A DNA stretch of 64,000 bases from NCBI GenBank assembly GCA_012862575.1, contig BLSF01000041.1, forward strand, positions 310,001-374,000, in the 5' to 3' direction. Shown here piece by piece: positions 1-64,000 of this stretch. The DNA comes from Parietichytrium sp. I65-24A (Eukaryota > Sar > Bigyra > Thraustochytrida > Thraustochytriidae). The stretch's first letter is position 1; each line of letters begins with the position of its first letter. A program made the position numbers and the translations under genes. The notes under the pieces are model-generated. The model searched no databases, was not told the origin of the DNA, and saw only the letters and a list, made by a program, of their open reading frames with translations.

Positions 1-3000
1 CATCGGAAACACTCATTCCAACTCGTGCCTCGGAATCGTCAGACGATGCGAACGAATACCAGTGCCCGACATTGAAGTACATTGGGGCCCAAACCAAATC
101 GCCGACAAAAAGCCCGACCTTTTATTTGTCCACAATCGCTCCAACGCCACCCGAGGAACTGAATAACACTGTATACATAGTTTCGGGTGTGGTTGGCGGG
201 ATTTTCGTGGCTGGGATCTTGGCCTGGTGCGCGATACTTTGCGCGAGCCACCGACAGCGGAAGGAGAATGACCAGAGAAGCTTGACCCTCCTCAAGTCGA
301 ATATGTCGGATCCAGAGACAACGGTGGCTGACAGCGGGCGAAAGGCTAGCCAAAACGGTGGGTTTCGGATCTTTGAGCCTTTTGGCTCCTCCGACTTGGG
401 AGGCAACCGGGGTCATCTTTCGAGGTACTCCACGGATGATGCGTCGGGGGCAGTGGACTTTGCGGACCGGATTAAAGATCTGCAAATCGATATGAACCAG
501 TTGATTCTCGGGCCCGTGATTGGAAAAGGTGCCAACGGCAGGATATTTAAGGCAACGTACTGTGGCTCCGATGTGGCCGTCAAAGAACTGTTCCCACGAC
601 TTGTGCCAGCAAACCCAGCTGCGAAGCGAACTCCCTTGAGTCAAATTCCCGCCTCTAGGAATGGGACTGGCTCTTCTTCAGCCTCCTCTGTATCCAATGA
701 TTTGTCTTGTTCTCCACAGCGAGTAGGCCAAGAGAAGTCTGTCGGGCATGGGGTCATCGCCGGGCCGGCCGTTGCTCCTGCTTCCGCGAATACTTCTCTC
801 CGAGGCACGATTCCTGAGACTGGTGTTGCCCCATCCTCGATCTCGCTGGAGATCAATTCCACCCCCTCAACCCCTTCTCGACGCCCACTTAAGAACCATC
901 AGAGTTCCAACCCGTCAAATATTTCCCAGTTCTCCTCCTCTAGCGGAACTACATTGGAGACGTTTGGCAGCACCTTGAAGCGCGGGAACACGAGCAGCGT
1001 CTCCCGCTCCTCCAGCGGCGACTCTGCTCCAGCTGAAAAGCTTAGCAATTCGTTGAAGCGCACGCAGCTCGAGCGAAGTCTGCGGATGGTGAACAAGATA
1101 AGCTCCTCATCTCGCCCTACTCAAGCCACATACACTCACAACACCGGAAGTTCAAGCTCATCACACAACACCCCTCATTTTGCTGAAAATCTGCCGGCCA
1201 AGTATGAAAACGATAGTACCATCGAGGAGATTCTCAACGAGGTGAAGAACTTGCGGCGCCTAAGGCATCCAAACATCATTCAGCTGTATGGCTGCACACA
1301 AGCACACAGTAACGACACTGGCGGGTGGCGATTTTTGGTGGTGATGGAACTCGCTGCGTGCAGTTTGATGGATTTGATCATGAAAACTCCCAAGAGCCAG
1401 AATCTTGCATTCAAGGAGTTTACAATCGAGAGAAAGCTCACTGTTGCAAGACAAATTGCAGGCGCGTGCAAATACATCCATGACAACTCGATGATACACT
1501 TTGACATCAAGCCAGAAAATATTCTCCTCGATGCAGCAGGTAACGCCAAGGTCTGCGATCTAGGCATTGCGCGCTTCTTCGATGGTCCTCTGGATCAGAA
1601 CGAAGGAATTCCAAGTGGCACCCCTGCATACATGGCTCCCGAGCTGTTACAAGAGGGCCGCCTCATTGACACTCGGGTGGACGTCTACAGTTATGGTTTG
1701 GTGCTCTGGCAAATCTTGTACGGCCGCCAGCCTCATCCTCGAGGCTGGACTGTCCCGCGACTGTTTTTCGAAGTGCGTAATAACCATTACCGACCACCGT
1801 TCGACCCTGCCGTAAAGGTAGACCGCCGGTTGATGGACCTGGTTCGCTTGTGCTGGGCAGAGCTTGCAGCTGACCGCCCGTCATTTCTTGACGTTATCGC
1901 TGAGTTGGACAAAGTCATCTCGGAGCGTCTAATCAAATCCAAGATGACGCAGAAACCCATGAGCTACAAGGTAGGGGACAGTGTCGGGGTCTGGGATTAC
2001 ACCGAGAGGCGTTATTTGCCTGCGACGATAGTGGAAATCTTTCCGGAAGTTCAAGCTGCCGATGTACAGCTGAAACGCAGCTGCGACGTCCGGTCGAAAA
2101 TTTCACTCGTGGAACTCATCGCACAGCCTGCGCTTGGCGAAAGCGCAGTCGCACAAGACCCACTCCACTCTATCACGGGTCTTGCCTTTCTGCACGCTGG
2201 CCAAAGAAGTGATCTGAAGCCACTTCGAAAGAATTCTGTCATTGGATCCGAAGTCAACGATCTTCCCGCGCTCGCTCCATTTTCATTGAGATTCGTAGAC
2301 ATGGAATCCGCAATGGATTCAAGTAATGTGATTGGCGACTCGTCCCCGAATTCGCTGTCTGGTCCTTCGTCGCAAGTCGGCTCCAATGCTGCGATGAATA
2401 AGACCTTCATGTTTTCCAACAACGTTCTCCAGATTCAGGGCTTCAAACTTACTGAGCACGGTGTCGCCGAGGATGAATCTGAAGGGGAGGATGAAGATGT
2501 TGACGATAAAATCACCTCTTTTATCGATGCGGATTCATCCGATTCTAGCGTATCCGTGGCTCCCGCGGGGAGAAGTGGGAAAGAGGTTTCGTCCGAGGAT
2601 GTTGCGGATAGGTCCATCCGTATCGCAACGCGCAAGTCTTCGATGCCCATTAAGAGTACGCTCTTCAGATTTTCAGAGCTCGGAAAGGGTGTGAGTGGAA
2701 CGGTCTTTGCTGCTCTGCACCTGCCTACCTTTCGTCTGGTTGCCGTGAAAGAGATTCGTTTCACGGACAAAAACTCTCGTCACCAAGCTGTTCGCGAGTT
2801 GAATGCTTTGTATGGAACGCTGCGAGACCTTTCACGAAGCAAACTTCAGAGCCAAAATATCGTGTGGTTGCACCAAGCGTACTTGGACCCAGACACTCAG
2901 TCTGTTTGTCTCATGATGGAATACTTTGATGGCGGCTCCCTTCAAGACTATCTGGAACGCCTTCGCGCCGACTCAGAAGGACCAGCCGCTGGCGAGTCCA

Positions 3001-4157
3001 GGGCAGCGTCAAATGGCCAAGATGCTGCCGTTGTGGCGAAGAAGGAGCGTAGCTTACCTTTTGGTCATCGAAGCAGGATGTCCAGCGAAGAAGCATCATC
3101 CAACTCCCCACGAATCTTCCGGCGTCGAGGAAGTTATGATAGCCGTATTGCAGCGGAGAAACCTCCAGTTATCGTCTCCACTGGGCTTTGCGTCGAGAGC
3201 ACTCTTGCCATGGTTGCTGAGAGCATCCTGAACGCGATCGCCTACCTGCATGAGAATAACTTTTTGCACCTGGATATCAAACCTGCAAATATCCTAATTA
3301 GCAGTCGTGGGCATGTCAAGCTGGCAGACTTTGGCCTTGCGCGTCAGTTGGAGGCGTCTGGTCACCACTTTGCGTCCACATTTGTTGGCACAATGAAGTA
3401 CATGAGCCCTGAGCGTCTGCGCGGGGAGCAGTACAGCTACCCGTGTGACATCTTCTCCTTTGCGCTTACCATGTTTGTCCTCACTCTCGGGCACTATCCA
3501 GAGGAGCTCATCAATAATCTTTCAAGCTCTGGTAGCTCTGCCGCGGGCAAAAATGCAAAGAGCGGGGAAATGAGCGGAATGGGACACAAGTCGCGAACTC
3601 TTAGCAGTACCATTTCAGAATCTGAAGGCGCTGATGAGAAGGGTTCCGTGATGTACTGGAAGCTTTTAGAGAGGTGGAAAACGGGCAAAGCCCTGGAGCT
3701 CCCGGAGAAGGTCTTGTTCAAGCGTTCGCGCCAAGATGCTAGCGCAAAAGAGATTACTTTCTCACCCGAGTACCGTGATTTTCTTGCCCGCGGCTTGAGC
3801 CTTTCTCCGGAGAATCGATCCTCCGCAAAAGAGTTGCTGAACCATCCCTGGTTGCTGCAATTCCGTGGCGCCGGAGGCCAGTGCAACTCGAGCGACCTTG
3901 GCCAATCCCCAGAGACTGCGAGACGATTGTTGCAGCACATTTCCTTTGGGCTCATGTCAAAGGCAAGGACCGACCCTGTGGTCCGTGATGCTATAGGCGT
4001 ACCCAGCTCGGCAGTCGATAATTCGAGCGGAATTCTCTCGTTGGATTTGAGCGAGCAAAAAATGCAGACACTGGCCAACGAGTTGGTTCTCCCGGTTGAA
4101 GTTGTGAAGCAATCATTTCTCGTGGCTGCAGAGAGCGTCTCGTCGAGCACGCCATGA
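1..4157 (+). CDS. Receptor-like protein with tandem TKL-like and MAPKK-like kinase domains (5' partial)
   Basis: The frame is already open at base 3 and has no ATG before the first TTG at 72, so the N-terminus lies outside the window. What remains is a PT-rich stalk (about 95-160), one membrane helix (about 171-245) and a cytoplasmic part. Kinase 1 begins with a glycine loop GKGANG and the ATP lysine in VAVKEL (about 582). It is then interrupted by about 200 Ser/Pro-rich residues (600-1205) before helix C, and continues through HFDIKPEN (1498), DLG instead of DFG, and GTPAYMAPE. Its C-lobe (CWAELAADRPSF) is TKL-like. Kinase 2 (about 2665-3870) has GKGVSG, VAVKEI, HLDIKPAN, ADFGLA and FVGTMKYMSPERL; the last resembles MAPK kinases. 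Both catalytic loops lack the HRD arginine, so both are non-RD kinases. Stop TGA at 4155-4157. A plasma-membrane signalling receptor is inferred; the ligand is unknown. Confidence 0.85.
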   Translation, partial: SETLIPTRASESSDDANEYQCPTLKYIGAQTKSPTKSPTFYLSTIAPTPPEELNNTVYIVSGVVGGIFVAGILAWCAILCASHRQRKENDQRSLTLLKSNMSDPETTVADSGRKASQNGGFRIFEPFGSSDLGGNRGHLSRYSTDDASGAVDFADRIKDLQIDMNQLILGPVIGKGANGRIFKATYCGSDVAVKELFPRLVPANPAAKRTPLSQIPASRNGTGSSSASSVSNDLSCSPQRVGQEKSVGHGVIAGPAVAPASANTSLRGTIPETGVAPSSISLEINSTPSTPSRRPLKNHQSSNPSNISQFSSSSGTTLETFGSTLKRGNTSSVSRSSSGDSAPAEKLSNSLKRTQLERSLRMVNKISSSSRPTQATYTHNTGSSSSSHNTPHFAENLPAKYENDSTIEEILNEVKNLRRLRHPNIIQLYGCTQAHSNDTGGWRFLVVMELAACSLMDLIMKTPKSQNLAFKEFTIERKLTVARQIAGACKYIHDNSMIHFDIKPENILLDAAGNAKVCDLGIARFFDGPLDQNEGIPSGTPAYMAPELLQEGRLIDTRVDVYSYGLVLWQILYGRQPHPRGWTVPRLFFEVRNNHYRPPFDPAVKVDRRLMDLVRLCWAELAADRPSFLDVIAELDKVISERLIKSKMTQKPMSYKVGDSVGVWDYTERRYLPATIVEIFPEVQAADVQLKRSCDVRSKISLVELIAQPALGESAVAQDPLHSITGLAFLHAGQRSDLKPLRKNSVIGSEVNDLPALAPFSLRFVDMESAMDSSNVIGDSSPNSLSGPSSQVGSNAAMNKTFMFSNNVLQIQGFKLTEHGVAEDESEGEDEDVDDKITSFIDADSSDSSVSVAPAGRSGKEVSSEDVADRSIRIATRKSSMPIKSTLFRFSELGKGVSGTVFAALHLPTFRLVAVKEIRFTDKNSRHQAVRELNALYGTLRDLSRSKLQSQNIVWLHQAYLDPDTQSVCLMMEYFDGGSLQDYLERLRADSEGPAAGESRAASNGQDAAVVAKKERSLPFGHRSRMSSEEASSNSPRIFRRRGSYDSRIAAEKPPVIVSTGLCVESTLAMVAESILNAIAYLHENNFLHLDIKPANILISSRGHVKLADFGLARQLEASGHHFASTFVGTMKYMSPERLRGEQYSYPCDIFSFALTMFVLTLGHYPEELINNLSSSGSSAAGKNAKSGEMSGMGHKSRTLSSTISESEGADEKGSVMYWKLLERWKTGKALELPEKVLFKRSRQDASAKEITFSPEYRDFLARGLSLSPENRSSAKELLNHPWLLQFRGAGGQCNSSDLGQSPETARRLLQHISFGLMSKARTDPVVRDAIGVPSSAVDNSSGILSLDLSEQKMQTLANELVLPVEVVKQSFLVAAESVSSSTP

Positions 4158-4526
4158 TTTGATTGACTGACTGATTGATTGATATAATTATTGTGTTTTT
4201 AATTCCATTAGTTGGTTGTCGATTGATCGACCGATGATCGGTCGAATATTATACATATACGAGTACTGTAAACGATCTAATATTTTCTGTATTATGTTTT
4301 GCACGGTCTATTCGTATCGAGAGTGGCTTTGTAAACGGTCGACTCCACTTGCGCTTGAGCCCTATTGACGTTTTGTCAGAAATGCCTTGTCGTTCTGTAT
4401 CATTTTACTGTATTTATTCTATATATAACTTGTCTAGAGCTAGTAGATAATGGTGACGATAGATGACAGGGAAATCAACGCATAAGACTGAACATCGTGT
4501 ATCATGCTGCTGACAAGCCAGACCAA
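4158..4526. other. Convergent intergenic spacer, 369 bp
   Basis: This spacer separates the stop codons of two convergent genes. It is AT-rich, starts with GATTGACTGA-type repeats, and presumably holds both 3' UTRs and poly(A) sites. I see no gene in it. Confidence 0.6.
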
Positions 4527-7373
4527 TCAGTATGTTTGCTCTTGAAAAGACATGTCCTTCTTTGATCGTCCGAGAGCTGCAGGAACCACTCCGGACCGGC
4601 CATTCGTTTCATCAACTTGCGCTTTCATTTTGTTTATGCGCACTTCCTCCTTCAGGTTTGCCTGCTCAAGATTAAGAGCCGAGATCTCTTCGGTGCGAGG
4701 CACCCTCTCAGACTCTGCTCTCACCTTCATAATCTCCTCTCTCGTGCTGAGCAGCTTGCGCCCCACAACGTTGAAATCGTCAGACTTGTCGTAAGTCAAG
4801 TCCTTGTCAAGATTGTACAGACGGCCCGCCTCAACGAATTGTTTGTCTTTCTGCCACTTGCGACGATTGCGGATGAGAAACAGCGCAAACAGGAGGAACA
4901 GAGCAAACGCGGAGCCGCCAATGATGGCGGCATACATGACTGTCTTATCATTTTCGCCCTCAAAGACTTCGATGTAGGTTGGTGCGAAGGTGGGCTTTGC
5001 GGTTAGGGGGATGACGCGAGCGGCCTGCGAAACGTAGCTGTAGAAGACTTCCTCGTCGGTGGGCGGGGTAATTCTGGCGACTTGGAGCCCCGTCGGGAAG
5101 CCAGATTCTGAGACCGTCTCTAGTTCAATGGTGATATTGCACCCGCCATCACCAAAGCAAGCGTAGAGCGCGAAGGTTCCCGGATATGCAGACTGGATCT
5201 GTGTCGTGTAGGTACCATTGCCATGGTCAACGATGGTGGCTGGGAGAATTTTGGGGGTAAGCGAGCCGCCATAGTAAGTGTTGTTTGTTGAGTTCGCAGT
5301 TTCAAGCAACCGCAAGGAGGAACCGCCAGCCTCTACCTCCGAGAGCGCAGGGATGACTTCCACAAACCAGCCCTGTGCAAAGCGAGAGAATCCGCCATAC
5401 TCGAGTTTATTCAGGCAATTGTCTCGCGTGTAGAATGAGAAGCCGGTGGCCTCCTTTCCGTCGGCAGAAATCTCTTTTGCTTGACTGTCAGGGAGAAGAT
5501 CTACTGCAACAGTCTTGTTTGGGTCAATAGCAACAGTAAGAACTTCCCAGTCCGAAATTTCCACCGTGCCTGGAGAAAAGCTGGATGCAGAAGTAAAGCC
5601 CATGTGGGCCGTTCTTCCATTAAGAATATCCCCAAGTGTGCAATTGCTGTCTCTCAGGTAAAGAGAGCCGTCGATGTAGACCTGGAGCCAAGCAGGGGAG
5701 GCGAGGTACTCAATGCGCACTTCGTGCTCCTGCTCATCGTACTTCAAGTCCCTAAGAACTTGTTCGTACACAACTCGGGTTTCCTCGCCGGGTCCGTTCG
5801 GAATATCCTCGTTCTTTGAATAGTGTATGCGGACGTCCTGCACACTGCAGTTATAGTTGGTGTCGCGGCGATCGGAGCACACATCAAAGACTACTGCAAG
5901 ACTATTTTCTAAGCGTCGAAAGTTGAGCGCGCTGCCCGTAGAGAATGGCATATTCACAAGGCCCTCTGGTCGATTGTGGAGAACGAACGCAAAGCCTTCT
6001 GGTATTCCTCCATCCATAAAGCGAAACTTGAAGGTGGAGATAAATCCTGGCCCCACGTTCTGCTTTTGTTGCAGGTAGACAGCTCCAGGACTTTGAGCAA
6101 CGCTTTCCGTACTGGTCAAGCTCAACTTGTTCGCGCTGCCCTCCCCAACAACGGAAGACACTCCATAAATGTAAAAGTCTTCAGCAACTGAGTCTGCTGC
6201 GGAAAATGCTACTTCATTGGCGTCATCCCTCGCCACGTTGCAGGACGTTGAGATGGTGGTTTCTATCCGAAAATTGCTGCCTTCCGTGTGACGTTCAGCA
6301 TGGAACATATCGAACGAGTAGATGCCACCAATTTCAAGCCCAAATGTTGCCGCCGTATCGTTGTTGAGATAGACCGACCCCAAATGAGGTGGGTGAAGAC
6401 CACCAAGGTCGACAGCAAGAATGTCGTTGACGTAGACCCAGACGTCATCATCACCGTTGAAGATGAACGTTTCATTCCCACTGTATTCAAAGTAAGTATG
6501 AATTTCGGTGGTGTACCAGAACTTATCTTCAGACCAGTCCATGTCACTCTGCGTATCGGTGATTGGTCGCGTCCTTCCTTTCGTCGCGCTGAACGAATTT
6601 GTCCACGCCGGAGCATTGCGAAAGTCCGGGAACACCTCTCTGTAGGAAGTCTCGTTTACGATGTTGTTCAGATAATTGAGGGGGTCGAAGCGTGGTGGCT
6701 CACAAAAGGACTCGCCAGGGACCTTGGGGCAAGTAACAGCCGAGTCATAGACGTAGTTCCCGGTAGACTCGTCCAGCTCGAGGGTCAAAGTTTGCCCGAT
6801 GCGTTTGTTGTATTTCACATCGTCTGTGTACCAGCTCTTGAAATACTTTGACTTTGCTAGTGAGTATCTCTTCTGAGAACAGTCCGCGTTCATGCACCGC
6901 ATCCCGCATTGGGCTTCTGGGTCGCTCGTGCAGGGTAGGGGCTTTTTCAGGCCGCTACTCTCGACGGCACTGAGGCTGCTGTTCACCGTTGGGCTGATTG
7001 GCTCTGCCGAAGTGCAACCTACAGTGCAGCTTGGGCCGTTTACGTAATTGGAATCCGAAGCCTCGAAATCCGGGTGACCAGATATCTTGCCTGCGCGCAT
7101 GTCACTCCACCACGGGCAGTACGGCGTGGCCGCCAGAAAGTAGGTTGGTGCCGCCAGTGTCAAAATAGAATCAAGGCTTTCAAGCTCGTAATTCGCCGTT
7201 GTTAGCCCACCATAAGACGCGTCCTCCGCCACGCCCCAGGCGTCTTTGTAATCCGTGTCCTTCATGCAATGAGACGGCAGGAAGTCGCGGTACGTGATCT
7301 GCAGGGTCAGCGTGCTCGGCGCCGAGTGGGCCGCCACGGCAACGCTCAGCACGCCGACGATCTTCAGTTTCAT
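4527..7373 (-). CDS. Type I membrane protein: fibro-slime, L-type lectin-like and filamin-like ectodomain
   Basis: A 948-residue protein starting at an ATG with a clear signal peptide (MKLKIVGVLSVAVAAHSA). Residues about 225-375 form a fibro-slime/PA14-type domain, seen in the run FNGDDDVWVYVNDILAVDLGG and the following LGGLHPPH. Residues about 385-610 look like an L-type lectin fold (GFAFVLHN, AVVFDVC, GFTSASS). A filamin-like Ig repeat follows (VDHGNGTYTT, then PGTFALYACFG). Then come a PT-rich juxtamembrane stretch (KPTFAPTY), a single membrane helix (about 795-815) with a basic stop-transfer RNRRKWQK, and a charged coiled-coil-prone tail. It is likely a cell-surface adhesion or carbohydrate-binding receptor. 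The tail has no kinase domain. It is tail-to-tail with the dual-kinase receptor, whose stalk is also PT-rich, but a functional link is only a guess. Confidence 0.8.
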   Translation of the reverse strand: MKLKIVGVLSVAVAAHSAPSTLTLQITYRDFLPSHCMKDTDYKDAWGVAEDASYGGLTTANYELESLDSILTLAAPTYFLAATPYCPWWSDMRAGKISGHPDFEASDSNYVNGPSCTVGCTSAEPISPTVNSSLSAVESSGLKKPLPCTSDPEAQCGMRCMNADCSQKRYSLAKSKYFKSWYTDDVKYNKRIGQTLTLELDESTGNYVYDSAVTCPKVPGESFCEPPRFDPLNYLNNIVNETSYREVFPDFRNAPAWTNSFSATKGRTRPITDTQSDMDWSEDKFWYTTEIHTYFEYSGNETFIFNGDDDVWVYVNDILAVDLGGLHPPHLGSVYLNNDTAATFGLEIGGIYSFDMFHAERHTEGSNFRIETTISTSCNVARDDANEVAFSAADSVAEDFYIYGVSSVVGEGSANKLSLTSTESVAQSPGAVYLQQKQNVGPGFISTFKFRFMDGGIPEGFAFVLHNRPEGLVNMPFSTGSALNFRRLENSLAVVFDVCSDRRDTNYNCSVQDVRIHYSKNEDIPNGPGEETRVVYEQVLRDLKYDEQEHEVRIEYLASPAWLQVYIDGSLYLRDSNCTLGDILNGRTAHMGFTSASSFSPGTVEISDWEVLTVAIDPNKTVAVDLLPDSQAKEISADGKEATGFSFYTRDNCLNKLEYGGFSRFAQGWFVEVIPALSEVEAGGSSLRLLETANSTNNTYYGGSLTPKILPATIVDHGNGTYTTQIQSAYPGTFALYACFGDGGCNITIELETVSESGFPTGLQVARITPPTDEEVFYSYVSQAARVIPLTAKPTFAPTYIEVFEGENDKTVMYAAIIGGSAFALFLLFALFLIRNRRKWQKDKQFVEAGRLYNLDKDLTYDKSDDFNVVGRKLLSTREEIMKVRAESERVPRTEEISALNLEQANLKEEVRINKMKAQVDETNGRSGVVPAALGRSKKDMSFQEQTY

Positions 7374-7811
7374 CTTGCTCTCTCCTTTCCGTGCGTCGGT
7401 CCACCGGGCCGCACTCCAGCGAGCCGCAAAGAAAATGAAAGAAAGCGAAAGGACTCCACCTCAACAGCCAACAGCCAACAGCGAAAAGCGAAAAGCGAAA
7501 AGCGCCGAATCACCAAACAGTCTCCTGCTGACCCGCGGCCTTCCTTGCTCCAAGTCTGCTATCCCGCTACTCCTGCAGCGCGCCCCTTGCCAACGCAAAA
7601 CAAAACAAAGCAAAGCAAGCAAAGCAGCAGCGTTCTCATTCACATGCCAATCAATCACTAAATCAATGGATCAATCAATACAATACGATCAATCAATCAA
7701 TGAAAGTTGAACTCGTTCAACAACACATCAACGCCATTGCACACACTTTGCGCCTAGCCCCTGGCTATTGTATCCTTTAGCTATATCGTAGCCAGCCTAA
7801 ACACGAACACG

Positions 7812-7828
7812 AGCTAGCTAGCTAGCTA
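7812..7828. repeat. (CTAG)n tetranucleotide run
   Basis: About four tandem CTAG units. CTAG words are also dense at 15.6-16.1 kb and 41.4-42.1 kb. Confidence 0.8.
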
Positions 7829-8064
7829 GTAATTGTACTTACGGGAAAGCATGATGGGGGCTAGGCCTGGAGGGTGTGTTTGCTGTCTGCTCCGTGAGAG
7901 AAGGAGAAACAGAGAATACAGAGAAGGAGAGACAGACAGGCATGGATGGCTTTGGAGGCATGGCCATGCCACATGAATGTAAGGTCTTGTCGACGACTGC
8001 AGAAGTGCGTGTTGGACGAGTCGAGCTGTGAGTTGGACGATCGGGAGTGGTGGTCGCTCGTTTC

Positions 8065-8112
8065 TTTCATTCATTCATTCATTCATCTACTTTCATTCAT
8101 TCATTCATTCGT
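8065..8112. repeat. (TTCA)n microsatellite
   Basis: Two blocks of tandem TTCA units separated by a few bases. Confidence 0.85.
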
Positions 8113-8533
8113 TGGGCTGTCTTATGTATCAGAACTCGTGCTAGTTGCGGGCGAAGATGTGGCACGGATCGGAAGGCTACTGTGAAAGTTCCTTCTGCTG
8201 ACGCGTTGACGTTGTTGACTTTGTTGACATCTTGTGTCGCTGGTGTTTTTACATGTTTTTACAGCAGCATCAAGTCTCCTGACGTGTGAATTCAGAATTC
8301 TGTTTGGTGATCTTGGCACGGGTGGCACGGGGCAGGGTGAACTCTCGTTTTCATTTTTCATTGTCGTGCAAGTGCCAACCCCTTTGCAGCTCTTGCAGTA
8401 CAACTCGGAAGAGGGAGGTTGGGTTGGCACTTTTCTGTTGCGCCTGTGTGTGTGCGCTCAACATCTGCATATCATGTCATCTGCACAAATGCAGCGCTGA
8501 CTTTTTTTGACTTGCTTCCTCCTCCACTTTCGC

Positions 8534-8578
8534 GACAGCATAGACAGCATAGACAGCATAGACAGCATAGACAACATT
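8534..8578. repeat. 9-bp tandem repeat, unit GACAGCATA
   Basis: Four exact units followed by one degenerate unit (GACAACATT). Confidence 0.9.
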
Positions 8579-8948
8579 GACAGCGTGCTTCCTTCAATGC
8601 CTCGCCAAGTTTGAAGATGGTCCACACGCCCTTCCGCGAAGATGAAGAAAAAATATTACCATGTACTACGCAAAGTACAAGAAGTACAAGAGCGGCGCAC
8701 ACTCTGCGATCCAGAACTCGTTCATTCACTCCAGTTGTGCACTACTGTATTATATAAGAGGGACGTAACCCTGTATTGAAGGTACGGAGCTACTCGGATA
8801 GATAGTATTGGATTAACGTCAGCGATAGGAGTACTGAGACGTGTAGCAGCTGTTACCGCTCGAGACCTGTTTTAGGGCTGATAGTAAGCTAACTACTCTA
8901 CTTGGACGCTAGCCATCATGTAAATGTGGCGGAGGGTGGAAGGCGTTC

Positions 8949-9019
8949 GTCCGAGTAGTGTATGGGTACCATACCAGCCTTCCAAGCTGGTGAACCGGGT
9001 TCGAGTCCCGGCTCGGACA
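8949..9019 (+). tRNA. tRNA-Gly(UCC)
   Basis: Acceptor strands GTCCGAG (8949-8955) and CTCGGAC (9012-9018) pair fully, followed by discriminator A. The anticodon stem CCAGC/GCTGG encloses CTTCCAA with anticodon TCC at 8981-8983. The T arm CCGGG-TTCGAGT-CCCGG is canonical. The D arm (about 8958-8972) is compatible but weakly paired. T-runs about 10 bases downstream are suitable Pol III terminators. There is no intron. CCA is not encoded. Confidence 0.93.
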
Positions 9020-9696
9020 AAGCTTTCATTTTTTATATATTTTTTCATCAATTTTTTTTTGTCCTCATCGATCATCCACCACCGGCCGTGATACAAGGGC
9101 ATCTTCCGGGCCCAACGACCCTCGCCAACAGCTGCACACTGAATACAACTGTATCAGCCGAGGACAAACAGAAACGGATTGCCGAACGGGCTTCTTCGCT
9201 CCCAGTCAAATGTTCACTTTCCTGTCAATTGAAATCAGTGGTATTGGTGCACACCTTTTCGGTGGGAAAGAGCGATTGCTGTGTTGTGACATCTGCAACT
9301 GACCCCACAAGAAACGTTGGCCCCTACGTTATTCCCTTCCGCAGGGCAACGCGCCAGTTTCTCGTCTCAGGGGCCTCCCCGTTGACTGCGAAGTTTCAAT
9401 AGTCCGTAGCGGGGGCGCCGTTACGCACATATCCTACTCATGTGGCGTTTCGCTCGGTTCTTCCACGTAACGCTGGCGTCCACAGTGACGCGCGGCCCTT
9501 CGGAGGTGGCGTGCGGAGGTAGTCTTGCCTTCTTCCCTTTTCTTTCATTCTTCCCCCACCGACTGACGCGTCGAGAGTCTCGCTGGCCGGGTCGTACTGT
9601 TTACAATAACCACTGCTACTGCGCGAGGACAAGAACTGGCTGCACCGGCGGAGGAGAAGGAAGGGGCCGCGAGGTGTGGGGTACTCTGGCGAGCGT

Positions 9697-9732
9697 TTTT
9701 TGTTTGTTTGTTTTGTTTGTTTGTTTGTTTGG
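9697..9732. repeat. (TTTG)n microsatellite
   Basis: Tandem TTTG units with one interrupting T. Confidence 0.85.
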
Positions 9733-9965
9733 GGGTCCCCGCGTCAGAGGAAGAAGGAGATATATCGTACTTTGTTTGGGAAAGTGTGCTGGGACGCAAG
9801 CGTACATGGGGCGGCGTTGATCTTTGTGGCAGTATATACTTCTCGCGCAGATATTTCACGGAGGTGGGCGTATATAATAAGGTGATATTTATAGACAAAT
9901 TCGACAACAGTCCGGCGCCTGGGGCAGGCATTATGTTGGCTCGGTTGTAGACGAAGAATCGAGGG

Positions 9966-10005
9966 AATATATATATAATATATATAACATATATATATAT
10001 ACACA
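9966..10005. repeat. AT/TA dinucleotide run
   Basis: Imperfect alternating A-T tract in the kinase upstream region. It could act as an unwinding or TATA-like element, but nothing proves that. Confidence 0.8.
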
Positions 10006-10280
10006 TACGCACGGAGGGATCAGACTCGGAGAGCGCCGCAAAGGTCGTCCGCGCGGCGGGCGTTGCAGAATTGTATTGAATATTCAATTCCACGCAGCTA
10101 TCTTTCGACACTTTTTTTGAACTTGGGAGTTTTTTAATTCGGAGTACAAAACTTGGCGACTGGCGTTCCAGCTGCGGCAGGGGAGAAGGCGCAAAGCATC
10201 GTACATAGGTTGAATTGGTGCTTAGAGAAGGCAGAACGCATACGGCAAACGTTTTAAAAATTGGCCGCCACGTCGGTACT

Positions 10281-11705
10281 ATGGACGCCATGGGCGGCGG
10301 CGGCGGCAGGACACGTCTGTCACGTGCACAGTTGGATCCATCAAATCTGATCATCAGCCAGGAGAACCTAGATTTGATTCGGCAAGTGATTCCCTCGGTG
10401 ATGGATCAGCTGCAGAAGGACCGCGAGATATTGGAGTTTTGCGCGGATGATCAGCTGAGCCAGGTCGCGGACGAGAGCGAGGCATACCTACTAGAACTGC
10501 AAAGATGGTGCTCGAGGGCAGAAGAGTTGTTAGAACAGCAGCAAGAGATTGCCAAGCAACAGAAAGCGCGTGCGCGTTTGGCACTGGACGATGACGACGA
10601 CGATGATGATGATGATGACGATGACGACGATATGGACGAAGAGATGCCGGGAAATGGTGTTGCCGAAACCGCAGCAGAGGATCCACGAGAAAAGATAACT
10701 TTTTTACAGGCAGGGCGAGGCCGGTTTCCACTTCGTCAGCATGGGGGCGGCACAAGAGAATGCGAAGGGCTATTTGACTTCTCCACAGGGCAATTCTACA
10801 TGTTTGAGAGAGTGATTCGAAACACAATCTACGGGAATGTGATCAGATCGCAACGCGGCGTGAGAGTGGACGGCCGCGAGGTGCAGCTCGTCGGAGGCCA
10901 GTTTGCGATCAAAGTCTTTCAAAATAACCTAGTCAACGAGCGACGCGCTCGCGGCGGCCAGCCAGTGCAAGAAGACCCTCTTCGCGAACTCGCTTACCAA
11001 GAGCACCTTAGCAAACCTGGTCACCCGAATGTCCTCAGCGTGGTATCATGCCTGCGTGATGATGTGTTTATTTACGCAGTTTTGCCATTGGCAGGCATGG
11101 AACTCTTTGACTTGATCTCAACTCGAGGGCCATTCGCAGAACCCAAGTGCAGGCAAATATTTAAAGAAATGCTGGGAGCAATACAGTATTGCCACTCAAA
11201 AGGCGTGTCCCACCGAGACGTGTCTCCGGAGAACTTTTTGATGGACCTTAGCACGGAGACGCACCCAATTCTAATAGACTTTGGGCTGGCATTCTTCATG
11301 AATCCACATACGTCAAAGGACCGAACACAGTACGATATGGCTCGTCGGACTCGTCGCTGGGAACCTATACCCCACACGGGTTTCATCGGGAAGCTATTGT
11401 ACGCCCCGCCAGAAATGTGGGCGAATCAGCCTTATGACGGTCCGAGCGTCGACACTTGGAGTGCCGTGGTTACGTTGTTCGTCATGAGATTCCAAGCTCC
11501 TCCGTGGGAGCGGGCTAGGGTGAGCAGGCCACGGGATAGTTTTACTAATATCGTGCTACAAGGGAATCTCCGGGCTGTCCTCAATGGTTGGCGTTTTTCA
11601 GCCTCCGAGAATTTGATTGATTTGTTTCAACAAGTATTTCGCGAGGATCCTGACGAACGACTGACCGTAGATGGTTTATTAGCGCATCCGTGGTTGAATG
11701 AGTGA
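10281..11705 (+). CDS. CAMK-like protein kinase with altered catalytic loop (HRDVSPEN)
   Basis: I start this at ATG 10281 (MDAMGGGGG), giving 474 residues; the frame opens upstream only on TTG. An N-terminal helical region is followed by a run of about 14 Asp (10588-10630). The kinase domain runs from about residue 165 to the end. It has the ATP lysine in FAIKVF, HRDVSPENF (about 11210-11236), LIDFGLAFF, YAPPEMW and the terminal HPWLNE. The catalytic-loop lysine of HRDLKPEN is replaced by serine, while the catalytic Asp, Asn and DFG Asp remain. From memory, HRDxS loops occur in stramenopile CAMK-like kinases, so activity may be retained; this should not be called a plain pseudokinase. The glycine loop is poorly recognisable. 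The substrate is unknown and the location probably cytosolic, as no signal or membrane helix is seen. Confidence 0.85.
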   Translation: MDAMGGGGGRTRLSRAQLDPSNLIISQENLDLIRQVIPSVMDQLQKDREILEFCADDQLSQVADESEAYLLELQRWCSRAEELLEQQQEIAKQQKARARLALDDDDDDDDDDDDDDDMDEEMPGNGVAETAAEDPREKITFLQAGRGRFPLRQHGGGTRECEGLFDFSTGQFYMFERVIRNTIYGNVIRSQRGVRVDGREVQLVGGQFAIKVFQNNLVNERRARGGQPVQEDPLRELAYQEHLSKPGHPNVLSVVSCLRDDVFIYAVLPLAGMELFDLISTRGPFAEPKCRQIFKEMLGAIQYCHSKGVSHRDVSPENFLMDLSTETHPILIDFGLAFFMNPHTSKDRTQYDMARRTRRWEPIPHTGFIGKLLYAPPEMWANQPYDGPSVDTWSAVVTLFVMRFQAPPWERARVSRPRDSFTNIVLQGNLRAVLNGWRFSASENLIDLFQQVFREDPDERLTVDGLLAHPWLNE

Positions 11706-12111
11706 CGGAGGCATCGGCATTTTCCACTGCCATTTTGTTAGTTATTCTTCGTGTTTCCTCGCTTGTTCACGATTGGGACACGCAGTCTATCCGTCGCAAG
11801 CCACTCCCACCAACACTCCCACCACCACCACAAACATCATCATCGTCACAGAAGAAAAGGCTTCTCCACAAGTACATTACACTATAACGTTGTCAAAGTC
11901 AAAGTGTTTTCATTCACTGTCACTCACACCAATTTTTCATTTTAGTTTGCAATTTACTCGGAGATCGAAAACCGACAGTGAGGAATTTTTTAATCCACAT
12001 GACAGCGAAATTGTTGGACAACTCGTTCGCTCTTTGCTTTCCCCATTGGCTTGAACTTTCTACAGCTTGCGCATGCGAACAACATAAGCAGAGTCAATAG
12101 GTATCTGTAAA
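11706..12111. other. Convergent spacer, 406 bp
   Basis: Lies between the kinase stop and the SNF8 stop. It is moderately AT-rich with CCACCA-type low complexity at about 11806-11845. No gene is seen. Confidence 0.6.
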
Positions 12112-13030
12112 TTACACCAACTGAAGTTTCATCGATGGAAACCAATACTCCTTCTCGCCGCCGGATTGGGAGTCCATCCACACCATTCCCTGTGAAAGGA
12201 GAGAGTCCATCGCTCTCTCTGCACGATCTCTGTTCCACTTCATGGCGTCCTGAACAATTTGCAAATTGATGATACCGTCTCGCTCTTGCCCGAGACGAAT
12301 GACCTCCGTGTGGTCTGAGCTCAGCTCCATTGGCACGCTCACAAGCATGGTCTGCGATCCCACCTGAACCAGTCGGATACCGTTTCCAAGAGGTTCCAGC
12401 GCATTCACTGCTCGCTTCACATCATCTTCCGCCACTGGCTGTTCCGAGCCTTTCGGTCTAATTCTCTGTAAATAAGAAACCAAGTCTTTGAGCGGAATCA
12501 GTCCACCGTTCGACTCCCTCGTCGCGAGACTTGATGAGCATTAAATAAAAAAAAAGAAATGTCAGCAACCCCACATCGACCCTCGTTCCCAAACCCAAGC
12601 AGATCCGCGAAAATGTCTAGATACCGAATCCACATGCAGGATATAGATAGATAGATAAGACGTGCTCTTGTACACATGTGCAAAGCACATTCGCCTTCCA
12701 CCAAACTCACCACACGTGCACAGTCTGGACAGCGAGCTCAAAATAAAACTTGCCCACGCCCAGCACCTCCGCCCAGAACCCCTTATTGGAGGCCAGAGGA
12801 TCCACCCCCACTTTGGCGCACATGGCCTGGAACTTGGCCCGGAACTCGGCGTCTTTCGCTATCTGCTTCTTGTGTTTGACCGCGAACTCTTCCAGCCGCG
12901 TCTTGAACTCGCCCAACTGCGACCGCATGTCCTCCAGCTTGGCCTTGGCCAGCTCTGCACCTTTTTCTTGGAAAGCCGCTTTCTCCTTCTGCGCCTTTAG
13001 CGCGCGTCCCACGCCCACCCCGCGCCGCAT
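12112..13030 (-). CDS. SNF8: ESCRT-II subunit SNF8/VPS22 (two exons)
   Basis: The CDS joins 12711-13030 and 12529-12112 on the minus strand, giving 245 residues, close to the usual SNF8 length of about 250. Exon 1 starts [11 protein letters not shown] and carries family signatures ([20 protein letters not shown], then [13 protein letters not shown]). Exon 2 begins by completing a Cys codon and reads [16 protein letters not shown], as in SNF8, then the two winged-helix segments ending KEYWFPSM. The protein is an ESCRT-II subunit that acts at endosomes in sorting ubiquitinated cargo into multivesicular bodies. The junction restores the conserved VCLA...NGGLI segment, which strongly supports the splice. 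It is unrelated functionally to its neighbours as far as I can see. Confidence 0.95.
12530..12710 (-). other. Spliceosomal intron in SNF8, 181 bp
   Basis: The donor is GTGAGT starting at 12710 and the acceptor ends in CAAG at 12530 (minus-strand reading). Removing it joins TG|T to give a cysteine codon and restores SNF8 homology. It is one of only two introns I can place in the window. Confidence 0.93.
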
Positions 13031-13648
13031 GACTGAAGCTTGAAGCTGGATCTCTAACGCCCTCGCCCAAACCGCGATGAAATATATGATCGGCGCTGTT
13101 GCTTAACCTGTCCTCGCGTTCGATGAGGCGTCCCAGCTGCGGGGGCGGACTGGGCGAAGTGCGGATGTAACGGCGCGGGTACAGATTGTGTGTGTGTGTG
13201 AGTGAGTACCAGGTGTGGGAGAGCTTGCGACTTGAGTGAGTTGGGAGAATAGTTGTAGTGTTTTGGATACCGAGGTCTCAAAAGGGAGGTGTTCCAGTGT
13301 TCCAGCTTCCTTGCCGAGCTGTGTTTAGTGATGGATGTATAGCTGATGGAGACTTTGAGCCCTTTTTATTCCTTGGATTGCTTTTGGAACTGGAGGTGTC
13401 ATCCCTCTTCGTCTGCAAAGTGTTATGTGAGAGCTTTTTTATTATTTACGATTTGAAGGGTGGTTGGGAGGGAGTTTCTCGCAAGGAGGTGCAAATTGGA
13501 CGAGATTTGGCCTTGTCGCTCTTGCTGCCTCACAGTCGATTGGTCCGTCAATTGGGGAACGCAAGAGCTGTGGCTGTCTATATTCTGTCCGTCTAACTAT
13601 GTATTTTGTCTCTCTAAGAGATGTGAATCGGCGTACTTCGAAACTCTA
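13031..13648. other. Spacer between SNF8 start and Nudix stop
   Basis: About 620 bp containing the SNF8 promoter side and the Nudix 3' UTR. A short (TG)n run lies at 13188-13200. No supported gene. Confidence 0.55.
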
Positions 13649-14989
13649 TCAAAAAGAGAGCTCTCGAGCAAAGTCGGTCTGAGCAATCTGCTTGCCGAGC
13701 ACGACAGAAGGCAGCACACGCATAAAACGGTGCAGGATATAGCCAGTGAGGCCCCAGATTACGCGTTCGCTCGGAGCGTCTTTCTCCTTAAAAATGGGAG
13801 GGCTGTACTCGCGCATGACCCAGTTGTCTTTGTCGAGCAGGGCATCCACTGGAACTGTAAAGTACTCGCGCACCTCGCCAGGATTCGGGTCCAGCTCTAA
13901 CTCTTCGAACGCCCCTAGATAGCCTACGATTGGCGTCACAGCGACTCCGGTGATCGAGGTCACCTCGCTCCAATCACAGCGCAGCACACCGAGTACGTCC
14001 ACGACGTCGGGGTGTATCCCCACCTCTTCGTGCAACTCACGAAGTCCAGCATCCACGATGCTCGGGTCTTCCGGGTCGACCATACCGCCAGGGAAACATA
14101 CCTCACCCTTATGTCTATTTACATTGTGAGACCGCTGGGTGAACAAGATGCTCGCCTCTTTGTTGACGTGGCACAGAGGAACTATCACGGAGGCTCGCCG
14201 TTTCGCTCGGCTGGAAATCTCTCGAGGCAACCGGTTGAGCCTCTTTTTCAGTCGCCTGATTACATCCGGGTGGAACAGCCCGCCTTCCCTGTAAGCAGGC
14301 AAAATATAATCCCGCTCATTGGCAACGACCTGTTCAAAGTCCACTGTGTCGCGGGCCTTGTTCTTGCCAGGCAGGGCCGCAAAGGGGTACAGTAGGTCGC
14401 GAAGCTTGCGCCATTTGGGATCGTCCAAGTCTGCCCCCTGCTGATACGCCACAGAAGCGCACTCTGCGAGAATCTCTTCTCTGTCGCGCAGAGCTCTCGC
14501 AAGAGCTGGCGCCGTGTAGTTTTGCACCAGCGCCTCCAAATCTTGAGTCTTCCGGCCAGACACAAACGTCCCTCGAAATCCCGAATCTTCTTTCGGGTCC
14601 AGCCACTGCAAAAGGTTGTGGGTCGTTTGCCGCTTACTCCGCGGCCCCTTGCCTTTCCCTGGCAATGACGATGACGATGACGATGACGATGGCGCTCTAC
14701 TGGCCACATCGGCCGAGTCAACAGCAACAGAGTCAACAGTCATTCTCTCCCGATCATCAGAAGCACCCTTCGACTTGGCCTCTGCATCCTCTGCATCCGA
14801 CTCCACTTTCATAACCTTCGCGCCATCACCAGCGGCGCCCAGCGATCCACTTCCGCCGTGCAACATTCTCCATCGCGCTGCCACACACATACGCCCTGTG
14901 CTCCCTACACTCCGTGCACTCCCTGGACTCCATGCACTTCCCACTCCGTGCACAACCCGCACCAGCGAACCTGCGCACGCGCGTCTCAT
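13649..14989 (-). CDS. Nudix hydrolase of the CoA pyrophosphatase type (NUDT7/NUDT8/PCD1-like)
   Basis: I start at ATG 14989, giving 446 residues; an upstream GTG at 15013 also keeps the frame. The N-terminus is Arg/Ala-rich with few acids (MRRACAGSLVRVVHG), like a mitochondrial presequence. It is followed by a low-complexity Asp/Ser-rich linker; the Ser run is encoded by a GACGAT repeat read on the other strand. The catalytic domain covers about residues 250-440. It has the UPF0035/CoA signature around LFTQRSHNVNRHKGEV, then CFPGGMVDPED and REL HEEVGI of the Nudix box. Family members cleave CoA, acyl-CoA or oxidised CoA to phosphopantetheine plus 3',5'-ADP. The substrate here is inferred from the motif. 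The long linker is unusual for the family. Confidence 0.88.
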   Translation of the reverse strand: MRRACAGSLVRVVHGVGSAWSPGSARSVGSTGRMCVAARWRMLHGGSGSLGAAGDGAKVMKVESDAEDAEAKSKGASDDRERMTVDSVAVDSADVASRAPSSSSSSSSLPGKGKGPRSKRQTTHNLLQWLDPKEDSGFRGTFVSGRKTQDLEALVQNYTAPALARALRDREEILAECASVAYQQGADLDDPKWRKLRDLLYPFAALPGKNKARDTVDFEQVVANERDYILPAYREGGLFHPDVIRRLKKRLNRLPREISSRAKRRASVIVPLCHVNKEASILFTQRSHNVNRHKGEVCFPGGMVDPEDPSIVDAGLRELHEEVGIHPDVVDVLGVLRCDWSEVTSITGVAVTPIVGYLGAFEELELDPNPGEVREYFTVPVDALLDKDNWVMREYSPPIFKEKDAPSERVIWGLTGYILHRFMRVLPSVVLGKQIAQTDFARELSF

Positions 14990-15212
14990 GGCGCTTCCTC
15001 GGCGTTTTCGCACACCTTTTATTTGCCGAGAGTGTCCGCGCTTCTCTCTCTGTTTTCAGGTCTCTCGGTCTGGGGTGTCTGGGGGGTATATACGCGCGAG
15101 CGAGAGGAGGAGGCCGGGAAAATTTCGAAGCGCGCGCGAGGACGCTTGTGTGGCTGTGGGACGCGGTTTCGGTGTTTATCTATTTGCCGATTTGTCCGAC
15201 AATGTGTTCTGC

Positions 15213-15253
15213 TTGTTTGTGTGTTTGTGTGTTTGTGTGTTTGTGTGTTTGTT
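15213..15253. repeat. 8-bp tandem repeat, unit GTGTTTGT
   Basis: About five units just upstream of the Nudix start region. Confidence 0.85.
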
Positions 15254-16178
15254 GATTTTGATTGACTGTGGGAGTGGAAGGTTTCAAGTGAAAGTGAAGG
15301 TGAAATGCAAAACACCGATTTTCTTTTCCTCAACAGCAGGACTCAAAAGGAACGACGAGCTGTTCCTCGCTGGCGGAGTCCATAACGAAGGAGGGGTTGA
15401 GACGCATAGATGGCATCCAGCCGTAATCGAAACGCGTCACATATATGTGTTTGTTACGTGCTGCTGGCAGTCGGCCGATCGGTTCTTCACTCCATCGCGT
15501 TCCTGAAACGACCCGGTAGTAATATATAGTGTCGGTGTTAGTAAGAACGTGTGAATTTGGACCGACTTCGAGATTTTTGAACTACCCAAAGAGTTAGAAT
15601 ATCATTGAGCCTTCCGGAGTCATAGTTCATCTTATCGCGAGGGGTAGTGGCTAATTACAGAGGTGTTATTCAAGTACTAAAATATGGGGTAGGAGGGGCT
15701 AGCTAGCAGACCTGAGGGTGAAGTAATGGAAATCGAGCCAGCTTATATAGTCTTTTCAATAGCAACTGATACCAAAAACGTCTTCCCACTTCCAGATCGT
15801 AATACCTCTTACCTGTGCATCGCCAAAGGCGGTTTTCAACCTCCTTCTAACTCAAGTACTTGATATCGATTAAAGCATCTATGTACAAGTAGCCAGTAAA
15901 ATTGCGAACTTTTAGCAAGCACTTACTAGCAAGCATAATCCGCCGCGTCCAGGCAGTAAGATTAAATTTTGACAGTAATGATCGAGAGTATTCTAGTGTA
16001 GTGGTATCCTGAGGACGAGGTCAGTGAAGAAGACATAAGACTCTGACATACACATCCTCTACTAAATATAGAGAGTACTACATGAATAGGTAGGTCTCTA
16101 GAGCTAGTTAATGCTCTTGTTGATAGATGTGAGCAAATCATTATGATGGAAATCATTTATGTATGATAGATGTACCGA

Positions 16179-16198
16179 TACCGGTACCGGTACCGGTA
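16179..16198. repeat. Palindromic (ACCGGT)n hexamer repeat
   Basis: Three tandem self-complementary units, immediately preceded by a diverged one. The related word TACCGGTAC recurs at 27634, 36325 and 58847, all in spacers. Confidence 0.85.
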
Positions 16199-16328
16199 AA
16201 TAGATGCAAAGAGTGCAAATCCAAAAGCAGAGCGAAAGAGAGACTGTTTTAAGAGCAATTCAATTGGTTCAATCAGGAGCTGGAAGAGGTGCCAAAGAGG
16301 CGGCAGGACAAGGTTTGTAGCGAGTAAA

Positions 16329-17345
16329 ATGGTGTGCGCGAGGACGCTGCTGACTGGGTGGATCGGAATGGCAATGGTGGCCGCCATGGGCGCAGCGTGG
16401 TGCTGCCAAAAGTGGCTGAGGTTGGGACACAGGTGGTCGAACGTGCAGACTCTGCAATGGCTCTTGCGGTGGAGGATAACTCGCGGCGCAGGAGATGCAG
16501 AGAGGATTACGTTTCAGGAATTGCACGAGAAGGAAGAGAACTTTGACAAGGACCAAGAGCTGCTCAAGCTGAGACTTGCGGAACAGGACCAAGCCGAGTT
16601 ACGGCAGCTGCTTTTACTGTGCTCGTTTTACGGATTCTCGAGGGTTTTTGCAGAGATTGCGGAACTTCTCGAGATCAAGGAAGCGAAGGACTCCTCCTCA
16701 CTCAACAACGCACTGCTGATCGCCGCTCGGCAAGGCCAAGCTGCCATCGTAAAATTCCTGCTATCCAAGTCGCAGGTGGATGTAGACACGCGCAACTCGC
16801 ACGGGAACTCGGCGCTTATTTTAGCAAGCACCGGAGGGCACACAGACGTGGTAAGACTGCTCGTCAGCGAGACTCGTAACCCTAATACCGTGAACCTCTT
16901 TCGATCAACTGCGCTGGTGTATGCGTGTGAGATGGGTTTTCAGGAAATTGTAAATCTGCTCATGGAAAGAACAGACATTGACCCATCAGTCAATGACTAC
17001 CAGGCTGTGCGAAAGGCGGTTCTAAAGAACCACAATGAGATCGTTCTTACCTTATTGCAGCGCTCCAGACTGGCCGCGGTGCCGTACCCGAGAATAAGCC
17101 TGAATGACATTCAACTCCAGTACTTACAACACGCAGCTGTGGAGGCCGCGCACTTGTGCGTTGGTATTCTGAATAGCAGCTGGATGTCTTCTCTGCCCAA
17201 GCATCTTCGAGCGTACATACTGTCGCTTGCGCTAGGCAACTCTGTCATTCTTATCGGACCTTCTAGGGCGCAGCTTTGGAAGGTCTCCAAAGTCATTCTT
17301 GACGCCAACTTGGCGTCTCTTACGTTGCCAGCCTTTGATTATTAA
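16329..17345 (+). CDS. Membrane-anchored ankyrin-repeat protein
   Basis: A 338-residue protein starting at ATG 16329; nearby in-frame ATGs (MAMVAAM) are alternatives. A hydrophobic N-terminus (about residues 7-27) looks like a signal anchor. A charged helical segment follows (about 55-95). About four ankyrin repeats span residues 120-245; the hallmarks are NALLIAARQGQAAIVKFLL, GNSALILASTGGHTDVVRLL and STALVYACEMGFQEIVNLL. The C-terminal 90 residues are helical and unassigned. Ankyrin repeats bind partner proteins. No catalytic domain is present, so a specific role cannot be given. It converges on the IQ-motif gene across a 275-bp gap. Confidence 0.8.
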   Translation: MVCARTLLTGWIGMAMVAAMGAAWCCQKWLRLGHRWSNVQTLQWLLRWRITRGAGDAERITFQELHEKEENFDKDQELLKLRLAEQDQAELRQLLLLCSFYGFSRVFAEIAELLEIKEAKDSSSLNNALLIAARQGQAAIVKFLLSKSQVDVDTRNSHGNSALILASTGGHTDVVRLLVSETRNPNTVNLFRSTALVYACEMGFQEIVNLLMERTDIDPSVNDYQAVRKAVLKNHNEIVLTLLQRSRLAAVPYPRISLNDIQLQYLQHAAVEAAHLCVGILNSSWMSSLPKHLRAYILSLALGNSVILIGPSRAQLWKVSKVILDANLASLTLPAFDY

Positions 17346-17620
17346 CTTCGCGTTCACGCCCCTTCTAATTCCATTTTCGAGAGTGATGAACTGTATTTAC
17401 ATATATATATATACATTCTTTAATTCATACGATCGACCATTTCTTTATTCTCTAGGGTTCACCAGGACCCTGTGGCGCACACCAAGTTTGGTGCACGAAA
17501 ACGCGAGCGCTTCCTCCGTCAACAAGATGTACCCGTGAACAAGCTTGTGCTGAAAAGGGAATGAAGAAATTTGGATTAGTTTTCACTTTGGCAATAGTCT
17601 TGGGATCAAGCGATCCTCTC
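17346..17620. other. Convergent spacer, 275 bp
   Basis: 3' UTRs of two convergent genes. A TA dinucleotide run lies at about 17400-17413. No gene is seen. Confidence 0.55.
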
Positions 17621-20600
17621 TCAGCCTCCGTATCGCGGAGCCTCAAGGTACGGGTTCTGGTACTGTGACACGAATCCTGTAGGCACCTCCCATGATGTTC
17701 GAAAGTCGTAAATATTAAAGTAGTAGCTTGCACCAAAGCTATCGTCATAGTATTCTTCCCAATGGCTCGGATCTCCAAAATCTTGCTGTGGGTAAGCATT
17801 GGAGTTTGCTTGGTCGTAGTACGTGCCGCCTGCCTGCTGCCATTGGCCGTACTCATCGTAATATCCGCCATATCCATCAGAGCCATAACCTGCGGCGTAG
17901 TTCGCCGTGTAATTATCAGAATAGTAGTCCGTGACCGACCCTGCGGTTCCGTAGCCGTCATCGCCTTGTCGAGGATCCGTCCATCTGGCTTCACCGGTGA
18001 TCGTGTGATAATAATAGTAACACTGCGAGTTGTCATCCCAGTACTCGACCCATGGGTCGCTCTGTTCTGCAGCAGACTGGCCGGAGCCATCTCTCGCAGT
18101 GCTGTGTTTGCTTGGTGGCCTGGATGACTGCATTGCACTGCTTTGCCGAGAAATCGGCCGACTTGGAGGACGGGCGGCTTTTCGTCGCATTTCCTTTCGG
18201 TCACGGTAGCCGCGATACAGCGCTTGGATTTTGCTTGCCATAATGTTTCGAAGTGCTTCTTCTGCGCGCTGCTTCTCTTCTGCAACCTTCTTGGCATGCT
18301 CCACTTTACGCTTCTGGTATTGCATCTGCGCAACCTTTTGGCGGTACATGTTTTGCATTTTTGCGGCTGCAATTTCCTTTTCTTGCTCTTCCTGGATCCG
18401 CAATAGCTCTTCCTGCCGTTTGGATTCTTCTTTGATAGCTGCAATTCTAGCTTGCTGCTCCTGCATCTTTGTCTGCAGGCGCTTTCTTGCCTGACGCGAT
18501 CGAAATGCACACTGTATCCGTAGTGCCGCTTCCTCCAGTGTCGCTTCTTCTTTGCGCTTGCGTTCTAATTCCTCGAGCTTCCGCTTTTCAGCATCGGCTT
18601 CTTTTCGCAACTGATCGACTTTGGCCTTCGCATTCTTGGACCGCACCATGGCTTGAAGACGCATAGCAGCTAGTTGCTCCTCTTGTTGACGGGCAGCTTC
18701 CATTCGCTTTCTTCGTTCCTCCTTCTCCCGCTGCTCGCGCTCAAGCCTTGCCTGACGTTTGTTTGCTGCCTCCCATTCCAGCCTCTCTCGCAGCTGCTGG
18801 GCATGCTTTCGATCCCTCTTGACGCGAAATTGGGTTTGGATCTTTGTTGCTGCGACAACCTCTTTTGCCTTTTCTGCCTCTCGCTGTGCGATCTCTCTTT
18901 GCTTCCGTAGCTCTTTGACGCGGGCTCGATCGTACACAAAGCGTAAAAACGACTGAATCGTCGTTGCAGATTGGTTCCGAAGCTTTTCAAGCTGTAGTTT
19001 TTCACGTTCCTCATCACTCTTTGCTTGCTGCATGGCAAGGTCCAGTCTCGCTTGTTCCTCCTCAAACGCTTTCCTTGCTTCAGCCTCCCTCCTCTTGGCC
19101 AAGAGCTGCTCCGCTGCAACCTCTTCCTCTTTTGCCCTCCTCTCAGATTCAAGCTGCTGGCGCTTCTCTTCAACCGCGTCAACGGCTTGCTTTTGACGAA
19201 GCTGAGACTGGATCTTGATTGCTGCAATCTCTTCTTTGCGCTTCTGCTCCATCTCCGCTTCTCTTTCCTTCAATGCCGCAAGAGCAGCGGCAGCTTTGCT
19301 TGCATTCTCATGAGACGCGCCAGATTCTTCACCCATCTGCAGTTCAACGTCGGGCCCTTCAGAAGGTTCTTGACCCTCCGCTTGGTTTTGGTCCACAGAG
19401 CTTTGGTCTTGAGGCCCAGACATTTCATTTGCATTCTGGGGCTGAGACGAAGCCTGGTTTAATTTTGGTGCCGAAGGTTGCTTTTCCAACTTTGGCGCAG
19501 ACGGCTGCTTTTCCAATCTGGCGTTCGAAGGCTGTTTCTGCAGTTTTGCTTGCGAAGGCTCTTTGACAAGCTGCTTCTCGCGCGCTTCTCGGATGCCCTG
19601 TGCGCGAAGACGAGCAATCTTTCCGCGGGCCACTTTTTGAATCTGGACAGCTGCAGAGCTCCTTGCTTCTTGCTGCAATTTTTCTGTAGCATATACCTTT
19701 GCTTTACGAAGCTCGCCGACTTGCGCTCGAGCTTTGCGACCACGGGCAATCGCTTGCATCTTCTTGGCAGCTTCTGCTTCTTCCATTTCTACGCGTTCCT
19801 TTCGAAGCTGCACCTTGTAAGCGTCTTTCTTCGATTTATAGTCGCGCCTTCCCATTTGACCACGGCGAATGCATTGTATTTTGGTGGCAGCGTAGATCTC
19901 TTGTTCCTTTGCAACCCGAGCAGAGTGCACTCGAGCTCGAGCAAAGCGTGACCTGGCGAGACACTGAATTTTGATAGCAGCCTCTCTTTCGCGCAAGTAT
20001 CTCTGGCGCTTTTCAATCTGGTAGAGCTTGTAGCCTTTTTGACTTCTGTGCGCCCTCCATCTCGTCTGAATACAGATTGCTGAGCGATGCATTCGCACTT
20101 TGGTGATATACACTCTTGCGCTGAAGCCTCGATAGATTGTCTGGATCTTTAATGCAGCCTCTTCCTCTGCGATCAATTGCATTCGGGTTTCCATCAGCTC
20201 CAAGCCATTAAGACGCCCAAAGTAGCCCCGAACCCAAGACTGTATCCAAATTGCTGCAGTATGCTCGGCGATGGCTTGTTGCCGCGCCCACGTGATCTGG
20301 CGGCTGACAAAGCCACGAAAAACCCTTTGAATATTCCTTGCAGAGACAAATCTGTGCCTTTCACGGCGCAGCTGGCGTGTACCAAGTCTCGCCTGATAGC
20401 CTCGCCAGCAGGCCTGAATTCTAGTTGCTGAGCGCTTTTCTTCATGTGCTTTTAACATCATCTTGGACAGTTTCTTTCCCGCATAGCCTCGATAGCATCT
20501 CTGAATATAGGTTGCGGCTTTGGTCAGCTTTAGATGATGCCTCACATCTTCGGTTTTCTTGCGTCCCAAATGTCCGCGGAAAATCCTCTGAATCGAAATG

Positions 20601-21988
20601 CTTGCCTCGTGTCTGCGTTGCCTTGAAGCGGTGGAGCGGCCCAGATGCCCTCGGACAACGCGCTGAATCTGAATCACGGCCGCCAAACGCTCCAAGTTCT
20701 GCTGGTGTCGAACGATGGTGGCCCATGAATTAAATGCGGCGACGCTTTTTTTCCTCTTCCAGTTGGCAAATAGGGACGTAAGTCTCCGACTTCCTTTCAA
20801 CTTCATGTACTGCTCAACATGGTCCTGATTTCGCTTCCACAAGACATATTTGTTCCAAATAGTCCATGCTGCCATTACATCCTTGTACTCGATTCGACGA
20901 AGAATATTGTGTAGCTTTTGCATTCCCCACCTCTTACAATAGAGCTGAGCGCGCAAAGAGGTCACGTTGCAGTTCTCTTGAACCCATCGCACCTTTTCAC
21001 TAAGACTCGCATCCATCTGTTTCACGATGCTATTCGCGATTGCTAGCTCCCTTCGCAGCTGATCTTGGTTCGCCTGGCTGCCTGTCTTTAATACGTGTGG
21101 TGTTTTCCTGCCGAGCTTCTTGCGGCCTTGGTTTTTCTTCTTTGCGTCAGCAAGCTTCTTGGAAAGCTCCATCGTGGGAAGCTTGAGCGGAGGAAGCAGA
21201 TATCTGAAGCGTTCGGGAATTTCACGTTGAGGCTGCTCTTCGCCATTGAACTTGTCCCTTTTGCCACTGCTTGTCTGGTCTAGTGACAAGCTCTGCGCCA
21301 TTGCCATGAGCCGTTTGCGGGCCTTCATCATACTGACAAATTCCTCATAGTTGATACTGCCGTCTCCGTCGACGTCCGCCTCCTTCACCACCTCATCGAT
21401 ATCTTCTGCTGGCTCGCCAAGCTTGGCGAGTACCTGGCGCAATTCCTCCGGAGATATGTCGCCGCTGCCGTCCTGATCAAATTCCTGAAATGCCTTCAAG
21501 TACGCCTCCGCGTCAGCTTCTGCCTGTCGCTCAGCCTCGTCCAGTGCTTGCATTTGCGCGGCGGAGATGCCCAACGTGCGGCTGATCCTGTCCATCTCCT
21601 CCTTTTCCATCTGCGCCATGTACTCGTCGCCATTGTTGTTGTTATTTTTAATACTCGCCACCAATTTCGAGTCCGTGGCGCCGCTTCCGCTTCCAGCAGA
21701 AACCGCGTGGGTCTCTGGCCGCCCGCGTTTCCGATGGCCCTGTTTCGCGTGCCGCTTTTGTGAGTGTGTCTGTGTCGAATAAGGTTCGAGCTTCCTTCCC
21801 GCGCTCGAATGCGTTACGTCCATGTCTCCGCTGGGCGGCGTGTTCGGCGTTCGCGGCTCGTGCAGCTCTCTCCGCAGAGCCTCCACTCCCAGCAGCGCCG
21901 CCGGTCTTTTCCCCGTCGCATTCTTCTTGCGCTTCTGCGAGGCGCCATTCGCGCCGTGCGCGGGCACGTACAGCCCCTCCTGCTGCAT
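17621..21988 (-). CDS. Giant EF-hand / multi-IQ / WW-domain scaffold protein
   Basis: A 1455-residue protein from ATG 21988 ([12 protein letters not shown]); the frame continues a few codons upstream on TTG only. An N-terminal disordered basic region is followed by two EF-hands (about residues 165-228; loops [12 protein letters not shown] and [12 protein letters not shown]) with intact calcium ligands. From about 420 to 1290 there are roughly 19 IQ motifs such as [11 protein letters not shown] and [11 protein letters not shown], separated by Glu/Arg coiled coil. A Lys/Gln/Pro linker has repeated KLEKQPSAP units. Two WW domains follow (about 1310-1340 and 1400-1435), and the end is Tyr/Gly-rich. 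IQ motifs bind calmodulin or EF-hand light chains, and WW domains bind proline motifs. I infer a calcium-responsive cytoskeletal scaffold, ASPM- or sfi1-like only in its IQ array. There is no motor domain. Confidence 0.85.
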
Positions 21989-22108
21989 GTCTCTCGCCAA
22001 CCAAGTGTCGCAGCTCGCAACTCACAGCTCAAGACCGCCGATGAGCAGAGAGCAGAGAGCAGAGCCAGCGCCCCTTCCTCGCCAGCAGCGCGTGGACCGT
22101 TCGCGACC

Positions 22109-22130
22109 GAGAGAGAGAGAGAGAGAGAGA
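22109..22130. repeat. (GA)n dinucleotide run
   Basis: About eleven GA units in the upstream region of the IQ-motif gene. Confidence 0.9.
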
Positions 22131-22643
22131 TGGAATCACAGTGGCAACGAGAGCTTTGGCCGCCGTCCGGAGGGTCTCCACCGCGCGCGACCGCTCGCGA
22201 GAGTGCGTTCTACGCTTCTCTTCTTTGCCAGCTTCCCTGTTATTGACTGCGAGTTGTGTATTTTTAATTAAAAGTAGCGTTCTGCGCTCTTCGTTCTTGG
22301 CTTGTTTAGGAAACTTTGCTGGTTGACTTTCTTTTTCTTGTTGTCTTTTGGCTTTATTGGTCTTCTTGCCGCTTCCATCCGTGTCTATCTTTACCTGTAC
22401 ACGTCAGACAAAGCTTGAATCGGAGTTTTCAAGTCGAGTCCAACTCACAGCTGACTCGGACTCTGTTTCAGTTTGCTTTTGTTTTGTTTTGTTCTGTTCT
22501 GTATTGGTATTTATATTGACTTGACTTTGTCGCAATTGTATGAAAATTGTTCACAAACGACTGCAACGGATCGAAACGAGCAGCGAATAGTTCCGGAACG
22601 AAAACGCTGTGTCATGTAATTGTCTCCACCAAGTAACTTGACC

Positions 22644-22655
22644 AACCAAGTGGTT
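22644..22655 (+). promoter_or_regulatory. Palindrome 5 nt upstream of initiator tRNA copy 1
   Basis: AACCA-AG-TGGTT, a 5-bp inverted repeat ending 5 nt before the mature 5' end. Copy 3 has the same arms at 6 nt. The role is inferred from this conserved position only. Confidence 0.5.
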
Positions 22656-22660
22656 CAAGT

Positions 22661-22748
22661 AGCGGCTTAGCTCAGCGGTAGAGTGGTGGGCCCATAAGCA
22701 ATTATAGGTGTTACCCATAGGTCGGAGGATCGAAACCTCCAGCCGCTA
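22661..22748 (+). tRNA. Initiator tRNA-Met(CAU) with 16-nt intron, copy 1
   Basis: The initiator identity is clear: an A1-T72 pair ends the acceptor stem (AGCGGCT/AGCCGCT), the anticodon stem has three G-C pairs (GGG/CCC), position 33 is C in the loop CCCATAA, and the T loop is ATCGAAA with A54 and A60. The anticodon CAT is at 22693-22695. A 16-nt intron (22697-22712) sits at the canonical 37/38 site. The A box (TAGCTCAGCGG) and B box (GGATCGAAACC) are intact. T-rich sequence follows for Pol III termination. Copies 2 and 3 lie 5.4-5.8 kb downstream on the other strand. Confidence 0.95.
22697..22712 (+). other. tRNA intron (copy 1)
   Basis: Sequence AGCAATTATAGGTGTT. With the anticodon loop it can fold as ATAA-GCAA-TTAT, a 4-bp stem closed by a GNRA tetraloop, extended by CC/GG pairs across one mismatch. 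Confidence 0.85.
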
Positions 22749-25617
22749 TTTCTTTTGTATATTTTGTTTTATCGTTTTTTTGGGAGGTGAGCAGGTTGAA
22801 GTGCTGTCATTTCATTTTGTCTATTCTTCCTTCGAGTTGCCGGGCTATTTGACAGTGTAACACCATCATGACCATCACCTCTGAGAGATCGAGTGCCATG
22901 GCTGGATTTTGCAGGCGTTTATAGTTGGGTTGCATGATCCATGAAACATCTCATGGAAGCAGTGGCCCTCGATGCAGGAAACCCTATCATCCGTATCAAA
23001 CAAATTCATGATCGCGAATCAAACTGTACGTTACATGTACGCCATTGGAGAAAGCACAGCTGTGTAAAGCACACTGTGCGCTATGGTTTGGCCAGGTGCA
23101 CAGCTCCCGCGAGGCAGTTCGTTTCCCGGATGTTGAGCTTTCGCGAACCGCGGAAACTTTCACTTGTGTTTGAAGTTCCTCATCAAGTGCTGGTTGCTGT
23201 GCTGTCGTTTCTCGGAACGCAAGCGTGAAGATATCCAGACTGGAGCGGACTCTGTGGAGAGTCTATTGTTGTGAAAGAGGGTCTTCGAACTTTGCGACAT
23301 CTTGGAAACGGCTCCCGGGAATCAGAACTTGCGCCATAGTATTGGTGTGGCACACTGACAGTCGATCGTTCTTACTCGCGCGGTGGCAGTTTGCAGCTGG
23401 TGCTTTCAGTCTGTGGGTTAAGATTTTGGAGATTACAGTTAGAAAGTCCTTCCTCAAAAGAGCCTTTCTTGTCTTGAACTCAGACTGCAAACATCGTCGA
23501 AAAGAAAGTTTAGACAGAGCTCGGCAGAGCAGTTTCTCGCGTCACGCCAACTTGAGGCCTCCGAATCTTTTGGATACCGTCGATGATGTACGGCAGAACC
23601 TTTGAGCTCCTCAGGGCCTCTGAGCCTCCGATGCTCCGAGAGCGAGCGACATTCCACTCCTCGTCACTGAGTCCCCTGGCCGTCACAAGGGCCGACCGAC
23701 TTGGGAGTCGCTGAATTTGCGAAGAGGAATTGGCACGGACGATAGCACAGTACAGTGGTTACAAACTAATGCAAGTTGTCGACATTTGGGAAGTGGCCCT
23801 CAACTCTCAACTGTCCAGGCACACGCCTCTCACTCACGCCAAGCTCAATACTGAAAGAGTTATCTAAATTCTGAAAATTTTCTCAATGTTCTGCATGATA
23901 ACCTCTGTAAACCCTTGTATCAACAATGCCAATGAAATGTATGTATGTCATCAGAGCAATGAAACACCACAAGTGGTCCGAAAAGTCTATCTCTCACCAG
24001 TCTTCATAATTATCATTTCCCTTCCTTCCTTCCTTCCTTCCTCCCATTTCGCCGACTACCGATGACTACCGGCGACTTTGCCATCATCCGGCAAACTTGC
24101 AGAATGCAGAAACTTCAAACAAATTTCGAAACGAACGATGTCGTACAAACCTTGAGGAACTCACGGTCAGTTCCGACTCGGACTGACCTTTCAATGCGAG
24201 TACTGACGTTGTGAGCACCGGTACTGTTCTACTTTTCCAAAAGTCGTTCACTAATCACAGTCGATGCAGTTTCGCCCTCATCTCTTCGAGCGATGGTTTT
24301 TAGAGTCGGAGGTCAGGAGTGTTCGACGGCCTTGCTGTCAGTTGGCCAGTAGCACGATATGAACACACTCTAGCTTCCGACATCTTTCAGCCTCAAGGAA
24401 CCTCAAGGATCCTCAAGGCCCTCAGGTTTCTGACTGCGTTGCAACACAGTGCAAGAAGCAGTGGCAATGTACGATGCTGGGTGATGTTGGGTTAGGTTCT
24501 ATGAAGCTGGATGAGGAGACATTGAAATAGACGTAGCAACTCGTAAGTTGCGCTGGATTTGTAGTCAGACCGAATATTCTTTGAGGAAAGCGCGCGAGAG
24601 TCTACTGGCGAAGTTTTACCCTTTCATTGAGCGCTGCTTATTAGGCCGACAGTTCTTTGAACCTCATGGCTTGTGGTAAGGAAGACCAGTCATACGTTTG
24701 CGACAGGAAGCTTTTCTTTCATGTGAAAAGCACAAGTTAATTACTCTGCATCGCAGAAGATTTACATTCCTACCGGCACGATAGGAGTAAACACAATGTC
24801 ATTGACCTCTGTCTATCGAGTCCGAGTACAGTCAGTCTTGCAAATTAATTTCGCAAGACACGAGTTCAGAGTTCAGATTTTAAAAACCGATCGTTTTCTA
24901 CCCTGAGTACAACCCTCTTCGCATTTCCTATGGAGATCTATCTTCGCAATTCGGGTCCACAAAAATCGCAAATTCTAAAATTTAAGATGTCAAGGTGTGA
25001 GTGAATTGCCGTCCGGGAAATTTGACGCGAATGTCGCAAAGCTCGCGACCTTTTTCTTGAATCAAACGGGGCATGCCTTCTTTAACTCTTATATACGCGT
25101 TGCTATTCAATTTGATGTCATTTCTGCCAGATTCAATGAGGCCCTACTTGAACGATATTATATTTCGTATGTCAAGCCTGAAATAACGACATTTGCAGTC
25201 TGAAAAAGCGGGTGGCAAGGGATTGGTCACTTGTTCTGCGTTTCACAACTAGGAAATTGAGAGTTCTAAACCTACCGATCTGTCGAAATGAAACGAGGCG
25301 GCAGAGTCGGCAGAGGTTACTTGGTTTCGCACCAGAATAACAAAAGCTTAGCTTCTCCGGAACAGCAAAATTTTGATTATGTGTGGACCTCTTTGCCTCA
25401 AGTCGATTCTGCCTCTTCTTCAAGTCGTCCTATATTTGATCTTGCCTGCAGAGAGCTCTCGCATGAAGGATGAGCAATTTGAGGAAGGGCAGGTCTTCAG
25501 ACTCCAGCAGACCCAAAACGAACCCAGGAGCAAAACCCGAAGACGGAGTTCAAGTCACAAGCTCAGCAAACGTTTGTCAAGAGTCGCTGCAAAGCCTACC
25601 ATCTCCTTCAAAACAAA
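22749..25617. other. Gene-poor spacer, 2.9 kb
   Basis: Only short frames without recognisable domains or good starts. It includes (CCTT)n at 24017-24043 and an imperfect CCTCAAGGA repeat at about 24392-24424. I can support no gene. Confidence 0.5.
24017..24043. repeat. (CCTT)n microsatellite
   Basis: Tandem CCTT units ending in CTCCC. Confidence 0.85.
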
Positions 25618-26022
25618 ATGAAGCTTCAGCTACTTGCACTTGGCGGCATTGTCGCACAGTCCGCAGCTCTCGACATTGATATCTACAACAACCGTTTTCC
25701 AATGAGCATCGACTGCAAGACCAGCATTCTCGCCGCTTGCACGGACTGTGGCTCCTTGCTCGAGGACACCGATTGCATCAGTGAATGCGTCATTGGAACT
25801 GAGGCCGTTTCCTCGGATTGCGGCACCGAGTACACTGAGTTTTTGGACTGCTGGAGTGCGAAGGTTGAGGACTGTGGAACTTGCCTGGACGCCTCTTGCG
25901 CGCCAACGTACAATATCTGCATTGCCGCAAGCCCTGAAATTTTGCAAAAGTGCACGGGCAGCTCGAGCACAGGGGTCCTTACGCAAAGCAAAGTCGCAGT
26001 TGGAGTATCAATTGGACGCTGA
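25618..26022 (+). CDS. Small secreted Cys-rich protein
   Basis: 134 residues from ATG 25618. A signal peptide is likely (MKLQLLALGGIVAQSAAL). The mature part contains about 13 cysteines, several in CxxC or CxxxC spacing (CTDCGSLLEDTDC, CGTCLDASC), which suggests a disulfide-rich extracellular domain. I do not recognise the family. The C-terminus reads SKVAVGVSIGR then stop. That looks like the beginning of a membrane segment cut short, so the gene may be a truncated relative of a membrane protein, may have an unseen 3' exon, or may simply be secreted. A neighbouring short frame downstream is treated separately. Confidence 0.65.
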   Translation: MKLQLLALGGIVAQSAALDIDIYNNRFPMSIDCKTSILAACTDCGSLLEDTDCISECVIGTEAVSSDCGTEYTEFLDCWSAKVEDCGTCLDASCAPTYNICIAASPEILQKCTGSSSTGVLTQSKVAVGVSIGR

Positions 26023-26816
26023 AGAAGTACCACAGCGCTGGATTGTGCAATGAGTTGCAAGATCGAAATTTTCTCTTTTGGTCCACTAAATGGTAGGTGC
26101 AGCCTTTTTAAAATAGCCCTCATCAGTCATTTTCTTCTTGCATTTCCAAACTTTCAAATTGTTAAAATAGCCATTGAAAAGCTGTGCGCAATTGAGGATC
26201 CACATGCAGCTAGAAGAGGTGTGAGATTTGCAAGTGCCTTCCGGATTCGTGCGATTCGATCTTACACATTTGCGAATGTCTTTTCAGGGAAACTTCTCCG
26301 ATGCCAAAGACCCTTTCATGCTCCACATGGTATCGGATGCGCTACTTGACAAGAGCGCAGCATTGTCTTTGGCTGAACAGAAAGTTTATTTTCATACATT
26401 ACTTGCACTAGCGACTACCTGGTTCCGCGAGTGGTTCACAGAGAAGATCACAAATTTGGCAGCGATGAGTTGTGATTGAAGCAGCGGCCAGAAGCAGAAT
26501 ATGCTCCCGGGATTCACGAGCGATGTCAAATGGATCAAGATGCTTGATGGAAAAGCGATATAAGGCAGAGGAGTACGAACAGCATGAATAAAATGTTTTT
26601 CATGCCGGTGATCTCGTTCAAATCACTCTTGAGGCAGACAACTATTGCCAAGACCCAAACATCCCTGGAAAGTAACAAAAAAATCATTGAAAGGTAGCTA
26701 GCTGAACAGAAGAACTTTTGGAAAGAACTATTTTAAAAATATATATTTCAGTGAAGTTATGTCATACGATCATTGCCTTATAAGTACAAGAGCTGACTTG
26801 CTGTGCTAAACCTTTT
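26023..26816. other. Spacer with a possible short spliced frame
   Basis: No firm gene. A GTAGGT donor at about 26094 and a TTTTCAG acceptor ending at 26288 would join an ATG to a 64-residue frame ending at 26479 (see findings). Confidence 0.35.
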
Positions 26817-27095
26817 TTAGCAACACGTTCTGTCGTGCTTCAAGGTTCTTCCGCACGACGCGCACTTGTATTTGGTGTCCTTGCATGAAGACATCACGAA
26901 TGGGAGCCAGCATAACGGGAAGAACACGAAAATAAGAACAATGAACGCGATAATGGCTCCAAGACCGACTTTGCGTTCCTGAACGATGGTGTTCCCGCCA
27001 CAACGGCACCTTCCCCCGACCTCGTGTGGGTGATCATATCTGTGCGCTTTGTGGTTGGCCTCTACATAAACTGGCTGAGCTGTGTACGTGGTCAT
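26817..27095 (-). CDS. LITAF-like (SIMPLE-type) zinc-ribbon membrane protein
   Basis: 92 residues from ATG 27095. A first Cys pair (CRCGG, about residues 31-33) and a second knuckle (CASCGRTL, about 78-85) flank a hydrophobic stretch (about 42-67) ending in CW LPFVMSSCKDTKYKC. This is the LITAF layout: a zinc ribbon split by a membrane-inserting hairpin, with the KD-x-x-H/Y-x-C feature. LITAF proteins sit on the cytosolic face of late endosomes and lysosomes and take part in ESCRT-linked trafficking. The N-terminus (TTYTAQPVYVEANHKAH) is short. No PPxY motif is seen, so recruitment of a Nedd4-type ligase by that route is not supported. Confidence 0.82.
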   Translation of the reverse strand: MTTYTAQPVYVEANHKAHRYDHPHEVGGRCRCGGNTIVQERKVGLGAIIAFIVLIFVFFPLCWLPFVMSSCKDTKYKCASCGRTLKHDRTCC

Positions 27096-28101
27096 TTTGA
27101 TTACTCTGGTTAGCGCTTCTTGTGCTCTTCTTCGTATGTTTTCCTTTTGTGCTTTTGGTCAAGTGTGAGTTTTGGGTCTGCTGATCAGCAATCAGCTGAT
27201 CGCCAATCTGCGTTGGTTTGATTCTCGAACGCCCAAACTTTGACGGAGGACTGGATGGCCTTCGGCATATATAGCTTCAGCGACGTTATCGGACCGACCA
27301 GTCCAAACTGTGAGAACGGTACGTACAGTAGGAAAGAGTGACATCGAAACCAGGACGTCTCTGACTCTCTGACTCGCTGACTAGATCTACGCCCTGCACG
27401 CCGGCTCTTCATCCCGCACTTTTAATGCAGTGAGTAAATTAGACTTACCGTCAGAAATGGCAAGTGCGAGCCACGTTTCTGTTTCCTTCGCCCACCAGAC
27501 CTTTCATCGTTCGCAATAAGTTTGAATCAACGAAGCGGAAGGAACAATGACCAGGATGAGAGTTTTTAAACACAGAAGCTTTCTATTCCGCTCGTTCCTA
27601 CTCAAACCAACTTGCCTGGCCTGGCGATATGCATACCGGTACAGTAAACTCTCGAATTCTCATTCATCCAAAAGATTTGCTAGCCTGTGGGGATTCCAGG
27701 CTACTCGTTTAAAGGCGTTACCCGCTAAAGGGTGGTTAGGGATCCTACTTTATAACGGCTGATAACGTCGATGTCGGGAAAATCAGGTCCAAACCATTTC
27801 GAGATATTCTTCATAGCGAGAAATTCGCACTGAACTTACTCCAATTCACCGTACCACTGTAGCACTTTATATACGTACACACTGCAGTGGCAATAAAGAA
27901 TAGAATGGAAGCGAAGTAACTTTTGATGAAAACTGCAGAGTTCAGTGCAAACATTTCGGGCAACAACAGGGAATTAGGGGAGAAACTGCAGTACCAGTTG
28001 GTACTCAGTACTCACAGTCAGTACCGGTAGCTGCAGCCATTTCGTTGGCCCCAGAAGAAATGCGAGCTCTCTTCGATCTCGCAAAAAATACATGCAAAAA
28101 T
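27096..28101. other. Spacer, 1.0 kb
   Basis: No supported gene. It contains TACCGGTAC (27634-27642) and a palindrome-rich stretch of GTACC/GGTACT words at 27990-28030. Confidence 0.5.
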
Positions 28102-28189
28102 TAGCGGCTGGAGGTTTCGATCCTCCGACCTATGGGTAACACCTATAATTGCTTATGGGCCCACCACTCTACCGCTGAGCTAAGCCGCT
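28102..28189 (-). tRNA. Initiator tRNA-Met(CAU) with 16-nt intron, copy 2
   Basis: Identical in mature sequence and in intron to copy 1, and on the minus strand. The 3' end (28102) is followed in the transcript direction by T-runs that fit Pol III termination. An inverted repeat, ACCACA-CAAC-TGTGGT, lies 5 nt upstream of the 5' end. Confidence 0.95.
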
Positions 28190-28194
28190 AACTG

Positions 28195-28210
28195 ACCACA
28201 CAACTGTGGT
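28195..28210 (-). promoter_or_regulatory. Inverted repeat upstream of initiator tRNA copy 2
   Basis: 6-bp arms ACCACA/TGTGGT with a 4-nt spacer, ending 5 nt from the tRNA 5' end. Same position as in copies 1 and 3, with partly shared ACCA/TGGT arms. Confidence 0.45.
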
Positions 28211-28353
28211 GTGGGCCACTAAGGTAATCTGGTCCGATAAAAACTTTGTGCGTTTGATCGTGCTGAGAAAAAGAAGAAAGACCTCGCACACCTCGCACTC
28301 ACAGTCAGGAAAGAAAATGTTCTGAATGGAATGAAGACGAAAAAACAAAAGAA

Positions 28354-28441
28354 TAGCGGCTGGAGGTTTCGATCCTCCGACCTATGGGTAACACCTATAA
28401 TCGCTTATGGGCCCACCACTCTACCGCTGAGCTAAGCCGCT
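28354..28441 (-). tRNA. Initiator tRNA-Met(CAU) with 16-nt intron, copy 3
   Basis: Same mature sequence as the other two copies. The intron differs by one base (AGCGATTATAGGTGTT), changing the predicted loop from GCAA to GCGA and so keeping a GNRA tetraloop. It lies 164 bp from copy 2 in the same orientation. T-runs follow the 3' end. Confidence 0.95.
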
Positions 28442-28447
28442 ATCTGT

Positions 28448-28459
28448 AACCAATTGGTT
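28448..28459 (-). promoter_or_regulatory. Palindrome upstream of initiator tRNA copy 3
   Basis: AACCAATTGGTT, a perfect 12-bp palindrome 6 nt from the tRNA 5' end, with the same arms as copy 1. Confidence 0.5.
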
Positions 28460-28607
28460 GGCTCAACTGTTTTGATGGAATATATACAATTAAGGAGGTC
28501 CCCATGGAGTTCTCCTGAAACCCATTTTTTTTTTTAGTTGTTCAACTCAACTCAACTCAACTCAGATCAAAACAATGACATACAAAGCTAAGGTAGTCGT
28601 TCTATTT

Positions 28608-29441
28608 TCACAGCTCTTTAAATTCGGCCCGCGGCTCTACTGTACAGCGCGGAACCGTCTTCGCGGGCTCGCTTCGACTGCTGGCCGTTCGCTCCAGTTC
28701 ATCTTTCCATTCGTTGTCTTCGGAGACTTCTTCGTGCTCCCAGGGACATGGCTCGGCAGACCCCTCCGGCGAGCTATTGTTCCCAGATGAGAACGCTTTT
28801 TCGACGGCAGTAGCTCTTGATATTGCATCCTGCTGCAAGGTGAGGATGGTTGCCTGAAGAATTTCATGAGCCGCTTCCAACTCTGTGATCCTCTTTTGCG
28901 AGTCGCGCCTGTCCTCGAGGGCCCTATCCCTCTGGAACTCTACACAGCGCTTCTCACCGCGAATTCGTTCAGCGAGCTGCTCCTGTTGCAAGACCTTCGT
29001 TCCGAGCTCAGCTTTTTCCACCTCAAGCTGCCGAATTCTTCGTTCTTTGGCCTCCAACGCAATCTCGTGCTCTGCGCTCTGCTTTCTCCCCTCCATGTTG
29101 GCGACGAGCTGCTGCAATTCGCCGCTCTTTCTTCGCTGCTGACGCACCAAGTATTCTGCCTCCGCACACTGTTTTGCTTGCCGTGCAATAATAGCGGCCT
29201 GGCCCTCGGAGAGCCTTTTCAGTGTCTCCACTTGCTTCGCAAGGTTTCCTAGTCCATTCTTTTGCCCACTCTCAGCTCCTTCATCGAAGGCCCTCGACTT
29301 GGCGCAGTCCAAGTCTCGCTCAAGCTCATTGATCCTGCTCTTGAGCAGTCTGATCTCAGACCGCAAAGCAGCTTTCAGGTCCACATCGAGCCGCCACCCT
29401 GACGTGCATTTGGAGCTAAGCGTCGGGATCCTGCTCGCCAT
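28608..29441 (-). CDS. Coiled-coil protein of unknown function
   Basis: 277 residues from ATG 29441 (MASRIPTL); the frame begins just upstream on TTG. Residues about 20-215 are almost uninterrupted heptad-like helix rich in Glu, Arg, Gln and Leu (ELERDLDCAKS, QLEVEKAELGTKVLQQEQ). The last 55 residues are acidic, Ser-rich and disordered (SEDNEWKDELER). There is no signal peptide, membrane helix or catalytic motif. A structural or adaptor role is likely, but I recognise no family. Confidence 0.65.
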   Translation of the reverse strand: MASRIPTLSSKCTSGWRLDVDLKAALRSEIRLLKSRINELERDLDCAKSRAFDEGAESGQKNGLGNLAKQVETLKRLSEGQAAIIARQAKQCAEAEYLVRQQRRKSGELQQLVANMEGRKQSAEHEIALEAKERRIRQLEVEKAELGTKVLQQEQLAERIRGEKRCVEFQRDRALEDRRDSQKRITELEAAHEILQATILTLQQDAISRATAVEKAFSSGNNSSPEGSAEPCPWEHEEVSEDNEWKDELERTASSRSEPAKTVPRCTVEPRAEFKEL

Positions 29442-30670
29442 CTCGTCCAAGGCAAGGAGGGCTGCGAGCTCGACAGCGCACCACCGCGAGCCCCAGCCTC
29501 GCCCAAACTTTGCGGGCCTTGAGAGCTCCGGGTTTTGAGTTCGGGTTTAGTAGGAGCACATAGTCCAATTGAGCAAGCATACAATCACACACGATGGGCT
29601 AGCCGAGCTCGTCACACTCGTCACCTTCTATCCGTACATCGTCAGCAACAGCTGAGCATTTTAAGAAGCACTCGCGCTCTTGAAACAGCTATCAAAGGAA
29701 CTAGCTTTGCTCACCTCCGCGGCGACTCGATCGTACAGGTAAGAAACGATTACTTGGCAAAGCAGTCACAGTCTTACACGTTGCCCTGACTGCCCTGACT
29801 GCCAGAATGCAGTCATACCGTGCTTGCTTTCGCTGCGCAAGATTGAGTGCGTTGCGAGACAACACAATGATGGGCGTTCGCTTATTTGACTGCTAGATAG
29901 ATTTGGAAATTTTCCCCATGATGCGACGTGGAGTAACAGCTGTCCAAATGCTGGTCTCGCGGCCCCGCGGCGATAGCGATCCATGCTTTCCTACTATTTT
30001 GCTATTCTGCTCGCCATCAACTCTATTTCTCTCAAAATCAGAGCTCATCTTTTTCTATCTAAAAACTCTAAAAACGCACAATGGAAAATTCTCCAAAAGT
30101 GCACACCGCCACCGCCAATAAATTTTAATAGCCCAATCAAAGTAAGAGGATAGGAAGTTTCTAAGCAATCAGCTACCATCCCACTAATCCCACACGAACG
30201 GATCTTTCGTGAACACCACTTATTCCTTTCGTTCATGAATAGCTCTCTGCTCGAGAACAACTCCTTGCTCGTCATGTCTCCCTCGCCATCAACCGGCTTT
30301 ACCAAGTTCCCTACCCAAACCTCTAGCAATCCCCGAACCCTCTGCACTGAGAGCCTAAGTCAAGACAGCCACACTTACCCTATCACCAACTACTACCACC
30401 CCTTAAGAGAAGAGGTCCGTCTGCTGCGCCGCTACCTTCCACTAAGACCCCCATTCTGCGAAGCGCAGTGCGATTCTCAGCGCCTAGAGCCCACCGTAAA
30501 GCCTCGCTAGCACCCCCCGCGCGCACCACTCACCACTCACCACTCACCACTCACCACTCACCACTCACCACTCACCACTCACCACTCACCACTGACACGC
30601 AGGTTAGGTTAGGTCAGCATTTTGAGAGAGAAAAGAGAGAACTACCAAACAACCAAACAACTAAACAAAG
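29442..30670. other. Spacer upstream of bL35m, with a 7-bp minisatellite
   Basis: 1.2 kb between divergent genes with no supported protein gene. The minisatellite at 30524-30593 ends 77 bp before the bL35m ATG. Confidence 0.55.
30524..30593. repeat. 7-bp tandem repeat, unit CACCACT/CACTCAC, about 10 copies
   Basis: Ten nearly perfect units in the promoter-proximal region of bL35m. Confidence 0.95.
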
Positions 30671-31195
30671 ATGCTGCTCAGCGCTCTGCGCGGCGCGGCG
30701 CTCTGCGCGCGAGGACACTTGGGACACTTGGGACACTTTGGCAGACCGTTCGTCCCGTCCGCGCGGCCGCTGTCCAGCGCTCGCCACTCGGTGGCTTCGC
30801 CGCAGCTGGGGCTGGGGAATGGGCTGGGACTGGGACTGGGACTGGGATCCACGGCGGAAAAGAGAGGCTTGGCGACATGGATCGGCGCGAGCAGGATGCA
30901 GAGCGTGGCGGCGGCGCAGAGCGTGCTCGGAGGATGGAGAGGAGCAGCGGGAGAGGAGCAAGTGAGGGCAGGCGGAGCGTGGGCCACGCAGCAGGTGGCG
31001 GGGATGAAGTGCTCGGCGGCGAAGAAAAGGTTCAAGAAGATTAAGAATGGGTACAAGTTCATGCCGGCCGGGAGGAGGCACAAGATGAGGAACTACACGC
31101 GCGCGAGGAACAGGGCGAAGGGCACGGCGCAGCTGCTGAATGCGGACCATCCGCAGTTTAAGCCGCTGAGGAGGAAGCTGATCTTCCACATGTAG
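30671..31195 (+). CDS. Mitochondrial ribosomal protein bL35m
   Basis: 174 residues from ATG 30671. The first ~110 residues are rich in Ala, Arg, Gly and Ser with almost no acids (MLLSALRGAALCARG), as in an organelle presequence plus linker. They include a 10-bp DNA repeat read as GHLGHLGHFG. The C-terminal 63 residues are the bL35 fold: KRFKKIKNGYKFMPAG, HKMRNYTRARNRAKG, and a terminal LRRKLIFHM. bL35 is a small protein of the large subunit of bacterial-type ribosomes. Mitochondrial rather than plastid location is my inference; if the organism is photosynthetic, plastid remains possible. Confidence 0.85.
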   Translation: MLLSALRGAALCARGHLGHLGHFGRPFVPSARPLSSARHSVASPQLGLGNGLGLGLGLGSTAEKRGLATWIGASRMQSVAAAQSVLGGWRGAAGEEQVRAGGAWATQQVAGMKCSAAKKRFKKIKNGYKFMPAGRRHKMRNYTRARNRAKGTAQLLNADHPQFKPLRRKLIFHM

Positions 31196-31600
31196 TAGTC
31201 GACGCTGATGATTCGTATTTGATTTGTGCTTTGCTCTTTTTCTTGTTTTCTGGTTTTCTTGTTCCTCTTTTTCTGGGTTTTACCCGTTTGTTTGTTTGTT
31301 TGTTTTTGGTTGCTTTCGATCCCTGTATATATATCTTTGCTCTCGACCTTGCGCGTGTGTTCCGTGTCTGCGGGTTGGGGGGTGAGCTGCTGAGAAATCG
31401 CGCGAGCAGTCAATTGATTTAACATTTGCTTGGGTTTTCCTCAAAATCTTTTTTTCGTTATTTACTGTTTGGTTTTCTTTGTTCAATGAACAGAAAGTCG
31501 TATACGAGACAGAGATACACATGTGCTAGAATTGTGTGTTGGACGTGCCGTGAGATTGCGCGTCTCAAAACTTGAATACAAATCGCTTTGCAGCCAGGAG
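31196..31600. other. Convergent spacer, 405 bp
   Basis: 3' UTR region of bL35m and vasohibin with (TTTG)n at about 31286-31305. No gene. Confidence 0.55.
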
Positions 31601-33382
31601 CTAATTCCTGCTGCTTCGTCGAGCGGAGAGGGCTGGCACCTCCACGTCTTTTCGGTCCAGCGTCGGGACTTTGACAACAAGGTTCGCCACGCGTGGGCTT
31701 TGCGCTTTGGGCGAGAACGAGTTAACTGGGGACGCCTTCATCGGGCGCGATTCAAACGGCCTTTCAGACGGATTCAAAGGCTCAAAGTTTGGGGAACGTA
31801 TCTCATTTTTGCGGAGCACCGCTTCATCAATTCTGAGATACTTTCGCATGCCGTCCTTGTAATAATCACTGTTTGAGTCCACCTTGGCCTCATCAGCTTC
31901 CTCTTGATCTTTTTTCTCCTCTTGCACGTCTTCGTTGCCGCCCTCGTCCTCCTCCTCGTCCTCGGAATTCTGAAAGGAGCTCGACGGGGGTGACTCGAAC
32001 CGAAAGTTGCTGGATATCCCATTCAAGCTGAGGATAGGAACCCTGTGGAGGGGCGAGAACTTGCTGGATATTTCGTGGACTTGTCGGCGCTCCAGAGCTT
32101 CGTCAAGTCGCAGTGCAGCGAAAAAGCTGGGATCCAGATCTTCTGGACCGTCGCGCCCTTTCCCCTCATCGTGGCATTCTTTGGACTCCACCATGTCCTC
32201 ATCCTCTCCGCATTCTTTCTCCTCCACCGAAGGGGACACAGCTACCTCTACCTCTACTTTTCCCTTCGATTTCTCCGGCCTAGCGTTTGAAGAGCGCTTT
32301 GGCGACCCTGGCGCAGGGTCCACAAATTTCTCCTCCTCAGGATCCTGGGACTTGAATACTGGATCGACAATTGGAAACTGCTGCAAGTACCACGACGGAA
32401 GGGCTCCGTGAGTCGTGACGTACTGAGAGATATTTTCGGCTTTGGCAGCAAATGTGTCGATCGCATTGTCCACCTGCTGCGTCCAGTCGCTTTCGCTGTC
32501 AAAGTGAATCATAAGTGGCCTCCAATGAATCGACTCGGAGGAGTGCTCACTGTGACCGAAAGGCAGCCCAACTCCGACATGCTCCACCTCATGGTCGATA
32601 GATTTGTAGCACTCTTTGAAGTCCTTGAGAAGCGCCGAGAGCGAGGAGAAACTCAGCTCCTTGTACATGAGCGACCTCTTTCGGCTTAAGCCCAGAGCAC
32701 CCCACTTACCCTCGCATTGAACAGCCATGACTATGTGTTTGTACTTGAGCTTTCCGTTTTGAACAGTGGACTGAAATCGCACTGGGAAGCGCACAAAGTC
32801 GGGCATGTGAATTGTCAGGTAAAACGCGAGAAACACTGCCTCGATACACTTAATTGGGAGACATTCTCGCATAATTTCACGTGCGGTGGAAGCTAGACGC
32901 TTTGGACCGCGATCCTTTCTAATGGCAAAGTAGTTTGTCCCCGTGTGATTGTACTCAAAGCTGGAGATATAGCGCTGAATTTTCTGCATCCTCACGGATG
33001 GCTTCATTCCCGGCCTCAAGTCAGTCAATTTTGGCTTGGGTTTTTCTGGCAACACGGCTTGATTTGACTCGATCTCTTGAAGCATCTTCTCCAACTCGGC
33101 TTTATTGCGAGGTGTCTTGGATTGCCACGAGCCCATCTCCTCAGTGTGATTATTCTGGCTGCGGTCAGCTGCCAGCGCCTCCTTTGGTGTAAAGCTTTCC
33201 CCATCGCTATCTGCGTCTCCGTTTTGATTCGATTCATTCACACCGGGGACCACGCTCTCCCTATTCTTCGAATTCGCTGTGATCGGCGTCTTTCCCCCGC
33301 GCTGTCTTGCGCTTTGCGCTTCTCGCTCGGACCGCTCCGAGTGGACATTTGGTATGTTGGTCGCTGGCTCGCACTCCGCCAT
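31601..33382 (-). CDS. Vasohibin-family tubulin carboxypeptidase
   Basis: 593 residues from ATG 33382 (MAECEPATN); the frame is open further upstream but only from TTG. The vasohibin domain covers about residues 125-330. The catalytic residues are visible: Cys179 in LPIKCIEAV, His216 in YKHIVM and Ser233 in ALGLSRK. The His-Ser spacing equals that of human VASH1 (17 residues) and the Cys-His spacing is 37 rather than 35. Flanking family words are conserved (FEYNHTGT, RFPVRF, YKELSF). Vasohibins remove the C-terminal Tyr of alpha-tubulin. The long acidic/Ser-rich C-terminal half (about 350-593) is not part of the usual domain. No SVBP partner gene is seen nearby. Confidence 0.9.
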   Translation of the reverse strand: MAECEPATNIPNVHSERSEREAQSARQRGGKTPITANSKNRESVVPGVNESNQNGDADSDGESFTPKEALAADRSQNNHTEEMGSWQSKTPRNKAELEKMLQEIESNQAVLPEKPKPKLTDLRPGMKPSVRMQKIQRYISSFEYNHTGTNYFAIRKDRGPKRLASTAREIMRECLPIKCIEAVFLAFYLTIHMPDFVRFPVRFQSTVQNGKLKYKHIVMAVQCEGKWGALGLSRKRSLMYKELSFSSLSALLKDFKECYKSIDHEVEHVGVGLPFGHSEHSSESIHWRPLMIHFDSESDWTQQVDNAIDTFAAKAENISQYVTTHGALPSWYLQQFPIVDPVFKSQDPEEEKFVDPAPGSPKRSSNARPEKSKGKVEVEVAVSPSVEEKECGEDEDMVESKECHDEGKGRDGPEDLDPSFFAALRLDEALERRQVHEISSKFSPLHRVPILSLNGISSNFRFESPPSSSFQNSEDEEEDEGGNEDVQEEKKDQEEADEAKVDSNSDYYKDGMRKYLRIDEAVLRKNEIRSPNFEPLNPSERPFESRPMKASPVNSFSPKAQSPRVANLVVKVPTLDRKDVEVPALSARRSSRN

Positions 33383-34160
33383 GTTTTCGTGGCGCTCTCT
33401 TGGCAGAGATTTACCTGGGCCGCCAACCCAAAGTCTTAGCTTGAAGGCCTTCGTTTTCGAGGTTGACGCAGCGCCTCGGCGGCTCCTTCTTTGCTCGAGA
33501 TTGTAGTTTCGCAACGCGTTGCCTTCACGTTCCTCGCAGCAGCGCCGTCGCCCGGTTGAACACAAGAAAGCTAAAAATTGATCTGTCCGAGAGAACAGAG
33601 CCCTCCGAGGCCCTTCAAACCCTAAAACTCAGGAACACTCTCTGCTACTTGCCTTGGTTTTGCTATCTGCGCGTGCAATTTGGACTCAAGAGCCATCAAT
33701 AATCGGACTTTAGAGAGTCACCAGGGCCAGCTCGGCTATTTATACCATTTCAGAAGCCCTCGCTATACCAGGCTTAATCAATGAATCAGAATCGTGGTCG
33801 TGGAGACTGAGGCCAGCCTGAATGGATAATGCCCAACGGACTAGATTGCCGACCTCTAGAGCGAGAGTAGGTCAGGGAAATTGGACTTGACTTTTCGTCT
33901 CCGAAAAAGGGGTAACCGACCCGATCTTTCGCCAAGCGCCGCAACCTCTCTCCGTTTCAGTATTCAGAGCTCAGAATTTTCATTTCTACATAGACTCATA
34001 CGTTGAACACTTTGCTTTCTTCACCGTGCGTGAGGGCAAAAGCAACTCATTCGAGTCGACTGAAAGCGATCATCAATGCGGTCTCATTTCCGAAAAGGCA
34101 ATCCATTCACTGTCAAGCCAATATCCATTTGTGTGCCAAGGTACTCACAGTATGTATGTC

Positions 34161-34217
34161 TCATTCTCATTCCCAATCTCATTCTCATTCTCATTCTCGT
34201 TCTCGTTCTCTTTCTCA
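34161..34217. repeat. Hexamer tract CATTCT/CGTTCT
   Basis: About nine imperfect 6-bp units. Confidence 0.8.
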
Positions 34218-35781
34218 CTGTCAATGTTCTTTGCAGCTAAAGCCCAGCCTATGTGCTTCCCGAAAACCAAATGGATATTAGGCAATGCCTAACCGCTGGC
34301 GTAGTATGGCGAGAAATCCGTTACCGGATAGATCATCGAGTTCAAGCAGAAATTGCAATTCGGAATGTTGGAACATGTAGGCGTTATGAATGAAGATTTC
34401 GGATTGTTGGAATGATTCTGGGCACTCGAAGGACTTGTTCCTCAATGGAGGATGGAAAGGTTGGTGGGCACTGTCCAGAGAATTTGGCCCCAGAAACAAG
34501 CTGATCAGATCCTCCTCAATTCTACTGATCAGCCAAGTGAATTCAATCGATGAGCACGCATGGCTCTGGTAAGAAAAGTATCTCTTCGATGCTGGCATCG
34601 TTCAATTTTGAGGCGTGGACTTTCCACACATTTGACAGCGAATCCAGCTTGACAGTGAAATTCAGTCCACATGACAGCGGACCTCAACGAAACTTGCAGT
34701 AACAGCGACCGCATAACTTTGACAGGTGTTCTATTCATTTTCAAAACAGAGTAAAGCTACTTTGCACCTTCTTTGGCTTCCTCGCAATCTCTTCGGCGAT
34801 TCCGGTTCACCCTGGTTGCCTGCTTTCATACCTCTTGGCAACCAGACTAAGTGCTTCTGACGAAATATTCCTCCAAACTAGACTGAGCTCCGACGGCTGC
34901 TTCCGACATTAATATTTAGCATGAAGACAGATTGAGATCCACAGCGATGGACACCGTGGAGAACAGGTCATGCGAGATTAATTTTGCCTATGCTCATGAG
35001 CACCAAGGAATCATTCGTTCTTCGCGAGCTCCCATTGACATTCTAGACAACCCGGAGGCACGCTTTCCCTTTGCTCAACAAACAAAAGTCGAGAACTCGC
35101 TTTCATCGAAAGAATTGCGCGCACCTCGTACAACGCAACAACAGGAGATGAACTTGAGAGAGAGGCGGTTCAATGGAGATTTGATTAAAGCGCAACTCTG
35201 AGCCTCGCCGAAAGAAGAAGGAAGAAGAGAGAAAGCCAAAAGGTGTTTGAAGAAAGATCTCTCGAACCCGAGCGACGAGGTCTCTCGCGTCTTCAGAAGG
35301 TTCGCAAAGTTGCCGAATGCGAGAAGAACCACGAAAATGTGGTTAGCAACGCTGCGGAGCACCCTTGAGTGCCTCCGATTTCCGAGGAGTATCGGTAATC
35401 GGTTCCAAAATTAAGCCAACCGTTGTAAAAAATCTTTCCCCTGTGGGATGAAAGCATTGTCATAGCTTGGAAAGCTTTTAAAGTAGTAAAACGTGGATTC
35501 TGGTTTTGGTGACAGGGCCTTCCTCGCAAGTATAAACTTTTTAGAGTCGCCGGACTTTAGACAAATAGTGAAAGAGCAAGATGGCCTCGATTGTGGGCTC
35601 AATATCCAGATGCGTCTACGACGCGCAAAACCGATGCCCGCGTAAGCCGCCAATGAATCTCATGCCCCCCTCACGTTGATCATCATCTCTGTGCTCAAGC
35701 ACTTGGCGAAACAAGTTCTCCAAGCCTCACGGTCAGTACACCAAGATGTCGCGAGATACAGCCACATCACATGGCTTTCCG

Positions 35782-35839
35782 CGTCCTGCATCCTGCATCC
35801 TGCATCCTGCATCCTGCGTCCTGCATCCTGCATCCTGTG
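35782..35839. repeat. 7-bp tandem repeat, unit TGCATCC
   Basis: Eight units with one TGCGTCC variant. Confidence 0.9.
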
Positions 35840-36426
35840 TGCTTCCATCGCTTCTCCTCCAGTATCGGCGATGCCATTGCCTATCACAGGACTATCACAG
35901 GACATCATGCTTGGTCTCGCATGCGCCCTGTTCCGTGAACACCACGCCACACATTCTGATCCACCCTTGGTCCGGTGGCATCTTCACATTCTCTTCTATC
36001 TCTCTCGCGGCAAATCAAAGGAACGCTCCGCACCTACCCAAATCCCTACACAGCGAAATAACACCCTTGCCTTGGGTGTGAACTCTAGCTCTTATTGGTG
36101 TATATACCGCAAACATTAATGGCGAGCAGAATGAGCGCCATCAAGAGCCAAAACAAAAAAGGGACAGAAAAGACAGAAAAACAGAAGAAAAGAAGCGCCA
36201 TTTCCCGGAGACTCGGTCTCCGTACTCCTCGGTGTGCCCCCTGTACTCCCGCGGTCCGCGCCGCGTACCACCTGGTTCCGCGCACGTCTCTCCGCGTCCA
36301 CAGTAGCAAACCCTACGGCACACATACCGGTACCCGCTTCCTCGGCCAAGGACAGTGAGGAGGAAGAAAGAAGGAGGAAGCATAGAAGGGGACGGAGGTG
36401 GGAGTGGGACAAGGTCAGAAAGTGTA

Positions 36427-36455
36427 CGCGAGGACACCTGGGACACCTGGGACAA
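36427..36455. repeat. GGACACCTG repeat in the leader of the Zn(II)2Cys6 gene
   Basis: GCGAGGACACCTGGGACAC continues as CTGGGACA. A near-identical block lies inside the bL35m presequence at 30708-30735. Confidence 0.8.
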
Positions 36456-36504
36456 TTGGTACAATTGGTGGACGGAAAACTGAAAGGGAACTCTTGATCA
36501 AGCG

Positions 36505-38031
36505 ATGGAAAGCTCGGGACCGTTCCGGAAAGCGTGCGACGCGTGCAGCAAGGGGAAGAGCAAATGCAACGGAGAAAGCCCATGCCAGCTGTGCGAGAAG
36601 CGCGGAACGGCGTGCGTGTACTCTTTCAAGCGCAAGCGTGGACCTTCCAAGAAGCGTGCATTGGAGACCGCCGAAGACCCGGTTCGGTTCGGCGCAGGAC
36701 AGAAAGACTCGCAGTCAATTTCGCCTTACGAGCGGCGACTGTGGACGGTGTTCTTCACGGTGTTCAAGAACCAGGCGCCGACGCAGGCGAGCAGCTCTGA
36801 GAAAGGCATCGCCTGGTGCTGGTTTGCCAAGCAGCTGCAGCTGCTGAAGAAGCACTGCAACGCTGTGGGGAACAGCGGTTTGCAGACAATGATCAACTCG
36901 TTCCTAGACAGCATGGACGTCGACTTGAAAGGCGAGGATCACTGTTGCCCGTTCAGCCCCGCTGCGTGCGTGGACTGCTCCAGCATCGTCTTTGCCCCCA
37001 ACTCAAGCAGCGTTAAAGTCGCGGGGGACAAGTGCGCCAAGCACGACTTGTTCAAAGTCGCGGGCCGTGAAGGGCTCACCTCCAAGGTGTCGGAAAGTGA
37101 CACCAACATTGAGGCGCTTCCGATGGGCCCATATCTCAGCAAACTGGTCAGCGACTTGACCAACAATGAGCAGCCGGCGCTGGCGTTCAAGCAATGTGAT
37201 ACGCCAATCTCGTACGAGATCGAGGTCAACGAAAAGTTCACCGAGCGGTTCGGGCTGACGTCGCAGGACGCCAACGACCTACTGTGCTGGTCAGGCAACG
37301 GTTTTCTGCCCTGGGGCGGCGACATATTGGCCAAAGTGATTGTCTCCGAGTCCGATCTGATCATGTTTCTGCAGATTATGTGCCTCAAATTCCAGGCCAT
37401 CGGGGTCATGACAGAGTGCGGCAACACGCTGAGAGAGGTCCCAAGCACGCACTCGTTCAAGCTGTGGGTGCGGAGCGAGAATGGGTACCGCCAAGAGCAA
37501 ACCATGGTGAACTGCGTGCATCGCGTCCTGGTGAATAACAAGTTCCTCTCTTCTCATGTGGTGATGGTCTTCACATCGCTCGGGGAGCCTTATATGGTAG
37601 ACGAGAAAGAGCATGGCCCTGTTGAGGCAACCAATTCGTCCGAGCCTGACGGCAACTTTTCAAAGAAAGCTCGCACGGCCTTTGCCTCGCCTTCGAGCTC
37701 GTCCACACCAACACACGAGACCGACGAGTGCTCCTCCGGGTATGACATCCCTGTACTTGATGAATTCGCAGTACCGGAGGTTGCTGATTACTATAATGGT
37801 TGGGATCAAGTCAACTCTGAGGATATGGGCTACCTTTATCACGATGGCAATCAAGGACTGCTTGCCTCAGCACCAAAGCAGGAGGACGATTCAGCCAACG
37901 CCGCTTTTTCTGAAGCCGGTGGGGTGGAGCACGATGGATCCGAGGTGGTTTTCAACGATCTTGAGAACGACTCGGCGTGGCTTGAAAGCTTACTAGACTG
38001 GTATGACGAAGGGCCACCGTCGCAACAGTAA
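36505..38031 (+). CDS. Zn(II)2Cys6 binuclear-cluster transcription factor with PAS-like domain
   Basis: 508 residues from ATG 36505. Cys11, 14, 21, 27, 30 and 37 fit C-x2-C-x6-C-x5-C-x2-C-x6-C, the Zn2Cys6 DNA-binding cluster. A basic linker KRKRGPSKKR follows and can serve as nuclear signal. Residues about 230-360 (ISYEIEVNEKFTERFG to HVVMVFTSLGEP) look like a PAS fold, which recalls the fungal ERT1/AcuK/Rds2 group; that match is by layout only. The acidic, Ser-rich C-terminus resembles an activation domain. These factors are best known from fungi and amoebozoans and bind CGG-type half-sites, often as dimers. The target here is unknown. Confidence 0.85.
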   Translation: MESSGPFRKACDACSKGKSKCNGESPCQLCEKRGTACVYSFKRKRGPSKKRALETAEDPVRFGAGQKDSQSISPYERRLWTVFFTVFKNQAPTQASSSEKGIAWCWFAKQLQLLKKHCNAVGNSGLQTMINSFLDSMDVDLKGEDHCCPFSPAACVDCSSIVFAPNSSSVKVAGDKCAKHDLFKVAGREGLTSKVSESDTNIEALPMGPYLSKLVSDLTNNEQPALAFKQCDTPISYEIEVNEKFTERFGLTSQDANDLLCWSGNGFLPWGGDILAKVIVSESDLIMFLQIMCLKFQAIGVMTECGNTLREVPSTHSFKLWVRSENGYRQEQTMVNCVHRVLVNNKFLSSHVVMVFTSLGEPYMVDEKEHGPVEATNSSEPDGNFSKKARTAFASPSSSSTPTHETDECSSGYDIPVLDEFAVPEVADYYNGWDQVNSEDMGYLYHDGNQGLLASAPKQEDDSANAAFSEAGGVEHDGSEVVFNDLENDSAWLESLLDWYDEGPPSQQ

Positions 38032-38425
38032 AAAAGAAATCGATTTTCCTGTATTTTCTTGATCAAGAAGAATTCGCAAAGTATCTTTTCAGTACTGGTA
38101 CTAGTGCTACCTCTTCGCGAAACTGTACTTTGTATGTCTTCATTCATTCATCCCCCTGCGAATGTAGTACTAGATTCATAAAATAAGAGAGTAAAGAAAC
38201 GGGAATAAATTTTGAAAAGAAGGTGAGTGATTTATATGGGGTGAAAAGAAAAAAAGATTGAGAACAAGAAAACGCTTGAAGGTAGTGACTGGCCAACGCC
38301 AAAATCATAAATCCCACAACATGGTCAATTTGTCCACCAAACGGGCGTCGCTGAGGAGGGATTGAGTCGGTCACAGTGTCTCTAAGGAAGGGCAGGGCGG
38401 AAGTCTCCAACCTGAGCTCGGTCAT
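38032..38425. other. Convergent spacer, 394 bp
   Basis: 3' UTRs of the Zn(II)2Cys6 and CCHC genes. It is AT-rich with a GTACTGGTACTAG stretch at about 38092. No gene. Confidence 0.55.
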
Positions 38426-40594
38426 CTACTTATCGTTGAGGTCCAGATCAGTGAGCAAGTTGGACACAAAATCTTGCAAGTGAGGATCGTCCACTTCGTG
38501 AGTTGGGTCAGAATCATCGTGACGCTGTGTCGGTGGCTGATCATCCTGTGCATCCGATGCTCCCAAATTGACGCCAGAAAAGCTTGAGAATGCACCGTTT
38601 CCAAATATTAGAGGCGGCGAGCACGAGTTGGGCCGAGCCGACGGCGATGGCGAACACATGGAGGAGTTGCTGCTAGAACCCATCATGAAAGGCGACACAG
38701 AGCCATAGCGGCTCGAGATCGTAGGCGGCGTGGACGAGTGCGCCGACGGTGTCGATGTATGCGGGCCGTGGCCGCCAACAAGCGAGGAGTTGCTGCTTGG
38801 GAGAGGATTTGTGTAAAACCCACCCTGAATCGAAGAGAAAGCGGTCGAGGACGACGAGCTGGCGGTGCTCATTCTGCTCGGCAGGCCACTGCTTGATGCC
38901 ACAAAGCTTTCGCTCACCACACTCTCCGGCGAAGGATTCTCTTCTTGGCGGCGCTTTTGAAGCAGCTTGATAGCCTCGCTTATGTTAGGGCACTCGCGTG
39001 CTACGTGTCCTACTTTTCCACACTGAAAGCACTTTCGGCCATAAGGGCAATTTTTCAGACGGTGCCCGGGCTCCGAACAATTCAAGCAAATGTTTTTCTT
39101 TTTCTCTGACCCATCGCCACCACCCTCTGCAAAATCGTCCCCGACAACTGTTACGGGGGTTGGCGTTGCAGTGTTTCCACCCCCAAACTCCTCTGCGGGG
39201 CCAGCGCCAAGACCAGCGCAAGCATGGTTGCCGAGCTCGCTCTCTGCTTCCTCATCCTCCTCCTCTAGAGACGGTGCAATCTCATTCGCCAACGCAGAAT
39301 ATTTGCATTGCTTCGCCACGTGCGTCGTCTCTCCGCATAGAAAGCACGCGCGCGGCTGCTTGCAATCGCGAGAAAGGTGGCCGAGACCATCACAGTTAAA
39401 GCATCTCATGGACTCCTGGTTTTCCTGTGCACCTTCGAGGTCTTCAGACCCGTCCCCGGATACCTTCTTCTTCTTCTTCTTCTTTCGTTTCTTTTTCTTA
39501 TCCTTTTCATCCGACTCTGGAGTCGTGCCAAGCGACGTAGCCATCGTGCCAGCACTCATCATATTCGGCAAAGGTTGCGAGGCAGGGCGCGTCTGCAGAG
39601 CAGCCATTTCCCGCGGCTCCCGCGGCTTGGGAGTAGAAGCAGCCTCTCCCAAGGCACTAAAGCTTCTCGAGAAACTCTGAGCTCCAGACACGTCGGAAGG
39701 TGTGTCGAACCCAGAGCGAGCCGGATGAAGAGGTTCAAATTTATTTTCCACGTCCTCATACATGCCGCCATCGATGTAAATCCTGCTCCTAAAGGCAGAC
39801 AGATGGTCAGCGCTCAAGGCTCCACTGTCCATACGCGGGGTGCTAAACCCCCCATGCTGCTGCTGCTGCTGTTGTTGCTGCTGCGAGCGATGCTGTTCGT
39901 CATACCCAAAGGTTGGGCCAAAACCACTGTATATGGGCTGAAAAGGGCTAGGCTGCTCGCGCTTGACTGGAGGAGTCATCCTGTTTAGGCCATGATTCAC
40001 AGGGCTGGACATGGGCGGATTTTCAAAGGTGGCAAGTTCGCTATCGGTCTCATTGTGGTTTCCAAAACCACTGTAAAACGACTCGTAGCTACTGGTACTG
40101 TTTACACTTGCACTGCGAAACTTGGTGTTCGCTCGAGCGCTGGCAGCAACCCCTTGTTGCCACGCGCTGGAAAAGTGCGGCTGGCGCTGTTGCATGCCAC
40201 CTTGTCCTTGATGGTGAGGGTGGTACATGCCGCCATGCTGCTGCTGCTGCTGATAGAGTTGTTGGTGATGCAGCTGTTGCTGTTGTTGCTGCTGCTGCTG
40301 CTTGAGCCCTGATGGCTGCTGCTGCTGCCTTTGTGGCATGCCGTTGACGCCATGGTGCTGAACTGCGTTGCCAGAATTGTACATGATGTAGGGCGAAAGT
40401 CTCACTTCGGGCCCTACCGAGCTAAATGCGGAGGCTGGCGAAGGACTCGGCCCTGGCGTACCCAAAGGGCGGCCCTTGAGAGCTTGCCAGGAAGCCCACG
40501 AGTCAGCGTCGTCACTGCGCTCTGGCGCCGGAAAGTCTACTTCAGGACCCCCGTGATTGACTTGGCTATTGTTCTCCCAAAGTCCACTTTTCAT
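38426..40594 (-). CDS. CCHC zinc-knuckle protein (CNBP/GIS2-like array) with polyQ regions
   Basis: 722 residues from ATG 40594 (MKSGLWENN); the frame extends upstream from a non-ATG codon with unconvincing sequence. Polyglutamine tracts (CAG/CAA mix) occupy about residues 85-140 and 245-255. Four C-x2-C-x4-H-x4-C knuckles come in two pairs: CFNCDGLGHLSRDC and CFLCGETTHVAKQC, then, after an acidic spacer, CLNCSEPGHRLKNC and CFQCGKVGHVAREC. A Lys-rich run (KKKKRKKKKKKK) before the first pair may be nuclear or RNA-binding. The end is Ser/Pro-rich. Such arrays bind single-stranded nucleic acid, and RNA binding in translation or mRNP control is likely. No retroelement pol or integrase motif is present, so I do not read it as a Gag. 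Confidence 0.82.
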   Translation of the reverse strand: MKSGLWENNSQVNHGGPEVDFPAPERSDDADSWASWQALKGRPLGTPGPSPSPASAFSSVGPEVRLSPYIMYNSGNAVQHHGVNGMPQRQQQQPSGLKQQQQQQQQQLHHQQLYQQQQQHGGMYHPHHQGQGGMQQRQPHFSSAWQQGVAASARANTKFRSASVNSTSSYESFYSGFGNHNETDSELATFENPPMSSPVNHGLNRMTPPVKREQPSPFQPIYSGFGPTFGYDEQHRSQQQQQQQQQHGGFSTPRMDSGALSADHLSAFRSRIYIDGGMYEDVENKFEPLHPARSGFDTPSDVSGAQSFSRSFSALGEAASTPKPREPREMAALQTRPASQPLPNMMSAGTMATSLGTTPESDEKDKKKKRKKKKKKKVSGDGSEDLEGAQENQESMRCFNCDGLGHLSRDCKQPRACFLCGETTHVAKQCKYSALANEIAPSLEEEDEEAESELGNHACAGLGAGPAEEFGGGNTATPTPVTVVGDDFAEGGGDGSEKKKNICLNCSEPGHRLKNCPYGRKCFQCGKVGHVARECPNISEAIKLLQKRRQEENPSPESVVSESFVASSSGLPSRMSTASSSSSTAFSSIQGGFYTNPLPSSNSSLVGGHGPHTSTPSAHSSTPPTISSRYGSVSPFMMGSSSNSSMCSPSPSARPNSCSPPLIFGNGAFSSFSGVNLGASDAQDDQPPTQRHDDSDPTHEVDDPHLQDFVSNLLTDLDLNDK

Positions 40595-40976
40595 TCTCTG
40601 CGGCCGTGCGCCGCCGCCTGCCACGACGTCGCCTGCGAAGGCGTTTGCGATTGGCTGGCTGGTCTCTTCTTGCCGTCTCCAATGCACACAATCTCTTTCA
40701 AGTCGCCCCAATGCCGCGCACAGAAATATATTGTCCAAACCAAGAACAACGATAGAAAGATCAGAGCACTGAGCACTGCGCACTTCGCTCGCCACTGCAC
40801 GAACAACTGGCTCACAACAATCGAAGGAGCATACAAACACACCCGCCCCGCTAGACCCACCAGCAAGACGCGACCCAGCAACAGTCTTCTTCCACCGGCG
40901 CCTCGGACAGAGAACAGACACAGAGAGACCAATTCGCAGCGTCGTCAAACTACGTCCTGTCCGCCGGGCGTCTCGC

Positions 40977-41006
40977 ACACAGCACAGCACAGCACAGCAC
41001 AGCACA
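40977..41006. repeat. (CACAG)n pentamer repeat
   Basis: About six units upstream of the CCHC gene. Confidence 0.9.
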
Positions 41007-41100
41007 ACGGACAAGCCCTCTCGCACCTTCCACGCCTTCCACGCCACCCTCGAATTCGCGCTAGAGCACCACTTTACCACTTCACCACTTCACAACTGCA

Positions 41101-41152
41101 CCTATTCACCTATGCACCTGTTCACCTATGCACCTGTTCACCTGTTCACCGA
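41101..41152. repeat. 9-bp repeat, unit CACCTATGT/CACCTGTTC family
   Basis: About five imperfect units alternating CACCTAT and CACCTGTT. Confidence 0.8.
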
Positions 41153-41161
41153 GCCCGCGAC

Positions 41162-41214
41162 CACAGCGAACAGAGCGACTGCAGCGAACAGAGCGAACAG
41201 AGCGAACAGAGCGA
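41162..41214. repeat. 9-bp repeat, unit AGCGAACAG
   Basis: About five units, one diverged. Confidence 0.85.
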
Positions 41215-41256
41215 GGACGCCTTCCTTCTCCTGCGCACTCTCCCCCACACCTACGC

Positions 41257-41402
41257 CTCTCCCTCTCTCTGTCTCTGTCTCTCTCTGTTTCTGTCTCTCT
41301 CTGTCTCTCTCTCTCTCTTGGTCTTTGACACTTCCCAGGTTCTATAACAGCGACTTCGCTTTGCTTTCTTTTCTTTTCTTTTCTCTCTCTCTCTCTCTCT
41401 TT
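41257..41402. repeat. Pyrimidine tract, CTCTGT/(CT)n and TTTTC units
   Basis: Long C/T-only stretches with two unit types, split by a short unique segment. Confidence 0.8.
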
Positions 41403-43043
41403 CCTTCCAATTCCTTGCACTTGCTAATACTTACTAATACTTGCTAGATCGCTCCTCACAGCGGCCGCTACCTGAGACGCCTATCCATCCCATAGCACTT
41501 CCCACCGCCCGCTAGTGGTTTTTAGCGGTTTCTAGCGGCTGGTTCTTGGCAGTAGTGCGCGGTAGGAAGGGGTAGGTGACGGGTAGGAGAGGGTAGAGGC
41601 CGGCGCTAAGGGGGAGTACGGAGAGGCGTGCAGTATGGGAGGCTAGGCTAGGCGGGCTAGCGGAGTGAGGGTTATGAGATGGGGTAGATCGCTGGTAGAA
41701 TGGACCCGGCAGAGAGAAACAGATCTAACGAGACTGCTAGCGGGACTAACAGAAATCTTATCGTTATGAATAAGTGTATCCGTAACGAACCTCCCCTACA
41801 GCGATCGTTAAAAAGTGTAGTAGCGGCACAGACGCTCGGAGAGACGCTAGCTACCGGATAAGCTATACGCGGCCTAGCAGGAAGAGGTGCTTCCCGGTAA
41901 GAGCGGCCTCCTAAGGACACTACACCGACTGGGGGGGTCCTATCCGCCCGGGTATCTCCTTGACTAGGAGTTGGCAGGCCGGAGGTACTATCTGTTAGTA
42001 GTCGTGCTATCTTGTGAGATGGAAAGAAGTGGAAGAGTGTCAGAGTATTGACAGTAAGTAGTGGTCACTACTAGTAAGTGATTTTGGTTTTCCAATCGTG
42101 TTCTGTTTTTCGTGTTTTGGCTGTTTTGGCAAGTTTGAAGCCATGCAATTCATTAAAGTCACAGTCAATCAACAGTCAAAGAGCGAGAGAGAGATCGTTG
42201 GAAAGAACGTAGTCACTCGCTGTCAATTAAAAGCGGGGGCTCTGTTCACGTTGTCGTTGTTGCGTTGTTAAAAGCTTCCTTAAATGCGGTGGATAGATAG
42301 ACATTGACAGAAAGCGATCGATTGGTTTCATTCAGATCGATTTTGTATGGATTGATTGATCAATTGATTGATGCATTGGAAGTCGGTGGCATCCGTCAAA
42401 TCAGTCACATCAGTCTCACTCACTCTCGCTCTGCTGACTTTTCGAGTAACCTAACTCACCGTCACTGCCACTGTCACCGTCGATGTGACTCACTCATTCG
42501 CTCCAATCATCTCCAATTTCAACTCCCGCGGCCTGCTACCCGCGCGTACGGAGCGCTACACGGCCGGCAGTCGCTGATGCGAAAAAGGATGAAGGTTGAT
42601 GAAGGCAGCGAAGGAAGGATGCGATGGCGGATTACGATGGGAGCTAGCGCGGCAGGTACGCTGACTGCTCACTCTGCTCTCTGCTCACCAGCAGATACAT
42701 GCAGATACTGGGAGTGCTGTGCAGTGCAGTGCAGCGCAGTGGTACTCACAGTCAGTATCCCACCGCAACGCACAACGGGTCGCTTAGTTGTTGCTGTTGT
42801 TGTCGTTGTTGTTGGCCCATGCCATGCTTGTAATTCTTGACGCTGGTACTCAGTATACTCGGTACTGAGTACTCGAGAACTGATCTATGCCGCTGAAATG
42901 GCGCGTTCTCCACGAAAAAATCTTTGGCTTTCGCACGCCAGCGTCTTCTTTCATTTGCCAGGCGGGACAGCGCTCAAAGCCAGTAGACGATGCGAGTCGT
43001 AGGACAACTCGAATTTAAGGTGCGAGCGGCGTAGAGCCGCCCG

Positions 43044-43069
43044 CCTCAAGGCCTCAAGGCCTCAAGGCT
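43044..43069. repeat. CCTCAAGG repeat
   Basis: Three units; a looser version occurs at about 24392-24424. Confidence 0.85.
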
Positions 43070-44006
43070 CCATTTATCGATGGTGTCAATCAAATCATCG
43101 AACTGGACCGGCGCGAGTAGCGTTCGTTTTCGTTCATTCATTCGTTCCTTCGCTCGCTCGTTCGCTCGTCGATCAAGCTCAAGACAACTCAGAGTCAACG
43201 ATCCCAAACTCGAACTGTCCAACTTCTCACAAGGGACTTCTCCGTTGGGAAGAAGCGGGATTAGCTTCAGCTTGCAAGCCTCTGACCGACTGGCCTGGAT
43301 CGTGAACTATGGAATGATGATGAATCATGAATCATGACTTCTTCCACGCGTCCATACTCGGGGCACGGATGTTGAAAACTGTCCCAGCGCAAGCGGCTAT
43401 CGAGTCAGCCTGCTTTGTTCTCCTCTCTTTCACCACCTTGTACCGCCACTCTTGCGCAAGGCGAACGGTCACCGGTCATTTCATTTCCATCATTTCCATT
43501 TTTATACATTCCGCTCCTCCCACCATCTTACCATCTCTGCCATTGCAAACGCACTCATTTCTCCCGTTGACTTGCTCCTCTCCCCTGCAATTGAGGAGTT
43601 GCACTCTTGCGCATCGCTTTCGACGGATGATGGATGATGGATGAAAGCATGGATGAAAGAAAGCAAGCAACGCTCTGATCATCCTTCAAGTCAACTAACA
43701 GGTGCTATCTTCAGGTCTACAAGTATAACAAACTTCAAGATAGCATAGCTTGGTCGAGTCGTGCGCATCTTTTTCTTGGGTTTTAAACAATCAAAAGGAA
43801 AACAAACTCCTGCTTCTGAAAACCGAAGAAAGGTGCACGCAAGTACGTGATGTAGGGCACAGGGATTGGCTTGGATTTAGTAGGCATTGCAATCGGCGAT
43901 GGAACGGCAAGCAGTATGAACAGGCATTTGCAACGGGAGGAACAAAGGGAAAGAAAAACGAAACTGCGCAATATATTATCGTCAATGGATCAAGTGACGT
44001 AGCTCT

Positions 44007-45344
44007 CTATGATTGCTCTTGGGCGTGGATAGGAGCAGCTGGGGAAGCCCCTTCTTGTTGTTGCCCGGAGCCATCCTCCGGGTATGAAGCGTCAACATCC
44101 GCTGCGACCTCTTCGCTCTCTTCGGTTTTCTGTTTCTTGACAGACAAATTGTCATAGTTGGCGCCCAGATGTTGGCGATGTGCCTTCTCTGCTAACTCGA
44201 GCTGCTTTTGGCGCGCCTCCACGCGGCGAAGGTGCTCTTCCGTAACGTTTCCTTTGCAAAAGGAGCAGTGAATTCCTTGCTTAAAGTCTGGAGAAGCCTT
44301 ATCCTCATCACTCAGAGGATGACGGCAGCCGCCGCACATCTCATATTTACCCTTTTTCAGGTCGTGACCCACGCTAATACGATGATCGAATACATAACAC
44401 TCCCCTTTCCACATACTCTTGTCTTCGGGGACCTCCTCCAAGTACTTGAGGATTCCGCCTTTGAGATGAAAGACGTTTTCAAAACCCCGCATTTTCAGAA
44501 ACGATGTAGACTTTTCGCAGCGGATTCCCCCGGTGCAAAACATGGCAATTTTCTTGTCCTTATTCTCGTTCGCAAGAAACTCGTCGCAAAACTTTGGAAA
44601 TTCGCGGAACGTCTCTGTCTTTGGGTCTACGGCGTTCTGAAAAGTGCCAATATCGATTTCGTATTTGTTTCTTGTGTCAATGAGCAAAACATCTGGGTCC
44701 GAGATGAGAGCGTTCCAGTCCTTTGGGGTCACGTAGGTTCCCACTGTCGAATTTGGATCGACGCCCTCCACTCCGAGAGTCACAATCTCCTTCTTCATCC
44801 TCACCTTCATCCGCAGGAACGGCTGCGAATCGTTGTAGCTCTCCTTGTGCTCAAGATCTGCCAGCCTCGAGTCGCTTCTTAGACGAGCAAGCAGAGCGTC
44901 GATGCTCTCCCGGGAGCCCGCCACAGTGCCGTTGATGCCCTCTTTCGACAGCAGCAGCGTGCCTTTGATGTTCTGCATCCTGCAAAACTCCAACAGAGCC
45001 TCTCTCATCTCCTCGTAGTCATCGAGGCTCGCGAACTTGTACAGCGCCGCAACCACAAACTTCTTCTCCTCCTGCTGCTCCGCAGGCGTCTCCTCGGACC
45101 CGCCCCCCATGATGCACAAGGCACGTGCAAACCCAAACTTTGCGGCAAACAGACCCACGCAGAAGCCTCGGCGATGCAAAGCAGTCTTGGACACTCCTGC
45201 AGTGCGTCTGGTCTTCGCCACGACAACACGACCTATGGAAGCGAGCACGCAAAGAGAGCGTTTGTACACGTTTGTATCGGCAAAGTACGAGTACACAACG
45301 ATTGGATTGACTGGCCAAGAAAGAAAGGAGAGGGAACGGGACAT
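44007..45344 (-). CDS. TrhO-type rhodanese (tRNA uridine-34 hydroxylase family)
   Basis: 445 residues from ATG 45344; a TTG lies 26 codons upstream and a second ATG at 45110 (MGGGSEETP) is an alternative. The first ~80 residues are basic and hydrophobic ([14 protein letters not shown]), consistent with an organelle-targeting sequence. The N-terminal UPF0176 domain follows ([17 protein letters not shown]), then the rhodanese domain with [11 protein letters not shown] and active-site Cys270 in [13 protein letters not shown]-terminal zinc-ribbon-like part has CGGCRHPL and CSFCKG. Bacterial TrhO hydroxylates U34 of certain tRNAs; activity in an organelle is inferred. The final 60 residues are acidic and extra to the family core. 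Confidence 0.9.
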
Positions 45345-45822
45345 GCGCAGGGCTAGAGCGGCAGTGTAGCGAAGACATAGCCTTTGGCGTTCCCACGTTC
45401 CTGGCAGTGTTGCGGGGAACAATATGTGCGCGCTACCATGCGAGGTAGAATGCCGAGTAGACTTGTGGGAGCGCTGTGAGAGTTTGGCTTTCGACTGCCG
45501 ACATCGGCCAGTCTATTCTGGTTGACAGAGGAGTCGAAAGAAGGCATCACTCTCTTTCTCATTGTGCGCCAAGTCAAATTTTGAGACTTGGCTCGTGTGG
45601 AAGTCACAACACGGAATATTGATCTAAATCTACACCTTAAATTTGTATAACAAGTCAAGCGAGTCGCGGTTTCGACCTTCTGAAATAAAGTTGACTGGGG
45701 AGCCGGAGGCAGTTCATCATGAATCCAGTCTGGGCACAAAGTCTTGCACAGGAGAGAACAAGAAAAGTTCACAAGTACGACAGGAGTTTAGCAGCGGGCG
45801 GAACCAGTAAGGCCCAAATAGA
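45345..45822. other. Spacer, 478 bp
   Basis: Between two leftward genes. It carries the TrhO leader, in which the frame stays open for 26 codons, and the downstream gene's 3' UTR. No further gene. Confidence 0.5.
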
Positions 45823-46671
45823 TTACAAGTCATCGGCATCAATGTCAGGGAATGTGCAGTGGTAATTGAGATAGGCGCGCTCCTTCTCGTCCGCGCGCTG
45901 ACGATCAAGACAAAACGGCTCCTCGCGGATCCCGCACGACATCCGAGACAATGACTTGCTGTATGATACCCAGTCTTGATCACCCCTACGAGTTCCTTTC
46001 TCACCCATTGCTCCGACTTGGAGGCCGTGTTTCCGCTCCTTGGCCCCGATTTGCTCTCGCTCAATAATGGGGTCACTAAGCCGATCATCCCACTTGGGCC
46101 GCGAATCTCTATCGGCAGGACCAGCGTTCTTTGCTTTTGATTTTGCTTTTTTCACTCTGCGTGCCTGAGGTATCGGGGCGACAAGTTGGTACAGGTCCTC
46201 GGCACTCAAAAGCCCCGCGGAAGGCAACTTGCTCGTCTTTTCTCTCTTTGCAGCCATCTTGGCATCCTGAACCGCCTCCGCGTCTCTCATAAGAGACAAG
46301 ACGTCAAAGTGTTGTCTTGGTTTTGGCGAAGCGGGGGACTTGGGTGATGCGGGGCGCTGTTTCCTCTTGTGTAAAGGCCCAGGTTCAAATACGTTCGTGG
46401 ACCCCAATTGTTTCAGCGTATCCGATAAAATATCCTGTAAATTGTTTCCAGACGGCCTCTTCATATACTTTTCCTTCTGGAGCTCGTGGGTCAGCTTCCT
46501 GCTGCGATGCCTCTCCTTCCAGTCATTGAGCTGTTTGGTGGCGCAGAAAGGATGCTGCTCTAGATCTAGGTTTGGCTCCGAGCTCAGCTTTTGCAATCTG
46601 CGAGACGCTCTCTTTATACGCGCAAACTTCCTCTTCTCCTCCACAAGTATGCGCCGCTCGCGCTCGTCCAT
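45823..46671 (-). CDS. Basic protein of unknown function
   Basis: 282 residues from ATG 46671 (MDERERRILVEEKRKFARIKRA); the frame opens upstream from a GTG, adding 50 Arg/Ser-rich residues that could be a targeting sequence if another start is used. The N-terminal ~60 residues are a highly charged helix. A middle segment has the short repeat SPKSPASPKPR. The C-terminal half is basic with conserved-looking aromatic words (PKWDDRLSDP, DWVSYSKSLSRM) and ends acidic. No domain is recognised. It may be flagellar or cytoskeletal by general composition, which is only a guess. Confidence 0.6.
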   Translation of the reverse strand: MDERERRILVEEKRKFARIKRASRRLQKLSSEPNLDLEQHPFCATKQLNDWKERHRSRKLTHELQKEKYMKRPSGNNLQDILSDTLKQLGSTNVFEPGPLHKRKQRPASPKSPASPKPRQHFDVLSLMRDAEAVQDAKMAAKREKTSKLPSAGLLSAEDLYQLVAPIPQARRVKKAKSKAKNAGPADRDSRPKWDDRLSDPIIEREQIGAKERKHGLQVGAMGEKGTRRGDQDWVSYSKSLSRMSCGIREEPFCLDRQRADEKERAYLNYHCTFPDIDADDL

Positions 46672-47494
46672 CCCGCCCACGCCGTCTGTCCGGAATCTTG
46701 GTACGCAGGCCCTCTTCCCTCGGTCGAAGCTGCTTGCACTTGCTGCCCCAAACTTGGAAACCAAAACTAACAGCGCGCTTCTGCGGCCCTCCGCGATAAA
46801 GCCCCTGGCCGCCTTTCGCACTGCAACGGCGCGACGGCCGAAGAGATACTTTCTGGGCTCTCCACGTTGCCTGCCTTTCTCCAGAGTGCTCTTCTGAATT
46901 CTGAATGATGAGTTGAGTTTTTCGTTTACACCTTGAATCGCATGAGCGAGTGTCTAGTATGTACTGTAGTCGTCGGTAGGGTTGAAAAAAATGTTACACG
47001 GGCTAATTACTGGTACTGAGCATTACTATTTCCGATTGGGGACCTGGTAGTGGTCTATATAGTGAAGTACTTAGTGTTGCCACCGCCGCGCTGGTGGAGT
47101 AGCCGTGACGTAGAAAAGCTTAAAGATAGAATGTGCGACGAAAAAAGAGCGATGAGGGTCTGGTAAGAGAGAAATTCACGTACAATTGGAGACTTTATTA
47201 GCATCTACCAAGGGGAAGGCGGGGCTGATATCCGCGGAACCAGCAGGTCAGCGCGGCTGAGGAACGTCGGTCCTGATGTGGCTTGTGAAAGTTCATTTCG
47301 GGCCGCAATAGAGCAAGCTGGCTAGGAATGGTTTGAATGTTTGTTTGTTGTACCCTCGAGTGTGCGTTCAGCCGGAAACAGAGACAAGTATCAACATTTT
47401 CATGGCTTTGTTGATTGGAAGGCAAAGGTGTGCAAAACCAGTGGCAGGAACATGAAAAGAATGAAGCAAGCACCAGCGCGTGCGAACCAGCATC
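46672..47494. other. Spacer, 823 bp
   Basis: Between two leftward genes. A stop-dense segment runs from 46940 to 47160. No supported gene. Confidence 0.5.
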
Positions 47495-48748
47495 TTAGTT
47501 CTTGCGGCGCTTCTTCACTTCAGATTTACTGCCGGCCTTGACCTTCGAAGCGGACTCTGAATCCATAGAAGCACGCTTCTTTTTCTTGGATGTTGTCTTA
47601 GCATCGTTGGAGACCGTTGTGGCGGCCTTTGCTGGAGTTTCAATTGCCGCAGGCTCCTCATTGGCCTTGGTAGGCTTGACAGGGGTCTTCTTTCCAACCT
47701 TCTTTTCGGTAGCGGCAGGCGTCTCCTCGGTCTTCTCTGCCGCCGCCTTTTCCACTTTAGGCATTGCGCGATAGATTGGAAGGCCTGCACTCTTCGAAGT
47801 GCCAATAGTGATGGTCTGGATATTGCCCCAGCCTCCTGGAATGTAGTTCATGGCGCCAGCCACGCAATCAAAAATGTTATCCACAATCTTGCTGTCATCC
47901 TCCCAGAAGACAACTGCTGCGCGAACGGAAGAGGTGGAACCTGTGAAGCGAAAGACTGCAGATTCAATAGCTCTACGCAATTTGGACTCAATGCTACCCG
48001 AGATCGACCCCTTCTGAGCGAAACGGAATGCAATTGGTTTCTTGGAAGTGGAATAAAAGCATTTGCCAAGGGCTTTTGGAAGCATGTTCACGATGCGATC
48101 ATCTGCCAAAAAGAGGTCGTACTGCGCAGCAAGCTCGCGACGATGCTGGTACGCATGGTACGAGGACCGGAGCTCTGGAAGGTCGACAATCTTCTTAATG
48201 CCTCGGAGGTTTTTTCCTTGGAGCCACTTTTCAGCCTCCTGTTTGTCCTTCACCATCAAACAAATATCGAGATCAGACTCCTCGTGGCTGTAGAACGGAT
48301 GGGTGAGAGGCAGAAGGTGCTCCTTGAAGCTTTTGACCTTCATAAGGGGTGGGGTGATGAGAGCAAAGCTCACGCTGACAAAATCCTTGGAATCAATTGC
48401 GGTGCCAAATTCCTCGTCATTTTCGTCGTCCTCAAGTAGGTTCTTCTTTTTCTTGGCTTCCTGAGCTTTCTTCTTCCATTCGCTCACGTGCTTTTTCAGA
48501 GCGGCCACGGCCTTTTGCACCTGGGCCTTCTCCATGTGTTCGGCTGCCAACGCCAAGCCCTCCTCGTGGGTCTGCTTCAGCTTGAGCTCCACCTCCTTGG
48601 TCGCCTTCTTCTCCAGCTTGGCCTCCTCCTCGTCAGCCTTCGAGCTCGTTACCTTCTTGCCCTTCTTCTGTGCCTTGTCCTCCATCACGACATCCTCGGC
48701 GGCCTTTTTCGGCGTCTTCTTCACCTTGGCAACTTTGACCACTCCCAT
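47495..48748 (-). CDS. Ribosomal L1-domain protein (UTP30/RSL1D1/CIC1-like)
   Basis: 417 residues from ATG 48748. A Lys/Glu-rich N-terminus (about 1-115) is followed by an L1-like domain (about 125-335). Its family words are KKIVDLPELRSSY, YDLFLADDRIVNMLPKALGKCFY, KKPIAF and a late GNIQTITIGTSKSAGLPIY. The last 80 residues are Lys/Ala/Thr-rich and end in a basic cluster KSEVKKRRKN, suitable for nucleolar targeting. UTP30 and relatives bind pre-ribosomal RNA during nucleolar ribosome assembly. It is not ribosomal uL1 itself, given the extensions and the RSL1D1-type words. Confidence 0.88.
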   Translation of the reverse strand: MGVVKVAKVKKTPKKAAEDVVMEDKAQKKGKKVTSSKADEEEAKLEKKATKEVELKLKQTHEEGLALAAEHMEKAQVQKAVAALKKHVSEWKKKAQEAKKKKNLLEDDENDEEFGTAIDSKDFVSVSFALITPPLMKVKSFKEHLLPLTHPFYSHEESDLDICLMVKDKQEAEKWLQGKNLRGIKKIVDLPELRSSYHAYQHRRELAAQYDLFLADDRIVNMLPKALGKCFYSTSKKPIAFRFAQKGSISGSIESKLRRAIESAVFRFTGSTSSVRAAVVFWEDDSKIVDNIFDCVAGAMNYIPGGWGNIQTITIGTSKSAGLPIYRAMPKVEKAAAEKTEETPAATEKKVGKKTPVKPTKANEEPAAIETPAKAATTVSNDAKTTSKKKKRASMDSESASKVKAGSKSEVKKRRKN

Positions 48749-48900
48749 TGTCTCTAGCTTCCTGCCTCAGCAGCCCTCTCGCTTGCCTCTCTGTTTGCCT
48801 CTTGCTTGGCGAATCTCTCACCTTCCACAATCGCAATTGATCGATCGATTGTTGGTTGCGAGGAAGCTCTTCTGCTTTGCCGTCCTTCTTCCCCACACAA

Positions 48901-48927
48901 TTCACGTAATTCACGTAATTCACGTTG
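48901..48927. repeat. 9-bp repeat, unit TTCACGTAA
   Basis: Three units about 150 bp upstream of the UTP30-like start. Confidence 0.85.
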
Positions 48928-49169
48928 ACACTTTAGGCACTTTGGCTGCCTTCATTCCCAAGGCGCGCCACCAGGACTCTTAGGGAATTTCGATGAGGGA
49001 GCCTACCACCTCGCTCGAGAGGCGTGGCGGCTGGGTTTGGCAACCAGTGATTTCCTGCGAGAATACGTTCCGCGAGAAGTCGCAGGAGAAACGTTCGTTT
49101 GATCGCAGTGGAAGTTGTGTTCGTTGTGTTCGTTCGAGTGTTGATCGTTTCTGTTCGTTTTGTGATTTG

Positions 49170-49200
49170 TGTTTGGGATGTTTGGGATGTTTGGGTTTGG
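49170..49200. repeat. 9-bp repeat, unit GTTTGGGAT
   Basis: About three units. Confidence 0.8.
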
Positions 49201-51152
49201 AGAGGTGCGATTGTCGGTCGCTGTGGAGTGTGAAAAACGCGTCATCCGTCGAGGAGACAATTTCCTTCTTTTTCATTTCTGTTCAAGAATGTGAATCAAA
49301 CAGCAATCGCATGCAGCTGCAGCCCGTTGGCAGCGCGAGATGCCTGTTCTACGCACAAACCAACCCATGGCATCTCCTTCATGCCTCTGGACTTTCGTTT
49401 TGCAATTTATGATCTTCTTTGATCTGAAACCCTGCGAGAGCTGAGCCGCAAGCATTGTGAGGCCCGCGATCAAACTTGTCACACTTCTCTATTAGCTAGC
49501 AGAGAGAACCGAAAGCAGGGCGTCAAACTCGAGATTCCTTTGCGGTCATTGAAGTGTATGTACTCCGCGGTCTTCAAAGTTTGGAGAAAGTGCATCGTAT
49601 TCGTAAGTGGGTTCGGATGCCTCAATGAAATCGAAACGCTTAACGCGAGGGAATCTCTGACCACGATCGATCGACCGTGCAATTGATACATGATACGCGG
49701 TACATAACGTTCGGCAGGAGAACATTCTTTGAACAAAACATCCCGCTTTTCGATCCACTACGCGAGATGATTGATTGACCCTCGAGCCTAGACGGGGCGA
49801 CCTGCGTGCGCGGCTAATCTTGAAAATCGGCATCTCGAGGTCTCAAATCGATCGGGGGCTCCACTTGGAGTCGCGCAACAGGGCGGCAAAGTGTAGAATT
49901 GACAAATTGACACAGCTTCCCAGCCTTCAACCACGCCTCCTCGTGATCTTGCGATATCTTGCGACCACGTGCGGGTTCTATCTACCACGCCAGCTACACC
50001 TCTCTCTCTAGCCTGGCTTTCTGGTCCCTCATTTGACTTGGAAAATCCAAATTCCAATTCTGTATTTATACGTTAGTACACGTACAAATGCTTTCATCGA
50101 AATGCTTGGAAAAAATCGCTCTGAAAGACTCAATGGGCCACGTGCGCGTACGTGATCCTCGCTTCTCTCACGATGGCCAGCGCCTCTCTCCGCGATGGAA
50201 CTGCCTGCGAGCAGTACGTTCTATTGTCCAGAACGCACTGTCAAAAAATGAGCGACTAGTTGTTCCTGCAACGACCCGAGTTTGCTTGCTCGCAATCATC
50301 CTTGGCGCCAAGGATTAGATGGTGTGCACGTGCTGAAGAAACGAACCCTCCTCCCTCTAAGCGTGTAAGGCCATCATTGCTCTTCGATCGCCATGACTCG
50401 AGTTCACAGGCAGGCACTCGTGATGAAAGAAAGCTTGCTTCTCTGTGTTCTCGACCCAGATTCAAAGCCCAGCTCTCAGGCCCGAGCAAAATGTTCAGAA
50501 TGAAATGTTCAAAATAAATTGTTCTTTGAACTGCTCAATCAAAATGAAATGAAATGAAACGAAACGAAGATACTGGTGGTGCTTTCAGAACTCGAGTGTG
50601 ACGCAACGACAGCCGTTGCAGCCTGTAGGTCCTGCTACTACCTTCTTCCTCCTTTCTCACCCAATTCCCCATGATCGTCCCCGCTGCTTGTTCCCCTTGG
50701 TCGCTTCAAGTTCGTTACGCTCGCATGTCGTGTGTTTGCAGTTTCTGCTACACCATTGCCATCATGTTGTTCAGTGAATGAAGAAAGGACAAGTATTAGG
50801 CTCTCCAGCGATTGTGTTGCGTTGCCTGCATAGAATGGGGGACCAAGTGACATCAAGACACGAGCTGCAATGGCGAAGAAGAATCGCGTGTGCTAGGGGT
50901 ACTGCACTTTAATCAAGCAGCCATGTGTACTAGCCAGCTATTAGAGTTTGAGTTGTATGTAGGTAGCAGTTTCATTTCATTTCATTTCCACCATTTCCAC
51001 ACAACGCCGTCATCAACAACCACAACAACCACAAAATCAAAAACAAAGCAACACAAAACTCCAACAGCCCAAATTGTAAAAATTTAACTTACAACTTCTT
51101 CTCACCTGCATCATCCTCACTCTCACTCACGCATCGCGCGCATCGCCATCCT

Positions 51153-51232
51153 CCTTCTCTCTCTCTCTCTCTCTGTCTCTCTCTCACGCGCACTATCAAC
51201 ATCCTTCCCTCCCTCCCTCCCTCCTTCCCTCA
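51153..51232. repeat. (CT)n and (CCCT)n tracts
   Basis: Pyrimidine-only microsatellites; a further (CT)n lies at 51333-51352. Confidence 0.8.
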
Positions 51233-51810
51233 GCACTCGTCACCCACACTACCAACACCTACCAATTACTGATAGCACCCACCGCGACCGCTACCTCCGA
51301 CTCACGAGGGTACATATGTGTTAATTAATGCTTTCTCTCTCTCTCTCTCTACTCCAGCGTCGGCGTGTCGGCGTGCGCGATAGTGTACGCGAACGTGTAC
51401 TTTGTGTAACAGCTATCTAGATAGCTAGTAGCTGCGAGGACCGTCAGTCGTTCCGGGATCGTTCTGAGGTCCCCATAACTGTAACGCTCGCAAGGGCTGG
51501 CTGCCACGGAGACGACCTGCCGCACTTGTGACAAGTTAGGTGATCAACTCGGCGACTGTGGGAGAGAAAGGTGCGGTCTATTGTCTGTTTTCTGCTGTCT
51601 GTTGTCTGCTGTCTGCGGGAAGAGAGCGAAGGAGCAAAACAGAGCGAACGACTGAGGAAGAGGACAGCTGCCGCCCAGGGGCAGGGCCGCACATATAACA
51701 TACATTCGTACATACTTTTGTATAATATCAGGGGAAGGAAGAGAGATCAAAGTTGGACGAAGCTCGGTCGAGTTGGTGACGGGAAGAACGCAGACAACGT
51801 CGCTGCTCGT

Positions 51811-51842
51811 GGTCCATAAGTCCATAGGTCCATAGGTCCATA
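51811..51842. repeat. 8-bp repeat, unit GGTCCATA
   Basis: Four units ending 91 bp before the kinase ATG. Confidence 0.9.
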
Positions 51843-51933
51843 GGCGCACGGTTGTTGGATTGGTGTATCTGTGGAGAAAGGCCGTCCTTAATTTTGCACT
51901 AACCGATTCGCGTTTGGGGTGTCCCGCGGAGGG

Positions 51934-53328
51934 ATGGGCAACAATGTGTTCTGCTGCCAGGAGAAGGCGGATGGGTACGAGAGGCTCAGTGCGCCGAATG
52001 CCAGCGCGCCGGTGGAGGTCGTGCCGCGCAGAAGGAGAAAGTCGCTGGTAAACATGGAAGGCAAGTTCGAGGACGCGTTCCAAGTCCGCGAGCAGCTAGG
52101 GAAGGGAAGCACGGCTTCTTGCCATGCATGCGTAGAGCGCGCTACAGAAAAATTTTTCGCGGTCAAGATCATCAATAAGCGCAAGATGTCGGTCCTGTAC
52201 AGGGATTTGCTGCCGCAATTCCGGACAGAGGTGGATATTCTTGGAAGGCTAGAGCATCCGAATATTATCAAGCTGAATCAGGTGTTTGAGTCCAGCGCGT
52301 GCATACATGTAATCACGGAGCTTGCACGAGGTGGGGAGCTGTTTGAATTTCTGGTCAAGCAGCCGAACAGCATCATGACTGAGGCCATGGTGTCCTTTTT
52401 GATCAGGCAATGTTTCTCGGCAGTAGCTTACATGCACCAGCACGGGATCATTCACAGGGACTTAAAACTTGAAAATATTCTCTTGGCGGCCCCACCCATC
52501 GCATTGGACAGCGGGGAAGTGAACTACCGCTCTATTCAACTTAAAATTATCGACTTTGGGCTGGCCAAGTCATTTGGGGACGACTGCCAACTTGCTGGCG
52601 GCCACCGTACAGCAAAAACATTTTTTGGCACAGTGGGCTATATTGCACCAGAAATGATGCGGCGGCGGGCCTACACAGAAGCGATTGACGTTTGGGCCCT
52701 GGGAGTGATCACTTTCGTTCTGCTGTGCGGGGTCTTTCCATTCGACGACAACACAAAGAGACCGGCACACCGCATCGACTATCGCATCCGCTATCCAAAA
52801 TGGGTGAAAAACCTGAGCGACTCTGCACAAGACCTTGTCTCACGCCTCCTGCAAGTGAACCCTTCAAAACGAATTTCGGCTGTGGACGCCCTCAACCATC
52901 CATGGGTATCTGGACGCACCGCATCTCCTCGTGTTGTTCTAAACTCCCCTGGTCATCTGAGGGGCTTGCGATCGCCAAACATCGTCCCGCTCGGAAGCGA
53001 GCTTGCTAGAACCATCAACAATGACAACAACGTGCCAGATATGGTCCTCCCGTCTTCGCTGGACAAAGGAGAAAATCAAGTCGTCAGTCCACTCATTCTG
53101 GAGACCGGCTCACTGAAGCAGTCGCCATCATCCGGCAAAGCCAAGCAAGCGAAGAAAGCCACAACCCAGAGAGAGATCAAACGTCTTTCCCTGCTACAAG
53201 AAGACAAACGCCAAGACGATGAAGATCTTAACGATGAGGCGCTTAGCCTTCACTCTTCCTCGTCCTCCTCTTTGGGCTCCCCTTCCCTCTCGTCCTACGG
53301 CAAAGTTGCTCAGCGAAAGGTAGCTTAG
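51934..53328 (+). CDS. CAMK-family protein kinase, predicted N-myristoylated
   Basis: 464 residues from ATG 51934; an in-frame GTG five codons earlier is ignored because the ATG gives MGNNVFCC. That start has Gly2 for myristoylation and adjacent cysteines for palmitoylation, so attachment to the inner membrane face is likely. The kinase domain covers about residues 45-330. It has LGKGSTAS, AVKIINKRKM, HRDLKLENIL, IIDFGLAKSF, GTVGYIAPEM, DVWALGVITFVLL and terminal NHPWV. All catalytic residues are present. There are no EF-hands and no obvious calmodulin-binding helix, so it is not a standard CDPK. The Ser/Lys-rich tail is disordered. It converges on the adenylyl cyclase gene across 244 bp. Confidence 0.9.
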   Translation: MGNNVFCCQEKADGYERLSAPNASAPVEVVPRRRRKSLVNMEGKFEDAFQVREQLGKGSTASCHACVERATEKFFAVKIINKRKMSVLYRDLLPQFRTEVDILGRLEHPNIIKLNQVFESSACIHVITELARGGELFEFLVKQPNSIMTEAMVSFLIRQCFSAVAYMHQHGIIHRDLKLENILLAAPPIALDSGEVNYRSIQLKIIDFGLAKSFGDDCQLAGGHRTAKTFFGTVGYIAPEMMRRRAYTEAIDVWALGVITFVLLCGVFPFDDNTKRPAHRIDYRIRYPKWVKNLSDSAQDLVSRLLQVNPSKRISAVDALNHPWVSGRTASPRVVLNSPGHLRGLRSPNIVPLGSELARTINNDNNVPDMVLPSSLDKGENQVVSPLILETGSLKQSPSSGKAKQAKKATTQREIKRLSLLQEDKRQDDEDLNDEALSLHSSSSSSLGSPSLSSYGKVAQRKVA

Positions 53329-53572
53329 GAGGATCACGGAGTAGATGTTCGCCATCATGCTCTGCGGATCGTTTCCTTCGTGGATATTTTAAATGTCTGG
53401 AAATGGCCGGTGGAGATTTCTTTTGTACAAAAAAAGTAGTAGACTAGTTTTATGATTTCTATTTTGGTTTCACAATTTCATTCACCACAGACTATTCTGT
53501 CCTTTGTCGATCCTTGCAAAATAGGCTGATAGTTGAACAAAAGATAACATCTTTCAAATACAGGTCAAAATC
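53329..53572. other. Convergent spacer, 244 bp
   Basis: 3' UTRs of kinase and cyclase genes. No gene. Confidence 0.55.
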
Positions 53573-56500
53573 TCACGAAATTACGCATGTAACCGACTTG
53601 TTCGGTTCTGCAGCTGGAATTTGGCCATTTGTAATGCTCATTGTCCTTTGTCGCAGCAGTTCAGTGCTGCTCGCGTGACTCGAATTGTCGCGCAACGAAA
53701 ACACCTGCCTTGCGTGCTTTGGCGCGTTCCCCGAGCTTAGCTTGGCGACCTCCGAGAGAGAGAATAAAATTTGCCTTGATGCCGTTGGGTCAGAGATAAC
53801 GACTTTGAATAACTTCTTCGATTTCGCCATGGTTTGGTCTTGTGCGGATCCAAAACTATACTTTTCGTTCATGGTGTCCGCGGTCATTGGCTCCACAACG
53901 CAGTTAAAAGGTTTTCCTAGACTGTTGCGATGCGCGGTCAGACTGCGATTCATGCACTGCAGCGCAACGACAGAAATTGCATTTCCCTTCTTCGCGTCAA
54001 CGCAGAGACATCGAAATCTGAACGAGAATGAATTCGAGTCGTCCATATAATGTACAAAAAGTATCGATGTCGCCTTCTTCCACAACGTCTTCTCGCCCAC
54101 TCTCTTTCCAAACCTTTCCAATATTGCCTTGTAGCAGAACAATGTGTTTAGGTACCCTTGAATAGCTTCGTCCAACCTATTGCGATTGTGGTCAAGGCGG
54201 GCCAAGTAATACGTGGAGAAAGCATGAACCTTCTCAGCTTTCACTTGCTGAAGATCGTTCCAGGACCTCACCAGGGACTGCGATTTCCGACCAAGCTCTT
54301 CGATCCGAGCCTGATTTGTCTTGGCACAGGCACTCATCGCTTGATTGTAGTGTTCAGCAGCCTTGAGATGATACTCATCCCCAGCTAACGCGTAGTGCGT
54401 GGCAATCACTTCGTGGATGTCGTAATTGCGCTTATGCACATGAAGCTGGACGCTTTTTTCTTCATAAATGGTTGCAAGCTGAGCGTGCAGGCAAGATCGA
54501 AAGGTCCTCAAGAGGGACTGATAAAGTCCGTTCATGAGCTCATTGTCCGGGATCGCTTTAAAGAGCTCGTCGTTAATCTTCTCCAATACATTGTACCGCG
54601 AACAAAGAGCATTCAATGCATATTCCATGTCATACCGAACGATCTCGCTGTGCAGCAACGAATAGAGCATGTCCGCCTCAACCCATGGATTGACACTCAC
54701 CATCACGGCAACGTGCTTCAGAACCTCGTGTAAGGTGTCCGAGCCTTGAATCTGCTCTAGCATCACCGATACGGACGAAGAGCGGCGCCTGTTTTCTATT
54801 CGCTTTTTCCGGATACTCTGGCTTCTTGATGGCTGATGCGACATCTTTCTAAACGTGGGGGATCCTGGCAGAGATCCAAGAGAGACTTGGCTCATGCTCT
54901 GGGCTTGACTCTGTCCCTGCCCTTGCGCCGGTGCGCCTTTCTGTAAGCAGGACTTCATCGCCTCGAGCTCTTCGGTGAAGAAGCTGTTATCCGAAGGAAA
55001 ATACACAGACACCGGGTCGTACCAGCCTTTGACTTGAACATATAACTTCCCAAACGGGAATTCGGTGCATATGTCCTCTGGAAGTGCGTGAAAGGTCTCC
55101 TCCTCCAAGAGAATGCACGAGCTGGTAGACATGCATGCCTGCTGACATATGGCCACAGCCGCCTTGGACATGAGTCTCGCAGCAAGGTTGACTGTGGATC
55201 CCACAACCGTGAATTCTCCGCGATAAGGTGATCCGGTCATTCCAAAGTGGCAGGTCCCAGTAGCAAGGCCAACGGCAGCTCGAAGACCCTGGGTGGCAAA
55301 TCTTTCCGTTAGCTCGAATGCTGCAAGCATCCCGGATTCCTCAGGGTCTTTACCAGAGATCCCAAAGACGCCGATTATTACAAAGCCTTTGTCGTCCATT
55401 GCAATTTGACGAAGATCTCCATAGTGAGCGTAGATGGCTATTTGCGCTTCGGTGGAGGCTAGTTGCAGCTTGTCCAGTTCGAGGTCTCCGCTCACGTCTA
55501 TATCCAACACCTGCACAAACATGACTGTCACAAAACGCGAACCAAAGTGTGATTCAGACTGCCCTGAAACTACTTGGGAGAGGGTGAAAATAGGAACAAA
55601 ACCTCCGAGCAGGTTAAGTTCGTTCACGTGGCCAGATGAGACGGACAGGCGAGCTTCATTGCGCACTTCTTCCGTTTTGTGGGTCGCAGCAGACGAGGGC
55701 TCTACGATACTGCTGGACGTGTCCACAAGATTCCAAATGAATTTTTCCTGTCGCTGTATCCTCTCGGTATACTTTTCTTCTGACTCGTACACAATGCTTG
55801 TTTGGTCACGAATGAGCCGCGTATTATTAATGGGGGTCGCTATTTTACCCAGAGCTTCGGCGTCCAACGCCGAGCTACCGCGCTGTTGCGCGGATGCGGA
55901 GCTATAGCGGAACTTCCTCTTGCCAGAGGCATACTCTTGGCCCTGCTCATCAGCAGCCTCGGAGACGGAGTCTTTCAGCTTTGACCGAACCACTACCGAC
56001 TTTCTGAATTCTTGGAACTCCCGAGTTCGAACAGATTGCTGCGGGCTTAATTTACAACTTGCAGGCTTTTGCGACATGGACTCTAGCTTTGCGTGTGTGT
56101 AGGGGCAATAAAACTCTTCCAGATCCACGCTGCTTTCGTGCAGTAACTGTTCAAGTATTGCATCCCGTTCTGCGTTTGGGCGATCGTCGCAGCGTAACAG
56201 ACTGTATCCTTCGGGTTGCTTCAGTGTGAGACCAACCTCGTTTGATATTGCCTCGTCAAACGCTGCAGCGCTACCTCGTGTGCAATACTCGCTCAGCTTG
56301 CTTGCGCGGGCGACTGTGTCACCAGTCAAAATCATTTCGTGACGCAAACATACTCCTCCCAAAACAGCAGCATAGGCTTTTCCATACGCCAGACCTATTT
56401 TGAGAACCATAGATTTAAATCCCAGCTGGGCAGAATCCAATTCAAACGTTTTTAATGCTGACAAGAGTTCCAGTGAGAACAAAACCGCCTGCCGCCTGCA

Positions 56501-57214
56501 TACGCGCTGCGCATGTTTACCGTATACCTCGAAAACGGGATCAATAGGGAATAAGATTTGGAGCCCGTCGCCAAGAAACTTGATTACATCACCTCTGAAT
56601 TTGTGGACATACGTCACAACGAGTTCCCAATACTTTGACACCACCTGGTTTGCAAATTCTGCCGAATTGTCCACCGTGAATACGTCTTTGTTGAGGATAA
56701 CAGACCCCGTCTCGTTCATTTTTGAGAGGTGCTCCGTCATACTCGTGTACCCTTTCAGGTCAATAAAAATCACCACCCCTTCAACCTCGCGAGCAACCGC
56801 AGACGCATTCGCCCAAACATCATCGAATATTCTCCTGTTGATGCCCCATTGCAAGAACTTTGGCACCAAAGCCCGCAGCGAGACCTCCGTCTCTTGGGCC
56901 CGCTTCTTGTAGGCTTCAGTCTTGGCATGCATCCTGAACGTTAGAGCCATTTGCACCTTTCGAAGCTTGGCTTTCCACCGCCTCCTAGCTAGGCGCCTCC
57001 GGTAGCTCTCGTACTCCTTCTGAATCTTGAGCGCCGCATCTTCCTCCCGATCCCCGAACTGCGACGCGGACGCGTCCTCGCTTATGATCTCGCGAGTGGA
57101 GTCATTCTCCTTCAGAAAGGACCTCTGCACCTCTAGCGTCCGTGTGGAGTCCTCTTCAAATGTGTCAAAGTCATACTTGCTCTCGTACTCCGACTCTGAC
57201 TGGCTGATCGACAT
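53573..57214 (-). CDS. Soluble-type adenylyl cyclase with two class III domains and IQ motif
   Basis: 1213 residues from ATG 57214. There is no membrane helix. An IQ-like motif lies at about 60-82 (ALKIQKEYESYRRRLARR). C1 (about 143-335) has both metal aspartates, Asp152 in FIDLKGYTSM and Asp216 in FLGDGLQILFP, but lacks the transition-state Asn (GDTVARASK). C2 (about 555-750) lacks the metal Asp but has Asn and Arg in FTVVGSTVNLAARL, so the two halves form one asymmetric active site. The Thr of EFTVVG matches sAC/ADCY10-type adenine recognition. The rest (about 800-1213) is helical, TPR-like at best. I see no ADCY10 P-loop, so the ATPase-like middle region seems absent or diverged. It should make cAMP from ATP; bicarbonate or calcium control is plausible but not shown. 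Confidence 0.87.
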   Translation of the reverse strand: MSISQSESEYESKYDFDTFEEDSTRTLEVQRSFLKENDSTREIISEDASASQFGDREEDAALKIQKEYESYRRRLARRRWKAKLRKVQMALTFRMHAKTEAYKKRAQETEVSLRALVPKFLQWGINRRIFDDVWANASAVAREVEGVVIFIDLKGYTSMTEHLSKMNETGSVILNKDVFTVDNSAEFANQVVSKYWELVVTYVHKFRGDVIKFLGDGLQILFPIDPVFEVYGKHAQRVCRRQAVLFSLELLSALKTFELDSAQLGFKSMVLKIGLAYGKAYAAVLGGVCLRHEMILTGDTVARASKLSEYCTRGSAAAFDEAISNEVGLTLKQPEGYSLLRCDDRPNAERDAILEQLLHESSVDLEEFYCPYTHAKLESMSQKPASCKLSPQQSVRTREFQEFRKSVVVRSKLKDSVSEAADEQGQEYASGKRKFRYSSASAQQRGSSALDAEALGKIATPINNTRLIRDQTSIVYESEEKYTERIQRQEKFIWNLVDTSSSIVEPSSAATHKTEEVRNEARLSVSSGHVNELNLLGGFVPIFTLSQVVSGQSESHFGSRFVTVMFVQVLDIDVSGDLELDKLQLASTEAQIAIYAHYGDLRQIAMDDKGFVIIGVFGISGKDPEESGMLAAFELTERFATQGLRAAVGLATGTCHFGMTGSPYRGEFTVVGSTVNLAARLMSKAAVAICQQACMSTSSCILLEEETFHALPEDICTEFPFGKLYVQVKGWYDPVSVYFPSDNSFFTEELEAMKSCLQKGAPAQGQGQSQAQSMSQVSLGSLPGSPTFRKMSHQPSRSQSIRKKRIENRRRSSSVSVMLEQIQGSDTLHEVLKHVAVMVSVNPWVEADMLYSLLHSEIVRYDMEYALNALCSRYNVLEKINDELFKAIPDNELMNGLYQSLLRTFRSCLHAQLATIYEEKSVQLHVHKRNYDIHEVIATHYALAGDEYHLKAAEHYNQAMSACAKTNQARIEELGRKSQSLVRSWNDLQQVKAEKVHAFSTYYLARLDHNRNRLDEAIQGYLNTLFCYKAILERFGKRVGEKTLWKKATSILFVHYMDDSNSFSFRFRCLCVDAKKGNAISVVALQCMNRSLTAHRNSLGKPFNCVVEPMTADTMNEKYSFGSAQDQTMAKSKKLFKVVISDPTASRQILFSLSEVAKLSSGNAPKHARQVFSLRDNSSHASSTELLRQRTMSITNGQIPAAEPNKSVTCVIS

Positions 57215-57522
57215 CTCGCCTCCGCGCAGTCAATAGTCAATCGCAACCTCCACCTCCCAACAGCTGGCATAAACCTGACTGCCACTCTCAGCTCTGCTCA
57301 AACGCAGCGCTCAGAAAACACGCCCGTTGGTCGCTGCCTCTGTCGCCCAGCGTCGCATTCGACCCGGCTGTGTATGTGTATGCCTCGCTTCCACACCGTG
57401 CACTTGCTGCCGTGCCCAGTGGCCTCCTGACTGGCCTCTCTTACGCCCTTACTTGCTACTTGTCACTTGTGACTTGCCTGCCTGAGTGCACTGAGTGCAT
57501 GCTCACTCGCTCACTGTGTTTC

Positions 57523-57610
57523 CCTCTCTCTCTCTTTCTTTCTTTGTTTCTTTGTTTCTTTGTTTCTTTGTTTCTTTCTTTCTCTCTGTGTGTGTGTCTG
57601 TCTGTCTCTT
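57523..57610. repeat. TTTC/TTTG tetranucleotide tract with CT and GT runs
   Basis: Alternating TTTC and TTTG units flanked by (CT)n and (TG)n. Confidence 0.85.
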
Positions 57611-57893
57611 TTCTCTCTGTCTGTGTGTGTAATGTGGCTTCCTTCTTCCCTTCCCCTCTATTTTCAGAGCACAGTCGCTCTTTTCGGAAACCTTGAGAGA
57701 AGTTTCCTGAAGGAAAGTTAAGGTGCACCGCCCATAATGGCGGAGGTGGTAGCTGGGTTTATAACGGTTAAGCTGATGCGTACTGGTGACGGGGGCGGAG
57801 AGCTTAATCTTAGGGTCCGTTCAACGGATATGCCCAGGTGCCCTCGGAGTGAGCTCAGTCTTTAGCCAATGCCTTCAGCTACTCTGGCGATGG

Positions 57894-57936
57894 TCGACGA
57901 TGGACGATGGACGATGGAGAATGGACGATCGATGGC
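57894..57936. repeat. 7-bp repeat, unit GGACGAT
   Basis: About five imperfect units. Confidence 0.85.
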
Positions 57937-57998
57937 CTATGCGCGAGTAGTGGCGCGTTAAAGTGGTGGCCGTTCGTTCGTTTCCCAAGTGAAGTGCA

Positions 57999-58036
57999 AA
58001 TCGATGAATCGATGAATTGATGAATCGATCGATCGA
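57999..58036. repeat. 8-bp repeat, unit ATCGATGA, grading to (ATCG)n
   Basis: About four units ending in tandem ATCG. Confidence 0.85.
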
Positions 58037-59279
58037 GAGGACGGAGAGACTCGTCTCCTTCTTCGCGTGAACAAAAAAACAAGTAAACATTCTTGCAACG
58101 TCGTCTGTGGACCTGGGATGAGTGAAGCTGAGGGCAAGTATAGGTGACACACTGTCGCTTGTCCCACGCCGACGCCCTGATGATCAAATTCTGACTGTGA
58201 ATAATTCTAGATTCTGAAACTCTGAGAGTCGAACGAAATGACTTGTAAGGGAAGGAAGCCGACTGATCGCCGAGCTATTTGATACGGTTTGACAGCGATG
58301 GTCCTTTCAGTGTTCCGGCTGTGACGACTGCGAAAGTTGCTCGGACCTCGAAATCCTGCCCGATGAGTTGTTGGTTGGCAGAATTGGAGCGGTTGCGGAC
58401 CAGTGCAAGTAGAAGGGAAAGCAAAGTTGGAGGTGAAGTCAAGAGTGTGGCAACAGTGGAAACGGGCAATAACTCAAAGTACGTGAATTTGTGTCCGTCA
58501 ACTAGGTTCTGGTTGGCGGTGCTGCAACTGCAAGAGTTCAGGTTTGAGCTCTCCATGCCCGCTCGTCTGGCTGTGCAAAGAGAGAAGAGAAAGTGAGGCG
58601 GGAGTGAGTTAATGCACTGCCAAGCTCTTCTTCCAAGTTTCCGCTGGTCTGGACAGCACTCTGCGCTGGCACTTTAAACAAAGACTAATCGGCGCAGATT
58701 GTGCCAACTCAAAACGAAGTTGCGGTTGAAGGTTCCCACATCAAGTGACAGTGCATGGCGCTGATCGAGCGACGCTGCTGCCAGCACCAGGCTCAACAAA
58801 GCTCTTTACATGTTAATTTTCAGTGTTAATCGAATGCGAATGTACGTACCGGTACCTAAGAAGCAGATAGCTGGTTTGTTCTTTCTGTTCGTTGTTCGTT
58901 CTGTTCTCCAGTGAACAAGGAGCGCTTCTTTCTCCAGGCGTCTTTCATGCTTAACAATGCTTATAGAATTTCAAATAACGATCGCTCTCAGCACACCCCA
59001 TGTACAATCAATGCTCTCGGAAGCTCTGGTCCTGATTACTACTCGCGCTGTCACTCGAAACACTACCACATTACGACACCACTTCTTCCTTCTCCCTCCC
59101 GAGCAAAACTATTCTAACTCCTACCCTTTCCGCTATTAACGGTCTCTGATACTCAGCACGTCTTACCAGACCCTATACCACTTCTACCGGCGTCGGCAAC
59201 CCCGCAAACGGAACACTCTCGAGACTCCCCGGCGCGGACACTTCAGGGAGGAAAAGTTCCTTGTTCATTGTCCCTTTTT

Positions 59280-59307
59280 GTTTCTTGTTTCTCGTTTCTT
59301 GTTTCTT
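59280..59307. repeat. 7-8 bp repeat, unit GTTTCTT
   Basis: About four units 93 bp upstream of the flippase ATG. Confidence 0.8.
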
Positions 59308-59399
59308 CCCGGCCACTGTGCTGAGAAGGGGGAAAATAGGGAAAGAGACAGGGGTATCGGGCGCCCATGCGACGCGTGGCGATCGGCTAGCGGAACCCA

Positions 59400-62300
59400 A
59401 TGGCGCGGGACGATGCGCGCGAGCTGTGTGGTATGGCGGAAGTGGAGAAAGAAGGTGGCGTGGAAGTGGAGGTGCTGGGTTGCGGAGGAAATGGGTCAGG
59501 TTCGGTGTCTGGTCTGTCGGACAGCAACGTGGTCCGCACGACCAAGTACACGCGGTATTCGTTCTTCGTACTAGCACTCATGCTGCAGTTCAAGAGAGTG
59601 GGGAATGTGTACTTTGGCTTTATGGTGGTTCTGATGCTGCTGGGGCTGTACACGAGGCTCTTTGACTCGACCATTCAGCCGTGGGGCCAGTTCTTCATGC
59701 TGCTGCTGATCCTGGCGCTGAATATTACCTCAGAAGGGCTGGACGACTTTGCGAGGCATCGAAGCGACATGAGAACCAATGGTCAGCCATGCACTGTCCT
59801 GGTGAAGAATCCCGAAACCGGGAACTGGGAGTTTAAAAGAAGCAGCTGGGGCAAGCTGCGGCGAGGGCAGGTCGTGCTATTGAAAAACATGGACATCATT
59901 CCTGCTGATATGCTGGTTCTCGGGACTTCCCACATGCTCGTTGATCCGTGCGCGTACACTGAAACCAGCCAGATTGATGGCGAGACGTATCTAAAAAGGA
60001 GATTCACCATCCCTGCTATTACTAGAAGGCTGTTCGATCCGGTGCACATTCCTGCGGACCAGCAAAAAGACAATTTTGTCTTTGATCCAGATGTTGTTGG
60101 CCGCAACCTTTCCGGGATGATTGTCCGTTGCCAAGCCCCGCGTGGAAACCTTTCTTCATTCAGTGGCGAAGCTTTTGTTGACAATGCTAGTGGGGTCCTC
60201 CCTTTCAATTATGAGAACACGCTGTTGAGGGGCGCCGTGCTTCGAAACACCGGACACGCTCTCGCCCTGGTGCTTTTCACTGGCAAGCACACCAAAGCTC
60301 TCATGGCAAACAAAGGGCAGCCCCTTAAGCAGTCTTGCGTGGACAGACTCGTCAACAGGGTGATTGCCAAAGTTCTTCTTTTACTCCTATTTCTAGTTCT
60401 CGTTTCAGAGCTACTTTATTACGTCGGACCGTGGGATCGGACGGAAAACCTATGGTATTTTGCTGGCTCTTCAGATAGTGATGGGACCATCTTTCCTTCG
60501 TGGCTTGCGTCAATTTGCCAGTTTCTTATCTTGTACAAGAATATTCTTCCTATTCTGCTGTATGGAATCCAAGAAGGGCTCGCGCAGTTTCAGGCAAAAT
60601 TTGTAAATTGGGATGAAAACATGTATTGCGAGGAGACTGGAAGAAGGACCGTCTGCAACTCCACGAATTTAGTTCAAGAGATCGGCCAGGTTCAGTGGAT
60701 TTTCAGCGACAAAACCGGGACTTTGACACGGAACGAGATGAGGCTGGTCGCTTGTGTTGCAGGCAAATCTGTTTTCGGCACACATGATATCGAAAAGTTG
60801 AAAGAAATCGACGAAGCGACCGCAACTGCGGACGACTTTACGCGAACCGTATTTGCGGATTTGTTGGACGCTCTTCAGGTGCCAGAGGCAGACGCAAAAG
60901 AAAAAGACGGAAATGCTTCAGAACCTGGAGACGAGACTCCTGGACATGTGCAGTCATCCGCCTCCTCTCCGGTTCAAGATCTCCTTCAGGCTCTTGTGCT
61001 GTGTCACACGGTCCTGATAGAGCGAGAATCACCGCCGGAAGAGGCAGAGGTGGTAGAAAGCAGCGCGGACGAAGGCGAGATTCACATCGGCGTCAAGTCT
61101 TTTTTCCCAGACGCGGAGCTCCAAAGTGATGACGACACCGAATTTCCAACCAGCGCCGACCCAACCGTGTTAATTAGGCACTCACATGGTGCGTTGAGCC
61201 GCGAAGAGTCGTTCTGGAGCAACGCCTCAGGATTAGAAATGAAGAGCATCCCGAGTACCAGCAGCGAAAGTTCATCCTCAGACACAAAGCGCGATAGCGC
61301 AAAAGCCAAAATTCGCTATAACGCCGAAAGCCCGGATGAAGAGGCATTGGTGTATGCAGCCAACGCTATTGGTCACGCCAAACTGACCGGAACACAAGGG
61401 AAAAGTTCGTTGTTAATACAGAATGCCGCAGGGGAAGAAAAGGAGTGGGTAGTCCTAGCTGTGAATCCATTTTCTAGCCATCGAAAGCGCATGAGCGTGG
61501 TCTTTCGCCAGCCAGATACGGGGGAGATTATTCTTATTTGCAAAGGGGCGGATACTCAAATGCTGGAGAAAGTGCATAGCGGAGCAAACGAGGATGGTTC
61601 TGTGGACTTTTTGCAGGACAGCTTGGATGACTTCGCCCGGTCCGGAATGCGAACCCTGGTATATGGGCAACGTCATTTGAGTGAAGATCAGTTTTTCGAG
61701 TGGCAGCCGATGCACGAAAAGGCAGTGAACTGCCCAGACGCTGCTGAGAAAAAGAAGCTACTTCATGAAGCTGCATGCAAGATTGAAGAAGACCTGGAAT
61801 TGCTCGGAGCAACGTGCGTCGAGGATCGGTTGCAGGAGGACGTGGGCGAGACCATTGCGACTATTAGAGAAGCTGGTATTAAATTTTGGCTCATCACAGG
61901 AGATAAAGTCGAGACCGCAATCACCATTGCCCGGGCTACCGCGCTAATCGACACGGACTCGCACGTGGTTCGGTTGCAAGGAACCAGCAAAGAGCTTCTT
62001 GACACGCTAACATCCCTTATGGAGCAATTCGGAATTCCAAAGCTCCCGCCAAACCGCAACATTGCTGCAGCCAAGCTGGTGACTTGGAAAGAGAAATTGA
62101 TGAACTTGCTCAGCCAAACAGTATCTAGGAGTAGGGAAGGAACCACCGCGTCCGAGTCTTCCGGCAAAGGAAAGCTCTGTATAGTTGTAGACGGAAGCAC
62201 TTTGGGTCTGATCGTACCTGAAAAGAATTCCGAAGGCGGGTCGTCCCAGGTCGGGCACGATCAAGAGTTGCACGACTGCTTTCTGAGCGTCGTACTCCGT

Positions 62301-63215
62301 AGTGCTATAGTAATTGCTTGTCGTACCTCGCCAGCGCAAAAGGCAGACCTTGTAAAGATTGTGCAAGACAATCTTTCCCCTTCTCCGGTGACGCTGGCCA
62401 TTGGTGACGGGGGAAACGACTTGCCGATGATTCAGACAGCTTCGGTTGGCGTAGGGATCTATGGGAAGGAGGGAATGCAAGCGTCCAGCACAGCGGACTT
62501 TGCGATTGCCAAATTCAAATTTCTCAAGCCACTTCTCTTCGTGCACGGAAGAATCGGCTACCTGCGGGTTGCAAAGTGCATTGGTCTCATTTTCTATTCA
62601 AACATTCTCTTCACCTGGGGAATTTTCGTCTACGCAATCGTTTCGCGGTTTAGTGGAACCGCAATTTTCACGGACACTATGTACACCATGTGGAACTATT
62701 TTTTGGCCGTTCCAGTGTTCTTGATCGGCATCTTGGACCGCGACTTCAATCCAATTTACCGCCAAATGGAGTATCCCGCGTCCTACGATACCGGCCGCCT
62801 GAATAAGCTTTTGCGATCGAGTTACGTAGACTGGCAAATGATTCGCGGAATTGTACACGGAAGCTTCGCATTTTTGCTCGTGTTCCTGGGAAGCCAGGTA
62901 CTTTCCCTCGATGCTCTATCTGGGCGCTACTTTATTTGCCTTGTGTTCTTGCTGACGTGGAGGGAAACGCTTGCAGCTTCTTCGTACACGATTTGGTTTG
63001 TCCTTCTTGGGACGTTGCTAAACATCGCTCTTGCGATTGTAATCGTGACGGCCTTTTTTTTGCGCACCATCAACATTTCTCTCTTGTTCTCGTTCGACGC
63101 GAAACAAATCTGGAACTCTCTGTGGGCAATCATCTTTTTTGCATTGCCCGTTGATGTGCTCTTTAGCCTCTTGTTCGTTGACAGCGGGCAGACTGCCACA
63201 TACGGCAGAAAATGA
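59400..63215 (+). CDS. P4-ATPase (phospholipid flippase)
   Basis: 1271 residues from ATG 59400. The phosphorylated Asp437 lies in FSDKTGTLT. Other P-type features follow in order: DGETYLK (actuator), NAESPDEEALVYAA, FSSHRKRMSVVF and CKGAD (nucleotide domain, P4 style), TGDKVETAI, and GDGGNDLPMIQ with the trailing KFL-x-PLLFVHGR. About ten membrane helices are present (two at residues ~55-110, two around 325-400, six after ~1060). The enzyme should flip phospholipids to the cytosolic leaflet, normally with a CDC50 partner that is not in this window. Oddities: the family's DGETNLK has Tyr for Asn, and the helix-4 PISL motif reads PILL. An acidic/Ser-rich insert lies at about 490-640. Confidence 0.93.
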   Translation: MARDDARELCGMAEVEKEGGVEVEVLGCGGNGSGSVSGLSDSNVVRTTKYTRYSFFVLALMLQFKRVGNVYFGFMVVLMLLGLYTRLFDSTIQPWGQFFMLLLILALNITSEGLDDFARHRSDMRTNGQPCTVLVKNPETGNWEFKRSSWGKLRRGQVVLLKNMDIIPADMLVLGTSHMLVDPCAYTETSQIDGETYLKRRFTIPAITRRLFDPVHIPADQQKDNFVFDPDVVGRNLSGMIVRCQAPRGNLSSFSGEAFVDNASGVLPFNYENTLLRGAVLRNTGHALALVLFTGKHTKALMANKGQPLKQSCVDRLVNRVIAKVLLLLLFLVLVSELLYYVGPWDRTENLWYFAGSSDSDGTIFPSWLASICQFLILYKNILPILLYGIQEGLAQFQAKFVNWDENMYCEETGRRTVCNSTNLVQEIGQVQWIFSDKTGTLTRNEMRLVACVAGKSVFGTHDIEKLKEIDEATATADDFTRTVFADLLDALQVPEADAKEKDGNASEPGDETPGHVQSSASSPVQDLLQALVLCHTVLIERESPPEEAEVVESSADEGEIHIGVKSFFPDAELQSDDDTEFPTSADPTVLIRHSHGALSREESFWSNASGLEMKSIPSTSSESSSSDTKRDSAKAKIRYNAESPDEEALVYAANAIGHAKLTGTQGKSSLLIQNAAGEEKEWVVLAVNPFSSHRKRMSVVFRQPDTGEIILICKGADTQMLEKVHSGANEDGSVDFLQDSLDDFARSGMRTLVYGQRHLSEDQFFEWQPMHEKAVNCPDAAEKKKLLHEAACKIEEDLELLGATCVEDRLQEDVGETIATIREAGIKFWLITGDKVETAITIARATALIDTDSHVVRLQGTSKELLDTLTSLMEQFGIPKLPPNRNIAAAKLVTWKEKLMNLLSQTVSRSREGTTASESSGKGKLCIVVDGSTLGLIVPEKNSEGGSSQVGHDQELHDCFLSVVLRSAIVIACRTSPAQKADLVKIVQDNLSPSPVTLAIGDGGNDLPMIQTASVGVGIYGKEGMQASSTADFAIAKFKFLKPLLFVHGRIGYLRVAKCIGLIFYSNILFTWGIFVYAIVSRFSGTAIFTDTMYTMWNYFLAVPVFLIGILDRDFNPIYRQMEYPASYDTGRLNKLLRSSYVDWQMIRGIVHGSFAFLLVFLGSQVLSLDALSGRYFICLVFLLTWRETLAASSYTIWFVLLGTLLNIALAIVIVTAFFLRTINISLLFSFDAKQIWNSLWAIIFFALPVDVLFSLLFVDSGQTATYGRK

Positions 63216-63250
63216 GCAAATGATATATACTTTTTATTTCCTTTTTTCGG
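63216..63250. terminator. 35-bp tail-to-tail spacer
   Basis: Only 35 bp separate the two stop codons. The stretch is T-rich on the plus strand. The 3' ends of the two transcripts must overlap or be processed within the neighbouring CDS. Confidence 0.4.
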
Positions 63251-63939
63251 CTATTCTATTACAACCTCGTCAAGAAGCTTGAAGACCTTCGGGTCGCCGA
63301 CGACTCTTCCGTTGATACGCGCCGCTCGTAACACCTTTGTGGCCTTGTCTTCTACAACCATGGCCTGCGGTATGTACTCCGGCGCGAAATCAACCAACTC
63401 ACTATTCTGCGCGGCCTTCCGACACATGTAGAGAATCCTCCCCTCGTCTCGAGGTTCAGCATGGCGAACTTGAAAAGATAGTTGTGCGGGAGGGATTTCA
63501 GGCTCCTCTTCTGACTTTAAATAGAGCCTGAGAAAAACTGTCTGCACGATGTCGTCAACAGGTGCAAGGGCTCCGGAACCTACATTGCAAACAGAACAAT
63601 TTAATTAGAGTGCCGCAGCTTCCCTCCAAGCAATCCCCGCTCTGCCGCTTTGCGGAAGAGAGTTAGATAAAATAGCTTACCCGAGTCCCCGCAGGCCAGA
63701 ACCTTGCTCATGGGTTTGATGACCGCGATACCCCACGAGTCTAGCACGCTGAGTTGCTTAGATGTAATTGGGTGGTCCCACATGTGCGTATTCATGGCCG
63801 GGGCCACCGCGAAAGGCTTTGAGAAATCCCATGCCCTGCACACCGCAGTGACCAAGTTATCGCACAATCCATTTGCAATCTTCGCTAAGGAGTTTGCTGA
63901 CAGCGGCGCGAACAGCAAGTAATCAGCCCATTTCCTAAG
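63251..63939 (-). CDS. Phosphopantothenoylcysteine decarboxylase (HAL3/PPCDC), 5' partial, two exons visible
   Basis: The visible CDS joins 63681-63939 and 63251-63579 on the minus strand. The upstream end reads LRKWADYLLFAPLSANSLAKIANGLCDNL, preceded at 63940 by a possible acceptor (CGCAG). The true N-terminus, with the active-site His, is in another exon or beyond the window. The flavin/substrate motif PAMNTHMW and the ACGDSGSGAL loop are present, the latter restored by splicing. The enzyme decarboxylates phosphopantothenoylcysteine to phosphopantetheine using FMN in CoA synthesis. After the usual end there are about 85 extra residues (QVRHAEPRDEGRILYM and on) that I do not recognise. Confidence 0.9.
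63580..63680 (-). other. Spliceosomal intron in PPCDC, 101 bp
   Basis: Donor GTAAGC at 63680 and acceptor TGTAG ending at 63580 (minus-strand reading). Removal restores the conserved ACGDSGSGAL segment through a split Gly codon. Confidence 0.92.
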
Positions 63940-64000
63940 CTGCGCGAATCATTCATTCGTTTGTTCAATCATTCATCCTGTCAGCACCAATTCCACCAAC

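Follow-up and report, generated by a model that had tools for sequence, protein, structure and literature searches.

Every initiator tRNA gene found in a thraustochytrid genome assembly carries a 16-nt intron at the 37/38 site

All four initiator tRNA-Met(CAU) genes found in the genome assembly of Parietichytrium sp. I65-24A contain a 16-nt intron at the 37/38 site, and no intronless initiator gene was found in that assembly. Three of the genes lie in the window, a stretch of 64,000 nucleotides that is part of contig C41, and the fourth lies on contig C27; the assembly comprises 42,540,916 bases in 172 contigs. Judged from the gene sequences, it is highly likely that these are four functional nuclear initiator genes whose transcripts would be spliced by TSEN and ligated, with every cytosolic start made by way of tRNA splicing. 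On the same reading, the mechanism is ordinary, the intron being of canonical type, and the location in the initiator is unusual.

The window genes occupy positions 22661..22748 on the plus strand (gene 1, with a pre-tRNA body of 88 nt), 28102..28189 on the minus strand (gene 2) and 28354..28441 on the minus strand (gene 3). Each matches Rfam RF00005 with 51.2 bits (gathering cut-off 29), and ARAGORN, when introns are allowed, calls tRNA-Met(cat) with i(38,16) at all three. Run without introns, ARAGORN misses the window initiators, and its sole call is a tRNA-Gly at 8949. The intron is AGCAATTATAGGTGTT in gene 1 (22697..22712, plus strand) and in gene 2 (28138..28153, minus strand), and AGCGATTATAGGTGTT in gene 3 (28390..28405, minus strand). 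The ARAGORN notation starts its count one base before the gene, and the intron site is 37/38 in all four genes; shifting the intron by one base, to 38/39, yields the same product. The gene positions given by the first-pass annotation are thus exact, and so is its placing of a 16-nt intron at 37/38 in each window gene. A T-rich run directly 3' of gene 1 (22749..22781, plus strand) is a candidate RNA polymerase III terminator. Palindromes occur upstream of two of the genes: ACCAAGTGGT at 22645..22654 on the plus strand, 7-16 nt from gene 1, and ACCAATTGGT at 28449..28458 on the minus strand, 8-17 nt from gene 3.

Searching the genome with the 88-mer as DNA returns four places, all full length and 99-100% identical: the three window genes and C27:473765-473852, a fourth initiator whose 16-nt intron has one base changed. 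The earlier statement that all three initiator genes have an intron therefore extends to all four found genome-wide. An intronless initiator elsewhere in the genome, the case that would contradict it, was sought in the assembly by exact, half-gene, T-arm and loosened-arm searches and is absent from their results. The exact intronless sequence GGGCCCATAACCC has no match in 42.5 Mb (its reversed control has one). A search with the opening 35 bases, three mismatches being allowed, finds only the same four intron-bearing genes (control 0), as does one with the variable-loop/T-arm signature RGGTCNNNGGATCGAAACC and one mismatch (one match in the control). The loosened anticodon arm GGGYYCATAACCC, again with one mismatch, has 42 places in the genome versus 105 in the reversed control. 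Those 30 that keep CAT were read, the other 12 being left out for their altered anticodon, and neither ARAGORN nor Rfam finds a tRNA in any of the 30.

An intronless, divergent or permuted initiator might still exist in unassembled sequence or beyond the reach of these searches. The assembly is in 172 pieces, with N seen at a join, and some algae have permuted initiator genes (PMC3978253). Against this, the separate searches with halves of the tRNA, which can catch most permutations of the same sequence, give only the four genes, and the loosened anticodon-arm places contain no tRNA; we regard such a copy as unlikely. Searching the whole genome with the Rfam tRNA model gives no census, because only 63 of its 1347 candidates were scored and the initiators were not among them. 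The pattern GGTTCGANYCC occurs 209 times, barely above the 191 of its reversed control, and among 20 short regions from its first-listed places ARAGORN finds a tRNA in three, one of them doubtful. Separately, eight stretches of viral contigs resembling the intron-bearing initiator arm were examined with ARAGORN; none holds a tRNA, and they are ascribed to chance.

With introns removed by script, the four genes have the same exon sequence at 72 of 72 positions. The introns vary at two positions, with C changed to A in one gene and A to G in another. The 60-nt flanks share 15-20 of 60 bases upstream and 18-25 of 60 downstream, which is near chance apart from T-runs, and four or more consecutive T come within 8 nt downstream of every gene. 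Because the exons are identical while the flanks are near chance, selection or gene conversion appears to act on intact genes. The insertion itself might be taken as an indirect sign of four decayed or silent copies, with the initiator tRNA coming from another source. This is very improbable in view of the identical exons, the near-chance flanks, the intact stems and the downstream T-runs in the four genes, and no other initiator was found in the genome searches.

The identity of the genes is read from their sequences, in our own numbering. A1-U72, G29-31/C39-41, C33, A54 and A60 are present in all four, which bears out the initiator features listed in the first-pass annotation, and the anticodon loop of the spliced tRNA is CCCAUAA, including C33. 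A1-U72, the GGG/CCC anticodon stem, C33, A54 and A60 are marks of the eukaryotic initiator tRNA. The D loop of eukaryotic initiators usually has A20, and all four genes have U20, a minor departure that is not decisive for identity. The exon order is normal in all four, and none has the permuted arrangement, with the 3' half upstream of the 5' half. That these are misread elongator tRNA-Met genes, as the CAU anticodon common to both types and the frequency of introns in elongator tRNA-Met might suggest, is scarcely credible when A1-U72, A54, A60 and GGG/CCC are present in all four and contig C3 separately has five tRNA-Met genes of elongator type, which carry T54 and introns of 39-41 nt.

Other tRNA genes in this genome are interrupted at the same place as the initiators. 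They include the elongator tRNA-Met genes just mentioned, in which all five found have the intron, and Lys(CUU) genes on contig C30. Eight of the 12 pattern places for Lys(CUU) were read; all seven complete genes have a 26-nt intron, and the eighth is interrupted by N in the assembly. A hairpin of six pairs is common to the six distinct Lys introns, and three of its pairs (3-16, 5-14 and 7-12) show changes on both sides. Against it, one inner pair does not form in two of the six variants, and co-variation is also seen in four column pairs that lie outside the hairpin, as can happen with so few variants. Among 62 deduplicated nuclear tRNA genes, introns are called in nine Met genes, six Lys genes and one doubtful Trp gene, and the other 46 are without; this set is a sample of fetched regions with at least 100 nt upstream, genes with less having been dropped, and not a census. 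The Trp call (L051), with a 13-nt insert at an odd position, is probably false. The flanks of tRNA clusters are partly shared.

In all four initiator genes and all five elongator Met genes, C32 could pair with a G at intron position -3. In eukaryotic pre-tRNAs, pairing of position 32 with intron position -3 forms the anticodon-intron pair. The constrained minimum-energy fold joins C32 to another G rather than to G(-3), and it places the 5' splice site within a 4-bp A-U helix, where the site is less open than usual. The Lys(CUU) introns have A instead of G at -3, so the anticodon-intron pair is not a feature of every tRNA intron in this genome. The strict archaeal bulge-helix-bulge, which has a 4-bp central helix and two 3-nt bulges, was compared by eye and rejected, with only two of four central pairs present and UUA as the 3' bulge. 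The constrained fold also places a GNRA-type tetraloop (GCAA, GCGA or GAAA) between the anticodon and the intron in the variants AGCAATT.., AGCGATT.. and AGAAATT... Its retention in three intron variants may hint at selection. However, only two substitutions are involved, so the loop is suggestive, and we rejected it as proof of selection. Free folding is uninformative for both the pre-tRNA and the spliced tRNA, since the minimum-energy fold is not a cloverleaf in either.

Candidate genes for the splicing enzymes are present. The splicing endonuclease family PF01974 scores above its cut-off of 27 at two places in a genome profile search, on contig C90 (50.1 bits) and contig C11 (33.3 bits). 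Scored by open frame, the C90 locus gives 49.7 bits and no match, and the C11 locus 32.2 and 24.1 bits, against the same cut-off; each gene seems to be split by a spliceosomal intron. Judged by eye from their motifs, the C90 gene looks like TSEN2 and the C11 gene like TSEN34. For ligation, RtcB has no match in the genome, with its control positive in 9 of 14, and PF09511 has no match in the genome, but its control is likewise silent. PF01885 (Tpt1) has two matches on contig C6, of 205 and 68 bits and 720 bases apart, and both apparently belong to a single 480-codon open frame. Since 3 of the 14 prokaryote control genomes contain Tpt1 relatives as well, the PF01885 matches are no proof of the ligation route. 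Together, the presence of PF01885 and the failure to find RtcB favour, without proving, a ligation route that leaves a 2'-phosphate.

We propose that RNA polymerase III transcribes each of the four initiator genes. TSEN, measuring from the folded tRNA body, would then cut 3' of A37 and 5' of A38 and free the 16-nt intron. The halves would be sealed by a tRNA ligase, which may be of the Trl1/plant-like kind that leaves a 2'-phosphate and uses Tpt1 rather than RtcB. The product would be one identical 72-nt mature tRNA, with CCA attached afterwards. As the searches turned up no intronless copy, tRNA splicing would precede every cytosolic start and is very probably required for cytosolic initiation.

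The assembly also includes a mitochondrial contig (C141, 39,303 bases), recognized by a cox3 that matches solved COX3 chains; its cob, nad2, nad6 and rps7 genes were named by eye. The comparison of cox3 with solved structures does not usefully narrow down the taxonomy. Within two 3-kb stretches, TTA is absent from the 1087 codons of nad6, rps7, cox3 and nad2, and TTG occurs 82 times. In the cob frame, where codon 12 is the likely start, TTA stands ahead of that start at codons 4 and 11, and again at codon 394, where it would end a 382-codon gene that has no TTA within it. In this mitochondrion TTA looks like a stop codon. TTA as a stop is a rare reassignment described for Thraustochytrium aureum (PMC5203790), and its likeness to the code seen in the two 3-kb stretches makes a labyrinthulomycete host probable.

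Introns of this class are well known in other tRNAs. In eukaryotic tRNAs, an intron of 6-133 nt at the 37/38 site is ordinary (PMC4090602). For 50 plants, PMC12652284 reports introns shorter than 22 bp in 93.21% of intron-containing tRNA genes; 36.91% of such genes are Met, Met(CAT) and Tyr together make up most of them, and iMet forms a class of its own. The Parietichytrium introns resemble the canonical introns of plant elongator tRNA-Met and tRNA-Tyr in their 37/38 site, their short length and the presence of splicing endonuclease genes. In contrast to the plant elongator case, the initiator here carries an intron too, in every copy found.

Interrupted initiator genes also have precedents. 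Permuted initiator genes are listed for Cyanidioschyzon merolae and two Micromonas, with no intron entered for them (PMC3978253). These initiators are likewise interrupted (in Micromonas at 37/38) and need splicing enzymes to mature, but they are circularly permuted, whereas the genes described here have the normal exon order and a plain intron. The first-pass annotation's view that initiators are generally intronless thus has to be qualified, in that eukaryotic initiator genes disrupted by permutation are already known (PMC3978253). In the archaeon Thermofilum pendens, the initiator gene is single-copy, permuted and intron-bearing, and the authors of PMC3218864 argue that its processing is essential. 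Its intron is canonical, at 37/38 and 15 bp long (PMC3978253); the gene is intron-bearing as here, but belongs to an archaeon and is also permuted, at 59/60. Because of the C. merolae, Micromonas and T. pendens initiators, the dependence of initiation on tRNA splicing enzymes is not new. Group I introns are reported in cyanobacterial initiator tRNA (PMC8450103); they too interrupt the anticodon loop of an initiator, but they are self-splicing and the mechanism is different. In Cryptococcus neoformans, 132 of 143 tRNA genes have an intron (PMC4090602), and its initiators may have introns too. In a partial view of the open-access literature, which is weak evidence of absence, we found no eukaryote reported to have a plain intron in every one of its initiator genes.

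A further, tentative reading is that a plain TSEN intron in every nuclear initiator gene makes initiation dependent on splicing, and that splicing or the excised 16-nt intron may serve as a global control point. The dependence in this reading rests on the gene survey, and the regulatory part is speculation. When tRNA splicing is lost in familiar eukaryotes, certain codons are deprived of their tRNA. In this organism, such a loss should block initiation itself. The organism would thus be a natural system for asking whether splicing can control initiation, how the special anticodon loop of the initiator is preserved during cutting and ligation, and when a tRNA gene that is normally uninterrupted gained its intron.

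The palindrome ACCANNTGGT is found within 60 nucleotides upstream of 17 of the 62 nuclear tRNA genes in a deduplicated sample, and is absent from the interval between positions -100 and -61 in all 62. From the frequency of the palindrome in the window, approximately 0.3 would be expected in place of the 17. The window itself holds five copies, compared with 0.55 in shuffled sequence. The palindrome starts 12 to 28 nucleotides ahead of the tRNA gene in 15 of the 17 cases. Exact matches precede two of the four initiator tRNA-Met genes (22645-22654, forward strand; 28449-28458, reverse strand), and other tRNA genes are preceded by copies in, for example, fetched regions L069, L072, L062, L063, L006, and L001. 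Possibly, ACCANNTGGT is a clade-specific upstream element for RNA polymerase III, or a leader hairpin.

Clusters of a single isoacceptor are frequent among the tRNA genes (contigs C2, C3, C6, C20, C30, C37, and C142). Some clusters use both strands, and those of Trp, Lys, and Asn tRNAs are examples in which flanks are partly common. One Lys(CUU) gene (L074; C30, near 182398-182422) is broken by an N inside its intron, which is probably an assembly join.

A whole-genome search for the RtcB ligase gave no match, despite the presence of tRNA introns and splicing endonuclease pieces. Two PF01885 (Tpt1) domains lie in what is apparently a single open frame (C6:530571-531809; L115 and L116). On contig C11, the splicing endonuclease gene adjoins a reverse-transcriptase open frame (L034:11-934, forward strand; Pfam PF00078), whose three matches among solved structures are all telomerase reverse transcriptases (best E-value 4.1e-10).

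In two 3-kb stretches of the mitochondrial contig C141 (L002 and L005), TTA does not occur within five mitochondrial genes. TTA appears to be a stop codon in this mitochondrial genome, as in the Thraustochytrium-type code.
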